Positions 1 to 42,796 of a DNA stretch of 42,796 nucleotides are shown in pieces; the stretch's first letter is position 1; each line of letters starts with the position of its first letter. Source of the stretch: an uncultured Bacteroidota bacterium (GTDB taxonomy: Bacteria > Bacteroidota > Bacteroidia > Chitinophagales > Saprospiraceae). The notes beneath the pieces are model-generated. The model had not been told where the DNA came from. It did no database searches and was given only the letters and a program-made list of their open reading frames with translations. The stretch spans positions 1 to 42,796 of the forward strand of contig CAILQK010000068.1 of assembly GCA_903836265.1 (NCBI GenBank), in the 5' to 3' direction. A program made the translations under genes and the position numbers.

Positions 1-843
1 ACGCGCTCACTCACAGGCCGGCAGCCCGAAATGTTGTCCGACAACCTGTCAGCCGCCCTTTTTGGAGGGATACAGTATGATGAGGCCGGCAGCTCGCTGC
101 CGGACGGTAATATTGTTGCAGGAAATAACGACAATTTGCTGTGGACAGGCTCTGAAGGGAGAACGACCGGAACCGGCGAGCCATTCAGTTACCTGCCCGG
201 CACACTTGAGGAAGTGGACAATCTGTACAAACTGCTCTCCAGCAGCAATTTGATCGTACAGAAACACACAGGCACAGATGCCACAGAAGAGAAATTCAAA
301 CAGCTCGGACAGGGCATATCCGGGAGTCCGGGAATATTGCACATTGCCACGCACGGATTCATTTTTCCTGAACCGGAGCTGCCGGACGCGAACTCGCTGC
401 CGGAAAAAAATGTATACAGCAAAAGTAAAAATCCGCTCCTGCGATCGGGTCTTCTGCTTGCGGGCGCCAATAAAGCCTGGCAGGGTGAGCCAATCGCGGG
501 CAACCGGGAAGATGGCGTTGCCACCGCCTTTGAAATCAGCAAGATGGACCTGTCAGACACCCGGATAGCCGTCCTTTCGGCCTGTAATACCGGCCTGGGC
601 GACCTCAGGGGCGCCGAGGGCGTTTACGGGCTCCAGAGAGCTTTCAAAATGGCCGGAGCTGATTACCTGCTCGTCAGTCTGTGGCAGGTGCCTGACAGCG
701 AAACAGCAGAGTTCATGAGCACCTTTTATACAGCATGGACAGGCGGGCGAAGCGTACAGCAGGCATTCGGCTTTGCCAGAAAAAAGATGAGAAAAAAATA
801 CCGCGATACCAGTCAGTGGGGTGCCTGGGTATTGACAAGATAA
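1..843 (+). CDS. CHAT-domain protein (caspase-like), 5' truncated by the window edge
   Basis: ORF open from nt 1 (TRSLTGRQPE-MLSDN...). CHAT-like motifs: HIATHGF (candidate catalytic His) and LSACNTGLGDLRGAEGVYGLQRAFKMAGADYLLVSLW (candidate catalytic Cys). Confidence 0.88.
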   Translation, partial: TRSLTGRQPEMLSDNLSAALFGGIQYDEAGSSLPDGNIVAGNNDNLLWTGSEGRTTGTGEPFSYLPGTLEEVDNLYKLLSSSNLIVQKHTGTDATEEKFKQLGQGISGSPGILHIATHGFIFPEPELPDANSLPEKNVYSKSKNPLLRSGLLLAGANKAWQGEPIAGNREDGVATAFEISKMDLSDTRIAVLSACNTGLGDLRGAEGVYGLQRAFKMAGADYLLVSLWQVPDSETAEFMSTFYTAWTGGRSVQQAFGFARKKMRKKYRDTSQWGAWVLTR

Positions 844-871
844 GAAGTTGATCGTTTTTTTTGTTTCGGCA

Positions 872-926
872 GCCCCGGTGTGAAGTAGTCGCGCCGGGGC
901 TTTTTTCCATTCAGGCGGTTACAAAT
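872..926 (+). repeat. Intergenic hairpin repeat copy 1, also acts as a terminator-like stem (GCCCCGG...CCGGGGC-TTTTTT)
   Basis: GCCCCGGTGTGAAGTAGTCGCGCCGGGGCTTTTTTCCATTCAGGCGGTTACAAAT; near-identical to 10964-11018. Confidence 0.75.
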
Positions 927-1010
927 ACCACATCAGGAGCATGAATGGAGTGTGATGTACCTCGTTCGTCACTGCCCGTAAAAAGAACTTTCAACCATAC
1001 GATTGCAAAC

Positions 1011-1787
1011 ATGCGCAATGTACAATCCATCGTGGACGAAGTGAGAAAGATGTGGAGCACATACAGTCCGGTTGAGGCAATCCATGCTGCCGCCACATCA
1101 GGATTGTCACTAACCGGTCTGCCACCCTCCCTGCTTCCTGACTGCTACTGCTGCCTCTACAATTTACACAGACAGAGCTTCGATTATGCAGATCCGGGAG
1201 TCACGGCGGTGCTGGGTATTGACCCCGGAGTTTTTGACCTGTCAACCTGGTACTCCATGGTTCACACAGATGACCTGGAAGGCGTGAAGTGGAAAGAGCA
1301 GTATGTACGTGATTTCCTGCTCGGAAGAGTCAGTCCGGCACACCGCTCCGGCTACAGAATTTCCTATGTGTTCCGGATGATATCAAGCGACGGTAAGGAG
1401 AAGAAAATATTGCACCTGGCCTGTGCACTGACCGACAGGGATGGAGAACCCAGTCACCTGGTTTGCATACACACCGACGTCAGTTTTCTTGATATTGAGC
1501 GGTACGACCGTATTTCATTTGTCGGCACCAGCGGCGCCCCCTCCTTTTACGTTCAGGAGACATTCACAGACGTGCAAAAGCCTGATGATTTGCCGGAGAT
1601 TTCTCTTCGGGAAAAAGAGATACTGATTCATCTGTCGCGGGGTTTGTCAAGCAAACAAATTGCCAGTGAACTGAATATCTCCATGCACACCGTAGATACC
1701 CACAGACGCAACCTGCTCCGGAAAACCAAAACAAAAAACACCCTGCAACTGACAGCATTGTGTGTAAAAAATGGAATAATATTGTAA
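1011..1787 (+). CDS. LuxR-family transcriptional regulator with N-terminal PAS-like region (ORF open from 945)
   Basis: C-terminal LSLREKEILIHLSRGLSSKQIASELNISMHTVDTHRRNLLRKTKTKNTLQLT-type HTH; PAS-like sensor in the middle. Start uncertain (945 or 1011). Confidence 0.87.
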   Translation: MRNVQSIVDEVRKMWSTYSPVEAIHAAATSGLSLTGLPPSLLPDCYCCLYNLHRQSFDYADPGVTAVLGIDPGVFDLSTWYSMVHTDDLEGVKWKEQYVRDFLLGRVSPAHRSGYRISYVFRMISSDGKEKKILHLACALTDRDGEPSHLVCIHTDVSFLDIERYDRISFVGTSGAPSFYVQETFTDVQKPDDLPEISLREKEILIHLSRGLSSKQIASELNISMHTVDTHRRNLLRKTKTKNTLQLTALCVKNGIIL

Positions 1788-1815
1788 AAAAAAACAATAT
1801 AAAACTGCGCAAATT

Positions 1816-1861
1816 ACTTAAAAATGAGTATTTTATGAGCATAAAAGCAAAGGTAATTTTG
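1816..1861 (+). promoter_or_regulatory. Candidate operator (ACTTAAAAATGAGT) plus -7 box TAATTTTG
   Basis: ACTT-AAAAAT-GAGT at 1816-1829, 24 nt, then TAATTTTG (TAnnTTTG) at 1854-1861, upstream of the FISUMP gene; same layout at 9555-9601. Confidence 0.6.
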
Positions 1862-2008
1862 TGACATTATTTATCTCCGGATGTCACCGGGCGCTGATAT
1901 TTCCCCATTCCCCGGGGGACTTTCGAAGTATGTGCGCCATTGTACAGTTCAGGGAAATCAACAACCGTATTCTCATGGATGGATTTATCCTCCCAAAATC
2001 ATTCTGCA

Positions 2009-5000
2009 ATGAATAATTTTCTGTACGAATTCAGTTTCCACAGGCTGATATTTGTCTCATTATTGTTTTCTGTCACAGGTCAGAAGCTGCATGCACAGAA
2101 TTGCAATGCAAAAGTTTCGTCCACGGAAACCAGAGTATTCATGTGTCACAACCTCGGTGCTGCCAATACAGGCGCCAATCCGTTAACGCCGGGCTGGGAA
2201 ATCAATGGCGGTTACTGGCAATGGGGGCGCCTGGCACAGGCAGCGGCAGGACCAACCGGCTCAGGCAGTTCGCAGTCCAATTCCGGCAATGTTGGCGGGT
2301 GGAATACAACGCATGCTGACAATGGTTCATGGACCGACAACAGCAAGACATCAAATGACCCATGTCCGGCCGGATTTCGCATTCCGACGAAAACGCAGTG
2401 GGACGGGGTTGTCGCCAATAATACCATTACATATACTGGTACCAACTGGTCATCCGGCGCAACCAACTACAGCACGGGCATCAGGTTGGGCGACAACCTG
2501 TTTCTCCCGGCTGCCGGCACAAGGAACGGCATAACCGGTGCGTTATTCGACCGGGGTTTAACCGGTTTCTACTGGAGCAGTACAGAACTTGGCTCTGTCA
2601 ACGCCTGGGATCTGCGTTTCAACAATGGCAGTGTTTCCACGCAAAGTAACTTCAGACGCGCCGACGGATTCTCTGTGCGTTGTATCGCAGAGTCTGCCAT
2701 TACAGGTTCAACGGGTGCGCTGAACTGCCCGGGAAGCAGTGTAACAGGTACACTTACTGTCGGGCAGCCTGCCACAGGTGTTTCGGCATCTGTGCCATAC
2801 ACCAGTGGAAATGGCGGAGCACACAGCGGACAAACAGTTGCTTCAACCGGTGTGACCGGACTCACCGCCACCCTCTCTGCAGGCACTTTCGCCAATGGCA
2901 GCGGAGCACTGACGTACAACATAACCGGTACCCCTTCTGCAGCGGGCGTTGCCAGCTTTGCGCTGAGTATCGGCGGTCAGAGCTGTACCCTCGCTGTAAC
3001 CGTTGCGAGTGCCGTATGCAGTGCAAAGGTATCTGTATCAGAAGTGAGGGAGTTTATGTGCCATAACCTCGGTGCTGCAAACACGAGTGCCGATCCGTTT
3101 ACTCCCGGCTGGGAAATCAATGGCGGTTACTGGCAGTGGGGACGCCCGGCACAGGCCGCGGCCGGTCCGGCAGGCGCCGGATCGGGGCAGGCCAACGATG
3201 GCGCTGTTTCAGGATGGAATACTGCCAATGCTGCCAACGGCGACTGGTCCGACAACTCCAAAACGGCCAACGATCCTTGTCCTGCAGGATTCAGGGTGCC
3301 CACCAAAACTCAATGGGATGGCATAAAAGCCAATAACACCCTGACCAATCTGGGTACATGGACCAGCAGCCCAACCAATTACAGCAGTGGAAAGAAAGTT
3401 GGAACAGCCCTGATGCTCCCGGCGGCTGGCGTTCGGCTGGGAGATAACAACGGCACATTATATTTAAGAGGTTTGTTCGGGGGGTACTGGACGAGTACAG
3501 AATCAGGTTCATCAAATGCCTGGGGTATGTACTTTGAAAGCGGTTATTTTAACCCGAGTACCAACTATGTGCGCACTTTCGGGCTCTCTGTAAGGTGTAT
3601 GTCGGAAACTCCCATTACAGGATCTGTTGCCACTCTCAACTGCGCAGGGGCAACGGTTACAGGTACACTCACTTCAGGTCAGGCAGCAACTGGCGTTACC
3701 GCCTCGGTTCCCTACACTGGCGGCAATGGAGGGGGACACAATGGACAAACAGTCACCTCTACAGGCGTAACCGGACTTACTGCAGCCCTGTCAGCAGGCA
3801 ACTTTGCCAATGGCAGCGGCTCACTCACCTACAATATCACCGGAACTCCATCGTCAACCGGCACGGCAAACTTTGCACTCGATATCGGTGGCAAAACATG
3901 TACGCTTTCCGTCAGTGTCGCAAGTGTACAGTGCAGCGCCAAAGTATCTGCCACAGAAACGAGGGTATTCATGTGCCACAACCTCGGTGCTGCCAATACA
4001 GGTGCCAATCCGTTAACGCCGGGCTGGGAAATCAATGGCGGTTACTGGCAATGGGGCCGCCCGGCACAGGCCGCGGCCGGCCCAACCGGCCCCGGTTCAG
4101 GAGAAGCCAATATTGGTATCATCAGCGGATGGAATACTACCGCAGAACCAAATGGTGCATGGACAGATGCCAGTAAAACAGCCAATGACCCTTGTCCGTC
4201 AGGTTTCAGGGTACCCACAAAAGCACAGTGGGATGGCGTGGTGACCAATAATACCAGATCCAATGTGGGAACCTTCTTCAATAACGCTACCAATTACAGC
4301 TCCGGAGTTAAATTCGGCAACAACCTGATGCTTCCAACAGCGGGACGCAGGTATTACCTCAACAGCTCGTTTGACTTCCGCGGAAACGTTGGCTTCTACT
4401 GGAGTACCACAGAGAATGGATCCACCGAATCATGGTTCCTGCTCATCAATGGTGATGGAGCCTATGTTTTCAACAGTGGTATCAGAGCCGACGGATTTTC
4501 CGTGCGTTGCATCGCAGAATCTGCTGTTACAGGTTCAACAGGTGCACTAAACTGCGCAGGAAACAGTGTAACAGGTACACTTACTGTCGGGCAGCCCGCT
4601 ACAGGTGTTTCAGCATCTGTGCCTTACACCGGTGGAAATGGCGGAGCACACAGCGGACAAACAGTTGCTTCAACAGGTGTTACCGGACTCACTGCCACCC
4701 TCTCTGCAGGCACTTTCGCCAATGGCAGCGGGGCCCTCACCTACAATATCACAGGTACCCCTTCTGCAGCGGGCGTAGCCAGCTTTGCGCTGAGTATCGG
4801 CGGTCAGAGCTGTACCCTCGCTGTAACATCGGAACCCCCCATTACAGGATCTGTTGCCGCTCTCAACTGCGCAGGGGCAACGGTTACAGGTACACTCTCT
4901 TCAGGTCAGGCAGCAACTGGCGTTACCGCCTCAGTTCCCTACACTGGCGGCAATGGAGGGGTACACAATGGACAAACAGTCACCTCTACAGGCGTATCCG

Positions 5001-8000
5001 GACTTACTGCAGCCCTGTCAGCCAGCACCTTCGCCAGTGGCAGCGGCTCTCTCAACTATGTAATAACCGGTACTCCTGCCACTTCCGGCACCGCAAACTT
5101 TGAACTGAATATCGGTGGACAAACCTGTACACTTTCTGTGCAGATTGCCAGTGCCCGTTGCTTCGCGAAAATATCAGCGACAGAAACCAGGGTATTTATG
5201 TGCCACAACCTCGGTGCAGCCAATACAGGCGCTGATCCGTTTACTCCCGGATGGGAAATCAATGGCGGTTACTGGCAGTGGGGGCGTTTAAGCCAGGCTG
5301 CAGCAGGCCCGACAGGGCCGGGGGCCGGACAGGCAAATGAGGTCGCAGTTACGGGTTGGAATACTTCCAACGCTCCCGCTGGTTCCTGGTCTGACAATAC
5401 CAGGACGTCCAGTGACCCATGTCCTGCCGGGTTCAGGGTGCCGACAAGAACACATTGGGAAGGTGTAATATCCAATAATTCCCAGACAGGCACAGGAACA
5501 TGGTCGTCCGGCTTTACCAATTACAGTTCTGGAAAGATGTTTGGAAACAATCTGTTCTTTCCTGCTGCAGGATACAGAAACATAAGTAATGGAGCACTGG
5601 CAGGACGTGGAAACTCCAGCTATTACTGGAGCAGCACAGAAAACGGCGCGTTTGTTATAAGCCTTTCAGTTGGACTGAATCAAAGTTCAGTATTCAATGA
5701 TAACCACACCTACGGCAACTCCATACGTTGTATCGCAGAATCTCCTGTGATTGGTTCGATTGGAGCGCTCAACTGTTCGGGGACAACCGTCAGCGGCACA
5801 CTTATTGCCGGTCAGGCGGCCTCGGGGATTTCTGCCTCTGTGCCCTACACAGGCGGGAATGAAGGTGCGCATAACGGACAAACGATTTCCTCAACCGGTG
5901 TGACCGGCCTCACTGCCACCCTCACTGCAGGCACTTTCGCCAATGGCAGCGGGGCACTGACATACAACATCACCGGCATCCCCTCTGCAGCGGGTGTTGC
6001 CAACTTTGCGCTGAACATTGGAGGTCGGGGTTGTACCCTGTCGGCAGTTGCAGTACAATTGCCTGTCATCTCAACAGTCGAGAATTCAGGATACACGAAC
6101 AACGACGGAGTGATTTGTGCAGGTGCAACCGTGACGCTCAATGCTGTCAATGGCACAAGCTTTGTTTGGAGTAACGGATCAGGCACGTCATCCACGGTGG
6201 TTTCACCAACTTCGACCACTACCTACACAGTAACGGCTACCGATTCATTCGGATCCACCACTACTGCCTCTGCGACAATAACTGTAAATTCAGTTCCGGC
6301 ACCCGGCCTTTCCATCGCTGAAACCTCGGGGGCAGCAGTCAACGACGGCGAAATCTGTTCCGGTGCGAATGTGACACTCACTGCGTCAGGCGGAGGAACC
6401 TATTTGTGGAATACAGCCAGTTCTGCGGCGTCCATTACTGTTTCACCAGTGTCAACAACCACCTACACTGTATTGGTTACCAGTGTGAACGGATGCAGTG
6501 CCACGGCTGTCGGTACGATAGCGGTTACTCAACAGCAGGTGCCGACAGTGGCTGTTTTTGAATTGTCGGGTGCAGCCAACAACGATGCAGTCATTTGTGA
6601 GGGGGCAAGTGCTTCACTCACGGCTTCGGGAGGCAGCTCATACCTGTGGTCGAACGGGGCTTCCACTGCGTCAATTGATGTATCGCCGACTGCCACTGCC
6701 ACCTACACCGTTACGGCAACCAACAACAACGGTTGTACTGCAACCAACACCCGTACAATAACAGTTACCCCGCAGGCGATTCCTTCAGTTGCCGTTTCGG
6801 AAGTTTCGGGTGTGTCTGATAATGACGCGATCATTTGTGAGGGAGCAAGCGCTTCACTCACAGTTTCGGGGGGGGTATCCTACATCTGGTCAAACGGAGC
6901 CACCACTGCGTCAATCAGTGTAACACCGGCAGCTACAGCCACTTACACCGTTACAGCAACCAACGCCAACGGTTGTACTGCAACCAACACCCGTACAATC
7001 GTGGTTAATCCGATACCCTCAACAATGGTGACTGTAGAGGAAATGTCGGGTTCAGCCGTCAACGATGGTATAATATGTGCGGGGGCAAGCGTATTGCTCA
7101 CCGCTTCGGGAGGAATTTCATTTCTTTGGACAAACGGTGTCTCCGGCACTTCATTAACAGTTTCGCCAACTGCTACTGCCACTTACACCGTAACGGCAAC
7201 CGATGCCAATGGATGTAATGCAACAACAAGCCAGACGATTACTGTCAATCCGTTGCCAAATCCTTCAGTAGTTGTTGCGGAAACCTCCGGTCTGGTCAGT
7301 AACGATGCTGTAATCTGTATGGGATCAAGCGCGTTACTTACAGCTTCAGGAGGTGTTTCCTATCTGTGGAATAACGGATCCAATACGTCATCCAATACCG
7401 TATCGCCATCCGTGACCACCACTTACACTGTTACCTTAACCAATGTCAATGGCTGTACTGCGAGCACAACCCGCACAATCACAGTTATTCCACCTCCGAC
7501 TCCAACCATCACCGTTGCTGAAACTTCAGCAGCAGCCAATAACGACGGTGTAATATGTGTAGGTGATGGCGCCACACTGACAGCTGCAGATGGTATTTCG
7601 TACGTCTGGAATACAGGCGCTGCATCAACTTCCATCAGTGTGAGTCCCGCAGTCACAACCACCTACACGGTAACGGTAACCAACAGCAACCTTTGTACTG
7701 CTACCGCTACCACCACGGTAACGGTTCTGGCAGATGCCACGATCACCTCATTCAGTCCGGCATCCGGACAACCGGGTACAATCGTTACAATCAACGGAGC
7801 AGCGATGGGTTGCCTGCAATCGGTAACTATCGGTGGTGTCCCGCAGATCATTCTGGGAAAAACCAATAATTCAGCCACGATATTTGTCATGCCCGGCACA
7901 CCCTCAGGTCCGATCAGCGTGACTGCGAACAACAACAGTCTGGCTGTCAGTTCCACCGCGTTTACAGTGACCGCCACACCACACCCCTACATTCAGCAGG

Positions 8001-9451
8001 GAGGCAAGACTGCTGGGGGCAGTTCATCGGGAAGCCCCCAGCAGGGCACATCAGTGGCCGTGAGTGCAGATGGAAATACCGTTGCAATCGGTGGCCCGAC
8101 AGACGACTCCAACAAGGGAGCAGTCTGGATATTTGTCAGGAATGGTACAACCTGGTCTCAACAGGGAGGCAAACTGACAGGCTCAGGTGCCGTTGGCACC
8201 GCCCGTCAGGGAACATCAGTAGCAATCAGTGCCGACGGAAATACAGTTGCAATCGGAGGCCCGACAGACAATTCATCCGCAGGTGCAGTCTGGATCTTCA
8301 CCCGCACGAATGGCATGTGGTCCCAGCAGGGAAATAAACTGACTGGTACAGGCGCTTCCGGTAATGCACAACAGGGTGCTGCAATCAGTCTGAGTGCTAC
8401 CGGAAATATAATGGCAGTTGGTGGCCCTGCGGACAATTCATATTCCGGTGCCGCCTGGGTCTTCGCCCGTAATGGCGACACATGGGCACAGGAGGGATCC
8501 AAATTAACAGGAACAGGAAAAGTGGGCCAGGCTCGCCAGGGTGTCTCGGTTGCGGTCAGTTCAGATGGTACCACCCTGATTACAGGCGGGAACAATGATA
8601 TGAATCGCCGGGGTGCAGCCTGGGTGTTTGTCAGAGGCAGCGGAACATGGAACCAGCAGGGCACCAAACTGGTGGGAACAGGAGCATCTTCCGATAGCTG
8701 GCAGGGTATCTCGGTAGCTGTCAGCGCCAATGGCAATACTGCCCTGATCGGAGGAAGTTCTGACAATTCGCTGAAAGGTGCAGCATGGGTATTCACCCGC
8801 AGCAGCGGCATGTGGAGTCAGCAGGGGTCAAAACTTGTCGGTACCGGTGCAACTGGTGCTGCCCGCCAGGGAAGCTCCGTTGGACTCAGCGCAGATGGAA
8901 ATACCGCGGTTATCGGAGGCTTTGGCGACAACTCCAACAGAGGCGCCATGTGGGTTTACAAGCGAAATGGCACCACCTGGGCACAACAGGGAGCGAAGAT
9001 CAACGGCAGCGGGGCATCGGGCTCGGCAAAACAGGGCACAGCAGCCAGTCTGAGTTCAAATGGCACAACTGTTGCGATTGGCGGACCTGCCGACGCATCA
9101 AACAAGGGAGCATTCTGGTTCTTTGTACCGAATTCGGCACTGGCAGATACCAAAACTGATGTGCGCACTGAAGAGGAGCAATCTGCTGCAGATCACAAGG
9201 TTGTGTTGTACCAGAACGTACCCAACCCGCTCACCGACAGAACAAGTGTCAGATTCACAATACCTGAAGCCTGCACGGCGACATGGCAAATTACAGACAT
9301 AAAAGGAAGGACAATACTTGAACTGAAGCGCAACTACCCGGCAGGCGACAACACGGAAGTATTTGATTTAAGTGGTTACCAGGGCGTATTCTGGTACACA
9401 CTCCGGACTCCATTTGGAAATAAAACAAGACAAATGTTGATCATCAAATAG
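2009..9451 (+). CDS. Giant secreted FISUMP-domain protein: 4 FISUMP units, 5 Ig-like caps, seven 80-aa repeats, IPT/TIG-like segment, seven 55-aa FG-GAP-like repeats, T9SS type A C-terminal domain
   Basis: FISUMP signatures (GWEINGGYWQWGR, DPCPAGFRVPTKTQWDG, GFYWSSTE, GFSVRCIAE); repeats YTVTATNANGCTAT; VSADGNTVAIGGP repeats; C-term YQNVPNPLTDRTSVRFTIPEA...KTRQMLIIK. The ORF track starts at 1940 (TTG); ATG 2009 is followed by a plausible signal peptide. Confidence 0.9.
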   Translation: MNNFLYEFSFHRLIFVSLLFSVTGQKLHAQNCNAKVSSTETRVFMCHNLGAANTGANPLTPGWEINGGYWQWGRLAQAAAGPTGSGSSQSNSGNVGGWNTTHADNGSWTDNSKTSNDPCPAGFRIPTKTQWDGVVANNTITYTGTNWSSGATNYSTGIRLGDNLFLPAAGTRNGITGALFDRGLTGFYWSSTELGSVNAWDLRFNNGSVSTQSNFRRADGFSVRCIAESAITGSTGALNCPGSSVTGTLTVGQPATGVSASVPYTSGNGGAHSGQTVASTGVTGLTATLSAGTFANGSGALTYNITGTPSAAGVASFALSIGGQSCTLAVTVASAVCSAKVSVSEVREFMCHNLGAANTSADPFTPGWEINGGYWQWGRPAQAAAGPAGAGSGQANDGAVSGWNTANAANGDWSDNSKTANDPCPAGFRVPTKTQWDGIKANNTLTNLGTWTSSPTNYSSGKKVGTALMLPAAGVRLGDNNGTLYLRGLFGGYWTSTESGSSNAWGMYFESGYFNPSTNYVRTFGLSVRCMSETPITGSVATLNCAGATVTGTLTSGQAATGVTASVPYTGGNGGGHNGQTVTSTGVTGLTAALSAGNFANGSGSLTYNITGTPSSTGTANFALDIGGKTCTLSVSVASVQCSAKVSATETRVFMCHNLGAANTGANPLTPGWEINGGYWQWGRPAQAAAGPTGPGSGEANIGIISGWNTTAEPNGAWTDASKTANDPCPSGFRVPTKAQWDGVVTNNTRSNVGTFFNNATNYSSGVKFGNNLMLPTAGRRYYLNSSFDFRGNVGFYWSTTENGSTESWFLLINGDGAYVFNSGIRADGFSVRCIAESAVTGSTGALNCAGNSVTGTLTVGQPATGVSASVPYTGGNGGAHSGQTVASTGVTGLTATLSAGTFANGSGALTYNITGTPSAAGVASFALSIGGQSCTLAVTSEPPITGSVAALNCAGATVTGTLSSGQAATGVTASVPYTGGNGGVHNGQTVTSTGVSGLTAALSASTFASGSGSLNYVITGTPATSGTANFELNIGGQTCTLSVQIASARCFAKISATETRVFMCHNLGAANTGADPFTPGWEINGGYWQWGRLSQAAAGPTGPGAGQANEVAVTGWNTSNAPAGSWSDNTRTSSDPCPAGFRVPTRTHWEGVISNNSQTGTGTWSSGFTNYSSGKMFGNNLFFPAAGYRNISNGALAGRGNSSYYWSSTENGAFVISLSVGLNQSSVFNDNHTYGNSIRCIAESPVIGSIGALNCSGTTVSGTLIAGQAASGISASVPYTGGNEGAHNGQTISSTGVTGLTATLTAGTFANGSGALTYNITGIPSAAGVANFALNIGGRGCTLSAVAVQLPVISTVENSGYTNNDGVICAGATVTLNAVNGTSFVWSNGSGTSSTVVSPTSTTTYTVTATDSFGSTTTASATITVNSVPAPGLSIAETSGAAVNDGEICSGANVTLTASGGGTYLWNTASSAASITVSPVSTTTYTVLVTSVNGCSATAVGTIAVTQQQVPTVAVFELSGAANNDAVICEGASASLTASGGSSYLWSNGASTASIDVSPTATATYTVTATNNNGCTATNTRTITVTPQAIPSVAVSEVSGVSDNDAIICEGASASLTVSGGVSYIWSNGATTASISVTPAATATYTVTATNANGCTATNTRTIVVNPIPSTMVTVEEMSGSAVNDGIICAGASVLLTASGGISFLWTNGVSGTSLTVSPTATATYTVTATDANGCNATTSQTITVNPLPNPSVVVAETSGLVSNDAVICMGSSALLTASGGVSYLWNNGSNTSSNTVSPSVTTTYTVTLTNVNGCTASTTRTITVIPPPTPTITVAETSAAANNDGVICVGDGATLTAADGISYVWNTGAASTSISVSPAVTTTYTVTVTNSNLCTATATTTVTVLADATITSFSPASGQPGTIVTINGAAMGCLQSVTIGGVPQIILGKTNNSATIFVMPGTPSGPISVTANNNSLAVSSTAFTVTATPHPYIQQGGKTAGGSSSGSPQQGTSVAVSADGNTVAIGGPTDDSNKGAVWIFVRNGTTWSQQGGKLTGSGAVGTARQGTSVAISADGNTVAIGGPTDNSSAGAVWIFTRTNGMWSQQGNKLTGTGASGNAQQGAAISLSATGNIMAVGGPADNSYSGAAWVFARNGDTWAQEGSKLTGTGKVGQARQGVSVAVSSDGTTLITGGNNDMNRRGAAWVFVRGSGTWNQQGTKLVGTGASSDSWQGISVAVSANGNTALIGGSSDNSLKGAAWVFTRSSGMWSQQGSKLVGTGATGAARQGSSVGLSADGNTAVIGGFGDNSNRGAMWVYKRNGTTWAQQGAKINGSGASGSAKQGTAASLSSNGTTVAIGGPADASNKGAFWFFVPNSALADTKTDVRTEEEQSAADHKVVLYQNVPNPLTDRTSVRFTIPEACTATWQITDIKGRTILELKRNYPAGDNTEVFDLSGYQGVFWYTLRTPFGNKTRQMLIIK
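2689..6050 (+). repeat. Alternating FISUMP/cap repeat region with A-type and B-type caps
   Basis: Cap A at ~2689-3010 and ~4516-4827, cap B at ~3604-3922 and ~4828-5150, a fifth cap at ~5738-6050. Long near-identical DNA stretches within each type. Confidence 0.85.
6056..7735 (+). repeat. Seven tandem 240-bp (80-aa) Ig-like repeats with no length variation
   Basis: The equivalent ATxTGT (IC) position recurs ending at 6120, 6360, 6600, 6840, 7080, 7320 and 7560. Confidence 0.88.
7987..9131 (+). repeat. Seven tandem 165-bp (55-aa) FG-GAP-like repeats, probable seven-bladed beta-propeller
   Basis: CAGGG(x) anchor at 8042, 8207, 8372, 8537, 8702, 8867 and 9032, exactly 165 bp apart; a partial unit precedes the first. 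Confidence 0.85.
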
Positions 9452-9471
9452 TTGATCGCCTGCAAACCTTG

Positions 9472-9510
9472 ACACACGGCCGTCCGGACTTGATTCGGAT
9501 GGCCGTGTGT
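9472..9510 (+). terminator. Strong hairpin after the FISUMP gene (no clear U-tract)
   Basis: ACACACGGCCGTCCGGA ... TCGGATGGCCGTGTGT, 21 nt after the stop codon. Confidence 0.5.
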
Positions 9511-9554
9511 ATTTGGCGTCACGACGTGCCATTTCTGACAAACAGATTGAAAAA

Positions 9555-9601
9555 TACTCAAAAATGAGTATTTTTCAGGGAATAATGCTGCGATAGATTT
9601 G
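9555..9601 (+). promoter_or_regulatory. Candidate operator (TACTCAAAAATGAGTA palindrome) plus -7 box TAGATTTG
   Basis: TACTC-AAAAAT-GAGTA within a perfect AAAAATACTC/GAGTATTTTT inverted repeat; 24 nt between GAGT and TAGATTTG, identical to the 1816 site. Confidence 0.65.
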
Positions 9602-9642
9602 TGTGTTGAAACAGAGTATATATGCACAACCAGATACTTCAA

Positions 9643-10917
9643 ATGAAAACAAACAAACTAAAATTCTGGATTGCAGGCATACTGCTGGCTGCAGGGCTTT
9701 TTACACTGTCAGTCAGATCCAATAAATCTCCACAGAATCTGATATGGAGTGATATGGATGGCTACTATGTATATCTTCCTGCAGTGTTTATTCATCAGGG
9801 TTTTGTCAGGGAAGCGGCAAGAGACACCAATTATCTGCAGGTCTGGCCGGGCACTGATAAAATATTTACCAAATACACCTGTGGAGTATCGTTACTGGAG
9901 TCTCCCTTTTTCATTGTGGCACACATCCTGAGTGAACCTTTGGGATTTGCTCCCGACGGACACAGCCTCATCTATTGCTACCTGTTGATGCTATCTGCCA
10001 TTTTCTGTCTCATGGCAGGCAGTGTATTGCTCTGGAGAGTTTGTCGAAAATATTACAGTGACAAGAGCGTCATTCTGGCTATAACATGCCTCTTTTTTGG
10101 CACCAATATGTACTATTATACCATATTTCAGCCAACAATGTCACACATATACAGTTTTTTCATGTACGCCTGTTTGCTGTATCTGACGGAGAAAATCATA
10201 GTGGAACGTACATATAACCGGAGCAATTTTGCGCTGGCGGGGCTAGTTTCCGGACTGGTTATCCTGATTCGCCCTACATCGGCCATTGTACTGTTGTACC
10301 CTGTTTACCGGTTTATCAAAAGTATTGACGATAAACCCGGATGGTTCAGAAAAAATCTGAAATACTGCATTCTGGCCCTGTTGGCAGGTATGATCGTGTT
10401 CATTCCGCAGCTGATATACTGGAAGCATGTGACCGGCGAGTGGTTTATGTGGTCATACGGGGAAGAGTCTTTCAAATACTGGAAAGAGCCCAAACTGTTT
10501 CGTGTATTGTTTGATGCCTGGAATGGCTGGCTGCTGTACAGTCCCGTTGCTGCCATACCCCTGATCGGATTAATACAGGAGAGACACAGGAACAGACACG
10601 GTGAAAGAGCCGTCATTTTCATATTTGCGCTGGCTACCTGGCTTTTTGCCAGTTGGTGGGCCTGGTGGTTTGGTGGGGCATTTGGTCATCGCTGTTATGT
10701 GGAGTACTGCGCATTTCTGGTTTTGCCATTTTCCGGCATTATAGAAAAGGCGGCCCAAAATCGGGTACGAGGTGTTCTTTTTGGAGCACTTTGTGTCGTA
10801 CTGGTATATTACAGCATGGGCCTGACATACAATTATCGTGCACCCTGGGATGGCCCGGACTGGACGTATGAAAAAGTTGCCGGGGAGATAGAGAGACTTG
10901 TTCACTTTCAGTTTTGA
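9643..10917 (+). CDS. Polytopic membrane protein, GT-C-type glycosyltransferase-like
   Basis: Multiple TM segments; acidic loop SDMDGYYVYLPAVF; FQPTMSHIYSFF; alternative start at 9622. Confidence 0.6.
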   Translation: MKTNKLKFWIAGILLAAGLFTLSVRSNKSPQNLIWSDMDGYYVYLPAVFIHQGFVREAARDTNYLQVWPGTDKIFTKYTCGVSLLESPFFIVAHILSEPLGFAPDGHSLIYCYLLMLSAIFCLMAGSVLLWRVCRKYYSDKSVILAITCLFFGTNMYYYTIFQPTMSHIYSFFMYACLLYLTEKIIVERTYNRSNFALAGLVSGLVILIRPTSAIVLLYPVYRFIKSIDDKPGWFRKNLKYCILALLAGMIVFIPQLIYWKHVTGEWFMWSYGEESFKYWKEPKLFRVLFDAWNGWLLYSPVAAIPLIGLIQERHRNRHGERAVIFIFALATWLFASWWAWWFGGAFGHRCYVEYCAFLVLPFSGIIEKAAQNRVRGVLFGALCVVLVYYSMGLTYNYRAPWDGPDWTYEKVAGEIERLVHFQF

Positions 10918-10963
10918 CAGGTCTGTAAAACTGCAGGATCAGCAAATTTCAACCATTTGAAAC

Positions 10964-11018
10964 TGCCCCGGTGTGATTCAGTCGCGCCGGGTATTTTTTA
11001 TCAATGGCGGTTACAAAT
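10964..11018 (+). repeat. Intergenic hairpin repeat copy 2 (terminator-like)
   Basis: GCCCCGGTGTGATTCAGTCGCGCCGGGTATTTTTTATCAATGGCGGTTACAAAT; matches 872-926. Confidence 0.72.
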
Positions 11019-11189
11019 GGCAGGGTGTTGGCATTAATTGGGAGAGGGGTACCGGGAAAGTTACTTCGGACTTTTCAACAACAAATAACTCAAGAGCTGG
11101 CCGATTGCATTCTCCCTGATTTGTTGCCATGGCCAGGAGGCAGAACAATATTTGAACCAAACAATTTTTGTTAAATTAAAAAATTTCGA

Positions 11190-11834
11190 ATGAGAATCTT
11201 CATTTTGATTTTGACTTTTTCAGTGCTATTTCAGCAGCACGTTGACTGTCAGCTGGTCGGTGTAAGACCAAATGCAGGTGGCAGTTTTGCGAATATGGAA
11301 TCTCTGGATTCTCAGGGGGATACCAATACAGGCCTGAATGGCGGTATCGGATTTGATATCGCTCTGACACAGTCACCAAACTATCCGTTGAGAGTAAGTC
11401 CGGAAATCTTTATCAAACAAAAAGGCTCAAATAATTTCGTCAATTCCAACAACTTTACCGGATTCCAGGGTATTGACCTGACATATGTGGGGTTATACAT
11501 GCCATTTACACTGGCGGTTGGGCCAGACAACGGAAGTACATTGTTTCAAGGCATTATGATTCAAGTGAACGCATTCATGGATTACGCATTCGGAACAACT
11601 GCTATAGCGTCCGATGGAGCACCAATCGCAGACCCATTTGGTAAAAGAACTGAAAAAGTTGATTTCGGCTTTGGCGCAAACATTCAGTTCCACAGTAGCC
11701 AATTGGGTGGAATTGTACTGGGATATAATTGGGGGCTTCATAATATCAACTTTGTTGACAATGTGTCGCGCGAGATTTATGCAAAAAACAGAGGGTTCTT
11801 CGTAAATGCTACATATTCAATCAATACCCAATAA
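11190..11834 (+). CDS. Putative outer-membrane beta-barrel protein
   Basis: Signal-peptide-like N-terminus and alternating hydrophobic/polar strands; ends FFVNATYSINTQ. Confidence 0.6.
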   Translation: MRIFILILTFSVLFQQHVDCQLVGVRPNAGGSFANMESLDSQGDTNTGLNGGIGFDIALTQSPNYPLRVSPEIFIKQKGSNNFVNSNNFTGFQGIDLTYVGLYMPFTLAVGPDNGSTLFQGIMIQVNAFMDYAFGTTAIASDGAPIADPFGKRTEKVDFGFGANIQFHSSQLGGIVLGYNWGLHNINFVDNVSREIYAKNRGFFVNATYSINTQ

Positions 11835-12076
11835 TCAGTAATCAGACACGTCTAATTATTACCAGAAGGGGTAATACCCCCAAAACACCAAATGAGAACA
11901 GTTCAATCCGGCAACAAAGGAAGAGAAGATACAGATCGTGGTGAGGTATGACACCATGGAAGCAACTCAAAACAAACAGTAATTCACCACCGGTAAAAGT
12001 ACAAAGACATGTATCAGCGGGGAGCGTGGGTGTTGGTGGAATGGCCTGCCGCCTTTTTTTTCTGACGAGACTGCAA

Positions 12077-12587
12077 TCAAAACGCCACCTCCTCATAACC
12101 CACCTCCCAATATCGCTCTGCCAGCAGCTCTCTCTCCCTGAAATCTGCAGGGGTGTATCGGATTTCGCGGGAAAGCAATGGTACCAGTCCTGTAGCCTGC
12201 TTGTCGCCGTCGTGTGAAGTGGCAAATTTTGAAGTGCCTGTGTCTCTGACGAGTTGTTCAAGTGCGGAAATACCCGCCATTATCTTGCCCCCAAGGAAGA
12301 ACGGCAGACGGAGGTAATTCGCAGAAGCCAGCAAAAGGGTAACCGGGGGAAGTTTGTGGAGTTCAGTCAGCTGACGGGTGTTGAAACTATACCCGTGCGG
12401 AGCCAGAAAAATCGTCTGGTGATCATCGTACAGGGCATATGCGTCAAAGAACGGGGGCATCAGGGCTGTTGAACCAGCCAAAATAATCAACCTCACTGCC
12501 TGTGAGCCATGGATCCACCAGGAAAGTCGTGCCGCTTAGCGTAATTGCCCAACTGTTATCTTTGTTCAGTCGCTGAATAGTTGCCAT
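12077..12587 (-). pseudogene. MBL-fold metallo-hydrolase pseudogene with internal deletion and frameshift
   Basis: Minus strand from 12587: MATIQRLNKDNSWAITLSGTTFLVDPWLTGSEVDYFGWFNSPDAPVL*, then a different frame continues PFFDAYALYDDHQTIFLAPHGYSFNTRQL...GYEEVAF*. The central metal-binding region (HxHxDH type) is absent. Confidence 0.75.
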
Positions 12588-12604
12588 TTGCAATTTTTTA
12601 ACCA

Positions 12605-12612
12605 CAAAAGTA
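12605..12612 (-). promoter_or_regulatory. -7 box TACTTTTG upstream of the MBL pseudogene
   Basis: Matches TAnnTTTG, 18 nt upstream of the ATG on the minus strand. Confidence 0.45.
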
Positions 12613-12683
12613 ACAAATCAGGCTGGTCATCAAACCGCCCCCCGGAAGGGAAATTAAACTTACAGTTTCAAAACAAAATTGAT

Positions 12684-14000
12684 ATGGTTATTTCAAGAAT
12701 TCAACTGCTGCCTTTCCTGAAGTTATTGTTTTTGTTTGCCTCAGGATGCTCAATGGCTGTCAAATCTGAACAAATACCGTCGAACATCCAGGCTCCTCAG
12801 TGGGGGCAACTCCAGCCAGGCGAATACGCCGTGGGATACAGGGACACTGTTTTGTTCAAATCAGACGAAAACTTCTCCTATTTCACCTTCAACGGTCCCA
12901 AACCTTTCTATGTGAGCATCTGGTACCCTGCCGAAGAAAAGCAGAATAAGCCATTCATGAAAATGGAGGATTATCTGAATTACCCGAAAAATGAAAGATA
13001 CACACAACTTTACGATTCCCTGACAGCTGCTTTTCACTCCGTAAATCTGCAATACGGAGTCAGAATCAACCTTGCCAATGGAGATGACCGTTTCGCCGAG
13101 GATTCAGTTCAATTGTTGTACAGGGATATTCTGCAAACACAAACCGCTGCACAACGCAACATTACCCCTTTTAACAAGTCTTTCCCGTGTATTTTATATC
13201 ATCATGGTGCTCAAAGTATTCCTTTTGACAACAATGTTTTTTGCGAATACATGGCCAGCAGAGGGTTTATAGTGGTATCTTCTTCTTACAACCTTCCAAG
13301 TCAGTGGACTGGTGGTCTGAAAGTGTCCACTGATGAGCAATTCAACGATGTTACTGATATTGACTTCATTCTTGCGTTTGCCGGAAATATGAGTGGCGTG
13401 GACAAAAGCAGAATAGTTGCAACAGGTCACAGCTGGGGCGCCCAGGCGCTGCTGCGGCACGACAATGAACGTTCCGGCAAACTTTTCAAATGCATTGTTT
13501 CATTGCATACCACGCTGGAAGACGTACCCATTGAGTATGCCAGAGAGGGGTGGCCCGAATTTTCATATTTGTTCGATAATCAGTGTACCCAAAGCACAAC
13601 ACCATCTTTTCTTCTGGCGCCATATACAAAGTTTACTGTTGAAGAGCAGGATACACTTCCGGGCGGTGAGACAAGAACCGGCAAAAAAACTGTATCAAGA
13701 AAACCCGGGTTCATTCCTTTCAGAAACAATATGACGACTCCGTACCGGTTTATAACTGTGAATTATCCCGTCAAGCACGATGGCTTCATCACCTGCGGTA
13801 ATCTGCGCTTCCCCTTTTGTGAAAAGTATAATCTGAAAGACAAGGAAGAAATCAAATTGCAACAAAAATGGTATGAGTATATTGTGGAACTGACATACAA
13901 GGTGCTTTCATCTTGCACTTCGAATAAAGAAATACCCTCGTCTGCAATGGATGATGACCGGTTTTCATGGGAACTGTTTAATGTTGCAGAAAGAAAATGA
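12684..14000 (+). CDS. Secreted or lipoprotein alpha/beta hydrolase (PAF-acetylhydrolase/dienelactone hydrolase-like)
   Basis: Lipobox-like LFASGC; GHSWG nucleophile elbow; CILYHHGAQSIPFDNNVFCEYMASRGFIVVSSSY. The ORF track start at 12588 lies inside the MBL promoter region. Confidence 0.75.
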   Translation: MVISRIQLLPFLKLLFLFASGCSMAVKSEQIPSNIQAPQWGQLQPGEYAVGYRDTVLFKSDENFSYFTFNGPKPFYVSIWYPAEEKQNKPFMKMEDYLNYPKNERYTQLYDSLTAAFHSVNLQYGVRINLANGDDRFAEDSVQLLYRDILQTQTAAQRNITPFNKSFPCILYHHGAQSIPFDNNVFCEYMASRGFIVVSSSYNLPSQWTGGLKVSTDEQFNDVTDIDFILAFAGNMSGVDKSRIVATGHSWGAQALLRHDNERSGKLFKCIVSLHTTLEDVPIEYAREGWPEFSYLFDNQCTQSTTPSFLLAPYTKFTVEEQDTLPGGETRTGKKTVSRKPGFIPFRNNMTTPYRFITVNYPVKHDGFITCGNLRFPFCEKYNLKDKEEIKLQQKWYEYIVELTYKVLSSCTSNKEIPSSAMDDDRFSWELFNVAERK

Positions 14001-14018
14001 AGTCTGATGTACTGTATG

Positions 14019-14075
14019 GTCGCTGAATAGTTGCCATCCGATATTTTCTTGCCGACAAATGTAACAAATTCAGAC
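14019..14075. repeat. Direct repeat of the MBL promoter and first six codons (partner of ~12569-12625)
   Basis: GTCGCTGAATAGTTGCCAT (19 nt) identical at 12569-12587 and 14019-14037; similar flank (ACAAAnGTAACAAAT) beyond. Confidence 0.75.
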
Positions 14076-14106
14076 AGGCAGCTACTAACTGGCAAACAAT
14101 ATTCAG

Positions 14107-14379
14107 ATGAACAAGCGTCTACAGTCCACCTTCTACATCTTCATGACATGCCTCGCGGTATTTCAGTATATCATTAACGGTGATATGATGCAGTGCCTTG
14201 CGAACCTCGGCATTGCCTTTATTTTCGATCCTTTCGACAGCAAAATCGCATGGAAAGATAGAAAAGTATGGCAAAAATCAGTACTGATTATTCACGTTGG
14301 ATTGGTCATTGTACTGTTCTTTGCAGCCAACATGCCGGATATTTTCCGGGGAATTTCTGATGGCTGGAACGGACGCTGA
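14107..14379 (+). CDS. Small hypothetical membrane protein (90 aa)
   Basis: Two or three hydrophobic segments; 3' end overlaps the ECF sigma start by 20 nt. Confidence 0.5.
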   Translation: MNKRLQSTFYIFMTCLAVFQYIINGDMMQCLANLGIAFIFDPFDSKIAWKDRKVWQKSVLIIHVGLVIVLFFAANMPDIFRGISDGWNGR

Positions 14380-14893
14380 ACAAACTTCTTCAACTCATAA
14401 CTATCCGGACAAGGATACGGAAAATGAGTTTCTGCTGCTGCTGAACAGGCATCGCGGCATAGTTCATCGCCTCGCACGCGTGTACGAGCCTGATGCGCAT
14501 GCACGGGCCGATCTCGTTCAGGAAATGATCCTTCAGCTCTGGCGGGCATACAACTCTTTCCGGAGCGACAGTCAGTTCTCTACCTGGATGTACAGGGTGT
14601 GCCTGAATACGGCCCTGACTTTCATCAGAAAGGAAAAATCCCGTGGCAGGATTTTCCTGAATGAATATGTACATGGCTTGCCCGAGGAAGCGCCTGACCA
14701 CAACAATGAGCAGATTGAAATGCTGTACAATGCCATTTATACCCTGTCTGATGCAGACAAGGGTATGATTTTCCTCTATCTGGAGGGTTTCTCGGGAACA
14801 GAAATTGCCGTCCAGCTGGGAATATCAGAGGTAAATGTCAGGGTAAAACTCAACCGAATCAGGGAGAAAATACGTCAAAAAATATCGATATGA
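14360..14893 (+). CDS. RNA polymerase sigma factor, ECF (sigma-70 family)
   Basis: DLVQEMILQLWRAYNSFRSDSQFSTWMYRVCLNTALTFIRKEK (region 2) and LSDADKGMIFLYLEGFSGTEIAVQLGISEVNVRVKLNRIREKIRQ (region 4). Confidence 0.9.
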   Translation: MAGTDAEQTSSTHNYPDKDTENEFLLLLNRHRGIVHRLARVYEPDAHARADLVQEMILQLWRAYNSFRSDSQFSTWMYRVCLNTALTFIRKEKSRGRIFLNEYVHGLPEEAPDHNNEQIEMLYNAIYTLSDADKGMIFLYLEGFSGTEIAVQLGISEVNVRVKLNRIREKIRQKISI

Positions 14894-15495
14894 ACGAAGA
14901 TAAAGACCAACTGCGTGAAATCTGGAACAATGGACAGTCAACAGAATCCGGGTTCAGTTCCGATGCCCTGCACCGGAAAGGTGCCATGAGCAGTATTGAA
15001 AGAATTCGCAGCAATATGCGAATGGAGTTTTACGCCCTGCTGGTTTCGTTCCTGGTTGCGGGATTTGTTCTGTGTATGTATCCGCCCCGACCAGCGTTGG
15101 CCTCTGGTATATGGATGATGATGGCGCTTCTGCTTGCCTCAACGTCATACTTTGTTTTCAGGGTAATGCGTTTTTATAACCGGTCTCAGGGTATGGAATT
15201 CAATACCCGCGAAAGTCTCACCTGGTTTGTCTATGAGATCAGGCTCTTGCTGGAAATGTACAGATCCTACGCCATTACCGGTATTTTCGGAGGCTTTTTT
15301 ATCGGACTTCTTCACGGGATACAGGAAAACACGGTAGGAACAGGAGAAATTGAATCTGCAAGTCCAACGCAGGTGTTTTCCCGGGCGCTGGTGGTGATTC
15401 TGTTTACCTGCTTTTTGGTGGAACTGTGGTTATACTGGTTTTACGGACGGCACGTCAGAAAAATAGAGCGAATACTGGCAGACCTTGGCCATTGA
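14890..15495 (+). CDS. Membrane protein co-transcribed with the sigma factor (possible anti-sigma-like partner)
   Basis: Start overlaps the sigma stop by 4 nt; several TM segments. Confidence 0.6.
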   Translation: MNEDKDQLREIWNNGQSTESGFSSDALHRKGAMSSIERIRSNMRMEFYALLVSFLVAGFVLCMYPPRPALASGIWMMMALLLASTSYFVFRVMRFYNRSQGMEFNTRESLTWFVYEIRLLLEMYRSYAITGIFGGFFIGLLHGIQENTVGTGEIESASPTQVFSRALVVILFTCFLVELWLYWFYGRHVRKIERILADLGH

Positions 15496-15531
15496 TGGTT
15501 ATTTCGTTCCGACTGTAAATCAGTTCATCCA

Positions 15532-15818
15532 TCAAACCAGTTCGCTCCATAACGGCATTTGCTTCCAGCCTGCCACTACACCCTGCGTGCGAAGCTGGAA
15601 GCTGTCGCTACCATAAATAATATGCCCAAGTACTGATGGATTGCCGGAAATCCAGTTGAAATAGTCAATATTTTTGAAGAAGTCCTGCTGTATGGTTCGC
15701 CCTGATTTAATTTCGACCGGAATGATTTTGCCGCCTTCTTCCAGAAGCAAATCTATTTCGTTACCAGTGTTATCGCGCCAGTAATAACACTGCGGACGGA
15801 TACCTGAATGCCGGAGAG
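15532..15818 (-). pseudogene. C-terminal remnant of a DUF4143-type AAA ATPase
   Basis: Minus strand HSGIRPQCYYWRDNTGNEIDLLLEEGGKIIPVEIKSGRTIQQDFFKNIDYFNWISGN...; an in-frame stop lies just upstream and no N-terminal ATPase domain is present. Confidence 0.7.
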
Positions 15819-15937
15819 AATATCATGCTATCTTACCAGCCTTGAAGGCAAAAGTTGTCTGTCTGCAACTTATGCCTTACTTTTATGCCACAATTGATGT
15901 TTGCCGTATTCCGGAACATCAAAAATGACCCTGCATA

Positions 15938-17173
15938 ATGCGATTCGAAGATTACCGCCTGGCTACCGAAATCAAAAGAAATCTGGAAGCAATGGGATTC
16001 CGGCGACCCACAGACATACAGTTCAAATCCATACCGCCTATTCTTCGAAGGGAAGATGTGCTGGCTATTGCCCAGACAGGAACCGGCAAAACTGCAGCTT
16101 TTGTCATTCCCGTCGTCCAGGTGTTGCATGAACGCAAAAAATCGGCACGAACCGAGGGCATCAAGTGTATAGTGATGGTACCCACCCGCGAGCTGGCTCT
16201 CCAGATCACCGAGGTGTTCCTCGAAATAGGCAAACACACGCGCGTGAAAACATTGTGTGTGTTCGGGGGCGTGGAGCAGGCTCCACAAATCGCCCGGCTG
16301 GAAAAAGGAATAGATGTACTCATCGCCACGCCGGGACGAATGTTCGACCTGGCAAGTCAGGGCTATATCAAACTGGACCATGTGGAGATACTCGCGGTGG
16401 ATGAAGCCGACCACATGCTCAAACTCGGTTTCCTCAAGGACATACGCGATCTGATCAGGTTCCTGCCCGGAAAACGGCAAACCCTCTTTTTTTCGGCCAC
16501 CATTAATGAGGAAATCAAGAAGCTGGCCTACTCGCTCGTCAACAGCCGTGCTATCCGGATTCATATTTCTCCGAAAGATCCGGTAGCCAAAAATATTCAG
16601 CACGCAGTCGCTTTTGTGGAAATGGACGACAAGCGGTTCTTCCTCGAACGATTTGTGCGTGAAAATCCCGATATCAAAATTCTCGTTTTCGTGCGCACCA
16701 AAGTGCGGGCAGAGCGGGTTTGCAAGGCCATGGAACGGGTGGGTATCGAATCTCAGACCATCCACGGCGACAAAGAGCAACAGGAACGACAAAATGTGCT
16801 GGAACTCTTTCGCCAGGGAACGCTGAAGCTGCTCATCGCAACAGATGTGAGCGCCCGCGGTATTGATATCGCCAATGTAGATTATGTCATCAACTACGAC
16901 CTGCCCGATATAGCCGAAAACTATGTACACCGCGTGGGCCGTACCGGCAGGGGCGATAAAAAAGGGCAGGCCCTCAGTTTCTGCGCGGAGGAAGAGAAAG
17001 CAATGCTGACCGAAATCGAACAGTTCCTGAACAGACGTATCGCTGTTCTGGAAATTGACAGGAACGAGTACAGGGAAACCATCCGGATGACCGAAGATGT
17101 ACCCGACAAATGGAAGGATATCATGGCCGAGATTGAAGAGGCCGAAAAATGGAAAAAAGGCAAAAGGAAATAG
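15938..17173 (+). CDS. DEAD-box RNA helicase
   Basis: AQTGTGKTAA, PTREL, DEAD, SAT, HRVGRTGR motifs. Confidence 0.96.
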   Translation: MRFEDYRLATEIKRNLEAMGFRRPTDIQFKSIPPILRREDVLAIAQTGTGKTAAFVIPVVQVLHERKKSARTEGIKCIVMVPTRELALQITEVFLEIGKHTRVKTLCVFGGVEQAPQIARLEKGIDVLIATPGRMFDLASQGYIKLDHVEILAVDEADHMLKLGFLKDIRDLIRFLPGKRQTLFFSATINEEIKKLAYSLVNSRAIRIHISPKDPVAKNIQHAVAFVEMDDKRFFLERFVRENPDIKILVFVRTKVRAERVCKAMERVGIESQTIHGDKEQQERQNVLELFRQGTLKLLIATDVSARGIDIANVDYVINYDLPDIAENYVHRVGRTGRGDKKGQALSFCAEEEKAMLTEIEQFLNRRIAVLEIDRNEYRETIRMTEDVPDKWKDIMAEIEEAEKWKKGKRK

Positions 17174-17251
17174 CCGGACGACGCTGTCATATCATAAATC
17201 CACGTATTTTTGAGCGATCTGTAACTGAACACTGAAAATCTGACTCTCTGA

Positions 17252-17626
17252 ATGGAAAAATGGAACGAACTCACTCCCGAAGAGGAGTATGTTATCGCAA
17301 AAAAGGGCACCGAACGCGCTTTCACAGGCGAATACTGGAACCACAAGGGTACAGGAACATATATCTGCCGACGCTGTAACACACCGCTGTACAGGTCGTC
17401 CGACAAATTCGACAGCGGATGCGGATGGCCCTCCTTCGACGACGAAATTCCCAACGCCGTGAAACGCGAGACCGACTCTTCTTTCGGTATGAAACGCACT
17501 GAAATTCTGTGTGCCTCGTGCGGAGGTCACCTCGGCCACGTATTCGAAGGAGAACGGTTTACTGCCAAAAACACTCGCCATTGCGTGAACTCTCTTTCCA
17601 TCCTTTTTGTCCCCGAAGGGAACTGA
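17252..17626 (+). CDS. msrB: Peptide-methionine (R)-S-oxide reductase
   Basis: CxxC pairs (CRRC, CASC), [26 protein letters not shown]. Confidence 0.95.
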
Positions 17627-17669
17627 ATCGCTCCCCGCCGCGTTTTTATACCGTCCTTTGCTGATTCCC

Positions 17670-18794
17670 ATGACCATCCTCCACTTCTCTGATACCCACC
17701 TCGGCTTTCAGGCCTTCGATATTGTAAACAATGAAGGCGTAAATGCCCGCGAGCAGGATGTATATGACGCGTTTGAACGGGTAACTGATGAAATTTTGTC
17801 CAGAAAACCGGATATGGTGATTCACTCCGGCGACTTTTTCCACCGGCCCAGCCCAAGCAACAGGGCACTTACCTTCGGACTGGAGCAACTCAACCGCATC
17901 AGCAAGGCAGGTATTCCGGCAGCACTGATAGCAGGTAATCACGAAACGCCCAAAACTGTCTATAACAGCCCTATTCTGCGTGCAATGCGCGCTGTAGATG
18001 GCGTTTTTCCCATTTTTCGCGATGAATGGGAGTGTTTCACTTTCGGTGAGGTGGCGGTACACGGTGTGCCGCACATCAATGATCCGGCCCGACTGAACAG
18101 CGAGCTGGCCCGCATGGAGCCGGTACCGGGAAAGTTCAATATCCTCATGCTGCACACGTCTCTGGGCCGCTCTTTCCTGATGGAGGAATACGGCGAGCAG
18201 ATTTTCCCGGAGGATTTCGAGTCAAAACTGGCCGGCTTTCAATATATCGCACTGGGCCACTGGCACGGACGTCAGAAAATAAAAATCCACCCGAACGCAT
18301 GGTACTCCGGGAGCACAGAAAGGTTCAGCGATGCCGAAATTGATACCGTCAAGGGTTACCTCTGGCTGAAGATAAATCCCGACCTGTCGTGTGACGTTGA
18401 ACTGAACGATATCCCCACGCGCCCCTGGCTTAAATGGGAACGCTCCCGCTGCCACGAGTACAGTGTGGCACAACTGGAAACAGAACTGGCCGAGTTTGCC
18501 CGGAACAATAACACCCGAGATGCTATTGTTTCCGTCAATTTTATGGATATTCTGACTGCACAATCGCTCGAACTGTCCAACCTGAAGCTGCGCGAACTGT
18601 TTCCCGAAGCCTTCCAGATTGTTCCGAAAAGAAGGAGTTTCCATAATAATGCATTCATGCAGGAAATTGACAGGGGAAGCTTCGACCGCCTCGACCAGAT
18701 TTTCAGCGATTACCTGAAAAGCAAATACCCGGACAGTCCCGAAACGGCCGACAAACTCACCAGACTGTCAAAAAAGTATTTCCCCGAAATGTAA
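17670..18794 (+). CDS. SbcD/Mre11-like metallophosphoesterase (DNA repair exonuclease)
   Basis: FSDTHLG, GDFFH, AGNHE, GHWHG motifs; immediately followed by an SbcC/Rad50-like ATPase. Confidence 0.87.
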   Translation: MTILHFSDTHLGFQAFDIVNNEGVNAREQDVYDAFERVTDEILSRKPDMVIHSGDFFHRPSPSNRALTFGLEQLNRISKAGIPAALIAGNHETPKTVYNSPILRAMRAVDGVFPIFRDEWECFTFGEVAVHGVPHINDPARLNSELARMEPVPGKFNILMLHTSLGRSFLMEEYGEQIFPEDFESKLAGFQYIALGHWHGRQKIKIHPNAWYSGSTERFSDAEIDTVKGYLWLKINPDLSCDVELNDIPTRPWLKWERSRCHEYSVAQLETELAEFARNNNTRDAIVSVNFMDILTAQSLELSNLKLRELFPEAFQIVPKRRSFHNNAFMQEIDRGSFDRLDQIFSDYLKSKYPDSPETADKLTRLSKKYFPEM

Positions 18795-18806
18795 TGCCCC
18801 AATACC

Positions 18807-21221
18807 ATGATTATCCGACAACTGACGCTCCGGAATTATAAACAATATACCTCGCTCGATCTCGTATTCGAAGAGGGACTGGTGGGCATCATCGGCCGGA
18901 ATGGAGCAGGCAAATCCACTATTTTTGAGGCTGTTCTGTACTGTCTGTTCGGCAAGGAAACGCAGGTGGGCGCAAAAAACTATGCCCGATCCACTTATGC
19001 TGCCGATGAAACTGCCCCGGTCGAACTGAAACTGTCATTCCTGATCGGCCAGACTGAATATGCGGTGCAGCGCTCCTTCCGCGGCAGGGCACTGACTGCC
19101 TTTGCCGACCTGCACCGAAATGATCAGCAGATAGCAACAGGTGTATCTGCGGTGAACCTGGAACTCGTCAGGATTCTCGGGCTGGACGCCGAGGCTTTCA
19201 GGCGCTCTGTTTTCAGCGGCCAGAAAGAACTGGCGGAGCTGTCAGGCACAACCGGAGAGGACCGGAAGAAACTGGTGCGCCGAATGATGGGTCTCGACAC
19301 GCTCGATACGGCCCAGCAGGTACTCCGGTCTGATGTCAATGCCCTCAAAAACCAGATTGAGGGGCAAAGCAGCACGCTGCTCACCGACGCGGAAGTGGTG
19401 CAGCTCACAGAAGAACTGTCGCAGCAAAAAGTACTCGCGGAGGCGCGACGGATTGCAGCGGAAGAAGCCACCCGGCAACTGCAGTCGCTGAAAGCCGAGG
19501 GGGATGTCATCTCCGGTGAATTTCAGCGTCAAAAAGCACTTTACGACCGGTTCAATGATCTCGAAATAAAAAAATCGGGCCACGATGCCCGCCAAAAGGA
19601 GCTGGCAATCAGTCTGGAAGCGCTGCGAAAGCACAACTCACAGCTGGAGCACCGGAAGGTCGCACTGGATCTGAAAAAACCGGAATTCGAGCACTTTCAG
19701 GCCGAAAAACAGCGGCTGGCCGTCATGGAGAAGGAATATGAACGGTTCACCAACAGCAACATGATTCTCCAGAAAATGGAGACGACCCGAAAGAATATCT
19801 CGGATACCGAAACCAGAATTGCCGAAATGAAGGAGGCCATCAGCAAGGCTGAAAGCATCAAGGCACAGCAGGCAGAGGTGGATGCACTGATTAAAGAACT
19901 TGAAACACAGCTTCGTATGTGCAGCGACAATATTATTACGCTGCAAAAAGAGGTGGCAGGTACAGAAGAACTGATCAGGGACCGAAAGGAGCGGCTGAAA
20001 TCGCTGACCGCACTGGGCGCAGGAAGCCAGTGCCCAACCTGCCTGCAGCCACTGCTCGATAATTATGCCCGGGCAGTATCCGGACTGGAACGGGAACTCG
20101 ACCAGCTTCAGGAAGGGGAACAGGTTGCCCGAAAAATCCGGATTGAAGAACTGGTTGCCGTACAGAAATCACTGAATGAAACCATCAGCGAAAAGCGAAA
20201 AAAGGATGCCGTACTGACTCAGGAGATCTCCATATTGCGGGAAACCTGGCGTCAGATGAGGCGTGAGGAAGAAAATGTAGTGCACCATTACAATGTCATG
20301 GTGGCAGATCAGGAAATTCTGTCGAAAATAGGCGAGGTGCATTACGACAGGGCTGCACACGATGCGCTGCGCACATGGGTGAGCGCGCACGAGAAAGAAA
20401 GTGTAAACTATCAGTCGGAAGAGCGATATCTGGCAAGTGAATTGCCCAAAACAGACACTCAGATCAGCCAGACAGCCGAAAATTTACATCTTGAAAAAGA
20501 ACTCATCTCCAGGCTGACGCAGGAAACCGAAGCCTTGCAGTTCAACCACGACAGATATCAGCTGGCCAGCAATGCTTTTATCGAATTCCGCAACCGGTAT
20601 TCGGTACTGTCGGAACGGGTGGCTGCACTCGGCAGAGAAGCAGTGGAAGCACAGGCTGCTGCCGACAACACGCTCGGCCGCCTGAACAGTAACGAACGAA
20701 TCCGTCTGAAAATTGCTGAACGGACGGAGGAACTCGATTTGCTCAGGAGGCTCGACAAACACCTGTCTGAGTTCAGAACCGGGATTCTCGAAAAAATAAG
20801 TCCGGCTGTCTCCCGCGTGGCAGGAGAGCTGTTCAACCGGATCACCCGGGGCAAATACGAAGGAATCGAGGTAAGCGACTCTTTCGAGTTTTCCATCTCG
20901 GACAACGGGAAGATGTACCCTGTCACCCGGTTCAGCGGCGGAGAAATTGACCTGGCCAATTTCTGCCTGCGCATAGCCATCACACGCGCCATTATCGAGC
21001 TCAGCGGTTCAGGGCACCGGCTGGAGTTTCTTGCGTTCGACGAAATTTTTGGAAGCCAGGATGAAGACCGTCGAATGGAAATCATGAACGCGCTGGTCCT
21101 GCTCAGGGAGCAGTTCCCACAGATTTACATCATCTCGCATATAGAAAGCCTCCGCGATTATTTCCCGCACCTGCTCGAAGTGCAGTCGTCGGCCACCGGC
21201 AGCACCGCCGTCTGGCGATAA
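18807..21221 (+). CDS. SbcC/Rad50-like SMC-family ATPase
   Basis: Walker A GRNGAGKST, coiled coils, zinc-hook SQCPTCLQPL, FSGGE signature, LEFLAFDEIFGSQD Walker B. Confidence 0.92.
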   Translation: MIIRQLTLRNYKQYTSLDLVFEEGLVGIIGRNGAGKSTIFEAVLYCLFGKETQVGAKNYARSTYAADETAPVELKLSFLIGQTEYAVQRSFRGRALTAFADLHRNDQQIATGVSAVNLELVRILGLDAEAFRRSVFSGQKELAELSGTTGEDRKKLVRRMMGLDTLDTAQQVLRSDVNALKNQIEGQSSTLLTDAEVVQLTEELSQQKVLAEARRIAAEEATRQLQSLKAEGDVISGEFQRQKALYDRFNDLEIKKSGHDARQKELAISLEALRKHNSQLEHRKVALDLKKPEFEHFQAEKQRLAVMEKEYERFTNSNMILQKMETTRKNISDTETRIAEMKEAISKAESIKAQQAEVDALIKELETQLRMCSDNIITLQKEVAGTEELIRDRKERLKSLTALGAGSQCPTCLQPLLDNYARAVSGLERELDQLQEGEQVARKIRIEELVAVQKSLNETISEKRKKDAVLTQEISILRETWRQMRREEENVVHHYNVMVADQEILSKIGEVHYDRAAHDALRTWVSAHEKESVNYQSEERYLASELPKTDTQISQTAENLHLEKELISRLTQETEALQFNHDRYQLASNAFIEFRNRYSVLSERVAALGREAVEAQAAADNTLGRLNSNERIRLKIAERTEELDLLRRLDKHLSEFRTGILEKISPAVSRVAGELFNRITRGKYEGIEVSDSFEFSISDNGKMYPVTRFSGGEIDLANFCLRIAITRAIIELSGSGHRLEFLAFDEIFGSQDEDRRMEIMNALVLLREQFPQIYIISHIESLRDYFPHLLEVQSSATGSTAVWR

Positions 21222-21229
21222 CAGCCTGT

Positions 21230-22051
21230 TTACAGGTATCGCTGCATCCACTCGAGTGTGTATTGAAACAGTTGCTCCTTTTGCGGCTCGTTGTGCATTT
21301 CATGCCAGAGGCCGTCCCACTCCCTCCAGGTAACATCGCCCTTCGCACGGGCGCAGAACTCGGCGGAGGCAGCAGCCGAAGTGATCCGGTCGTCTCCTCC
21401 GTGCATAATGAGTACCGGAATCCCGAACTCCGGATCACACTTGTCGAGCCGGTCGCTCATTTCAAGCAGTGACAGTCCGCCGGAGGCACTCACCTTGCCG
21501 TGTACCAGTGCATCGTGCTGATAAGCGCTCACCACCGCCGTATCGTGGGAGATGAAATGTGCCGCCAGCCCCGTCGGCAGCGTCAGGGTGGGCATAAACT
21601 TTCTCATGATTTTACCTGCCAGTACCTTTAGTGCCGGCGTCACGAAAGCAAGGCGAATCAGCGGACTGGTAGCGATGAGCCCGGTGAGCGCAGGCTTTCG
21701 CTCGAGACAAAACGTGAGCACCTCTGCTCCTCCCATCGAATGGCCGTACAGAAATACCGGCACACCCGGGTATTTCTGCACAGTTTTCTGCAGGAATTGT
21801 TCGATATCGTCCATCCAGGAGGCAATCCCGCGCGCGTGCCCGCGTGGCCCCCCGCTGCGACCATAGCCCTGCTGATCGAAGCCGGTAACGGCTATTCCGT
21901 GGCGGTTGTACCATTCGGCCACGTGGGTGTAGCGGCCGATGTGCTCGCCCTGTCCGTGTACCAGCGCCACCACGGCCCGCGGACTGTTGTGATGCCAGGC
22001 AATGCCGTGCATACTGATGTTTTCATTGTTTGTCCAGCTGAAAATTTGCAT
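21230..22051 (-). CDS. Alpha/beta hydrolase, monoacylglycerol lipase-like
   Basis: VHGQGEHIGRYTHVAEWYNRHGIAVTGFDQQGYGRSGGPRGHA; GHSMGG; HGGDDRIT. Confidence 0.88.
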   Translation of the reverse strand: MQIFSWTNNENISMHGIAWHHNSPRAVVALVHGQGEHIGRYTHVAEWYNRHGIAVTGFDQQGYGRSGGPRGHARGIASWMDDIEQFLQKTVQKYPGVPVFLYGHSMGGAEVLTFCLERKPALTGLIATSPLIRLAFVTPALKVLAGKIMRKFMPTLTLPTGLAAHFISHDTAVVSAYQHDALVHGKVSASGGLSLLEMSDRLDKCDPEFGIPVLIMHGGDDRITSAAASAEFCARAKGDVTWREWDGLWHEMHNEPQKEQLFQYTLEWMQRYL

Positions 22052-22053
22052 GA

Positions 22054-23190
22054 TTACTCGATTTTGGATGATTTGGCAGGGCGTTTCATCGGGCGACCGA
22101 AGACCACTTTTTCACGCTCCTCAATATTTATGGACTGATCAAGACTGTTCAGGAACCGTGCGTTGCTGAAACTGATCAGCCTTATTTCAATTCGGTTGTT
22201 TTCGGCATGCTCGGCATCGGTACATTTGACGCCCGGCGCACATTTGTTGAGCGGGGAAATGTGGCCATACACTTTCGCCTGGCACCTGAAAGGCTCCATA
22301 TTTCTGGAAAGGAGAAAGGCCGTCAGCGAGTCTGTGCGTTCGGAGGCAATGGCAATGGCAGCCTCTTCTTCCAGCCTGCTGTCGGTATGAGCACCCATTT
22401 CGGTAACGAGTCCCGGATTATCCTTCAGCAGCGTGACGTACAAGTCAATCTGATCCTGAACGGGGGGCTCCCTGAACCACTCGGGCGAGGAAAAGGAGGA
22501 AGTGATGGTCTGCAGCAGCACTCCCTTTTGCGCGCGCACGGGAAAGAGGCTGGCATACAGGGTATCCGGCGCTGTAGCGGGATTCGATGATCTGCTCAGG
22601 CGGGAAGTGCCCTCTCCAAGACCTTCCACGCACAACTCACAGCCCATGATACCCGCATACACCTCCATACGCTGAGTCAGGAATCCGGGTGTCTTTACCC
22701 TTATTGTATAGTGGTATCCCCTTTCCATAGGGTAACGAAACTGTTCTTCGGGGAAGTCGGGGAGCGTAAGCACCAGCGACTTGAGCGTCCTGTTGTAAAT
22801 TTCAATGGTAGCCCCCCGGAGCGCAGGCTGCCCCTTTTCAAGCAGTCGCGCCTCGAGCATCACTCCGGGTTTCCGCTTCATAATCATTTTGAGAAATTTC
22901 TTCTCTTCACCGGCTTTGAGAATGACCGTTTCCGACAAGTCGGAAAAAAGTTCGCGGGTGGCTGTAATACGGTACTTGCCGGGTGCGAGATCAACGGCGA
23001 AATGACCATATATATCGGTAACAAGGATATCTGCCGGACTTTCAGACTGCTCTCTGTACACCGTCACATTGACCTGATTGAGAAATCCCCGGTTATTCTC
23101 CTCATAGACATAGCCTTCCAGGCGGGTCTGCGCTGTCATATCAGCGAAAAGAAAAAGAGCCGATACAACGGCTGCAACAAATTTGTTCAT
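22054..23190 (-). CDS. OmpA-like C-terminal domain protein with carboxypeptidase-regulatory-like N-terminal domain
   Basis: LEGYVYEENNRGFLNQVNVTVYREQ...; OmpA-like TEMGAHTDSR...ASERTDSLTAFLLSRNM...GHI...NNRIEIRLI; signal peptide at MNKFVAAVVSALFLFADMTAQ. Confidence 0.8.
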   Translation of the reverse strand: MNKFVAAVVSALFLFADMTAQTRLEGYVYEENNRGFLNQVNVTVYREQSESPADILVTDIYGHFAVDLAPGKYRITATRELFSDLSETVILKAGEEKKFLKMIMKRKPGVMLEARLLEKGQPALRGATIEIYNRTLKSLVLTLPDFPEEQFRYPMERGYHYTIRVKTPGFLTQRMEVYAGIMGCELCVEGLGEGTSRLSRSSNPATAPDTLYASLFPVRAQKGVLLQTITSSFSSPEWFREPPVQDQIDLYVTLLKDNPGLVTEMGAHTDSRLEEEAAIAIASERTDSLTAFLLSRNMEPFRCQAKVYGHISPLNKCAPGVKCTDAEHAENNRIEIRLISFSNARFLNSLDQSINIEEREKVVFGRPMKRPAKSSKIE

Positions 23191-23212
23191 GTTGATCTTA
23201 TTAAAGAAACAG

Positions 23213-23220
23213 CAAATGTA
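23213..23220 (-). promoter_or_regulatory. -7 box TACATTTG for the OmpA-like gene
   Basis: TAnnTTTG match ~22 nt upstream of the ATG at 23190 (minus strand). Confidence 0.5.
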
Positions 23221-23247
23221 AGAGGTTGTATTTGATGCGAAGCAAAA

Positions 23248-23278
23248 AAGCCGTCCTGTCTTTCCGACAGGACGGCTT
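23248..23278 (-). terminator. Intrinsic terminator (minus strand)
   Basis: Perfect inverted repeat AAGCCGTCCTGTC-TTTCC-GACAGGACGGCTT; U-tract on the minus strand; lies after the stop of the 23408 gene. Confidence 0.88.
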
Positions 23279-23407
23279 GTAACATAACCATGAAAACAAT
23301 TAACCAATCAATTTTTTACCCTTTCAGGTCAACAGTATTCGAAAAACCGTGCCAAACTCTTTTCAAATAAAAAATTTTGTCAATTTTTTTGGCAGGCCGG
23401 GCTATGT

Positions 23408-26400
23408 CTATCCGTTTTTCACCACACGACCGATATAAAGGCGTTTCATACCCGATACCCGCACCTGATAAATACCTGCGGGGAAGTTGTCGAGCGCAAT
23501 ATTTCCGTGCCATTCATTGCTCCACTTCGACATGCGGCCCGTTTGTATCATTTTGCCGAACTGGTCAAAAATCTCAAACCTCACCGATGCTGCATTTTCG
23601 GAACTGTTGACCTGAATGTGCGCAATTCCGGTGGTCGGATTGGGAGAAACCGTCATTCCGGACGCAGACACAGGATCTGTTGAACTGCTTGTCTGCAGAA
23701 AAACATCTGACTGAACCAGACAGCTGTCGGAATCAATACAGGTGACTGTGTAAAATCCGGGAAGCAGGTTTTCAAACCGTGCCGAATCCTGGAAGATGAT
23801 GTTGTTCAGCGAGAACAGGTAAGGCGGCGTACCTCCCGTCGCACTGGCAACAATCACGCCGTCGTTGCCTCCGGCGGCCGTCGGTGAATAAACCGACAGG
23901 CTGATCTGGAGACTGGAGCAGGCATTCTCGGCACAGAACGGGAACGAGATCTCGGAGCCGAAATTTTCGCCGAAATACTCTACCAGGCTGGAGCCCTGAA
24001 AGGTTACATAAACGATTCCGCCCGGCATGCCATCGCCTCCACTGTCGCGAAGCCTGAACACATAGCAACTGTCGCGCCTGAGGCAGGAATTGACGATATA
24101 ATAGCCGAACGGCTGGTCATAGGGGCCTCCGCTTGCCAGTACGACACCCTGTGCGCTCAGAATTTCCCAGGTTGTTTCACCCGGTTTGTCGTCGGGAGTG
24201 ATGGTTACATTGATGGCGGCGTTACCGGGATCTATGGCAAAGTTGAGTACCTGCTGATTATTGAAGGGAGCTTCATCAACTCCAAGACCATCCACATCAC
24301 TGATATATACTTCCAGATTGTTCTGTCCGGCGAGCAGCCCCTCCACGGTCAGACTTATTTCGCCCGTGGTGCCCGGCGCTGCAACAAGCGTGATGCCACT
24401 CTGCAGTGGCTGCAGATTTCCGTTCAGGTTGACCTGCAATGTCAGTTCATGTTCATTGCCAACGCCGTTATTCTTTATTTTGACGATGAAATCGGCATAA
24501 TTTGTGTCACTGCACGCATAAAACGGTATGACTTCTGTTATTTCCAGATCGCGACCGTACAGGTGTCTGACAAGGGCAGACGTGGTATCATTGGACGTAT
24601 TTTCATCGTTGCCCACCGTAGCCTTCAGTTCAAAGGGATAAACAGCGCCCACACTGCCCAGATCTGCTCCTGCGGCGAAGGTGTGAATGGCCGTTTCGCC
24701 GGGAGCGAACGGACCTGTTACTGTTTCGGATACCCAGTTACCACCTCCAGTCCGGTAAGAGACCGTTGCACTATTCTGCTGGTTGAGACCGAAATTTCTG
24801 AAGCGGACACTCACGGGCTCATTGTCAGTCAGACCGGCGCCGGAAACCGGACCGACCAGTCCCAGTGCGCCCACATCGGAATTCTTTCTGACAGGCGAAC
24901 AGATCGTGAAAATCTGATCCTGTCCGGTGGCTTCAGTGATTTCCACCATGACTTCATCATAAATATCACGCAGTACGAAATGGCCTTTCCAATTGAAGTT
25001 TACGGCCCTGAGCAGCAGTTTGTAGCACTGATTGTCGTCGGCGCAGATGCGGGCAACGGGTTGCTGGGCACTCACATCGCCCATGCTGAGCAGCTGATTG
25101 GTGAGCGATCTGAGTTCCCAGTGCAGTACACCCACATCGGTTTGAGATTCGGCACTCAGATAGGTTCCGTCCGAATTTCCGAAGAACTTGACGAAAAGCG
25201 TATCGTTGTTGATCCGTTCGTCCTGAACACCGTTTGGCAGCGTGGTGTAAGCGCGCAGACCGTTCAGGCCGTTCAGTATCCCGGTGGCATACAGTTCAAT
25301 GGTATCCCGCTCACCGGGGCCCAGATTGCCCGTCCAGTCGTACACCTTCCATGCCTGTGAGTTGATTCTCCAGTTAATCCTGGCACTGTTCATTTCGGCT
25401 CCGGAGGCATTTTTCAGGATAATGGCGAAATCGGTTTCTGTTCCGCAGACGAGTCCGGGAAGGTTGTATTTGCCCGGAAGTGCAGCATCGTTTCCGGTGA
25501 GTTTCTGGACAGCAGCCACCAGGGTATCATTTCTGACAAACTGGTCGGGTGCCCAGTGGGTTATAATTTTGAAGTTGTAACTTTTGCCCGGAATGGTCAT
25601 CGCGACCGTGGGTGTGAAGGTATGCGTAACAAATCCACCGGCATCAAGCGTACCGTTAACCGTTTCAGTGGCCACGAAAGCGCCCTCGAAGTAGAGCGAC
25701 ACATCAAACTGGGTGGCCGGAAGCAGTCCGTTATTGGATATCTTGACCGTTACCTGTTCGCTGTTGCCGAGGAACGCAGAGGGTACGGGCGCAGTAATCA
25801 GCTCGGGCTTGATGTCGAAAGTATCCCGCTGGACTTTGAAAGATGCTATACGGGTGCCCCAGGTAGCCTGATTGTCGGGTTGATATTCACCTGTAAACCA
25901 GAAGGTGCGTCCGTCGTAAGGGTCAACAGCCATGTTGCTGTAGTCGCCCCAGCGGAACGACTGGTGACTGGCGCCGCCGGGTGCCATTTCAAACTCTTCT
26001 ATGGTCATCTGGCCTGCGGGGTCGCCGTTTCGGTGTCCGGTAAGATACAGTCCGGGATATACGGTTTCGCTCATGCCGGTATATCCAAGTCCGATATTTC
26101 CTGCCTCATCCATACATATAGTACCGGTGATACGGTTCATCTCCTGCGTGGGCGCGTGCGTACCCTGCTGGTGAATCTGCCAGTCGCCACTGCCCGATTT
26201 CCGCAGTTCGTACCAGCGCACCTGTGCATCACCACCATCGCCGGTTTGTCCTGACACATCCGTTACATGATTCATCACCACCGCCTCGTGTGTTCCGAAA
26301 TTCTGATAGGGCGCCCTGTACATGAAATTGTTTTCGAAGGCCGTCACGCGGGGTGCGTTGTCGGGCTGTTCGATACAGTCGAACAGCGAAGAGCCATAAC

Positions 26401-27466
26401 ATACCCGGGTTTCAAACGGAGCAGGATACAGTTTGACGGGACCGTCAATATGACTGTTTGCGCTGTTGGCCCAGTCGAGGAAAACCTCCCAGTACTGAAT
26501 CTGATCAACACCGCCTTCCCAGGCGTCATCGTACACCCTGAACATGTAGCCCGGACTGCCTGCCGGAGGCGCAGGACCCGAGTCCCAGTCGGCGCCGGTA
26601 GCAGGCTGGAAGTTGATGGACTGATAGTTGGGCATTTCGAAGCGATAGATGCCGAAAGCAGGCTCACTGTTCAGTATAGCCGTGCGGTCAATAGCATAAC
26701 CGGCACATACATTGCTGTTCACGATTTCGTTAACCGGGATGAAATAGGCATTCTTCCAGATATAAAACTTGGGATAATCCGGGAAACCGAGCGTCTGGAG
26801 CAGGTAAACCTTCCAGCCACCGGTGGGGTCGCTTGTTTCTGAAACCCCCAGAAAAAGCTGCTTGTCGGCAAATGGATTGTTCCCGTTTGCCTGAATTTCC
26901 ATCATGATCCAGCGCTCGGCGGCGTGATCGTAGGAAATAATCGGATCGCCGAGCGTGGGCAGACCGAAAGAACCCCAGATGGTGGCGGTAAGTGCCGGAC
27001 CATACACCGGCTCACCCGTTATTTTGTCCCACACCTGAAACCATGCACCTCCGCCGGAGTTCACCATTTGAACATAGTGATCCTTGCCGATATCGCCGGT
27101 CGGGTCGGGTGGATACACCCCGAAAGGGTCGCGCAAACCCTCGATATTGAGTCCCTGGATAATCTCGGGGCCTCCCCCATCGGATGCGGGCAACTGTTTG
27201 GCTGCCAGCGGATCGCCTCCCTGCGCAGGCTCTGCTGCCGGGTTGTGCTGCGGATTGCGCCTGAAATAATTCTTTTTTTCGTAAAGACCAGCAGGCGCCT
27301 GACCGTTGAAGGCAGTCACCGGCTGCAGATCCCTGAGCGCCGGCACTTCACCGAGGAGTTGCCCCTGGGAAACTTTTGGGGGATAGGATTGTACCTCGCT
27401 GCGATCGGCCTGTGCCGAAACTGCCGTGCAGATGCACACGAGAAATAAGGAAAGTAGCTGTTTCAT
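23408..27466 (-). CDS. Large secreted protein with CARDB-like segments and T9SS type A sorting domain
   Basis: Signal peptide MKQLLSLFLVCICTAVSAQ; repeated 'NNG...N...' CARDB-like segments; SprB-like GGTPPYLFSLN; C-term VSPNPTTGIAHIQVN...GIYQVRVSGMKRLYIGRVVKNG. Confidence 0.85.
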   Translation of the reverse strand: MKQLLSLFLVCICTAVSAQADRSEVQSYPPKVSQGQLLGEVPALRDLQPVTAFNGQAPAGLYEKKNYFRRNPQHNPAAEPAQGGDPLAAKQLPASDGGGPEIIQGLNIEGLRDPFGVYPPDPTGDIGKDHYVQMVNSGGGAWFQVWDKITGEPVYGPALTATIWGSFGLPTLGDPIISYDHAAERWIMMEIQANGNNPFADKQLFLGVSETSDPTGGWKVYLLQTLGFPDYPKFYIWKNAYFIPVNEIVNSNVCAGYAIDRTAILNSEPAFGIYRFEMPNYQSINFQPATGADWDSGPAPPAGSPGYMFRVYDDAWEGGVDQIQYWEVFLDWANSANSHIDGPVKLYPAPFETRVCYGSSLFDCIEQPDNAPRVTAFENNFMYRAPYQNFGTHEAVVMNHVTDVSGQTGDGGDAQVRWYELRKSGSGDWQIHQQGTHAPTQEMNRITGTICMDEAGNIGLGYTGMSETVYPGLYLTGHRNGDPAGQMTIEEFEMAPGGASHQSFRWGDYSNMAVDPYDGRTFWFTGEYQPDNQATWGTRIASFKVQRDTFDIKPELITAPVPSAFLGNSEQVTVKISNNGLLPATQFDVSLYFEGAFVATETVNGTLDAGGFVTHTFTPTVAMTIPGKSYNFKIITHWAPDQFVRNDTLVAAVQKLTGNDAALPGKYNLPGLVCGTETDFAIILKNASGAEMNSARINWRINSQAWKVYDWTGNLGPGERDTIELYATGILNGLNGLRAYTTLPNGVQDERINNDTLFVKFFGNSDGTYLSAESQTDVGVLHWELRSLTNQLLSMGDVSAQQPVARICADDNQCYKLLLRAVNFNWKGHFVLRDIYDEVMVEITEATGQDQIFTICSPVRKNSDVGALGLVGPVSGAGLTDNEPVSVRFRNFGLNQQNSATVSYRTGGGNWVSETVTGPFAPGETAIHTFAAGADLGSVGAVYPFELKATVGNDENTSNDTTSALVRHLYGRDLEITEVIPFYACSDTNYADFIVKIKNNGVGNEHELTLQVNLNGNLQPLQSGITLVAAPGTTGEISLTVEGLLAGQNNLEVYISDVDGLGVDEAPFNNQQVLNFAIDPGNAAINVTITPDDKPGETTWEILSAQGVVLASGGPYDQPFGYYIVNSCLRRDSCYVFRLRDSGGDGMPGGIVYVTFQGSSLVEYFGENFGSEISFPFCAENACSSLQISLSVYSPTAAGGNDGVIVASATGGTPPYLFSLNNIIFQDSARFENLLPGFYTVTCIDSDSCLVQSDVFLQTSSSTDPVSASGMTVSPNPTTGIAHIQVNSSENAASVRFEIFDQFGKMIQTGRMSKWSNEWHGNIALDNFPAGIYQVRVSGMKRLYIGRVVKNG

Positions 27467-27504
27467 GTAAAGAGTGGTGATGGAAAAATGTTCGGGTGTC
27501 TGAC

Positions 27505-28356
27505 TCAGTCCGGTGCAGGGAAGTTGAAACTGTCTCTGGACTTGTCGGGAGGTACAAGGGGCGGCCTCGGATATTCAGGTTGATATTCGCGGAAGGGGCC
27601 GTACTCGGGTTTTCTTTTTATCTGCTTTTTCTCGGGAAGCAAGCCAATCATGGCAGACAGAAACAGGAAAAACAGGATGACCCATCCCCAGTATTCGTGA
27701 GGCTTGAAGGGTGTCACATAGCGGAACTCGTGCAGTTCAGCGTCTTCACCCAGATAGGGTGCAGGACGCCTCGAGGCGGCTGTGTCATTCACCGATGCTT
27801 CAATCCGCCTGCCGGCGTAAAATTTCTCCTCGTTCAGACGCAGATACAGCAATTTTGCCAGCGCTGCCACCTGTTCGGTAATTCCCAGCCATGCCTCATC
27901 TGGATTTTTGTGCTCTGCCACCGATTTGCCGTTCAGTACCGGATCAAAGGCAGCCAGCCGCGAAGTTTCCTTCCAGCGACACGGACTCAGAATCACATGA
28001 AACATGAACGGACCAGCAAAATCATCCCCGCCAATTCTTCGATGTGCCGCAACGTCAATATCCTGATCTACAGATTTGTTTATCAGTGATTTATAACTCG
28101 ACAAAAATATGTATATATGTGCCCGTTCCCGTCTCTTCTGTATAACCCGCGCATATTTTGGTCGAAAGTCGGGTTGTTTGTACCAGAAAAGCAGGATTTG
28201 CCAGGGGAGTGGAAGTGGTTCGGGAGCCGGCGGGGGCTGATTGTACCATAAATTGACCTCATCGCGCATGGGGTACAGCCATTTCAGCAGCACCTGAAGC
28301 TGGGGCTTGTCTTCGGGTGCGTGAGAGATGAAGATGTTCACTTTTACCTTGTTCAT
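27505..28356 (-). CDS. TIR-like domain protein with C-terminal transmembrane segment
   Basis: VNIFISHAPEDKPQLQVLLKWLYPMRDEVNLWY; RAHIYIFLSSYKSL; FHVILSPCRWKETSRLAAFDPVLNGKSV...NPDEAWLGI; TM YWGWVILFFLFLSAMIGLL. Confidence 0.65.
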   Translation of the reverse strand: MNKVKVNIFISHAPEDKPQLQVLLKWLYPMRDEVNLWYNQPPPAPEPLPLPWQILLFWYKQPDFRPKYARVIQKRRERAHIYIFLSSYKSLINKSVDQDIDVAAHRRIGGDDFAGPFMFHVILSPCRWKETSRLAAFDPVLNGKSVAEHKNPDEAWLGITEQVAALAKLLYLRLNEEKFYAGRRIEASVNDTAASRRPAPYLGEDAELHEFRYVTPFKPHEYWGWVILFFLFLSAMIGLLPEKKQIKRKPEYGPFREYQPEYPRPPLVPPDKSRDSFNFPAPD

Positions 28357-28360
28357 GTTT

Positions 28361-28672
28361 TCAGAATTTGGTGGGGTCCCAGGGTTTCCCCTCCAGCCAG
28401 TCAACATATTCTGCAGAACCAAGCCGGAACTTGACCGGAATACCGCTGCGGGAGGTTGACTGAAAGTGTTCAAGGCGACAAAAAAACGGCAATTTGTCGG
28501 CTGAATTGTCTGGCAGAAATACAACAGGATGCATTTTTGGGGGAGGGGCGAAACGCGCGGGCGGAGCAGGCTTCCGGGGCGCTCCGGGTATGGCACGCAA
28601 AGAGACACCCTGTCCGGCGCACACCCCGGAAGCCATCAAGAAAAACGCCAAAAACAGACCTGCTTTAAACAT
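28361..28672 (-). CDS. Small signal-peptide-bearing protein upstream of the TIR-like gene
   Basis: MFKAGLFLAFFLMASGVCAGQ signal peptide; stop 4 nt before the TIR-like ATG; proline-rich. Confidence 0.55.
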   Translation of the reverse strand: MFKAGLFLAFFLMASGVCAGQGVSLRAIPGAPRKPAPPARFAPPPKMHPVVFLPDNSADKLPFFCRLEHFQSTSRSGIPVKFRLGSAEYVDWLEGKPWDPTKF

Positions 28673-28682
28673 GTTAACCGTG

Positions 28683-28690
28683 CAAATATA
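28683..28690 (-). promoter_or_regulatory. -7 box TATATTTG for the small-ORF/TIR-like operon
   Basis: TAnnTTTG match about 10 nt upstream of the ATG at 28672 (minus strand). Confidence 0.5.
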
Positions 28691-28744
28691 GGATAAGCCG
28701 CGAAAGAGCGATAAAGAATCTGTTCTACTGGCAAATAATGGCCG

Positions 28745-29668
28745 TCAACTATCTCCCCTGCCCGCGTTGATACCCTGCAAGCCGCCGGTATGTACAGCAA
28801 CAATATGACTTCCTGCGGGGAAATAGCCGGATTTCACGAGTTCCATGATTCGGAACATCATTTTCCCGTTATAGATCCAGTCGAGCCCCACGCCCTGCTC
28901 CGCTTTGAACTTCCTGATAAAATCTGTAATTTCCGGAGTGGTTTCAGCAAATTTCAACGGAATGGAAGGGTACACAATCTCATAGGGGGCCTGTTTGTCA
29001 AACCCGGCATTGCGAATGCGGGCATCTGTACTGTCGCGGTCAACGCCATAGGGTGCCGCCGGAAATACCAGTACGCTCCCCCACCCTGCAGCGCCGGCGA
29101 TTATCCCGGCAGCAGTACAACCTGTGCCTGCGGGGACACATATATACCTGTGTCCGGGAACAGCCGGATTGAACTGGCTGATGATTTCTGCAGGGATATT
29201 TGCACAGCTTCTGACAGCTTCGGGAGAATCGCCGCCCTCGGGCAGCCATTCATATGCGGAAAGCCATTCATTCTGAAGATAATCGGCCACTGAACGTGCA
29301 TCAGTCTTTTTAAGCAGATCATAATCTGCCTTCGGTACCGGAAACAGTTTCATACCATTATGTGCAGCAAAGGTGAGCGTCGGATTGTCGGGAGACATCC
29401 GGGTGCCCCTGACGACAGCCGCCGTCGGGAAGCCGAATATTCTTCCGGCAGCAGCCAGCGCATGCAGGTGATTGGAGTAAGGCCCACCGAAACTGAGTAC
29501 GCCGTGCCTGACCTCGTGCGCCCGCGCTAGCAGAGGACCGAGTTTGCGCCATTTGTTGCCCTGTACCTCCGGATGAAGCAGATCATCGCGTTTCAGATAC
29601 AGATGAAAACCCTCAAAAGGAGCCGGCCAGACATTTTCCAGTGCGCTGATTATTGGTTCTGCGAGCAT
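28745..29668 (-). CDS. PLP-dependent ACC deaminase/D-cysteine desulfhydrase family protein
   Basis: LKRDDLLHPEVQGNKWRKL (PLP lysine), LSFGGPYSNHLHALAAAGR, PAGTGCTAAGIIAGA. Confidence 0.87.
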   Translation of the reverse strand: MLAEPIISALENVWPAPFEGFHLYLKRDDLLHPEVQGNKWRKLGPLLARAHEVRHGVLSFGGPYSNHLHALAAAGRIFGFPTAAVVRGTRMSPDNPTLTFAAHNGMKLFPVPKADYDLLKKTDARSVADYLQNEWLSAYEWLPEGGDSPEAVRSCANIPAEIISQFNPAVPGHRYICVPAGTGCTAAGIIAGAAGWGSVLVFPAAPYGVDRDSTDARIRNAGFDKQAPYEIVYPSIPLKFAETTPEITDFIRKFKAEQGVGLDWIYNGKMMFRIMELVKSGYFPAGSHIVAVHTGGLQGINAGRGDS

Positions 29669-29836
29669 AAATGAATCACAAAAAGTGAAAAATGGCAAAA
29701 AAAGAACTGTTTTTGACCCGGCAAGTGAATCAAAGACTTGCGCTGACAACTGTTTGTTATTTTTTCCTTTCTTTTGCTGCCGCTACCGTTATCCTGCACC
29801 CTGAAAATTGCTCAAAGACTAAACCATTTCTTACAG

Positions 29837-32800
29837 ATGAACCTGCGGCTACTGATTCTGATTTCCTCCCTGTCAATCTGGCAACTGGCAAAAGTTCAGG
29901 CACAAAATTACGTCATGAACGGCACGCCGGTAAATGATTGTTCAGGTACCTTTTACGATCCCGGCGGTGAAGCAGCTGGCTATGGCAACAATCAGAATCT
30001 GACTACCACGATTTGCTCGGATGGCAGCAATGGCACACATATCAGGCTGAGTTTTTCAGGTGCCGACATCGCGCCGGGTGACTTGCTGTGTATCTACGAC
30101 GGAACTGATATCAGCGCTCCGCTCATAGCCTGTCATACCGACTATAATCCGGGGCAACCGTTCCTGATACAGGCAACTGCAGTGAACCCCGGCGGCTGTC
30201 TGACCGTTTCTTTTGTCTCCGACGGGACCGGAACAGGCCAGGGCTGGGCGGCGGCTATTGCCTGTGTACCATCCTGTCAGGCTGTATTGGCCGATCTGGT
30301 TTCCACCAGCCCGGCGGTTTCACCGGCAGATACGGGCTGGATAGATATCTGTCCGGGAGAAAGAGTCTTTTTTAATGGCACCGGTTTATATCCGCAAAAC
30401 AACTTTGCCTATGCCCAGTCAGACCAGACTACCACTTTCGAATGGAATTTCGGAGATGGCGGTATTGCTTACGGCCCAAATACTTCCCATCGCTTCGACC
30501 AGCCGGGCGGCTATTACGCACAGCTGTTCCTCACCGATACCAAAGGCTGCAAGAGCACCAATCTGATCAATCAGCGAATTCGCGTGGCACCCCGACCCTC
30601 GTTCCAGCTGAACTCTCAGCTCGACCAGACAATCTGTGCCGGGGATACAATTCATTTGAGTGCCACTACCAGCGGACAGAGCGGCGCCCTGCTCAATGTG
30701 GTGCCTGTTCCGTCTTCATTTGAGGTCGAAGGCAGTCGCGCCGACTCGCTGCCGCTGCCTGATGGCACCGGTATTCCCTATGAAACCAGCATTTTTTTCT
30801 CGGAATTTTCTCCCGGGCAGGTAATGACCAGCGCTTCTGATCTGGAAAGTATCTGTGCCGACATGGAGCACTCATGGGCCCGCGACGTGGAAATATCACT
30901 CACCTGCCCCAACGGACAAAGTATCATCCTGCACGATCACCCGGGCAACATCGGAGGGGAAGTTTATCTGGGTGAGCCCAACGACAATGACAATATTTTC
31001 CCGATACCGGGACTGGGCTACAATTACTGCTGGGTAAACAATGCACCCAACCCGACCTGGATCGAATACGCCAACACGGTACTGGGCGGCTCCGGAACGC
31101 TTCCACCTGGCGACTACAGTCCGTTCAATCCTTTCTCCGACCTGATCGGATGCCCACTGAACGGAGAATGGACCATTACGGTAACAGATCTTTGGCCCAT
31201 TGACAACGGATTTATTTTCTACTGGTCGCTGAAGTTCAAAGACGCACTGTACCCCAATATAGAGCAGTTTACGCCCGGACTGGTCAACTGGTCATGGAAC
31301 AATCACCCGTCCATTTTTCAGTTTTCGGCCGACTCAATTGCCGCAGCACCACAAAATGCCGGTACTGCAGGCTACAAATTCACGGTAAACGATGACTTCG
31401 GTTGTACCTGGGATACGCTGCTGACAGTATCCGTTCTGCCTCCCACTCACCCCGACTGTCGTTCGTGCGGGCCGGTATCGGATGTGATTCCGGACACAAC
31501 CATATGTTCAGGAAACTCTGTAGCGATCAATGCCGCTGCGCTGGCACCACCCGGTCAGGAAGTCAGGTTCGAGGCATACCCGGAATACCGTTTCGGCAAC
31601 GGCAACCACCCGCACGCAAACCCGTACCTGAGTCCGATCAGTGTGAACAGTCTTGGTTACAGCCTGCTGACCCTCCCGACATTGCAAATCACCTCTGTCT
31701 GCATGGATATTGAAACCGATTTCGATGCCGATCTGAATATATTCCTGCAGGCTCCCAGCGGACAACTGCTGGAACTGAGCACCGGAAATGGCGGCTCAGG
31801 CGACAATTACAAAATAACCTGCTTCACACCGACAGCTTCCACCCCGATTGTCGGACAAACGGCTCCATTCAACGGTACATACAAGCCGGAAGGCAACTGG
31901 AATACACTGCAGGGTGCCGGTGTGAATGGCAACTGGGCGCTTCGGGTATCCGACGGTTTTGCACCCAGTCAGTACGGAATCGTGAAATGGTGGAGTATAG
32001 GCTTCAATGTCAATAATAACGTGACTTACAGCTGGGGCGGCGGGCCCGGACTGTCGTGCTACAACTGTGCCACGCCGCTTGCAACGCCGGCTGCCACCAC
32101 CACCTGGCATGTGCAGGCCAACAATGCTTTCGGTTGTCAGTATTACGATACCATGACGGTAAATGTTGCCACTTTTTTTGCTGCTCCTGCCGGACTTGTA
32201 CTGCAAAGTCAGTCAGGCGGCGCCATGACCTGGAGCTGGAGCCCGGTTGCCGGGGCAAGCGGGTATGAAGTGAGTGTGGATGGAGGAGTATGGCAGCCAG
32301 CCAGCGGAGGCACCTCTCATACGGTGACCGGGCTCACTGGCGGCCAGATGGTTCAATTGGATGTACGGGCTGTCAGTCCGGGGTGCACCTCTCTGATTTC
32401 CAACATTATCAGCACCTACAATGGTTGCGGGCTCATCGTTCAGCCGGGACAAATTTCGGGAGTAACCTGCAAGGGCCGTACAGACGGCAGTGTTGCAGTA
32501 ACGGCATCAGGAGGAACGGAACCATACCAGTATATATGGAGTAACAGCCAGAGTAACCCTTCACTTGCCGGTCTGGCTGCAGGTATCTACACCGTATCCG
32601 TCACCGATGCCAACTCCTGCGAGTCATCCATTCAGGTTCAGATCACCGAACCACCGGCATTTGTGACCGACAGTACCCGGGTGAAACAAATATCCTGTTT
32701 CGGTGGCAATAACGGAGCAGCCGGAATATTTGTGTCGGGCGGAACCGGTCCGTACGCTTACAGCTGGAATACCGGGCAAACAACCAGCCTGATCAGTTCC

Positions 32801-35521
32801 CTGAATATCGGAATATACACGGTAACTGCTACCGATACCAAAGGGTGCAGTGTTGTGGCAACTGCCAGTATTGCTGCACCTGCCGATCTGAATCTGGCCT
32901 TTTCGGGCGTCGTGCAGGAGCGCTGCACAGGCTCGTGCGCGGGCGAGGCCACCGTTTCGGTTGCCGGCGGTGTTTTTCCATACAGTCTGACATGGAATGA
33001 CCCCGGAATACCCGCCGGAACCACCTCGGCGGTCAATTTGTGCCCGGGAACCTACACAGTAACTGCCACCGATGCCAACGGATGTACAGAAACCGGATCG
33101 GTGATGATAACTCCGGCAGCACCGCTCAGTTCAGTATTCAATTACACTGCCCCGCTCTGTGCCGGTGTTCCGAACGGAAGTGCTGCTGTCTCCGTGACGG
33201 GCGGCACTTCACCCTACAGTTATGTCTGGGACAATGGCGCAACGACCAGCTCGGTGAACAATCTCGCGTGTGGCTCGCACAGCGTAACTGTTGTGGATTT
33301 CAACAACTGCACGGCCGCCTGGGCAGTACAGCTCGACTGTCCGCCAGCTGTAACTTTCAGCGCCCCTTCCACCAGCCCGGCGCCCTGTTTCGGACAGCCG
33401 GGCGGTACGGCATCCATACAGCCCACCGGCGGACAGTCACCATATAGCTATCTGTGGAATAACGGCCAAAACACACAGCAGGCAACCGGACTCACTGCCG
33501 GGACATACACCCTGACTGTGACCGACCAGAACGGCTGTACAGCTTCCGCCCAGGTAATGGTGGGTCAACCGCAGGCACTTGCAGCAGCAGTGAATGTATC
33601 TCCGGCTGCATGCTTTGGCAGTTCCACCGGTCAAACCGGCGTGTCGGCAGCCGGTGGAACTGCACCATACAGCTACATCTGGTCGCAGGGAAGTACCACC
33701 CAGACCGTGAGCGGGTTGCCGGCTGGAGTTTACACCGTCACCGTTACAGATGCCAATAACTGTATCGCCACCGCTACCGGCGCTGTCAGCCAGCCCGTAC
33801 AGTCAGTACAGGTACAGATCAGTCAGGTACAGGCAGCCTGCTTCGGCGAAGCGAACGGTATAGCCTCCGCAACACCATCGGGTGGAACAGGGCCGTATCA
33901 GTACGTATGGAGCAACGGACAAACCGGATCAAATGCAGGTTCCTTTGCCGCCGGACTTTGCAGCGTAACCGCCACCGATGCGACAGGCTGCACCGGCACC
34001 GCATCATTCCAGATGACAGAACTGCCCCGGATACAGGTCAATGTATCGTATATCATACCCGTTTGCGCCGGAGTACCCAATGGACTGGCAGAAGTAAACC
34101 AGCTGTCCGGTGGACTGGGCATGGGCAATTCCGGACAGTACCACTACAACTGGGGAGTACCGGGAGCGCCCGACGCTCCTGCCATTCTCATGCTGCCCGG
34201 AAACGCGAGCTATACCCTCACGGTGAGTGACTTCCAGGGCTGTACCGGAACATTTACCTTCTTCGTGGGTGAACCTCCTGCAATGACCATCAGCGCTGCC
34301 GCAAAACCGGCCACCTGTGCCAATGGAACAGACGGAAGTGCCGAAGCCGGGCAAATTGTCAATGCCAGCGGACAGGTTTCCTTCCTGTGGAGCAACGGAG
34401 CTGCGACAGCCACTGTTCAGCAGCTGTCGCCCGGATTTTATGAAGTGACAGCCACCGATGCCAAAGGCTGTACAGCCGCTGTATCTGTTACCGTGGATGC
34501 TCCTCCAGCCCTGCAGATCACTCTCCGGCCGGAAGGCCTCACCTGCCACGGAGATAATGATGCATCGGTGGAAAGTGTTGTTTCGGGAGGTACTCCGGCT
34601 TACAGCTATGCCTGGAGTAATGGCGCCACCACAGATAACCTGAAAAATATTCCGGCCGGCACCTATTCTGTAACGGTAAATGATATGAACGGTTGTACCA
34701 TCACCTCTGCAAGGACAATAGAGGAGCTGCCGGCCCCGCTGCTGACAGTAAAAGGAGTGGATCCAGTTTGCTTTGGCGACAAAAACGGCAGATTCGTTCT
34801 TGCCGTGCAGGGAGGAACCTCCCCGTGGGCTTTCAGCATCAACAACGGACCGTTTGTCACCGGCGGCAACTTCCTCGCACTGGGCGCCGGAACCTACCAG
34901 TTCAATGCCACCGATGCCAATGGCTGTACTGTTTCGGGCAGCGGCAGTCTGTCGCAACCACCGCCCCTGCAGGTATCACTGCCCGCCGATACCACAATCA
35001 CACTGGGCGACAGCCTGTTCATCCAGGCCATTGTTACAGGAGCCTCGGGTTTGCCGGCATACACCTGGAGCAGCCTGTGGAATGACAACCTCGTATGCAC
35101 AGACAGCAATTTGTGCGACGAACTGCTTGTTCATCCGACCATCAACAACCGGTTCACAGTAACCGTGACCGATGAAAACAGATGTACCGCCAGCCAGTCT
35201 GTCCGGGTCAGTGTGTTTACCCCGAGAGGTGTATATGTGCCCACAGGATTCAGCCCGAACGACGATCAGGTTAACGACCTGCTCGTGGTGCACGGAACAG
35301 GCAGCCAGCTGGAAGAGATTGTCAGCTTCAGTGTTTACGATCGCTGGGGCGAACTCGTTTATGAAGACCGGAACTTCCCTGTGAATGAGAGCAATCGCGG
35401 TTGGGACGGCAGTTTCCGTGGGAAACCCTGCAATCCGGGCGTATTCGTATGGGTACTGGAGGCACTCTACCGCGACGGACGGACGGAATTCCTGAGAGGA
35501 AATGTCACACTCGTCAGATAA
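29837..35521 (+). CDS. Giant adhesin-like protein: CUB-like and PKD-like regions, two P/Homo B-like domains, 11 SprB-type repeats, CHU_C (T9SS type B) C-terminus
   Basis: Repeats such as CFG..NG.A...GGT.PY.Y.WSNG....L.AG.YTVTVTDANGC; C-term VPTGFSPNDDQVNDLLVVHG...FSVYDRWGELVYEDRNFP...GWDGSFRGKPCNPGVFVW. Confidence 0.92.
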   Translation: MNLRLLILISSLSIWQLAKVQAQNYVMNGTPVNDCSGTFYDPGGEAAGYGNNQNLTTTICSDGSNGTHIRLSFSGADIAPGDLLCIYDGTDISAPLIACHTDYNPGQPFLIQATAVNPGGCLTVSFVSDGTGTGQGWAAAIACVPSCQAVLADLVSTSPAVSPADTGWIDICPGERVFFNGTGLYPQNNFAYAQSDQTTTFEWNFGDGGIAYGPNTSHRFDQPGGYYAQLFLTDTKGCKSTNLINQRIRVAPRPSFQLNSQLDQTICAGDTIHLSATTSGQSGALLNVVPVPSSFEVEGSRADSLPLPDGTGIPYETSIFFSEFSPGQVMTSASDLESICADMEHSWARDVEISLTCPNGQSIILHDHPGNIGGEVYLGEPNDNDNIFPIPGLGYNYCWVNNAPNPTWIEYANTVLGGSGTLPPGDYSPFNPFSDLIGCPLNGEWTITVTDLWPIDNGFIFYWSLKFKDALYPNIEQFTPGLVNWSWNNHPSIFQFSADSIAAAPQNAGTAGYKFTVNDDFGCTWDTLLTVSVLPPTHPDCRSCGPVSDVIPDTTICSGNSVAINAAALAPPGQEVRFEAYPEYRFGNGNHPHANPYLSPISVNSLGYSLLTLPTLQITSVCMDIETDFDADLNIFLQAPSGQLLELSTGNGGSGDNYKITCFTPTASTPIVGQTAPFNGTYKPEGNWNTLQGAGVNGNWALRVSDGFAPSQYGIVKWWSIGFNVNNNVTYSWGGGPGLSCYNCATPLATPAATTTWHVQANNAFGCQYYDTMTVNVATFFAAPAGLVLQSQSGGAMTWSWSPVAGASGYEVSVDGGVWQPASGGTSHTVTGLTGGQMVQLDVRAVSPGCTSLISNIISTYNGCGLIVQPGQISGVTCKGRTDGSVAVTASGGTEPYQYIWSNSQSNPSLAGLAAGIYTVSVTDANSCESSIQVQITEPPAFVTDSTRVKQISCFGGNNGAAGIFVSGGTGPYAYSWNTGQTTSLISSLNIGIYTVTATDTKGCSVVATASIAAPADLNLAFSGVVQERCTGSCAGEATVSVAGGVFPYSLTWNDPGIPAGTTSAVNLCPGTYTVTATDANGCTETGSVMITPAAPLSSVFNYTAPLCAGVPNGSAAVSVTGGTSPYSYVWDNGATTSSVNNLACGSHSVTVVDFNNCTAAWAVQLDCPPAVTFSAPSTSPAPCFGQPGGTASIQPTGGQSPYSYLWNNGQNTQQATGLTAGTYTLTVTDQNGCTASAQVMVGQPQALAAAVNVSPAACFGSSTGQTGVSAAGGTAPYSYIWSQGSTTQTVSGLPAGVYTVTVTDANNCIATATGAVSQPVQSVQVQISQVQAACFGEANGIASATPSGGTGPYQYVWSNGQTGSNAGSFAAGLCSVTATDATGCTGTASFQMTELPRIQVNVSYIIPVCAGVPNGLAEVNQLSGGLGMGNSGQYHYNWGVPGAPDAPAILMLPGNASYTLTVSDFQGCTGTFTFFVGEPPAMTISAAAKPATCANGTDGSAEAGQIVNASGQVSFLWSNGAATATVQQLSPGFYEVTATDAKGCTAAVSVTVDAPPALQITLRPEGLTCHGDNDASVESVVSGGTPAYSYAWSNGATTDNLKNIPAGTYSVTVNDMNGCTITSARTIEELPAPLLTVKGVDPVCFGDKNGRFVLAVQGGTSPWAFSINNGPFVTGGNFLALGAGTYQFNATDANGCTVSGSGSLSQPPPLQVSLPADTTITLGDSLFIQAIVTGASGLPAYTWSSLWNDNLVCTDSNLCDELLVHPTINNRFTVTVTDENRCTASQSVRVSVFTPRGVYVPTGFSPNDDQVNDLLVVHGTGSQLEEIVSFSVYDRWGELVYEDRNFPVNESNRGWDGSFRGKPCNPGVFVWVLEALYRDGRTEFLRGNVTLVR

Positions 35522-35610
35522 TTCATGTTAAAAAAAACACATGCCGAAGATTTTTCTTTTACTTCGCCCTGAAATCCCTTTCATTACTGAATTCATTTCT
35601 TGACACCACA

Positions 35611-36669
35611 ATGAAAAACATTACCCGACCGATTGTAATTTTTACCCTGTTTTTCTCCTTCCTGGGCCACATGAAGGCACAGGATCCGCGCTTCTCCCAG
35701 TACTATGCCTCCCCATGGAATCTGAACCCGGCCATGACCGGTCTGTTCAACGGCAGCTGGCGGGTTACCGGCAATTACCGGGATCAATGGGGCAGTTTTC
35801 TCGCACCAGTTCCCTTCAGAACCTATTCTGCCGCCTTTGAACAGCGGATCCAGGTGGGCCTGAAAAACGATTACGCCTCTTTCGGTATTGGAGCCATGCA
35901 CGACGAAGCGGGTACAGCCCGTTTCGTGCAGAACAAGGCTCACGTGGGCGGCGCATTTCTGAAACAACTGTCGGGCGGCCCGCGCCGCGCCGACCATTAC
36001 CTGTCGGCAGGAGCCCAGGTTGGTATGGGACAAAACAGCATTGACTGGAGCCGGCTCTGGTTCAGCCGCCAGTTCGACAGCGGAACGGAATCTCCGGATC
36101 TGAACGCCTCCAGCGGCGAATCCGGTGCCAACGCAGCCTCCAACGCCTGGCTCGACTTCAATGCCGGACTCATGTGGTATGCCCTGTTCGAAAACGGCGC
36201 CACACTGTACGCCGGCGGCGCCATGCACCACCTGAACAACCCGGTTATCTCCCTGACCGGCAACGACTCGGAAACCCTGTATTCCCGCTGGACCGCCCAC
36301 GCAGGCGGCGAATTCCCGCTCTCCCACAACCTCAGCCTGCTTCCGGGGTTGCTGGTCATGCAGCAGGGCCCCTCCTTCGAGTCCGATTTCGGCATGAGTG
36401 TGCGGTATTCCAATAACGACCTCAATGAACTGGCTCTGCGCGCAGGCGCCTGGGCACGCGTGGGCAACCGCCTCGACAACAATATTCAGGCCGACGCCGT
36501 TACGATCGTGGGTATGCTGGAGCTCAACCGATGTGTACTCGGTATCAGTTACGATATCACCGTGTCGAATCTGTCGGCAGCCAACAACTCCCGCGGGGCC
36601 TTTGAACTTTCCTTCAGCTACTATCACCCGGGCACGCGCAGAACTCGTGTACAATGCCCAAATTTCTGA
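35611..36669 (+). CDS. PorP/SprF family type IX secretion membrane protein
   Basis: QDPRFSQYYASPWNLNPAMTGLFNGSWRVTGNYRDQWGS...FRTYSAAFEQ is the PorP/SprF N-terminal signature. Confidence 0.95.
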   Translation: MKNITRPIVIFTLFFSFLGHMKAQDPRFSQYYASPWNLNPAMTGLFNGSWRVTGNYRDQWGSFLAPVPFRTYSAAFEQRIQVGLKNDYASFGIGAMHDEAGTARFVQNKAHVGGAFLKQLSGGPRRADHYLSAGAQVGMGQNSIDWSRLWFSRQFDSGTESPDLNASSGESGANAASNAWLDFNAGLMWYALFENGATLYAGGAMHHLNNPVISLTGNDSETLYSRWTAHAGGEFPLSHNLSLLPGLLVMQQGPSFESDFGMSVRYSNNDLNELALRAGAWARVGNRLDNNIQADAVTIVGMLELNRCVLGISYDITVSNLSAANNSRGAFELSFSYYHPGTRRTRVQCPNF

Positions 36670-36674
36670 TTACC

Positions 36675-38579
36675 ATGAAAAATTACTTTCTGCTGTTCCT
36701 GCTCGCACCACTCTTTTCCGCCGGACAGGGACTCAGGATACAGCCACAGAACCCTCAGGCAGGCGAATTGCTGCGTGTGGAAATTGATTTCTCCGGCAGT
36801 GCGGTCGAAGGAGCGGAAAATCCGGTACTCGGCATTCTTGAATACGCCGACGGAAAGGTGCAGGCAGTAGATGCAGCAGTTTCCAGAACAGGAAATACCA
36901 TCACCGGCATTTTCACACTGAGCCCCGATACAAAGGCACTCATGCTGTATGTCGAAGATCCCGACAAGGACGATGTGTACGACAACAACCAAAAACAGGG
37001 CTATTTCGTCGGTATCCACGACGCACAGGGGAAAATACTGCCCGAATCGCTGGGCGCTCAGGCCACACTGCTGCAGTTGTACGGCGGTCTTGCCGGTCTG
37101 GACAAAAATCCGGGTCGCGTAATTGAATGGCTGAATGAGGGAATCAGACAAAAACCGGAAATAAAGGCCAGTTATTGCATGGCGCTGCTCAATGCCACAT
37201 CTGCCCTCTATGGCGGCGACAAAGGTGCCGGACAGGTGGAGGCTCTTACCGCCGAACTCGACAAATTGCAGGGAATATCCGAGGCCGACCTGCTCATGCT
37301 GGTGAAATTCCACGAGCGGGCCAAACAGTCGGACCGTGCCGACAACATCAAAAAAAGGATTCGCGCACAGTACCCGAAAGGAACGCTCGTACGACAGGAT
37401 GCCCGTACAGCCATTGAAATGGAAGCCGATCTGGCCAAAGCAGAGGTACTGGCCAGCGACTACGTCAGGAAGTACCCGCCCGCCACAGACAAAGAAATTC
37501 AGGAAACAAATGGCATTTACACGATGCTGGCTGGGAAATACGGCGATCAGGGCAACTGGGCGAAAATGTACAGTATTGCGGAAAAAGCTTCCCCACCCGC
37601 CCGCGCATCCATGTTCAACAATTTCGCGTGGGAGCTTGCCCAGAAAGGCGAGTCCCTCGACGAAGCCATGATGATGGCTTCAGTTGCAACAGAAATATCG
37701 CGCGCGGAAATAAACACTCCATCGCCAGGTTCGCGTCCTTCTCCTTACGTCAACTCCGGTGCATGGGCGCGTCAGCGCGAATTCAGCTTCGCCATGTATG
37801 CCGATACGTATGCCTATATACTGGGAGCCAAAGGTGAACACAACAAGGCCGCCCGTCTGCAGGAAGAGGTGATCGGTATCAACAAGGGTTCAGATGCCGA
37901 AATGAATGAGCGGTATGCCAGCTACCTCGAAAAAGCCGCCGACCCATCCCTCCGCTACAAACTGGAAGAGTTTATCATCAGGGGACAGGCTACCAAAGGA
38001 ATGAAAGACATGTTCAGGCGCCAGTACCTATCTGAAGACCATACCGAAAATGGCGCCTCAGCTTACGTAAACCGGCTCGAAGAGGCGGCCAAAGCCGCCA
38101 AAAAGGAAGAAATGCTCCGGAATATGGGTAGCGACCCTGCCCCGGCATTCTCACTTCTCAATATGGCCGGAGAAACTGTTTCACTTGCCTCACTAAAGGG
38201 CAAAGTGGTGATCGTTGACTTCTGGGCTACCTGGTGCGGCCCGTGCAAGGCTTCTTTCCCGGGAATGCAAAAAGCAGTCAATCTGTACAAAGATGATGCC
38301 GGTGTAGCCTTCGTGTTTGTAGATTGCTGGGAAAGAGGAACCGACAAGCTGAAAATTGCCACCGATTTCATCAACAGCAAAGGGTACAACTTCAATGTAC
38401 TGATTGATCGGGACGACAAGGTGGTGTCATCATTCGGCGTGTCGGGTATCCCTACCAAGTTTGTGATTGACGCTGCCGGCCGCATTGCCTTCAAGGCTGT
38501 AGGCTATGAAGGCAGTGAGGACGGACTGGTAGAGGAACTGCAGGCTATGATCGAAGCCGCAAGGAACCGGGCAGACTGA
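36675..38579 (+). CDS. Exported TlpA-like thioredoxin-domain protein with N-terminal accessory region
   Basis: Signal peptide MKNYFLLFLLAPLFSAGQG; VVIVDFWATWCGPCKASFPGMQ; GIPTKFVID. Confidence 0.88.
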   Translation: MKNYFLLFLLAPLFSAGQGLRIQPQNPQAGELLRVEIDFSGSAVEGAENPVLGILEYADGKVQAVDAAVSRTGNTITGIFTLSPDTKALMLYVEDPDKDDVYDNNQKQGYFVGIHDAQGKILPESLGAQATLLQLYGGLAGLDKNPGRVIEWLNEGIRQKPEIKASYCMALLNATSALYGGDKGAGQVEALTAELDKLQGISEADLLMLVKFHERAKQSDRADNIKKRIRAQYPKGTLVRQDARTAIEMEADLAKAEVLASDYVRKYPPATDKEIQETNGIYTMLAGKYGDQGNWAKMYSIAEKASPPARASMFNNFAWELAQKGESLDEAMMMASVATEISRAEINTPSPGSRPSPYVNSGAWARQREFSFAMYADTYAYILGAKGEHNKAARLQEEVIGINKGSDAEMNERYASYLEKAADPSLRYKLEEFIIRGQATKGMKDMFRRQYLSEDHTENGASAYVNRLEEAAKAAKKEEMLRNMGSDPAPAFSLLNMAGETVSLASLKGKVVIVDFWATWCGPCKASFPGMQKAVNLYKDDAGVAFVFVDCWERGTDKLKIATDFINSKGYNFNVLIDRDDKVVSSFGVSGIPTKFVIDAAGRIAFKAVGYEGSEDGLVEELQAMIEAARNRAD

Positions 38580-40062
38580 TCTCATCCTTCAAAAACAACC
38601 GGGTGCGCTCCATATCAGTGCTGATAATCCTGTCAGACTCGAGTACGGGAACCACCTGTCTGTAACGCTCCAGTACGGCTTCAACAGCCGTACCGGAGCG
38701 CAACGGGCGCCTGAACTCCAGCGCCTGGGCTGCAGTCATAAATTCGATGGAAAGCAGCCTTTCCAGATTCATTACCACCCTTCTCGCCTTGGTGGCAGCG
38801 TTCGCTGCCATGCTCACGTGGTCTTCCTGTCCGTTGCAACTCACAATACTGTCGGCAGAAGCCGGCGTACACAGCGTTTTGTTCTGGCTCACGATAGACG
38901 CAGCCGTGTACTGGGCAATCATCAGCCCTGAATTAAGGCCCGGATCCGAAGTGAGGAATGCAGGAAGTCCTCGCTGTCCGCCAATCAGCTGATAAATACG
39001 CCGCTCCGCAATACTGCCCAGCTCCGAAAGGGCCAGTGCGAGATGATCGAGCGGCAGCGCAAGCGGCTGAGCATGAAAATTGCCCCCGGATACAATCAAA
39101 TCCGCTTCCGGGAAAATGTTGGGATTGTCGGTCACCGAATTGATTTCAGTAACCACCGCCCCGATAATGTATTCGAGGGCGTCCTGACTTGCGCCATGCA
39201 CCTGCGGAACACAACGGAACGCGTACGGATCCTGTACACTGGTTTTGGAGGCAACCGCAATCTCGCTGTCCTTCAGTATTTCCAGTATGGCAGCTGCCGT
39301 TTCAACCTGTCCCCTGTGCGCGCGCACCTGATGAATATGTGCATCAAGCGGAGAGAGCCGGCAGTTGAAGGCATCATACCCCATCGCGGCATTAAAATTG
39401 GCCTGATCGAGCAGGCGGAGGCTCTCCAGAATACACCAGACGGCATAAGCAGCAGAAAACTGGGTGCCATTCAGGAGCGCCAGCGCCTCCTTCGCTTTGA
39501 ACCGGAGCGGCTCAAGTCCGGTTTTTTCCTGAATGAGCCGGGCAGGCTGACGCTCGCCGTTCATCCAGACCTCACCCAGCCCGGCCAGCGGCAGACTCAG
39601 ATGAGCCAGCGGCGCCAGATCGCCGGAAGCTCCCAGCGAACCAAGCTCGTAAACAACCGGAAGTATGTCGTGATTGTAAAAATAAACCAGTCGGTCCATA
39701 ACCTCCTCTGTCACTCCCGAATGACCGTAAGCCAGGCTCTGAATTTTAAGGAGAAGCATGATTTTTACAATCTCCGGAGGTACGGTATCTCCGGTACCTG
39801 CAGCATGACTCATCACCAGATTCATCTGAAGCGTCTCGATATCACTGTCGGAAATGCGGATATTGCACAGCGACCCGAAGCCGGTATTGATACCGTAAAT
39901 GAGCTCGTCGGTATGGCTGATCCTGCCGTCGAGATAAGCTCGGCAGGCCCGGATCCGGTTGCGGCTTTCTTTGCTGATGGAAATACGCTGTCGGGTGGAT
40001 AAAATCCGGCCAACAAGGGATACAGACAAATGGCCGGAACTGATTTCGTGGTCAGGAATCAT
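38545..40062 (-). CDS. hutH: Histidine ammonia-lyase (aromatic amino acid lyase family)
   Basis: MIO motif GSLGASGDLAPLAHLSLPL; YGINTGFGSL; VQDPYAFRCVPQVHG; SGGNFHAQPLALPLD. Confidence 0.93.
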   Translation of the reverse strand: MIPDHEISSGHLSVSLVGRILSTRQRISISKESRNRIRACRAYLDGRISHTDELIYGINTGFGSLCNIRISDSDIETLQMNLVMSHAAGTGDTVPPEIVKIMLLLKIQSLAYGHSGVTEEVMDRLVYFYNHDILPVVYELGSLGASGDLAPLAHLSLPLAGLGEVWMNGERQPARLIQEKTGLEPLRFKAKEALALLNGTQFSAAYAVWCILESLRLLDQANFNAAMGYDAFNCRLSPLDAHIHQVRAHRGQVETAAAILEILKDSEIAVASKTSVQDPYAFRCVPQVHGASQDALEYIIGAVVTEINSVTDNPNIFPEADLIVSGGNFHAQPLALPLDHLALALSELGSIAERRIYQLIGGQRGLPAFLTSDPGLNSGLMIAQYTAASIVSQNKTLCTPASADSIVSCNGQEDHVSMAANAATKARRVVMNLERLLSIEFMTAAQALEFRRPLRSGTAVEAVLERYRQVVPVLESDRIISTDMERTRLFLKDEISLPGSLRLRS

Positions 40063-40160
40063 AGCGTGGTGGAAAATTTGAGGCGCGAAGATAATCAGCG
40101 CAGCGGTACAAACCACTTGTTAAACTTTTGCAAACCGAAAATGCAGCTTCACAATCGGAC

Positions 40161-40168
40161 TAACTTTG
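40161..40168 (+). promoter_or_regulatory. -7 box TAACTTTG upstream of the DUF1573 gene
   Basis: TAnnTTTG match 48 nt before the ATG. Confidence 0.45.
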
Positions 40169-40215
40169 CACCGGGAATTCAGTTGAACAACTAACACCAC
40201 ATCAAAAAAAATACC

Positions 40216-40794
40216 ATGGAAAGGAACAAACAAGTTCAAATCGGACTGATCGCGCTGCTGGCAATCCTGCTCGCAGCAAACCTTTACAACGGAAGTCTGA
40301 ACAGTCTCTTCGGCAAATCTGACTCCAAAGACATCCGCGAAGCGGCGGTTACCACTCAGGGCGGAACTATGCAGGGCAACGGAAATATTCCGGGCACCAA
40401 CGTCACAGCCACAGGAATGCCCTCTGGCGCATCCAATGTCCCGCAGGGCCCGACTACCACAATACAGTACGACCAGTCGGATTTCGACTACGGCACCATT
40501 GACGAGGGTGAAATCGTCAAACACACCTACAAATTCAAAAACACCGGCGATATTCCGCTCGTTATCAGCAATTGCAAGGGCTCTTGCGGCTGTACAGTAC
40601 CTACATGGCCGAAAGAGCCAATCGCTCCGGGTGCTTCCGGTGAAATAAATGTCGAATTCAACTCCAAGGGTAAACCCGGCCAGCAAAGCAAACAGGTAAC
40701 TGTAACCGCAAACACTACACCCACCGAGACATTCCTCGTTATCAAGGGTACGGTACGCGGAAAAGAGCAGCCGGTATCAAAAGGAGGAAAGTAA
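40216..40794 (+). CDS. DUF1573 domain-containing protein
   Basis: FDYGTIDEGEIVKHTYKFKNTGDIPLVISNCKGSCGCTVPTWPKEPIAPGASGEINVEFNSKGKPGQQSKQVTVTANT. Confidence 0.92.
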   Translation: MERNKQVQIGLIALLAILLAANLYNGSLNSLFGKSDSKDIREAAVTTQGGTMQGNGNIPGTNVTATGMPSGASNVPQGPTTTIQYDQSDFDYGTIDEGEIVKHTYKFKNTGDIPLVISNCKGSCGCTVPTWPKEPIAPGASGEINVEFNSKGKPGQQSKQVTVTANTTPTETFLVIKGTVRGKEQPVSKGGK

Positions 40795-40817
40795 TTTTTC
40801 TTGGATATCCGCTGAAA

Positions 40818-40855
40818 AACGCCGGAAAGCCCAGGTTGCTTTCCGGCGTTTTTTT
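40818..40855 (+). terminator. Intrinsic terminator, likely bidirectional
   Basis: AACGCCGGAAAGC-CCAGGTT-GCTTTCCGGCGTT-TTTTT; A-run upstream of the stem. Confidence 0.9.
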
Positions 40856-40895
40856 CAGGTAAGCTCCGGGGCGGGCTCCACCCCGGAGGATCCTC

Positions 40896-41414
40896 TCATT
40901 CCGGACTGCTGTGTTCCGAAAAATAGAGCCCGGCCGCACCGACCATCTTTTCGGCAAATGCAATCTCCGGGGCGATGATTCTGTAAGCGGGATCGTTTGC
41001 CTTCTCCCTCAGGGAAGCCTCCACCGCCTGAAACTCGCCACGACTGAGCTGAAGCTCATAGTTGAACTGGTGCGATCTGACAAATGTGGCAAAAGCAGCC
41101 TCCCGGTCTGAAACCGGCCGGGCAAGCCTGACATACACGAAACAGAGCACAGCAGCTGTCATAAATCCGCAAAAACCAGAAAAAAGCAGCATTTTGAAGC
41201 CGAACCCGCCCTTCTGAATACGAAGCTGTTCGTATTCATGTTGCAGTTTCTGCGCTTCTTCACGCATCTCCCGGCTTTGGTCATAAATCTTTGACCAGTG
41301 CTCCTCATAACTTTTTGCGCGTTTTTCTGTTTCAGCCAGCGACTTTTCAAGCTCCTCAATCTTTCTTGACGCTGCTTCGACAGTCCGACGAAGCTCCTCC
41401 TGGTTTGTTTGCAT
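40896..41414 (-). CDS. Coiled-coil protein with one transmembrane segment, hypothetical
   Basis: Heptad-rich N-terminus (EELRRTVEAASRKIEELEKSLAETEKRAKSYEEHW) and TM MLLFSGFCGFMTAAVLCFVYV. Confidence 0.65.
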   Translation of the reverse strand: MQTNQEELRRTVEAASRKIEELEKSLAETEKRAKSYEEHWSKIYDQSREMREEAQKLQHEYEQLRIQKGGFGFKMLLFSGFCGFMTAAVLCFVYVRLARPVSDREAAFATFVRSHQFNYELQLSRGEFQAVEASLREKANDPAYRIIAPEIAFAEKMVGAAGLYFSEHSSPE

Positions 41415-41489
41415 GAGTCCCTCAGTTTTTTGCAAAAATAACCTTTCAGACAATAACTTGTTATTCGTTCACACAAAAGTGACATATTC

Positions 41490-42209
41490 ATGAAAGTTGA
41501 CATACTGGCAATCGGTATCCACCCGGATGACGTGGAACTCGGCTGCTGCGGCACGCTGATGCGACATGCAGCTTCGGGCAAAACATTTGGTATCCTGGAT
41601 CTGAGCGCCGGAGAACTGGGTACACGGGGAACAGCCGAACTTCGCAGGCAGGAAGCCATGAATGCCGCCACCCTGCTCGGGGCCTCTTTCAGAGAAATAC
41701 TGGACATTCCCGACGGTATATTTGTTCATGAGCCCGCCCAATGGCTTAAAATTGTTCAGATCATCAGAAAATACCGCCCCGAAATAGTGCTCTGCAATGC
41801 CATTGACGACAGGCACCCCGACCACGGACGCGCCTCCAAAATGACGCAGGACGCCTGCTTCTACAGCGGACTTGCCAAAATAGAGACCTTCAGCAGCGAT
41901 GGCAGTCCGCAGGAAAAGTGGCGCCCCTCCGCAGTTTACTCATATATACAGGACAGGCAGCTCAACCCCGATTTCGTCGTGGACATCTCTCCGTGGGTGG
42001 AGAAAAAAATGGAGGCCATCCTCGCTTTCAGATCGCAATTCTGGCACCCGGGAGAAGAAGCACCCAATACGCCCATTTCCGGCAAGGACTTCCTCGATTT
42101 CATGTATGCCAAAATGCGCGTATTCGGACGAAGTATCGGTGCAGACTATGCAGAAGGGTTCATATGTACCCGTACCCCCGGTGTGGCCAATCTGTTTGAT
42201 CTGGGATAA
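41490..42209 (+). CDS. bshB1: Bacillithiol biosynthesis deacetylase BshB1 (LmbE/PIG-L family)
   Basis: KVDILAIGIHPDDVELGCCGTL; DLSAGELGTRGTAE.R..EA..A; HPDHGRAS; AKMRVFGRSIGADYAEGF. Confidence 0.92.
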   Translation: MKVDILAIGIHPDDVELGCCGTLMRHAASGKTFGILDLSAGELGTRGTAELRRQEAMNAATLLGASFREILDIPDGIFVHEPAQWLKIVQIIRKYRPEIVLCNAIDDRHPDHGRASKMTQDACFYSGLAKIETFSSDGSPQEKWRPSAVYSYIQDRQLNPDFVVDISPWVEKKMEAILAFRSQFWHPGEEAPNTPISGKDFLDFMYAKMRVFGRSIGADYAEGFICTRTPGVANLFDLG

Positions 42210-42302
42210 AAAGTTAATAATTCCAAAAACAAAGACGCCTCAAGTTTAACTTGCGGATATTTGCACGTCAAAATGTAAAATCATACAAAACAAACCAGTC
42301 GA

Positions 42303-42796
42303 ATGAAAAGATTTGTTGCCGCTTCGCTGCTCATACTCTCCTGCATCGCCAGTGTCTGTGCAACCGGTATCGGTGGCGCGGGCATGAAAATTAAAGTCAA
42401 ACTGGAGAACTATGCCGAAAAAGAACTCCTTCTCGGTTTCCACTATGGCGAGAAACAGTACGTCAAGGACACAGCAGTAATAGATGCCGACGGCTATTTC
42501 ACCTTCGATGCCGACACCGTACTGGCCCCCGGTGTCTATCTGCTCGTGATGAAACCCTCCAATAACTACCTGCAGGTTCTCCTCCCGGAAGATGATCAGG
42601 ATTTCACGATTACAACCGATGTGAACGATCTGGTGGGCAAAATGAAAGTAAAAGGCTCCGACGACAACACAGTTTTTTACGACTACCTCCGGTTCCTGAA
42701 TAAATATCGCCCCGAGGCCGACTCGCTGAAAGCCAAAATAACCCGCGCAAAGGGCAATGAAGCCGATTCTGTCAAATATACCCGGGAGCTGGAAGG
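42303..42796 (+). CDS. Secreted protein, DUF4369-like N-terminus (probably a TlpA-type thioredoxin), 3' truncated by the window
   Basis: MKRFVAASLLILSCIASVCATG...KIKVKLENYAEKELLLGFHYGEKQYVKDTAVIDADGYFTFDADTVLAPGVYLLVM; open to the window end. Confidence 0.65.
   Translation, partial: MKRFVAASLLILSCIASVCATGIGGAGMKIKVKLENYAEKELLLGFHYGEKQYVKDTAVIDADGYFTFDADTVLAPGVYLLVMKPSNNYLQVLLPEDDQDFTITTDVNDLVGKMKVKGSDDNTVFYDYLRFLNKYRPEADSLKAKITRAKGNEADSVKYTRELE

Follow-up and report, generated by a model that had tools for sequence, protein, structure and literature searches.

A PAS-LuxR gene followed by two predicted operator-promoters in a Saprospiraceae bacterium, and similar fixed-spacing layouts across Bacteroidota

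Introduction

The lux boxes of LuxI/LuxR quorum-sensing regulators, which carry a GerE DNA-binding domain, sit near -42. Among one-component proteins that join a PAS domain to a LuxR-type helix-turn-helix (HTH), PimM, PteF and CfaR of Streptomyces have local targets, and CfaR and PimM bind a 16-bp palindrome, CTVGGGAWWTCCCBAG, just upstream of or overlapping the -35 element (PMC4380410). As far as that source describes them, they belong to polyene or phytotoxin clusters and have no operator directly behind the regulator's own stop codon. The 7-2-7 site of Escherichia coli NarL is likewise a 16-bp dyad that starts with TAC and ends with GTA, as at narG -89 (TACCCCTAAAGGGGTA; PMC4549865), and NarL has a receiver domain, a histidine kinase partner and a global regulon. 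For activation by NarL, a single 7-2-7 site abutting -35 is enough at yeaR, and at ogt NarL acts from a 7-2-7 site centred at -44.5 (PMC7419079).

Here we describe a locus in a window of 42,796 nucleotides from an uncultured Saprospiraceae bacterium, in which a PAS-LuxR gene is followed by two palindromes, each upstream of a promoter box. The locus resembles those of PimM, PteF and CfaR in domain content and, by sequence, in placing a 16-bp palindrome beside the -35/-33 element of its predicted target promoters, but the operator is of the form TAC-N10-GTA and the sigma box is another one. With the NarL site its dyads share the 16-bp length and the outer TAC and GTA; the locus differs from NarL in its PAS domain and in a predicted local regulon of two promoters, and it differs from LuxI/LuxR systems in having a PAS rather than an autoinducer-binding domain and in its site sequence. 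To our knowledge, specific activators with mapped operators are scarce in environmental Bacteroidota, and little is known of how the cell-surface genes of these bacteria are regulated.

Results

The gene at 945-1787 (+ strand) encodes a PAS-LuxR one-component regulator of 280 aa with the recognition helix HTVDTHRRNLL. Its C-terminal part matches the GerE/LuxR HTH (Pfam GerE, 55.8 bits, cut-off 23.5, E 3.5e-15) and its N-terminal part a PAS domain (PAS_3, 27.7 bits, cut-off 25.6, E 3.4e-06); Pfam finds PAS_3 in place of the receiver domain of NarL-family response regulators, and no autoinducer-binding domain. The initial annotation had singled out this gene as encoding the candidate regulator, and its product is indeed the one clear GerE protein of the genome, at 59 bits against at most 27 for all others, among which is an ECF sigma factor encoded in the window. 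A profile of its relatives matches the PAS-LuxR-like structure PDB 3clo over its full length (positions 6-250, E 3.3e-35); 3clo, named only "Transcriptional regulator", has the helix TVNRHRQN. Upstream, at 31-843, lies the end of a gene encoding a caspase-like CHAT domain.

Predicted operator 1 (TACTTAAAAATGAGTA, 1815-1830, + strand) begins 27 nt past the LuxR stop codon and is a TAC-N10-GTA dyad that relatives match in place and form; it is imperfect, with one arm pair broken (TACTTA/TGAGTA). Predicted operator 2 (TACTCAAAAATGAGTA, 9555-9570, + strand) is the perfect inverted repeat that had been reported, with 6-bp arms around AAAA, and its flanks lengthen the arms to 13 bp. The NarL heptamer consensus is TACYYMT-NN-AKRRGTA, which the right arm ATGAGTA fits, the left arms TACTCAA and TACTTAA miss at the final T, and the TACTCAT-AA-ATGAGTA of relatives fits fully. 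Each site is followed on the + strand by a TAnnTTTG box, TAATTTTG at 1854-1861 and TAGATTTG at 9594-9601. Both sites and both boxes were confirmed where they had been placed, and the spacing is identical as claimed; the reported value of 24 nt counts from a 14-mer, and from the full 16-mer the distance is 23 nt at both sites.

The window holds two strong matches against a mean of 0.23 in shuffled sequence (up to three mismatches). Across the 4.33-Mb assembly, which is 94.6% complete, the 16-mer occurs exactly twice, with the next best match at one mismatch. The genome scan for the motif with a spaced TAnnTTTG, a check that the initial annotation had proposed, returned dyad, 23 nt and box at exactly two places, both in this locus, and none in the reversed control (up to three mismatches over the specified bases). 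The earlier observation that the window has no third copy therefore extends to the entire assembly.

The TAnnTTTG box of Flavobacterium promoters occupies -12 to -5 (PMC9723704), which sets the predicted transcription starts near 1866 and 9606 and places the dyad at -51 to -36, centred at -43.5; the three bases that follow it then fall at -35 to -33. At operator 1 these adjoining bases are TTT (1831-1833, + strand). TTG or TTT is present here in 22 of 25 relatives and in all 66 members of a larger, phylum-wide set (TTG in 61, TTT in the other five), in agreement with the TTTG motif reported around -33 in Bacteroides (PMC7366714). Given this position and the NarL, CfaR and PimM precedents, the geometry argues for direct activation.

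Behind promoter 1 lies a gene for a giant secreted protein (target 1, 2009-9451, + strand; ORF 1940-9451, 2503 aa), with a likely start at ATG 2009 followed by a signal peptide, and with FISUMP (Fib_succ_major), Ig-like and FG-GAP repeats; its T9SS C-terminal tail is weak (24 bits, under the Pfam cut-off of 27). Along the ORF, four FISUMP-like repeats alternate with a repeated unit of ~100 aa before the Ig-like and FG-GAP parts. Target 2 (9622-10917, + strand) is a membrane protein of 431 aa, starting at ATG 9622 or possibly ATG 9643, with weak similarity to GT-C mannosyltransferases only (Glyco_transf_22, E 0.0012, below the cut-off). Between target 1 and operator 2 is a strong hairpin with a 17-bp stem (9472-9510, + strand; RNA fold -33.7 kcal/mol, z -6.4). 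Because site 2 comes after this hairpin, promoter 2 appears to be isolated by it, so that target 2 would be transcribed from a promoter of its own. The entire segment from the LuxR gene through its targets is flanked by a pair of near-identical hairpins of terminator-like form, one at 871-901 before the LuxR gene and one at 10967-10991 (+ strand) after target 2; their shared sequence, CCCCGGTGTGAnnnAGTCGCGCCGGG, was matched at 873-898 and 10966-10991 (two found, 0.01 expected).

None of 41 congeners has the exact 16-mer, and the regulator has few close TACTCA relatives, with protein identities of 31-37%. Its best relatives nevertheless carry a TACTCA-N4-TGAGTA dyad directly 3' of their own gene. 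The initial annotation had proposed conservation near orthologues as a check, and relatives with similar helices have the dyad behind the regulator gene in G010 (TACTCATATTTGAGTA, box TACCTTCG at 24 nt; L018/L079), G019 (TACTCATAAATGAGTA, box TACTTTTA at 23 nt; L020/L080) and genus g48 (TACTCATTTATGAGTA). In another genus, G251, G187, G326 and G295 have a TACTCA dyad behind the gene with the box TATCTTTG at 23 nt, and in G026 the dyad and TACTTTTG at 24 nt precede a collar-domain gene resembling that of G010. Targets in this group are mixed: the FISUMP giant, collar plus T9SS proteins, and a DUF1800 gene. P0001 as a lone query found no relatives in the genome contigs; the profile search of these contigs used the tighter alignment A5, the broader A4 being too variable. 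In genus g48 (L083-L087), the promoter that directly follows the PAS-LuxR gene faces the 3' end of a convergent gene, and no reading frame is evident there; this promoter may drive a small or antisense RNA. Looser TACTCANNNNTGAGTA matches in G029, G027 and G038 were set aside as chance-like, having no LuxR match near and no box at the right distance; several fall within or against reading frames. One stretch of Rhs-like repeats in G029 (L099) has two identical TACTCATTTATGAGTA copies 6 kb apart in a duplicated segment, with no LuxR match nearby.

In an order-wide sample of 119 PAS-LuxR genes, a TAC-N10-GTA dyad lies within 200 nt past the stop codon in 32, and dyad plus box at 22-24 nt in 28; the other 91 are without dyad and box nearby. 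The combination was found in the 3' flank of none of 47 other LuxR genes, and at 0.0 in shuffles. As this first sample contains loci found by the motif (L053-L055, L075, L083), we examined two further sets chosen by protein alone, which contain none. Their profiles were built on site-bearing regulators, so that the sets lean to site-bearing subgroups, and flanking DNA had no role in the choice. Dyad and box are present in 5 of 33 loci of the class-wide set, all at 23 nt (0.015 expected). The phylum-wide set, with named members in Saprospiraceae, Chitinophagaceae, Cytophagales, Flavobacteriaceae and Bacteroidales, has the dyad in 66 of 79 loci and the box too in 62, every one at exactly 23 nt (0.0 in shuffles).

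This distance stays constant across the phylum despite changes in the dyad sequence. Among 24 regulators below 70% identity, the gap to the box is 23 nt in 19 of 23 and 24 nt in two, and any other gap from 0 to 49 nt occurs at most once; box matching throughout tolerates one mismatch, mostly G in place of the first T. Other PAS-LuxR genes have differing dyads in the same place with the box at 23 nt (TACTGATAAATCAGTA, TACTGCAAATGCAGTA, TACGACAATTGTCGTA, TACCTAGCACTAGGTA), and in one case the differing dyad, TACCTTTTTTAAGGTA, lies 140 nt past its PAS-LuxR gene, again with the box at 23 nt. When 298 genomes were scanned loosely for dyad plus box, 50 places stood among the matches listed versus ~22 in the reversed control, a level at which only the exact-spacing class is informative. 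The dyad of L170, 86 nt behind the gene, was treated as chance, since it has no box. Second sites within one locus, as here, were also found in L254, L101, L352 and L363, and some loci (L090, L101) have sites without an adjacent LuxR gene.

The half-site sequence covaries with the recognition helix. Permutations that ignore shared ancestry were run on 37 sites of regulators less than 60% identical, with 5' and 3' positions treated separately. Bases 4 and 5 of the half-site depend on residue x of THRx (p 0.0005 for both), and base 6 on residue x of TVxTH (p 0.0010); for the 20 box-bearing sites the values are 0.0020 and 0.0005 for THRx with bases 4 and 5, and 0.0005 for TVxTH with base 6. THRK goes with TACC and THRR mostly with TACTC, whereas the half-sites of THRQ and THRY proteins mostly start TACTG or TACTA; base 6 is C where the helix has TVR and A where it has TVN or TVD. 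Exceptions are L289, L295, L119, L113 and L159. Among the 66 first dyads of the phylum-wide set, TACTGA is paired with a THRQ helix in 61 and TACTAA with THRY in three; the remainder are one TACTTA with THRQ and one TACTGA whose helix was misread by the pattern. A PAS-LuxR subgroup with the helix QTVDTHRKN (L116, L152, L153, L155, L187) has TACC[CG]ATTTATAGGTA in front of the regulator gene itself, at a distance of 80-123 nt, which suggests autoregulation.

Discussion

We propose, with a probability of roughly 0.88, that the palindromes are operators of the adjacent one-component PAS-LuxR activator, which would control a small local regulon of two targets. In such a mechanism the PAS domain would sense a signal and the GerE domain would bind DNA as a dimer, occupying the 16-bp dyad as two facing TAC-N3 half-sites directly upstream of the -33 element, centred at about -43.5. 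The bound regulator would then recruit polymerase with the primary sigma factor to the TAnnTTTG promoter, site 1 switching on the giant FISUMP-type protein and site 2 the membrane protein. The initial annotation had suggested an operator just upstream of the promoter, bound by the adjacent activator, and each part open to testing held: conservation of the dyad, its spacing and its covariation with the helix all support the suggestion. We infer that the PAS-LuxR protein binds the sites, that it activates and does not repress, where transcription would start, and that a signal is sensed; "activator" is a reading of position.

The same protein at the same operator could instead act as a repressor, with the occupied -51 to -36 region blocking polymerase until a PAS ligand releases it. 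The sites touch the -33 element, where sigma could be kept out by whatever protein is bound, and sequence does not tell activation from repression; a steric block, however, tolerates many positions, whereas a fixed 23-nt phase over diverged dyads is expected for polymerase contact, and NarL and PimM/CfaR activate from this position. We therefore consider repression unlikely. That the regulator is some other, unlinked protein, with the LuxR gene a chance neighbour, seems very improbable to us: the dyads are of NarL/GerE form in a genome with one clear GerE protein, and phylum-wide the dyad keeps its place next to the regulator gene, its sequence shifting with the recognition helix, even if site 2 is 7.8 kb from the LuxR gene here and L090 and L101 show that sites can occur apart from one.

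Alternatively, the palindromes could function in RNA, as terminator or attenuator hairpins ending the upstream gene. The majority of sites do sit just past a stop codon, and site 2 with its flanks folds well (z -4.1), its minus strand scoring as terminator-like. Yet the core hairpins at this locus are weak (-2.7 to -4.9 kcal/mol), site 1 folds barely better than shuffles (z -0.75), target 1 is already ended by the much stronger hairpin at 9472-9510, and sites also occur upstream of genes away from the LuxR 3' end (L090, L091, L101). Moreover, a terminator predicts neither a fixed promoter distance nor covariation with a protein helix. With folding tested, we rejected the terminator reading, which we regard as having a very small chance of being correct.

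Returning to the operator reading, we consider it likely that widespread Bacteroidota cassettes consist of a PAS-LuxR gene, its own operator-promoter and a surface or secreted gene, commonly TonB-receptor-like, with two helix residues setting the inner half-site bases. The proposed layout is the regulator gene, then within a few bases TAC-N10-GTA, TTG, N20 and TAnnTTTG; in the proposed code, K at THRx would specify TACC, R TACTC, and Q or Y TACTG or TACTA, and at TVxTH, R would specify C and N or D would specify A at base 6. If this is true, the operator of an uncharacterised member would be largely readable from its protein sequence. From sequence alone, a single stretch shows the regulator together with its operator, promoter and target; the promoter is located by the rigid spacing, and the operator is tracked by a handful of helix residues. 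Operator prediction, PAS-ligand reporter screens and specificity swaps are therefore directly testable.

The mechanism resembles that of known PAS-LuxR and NarL activators, and what would be new is the Bacteroidota cassette layout, in which the spacing is fixed and the operator can in part be read from the protein. In the literature searched, mostly outside subscription journals, we found no description of this layout and half-site code, no match to the operator sequences, and none for PAS-LuxR together with Bacteroidetes, TonB and palindromes. Of 66 promoters in the TACTGA subgroup, 54 precede a homologue of a CarboxypepD_reg-containing protein that we call TonB-receptor-like from its length, N-terminal domain and C-terminus, and these targets point to control of uptake at the cell surface. 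At L245/L313 and L246/L302, the operator-promoter is followed only by a 42-aa reading frame that looks like the signal peptide of such a TonB-receptor-like protein, which would fit loss of the target gene.
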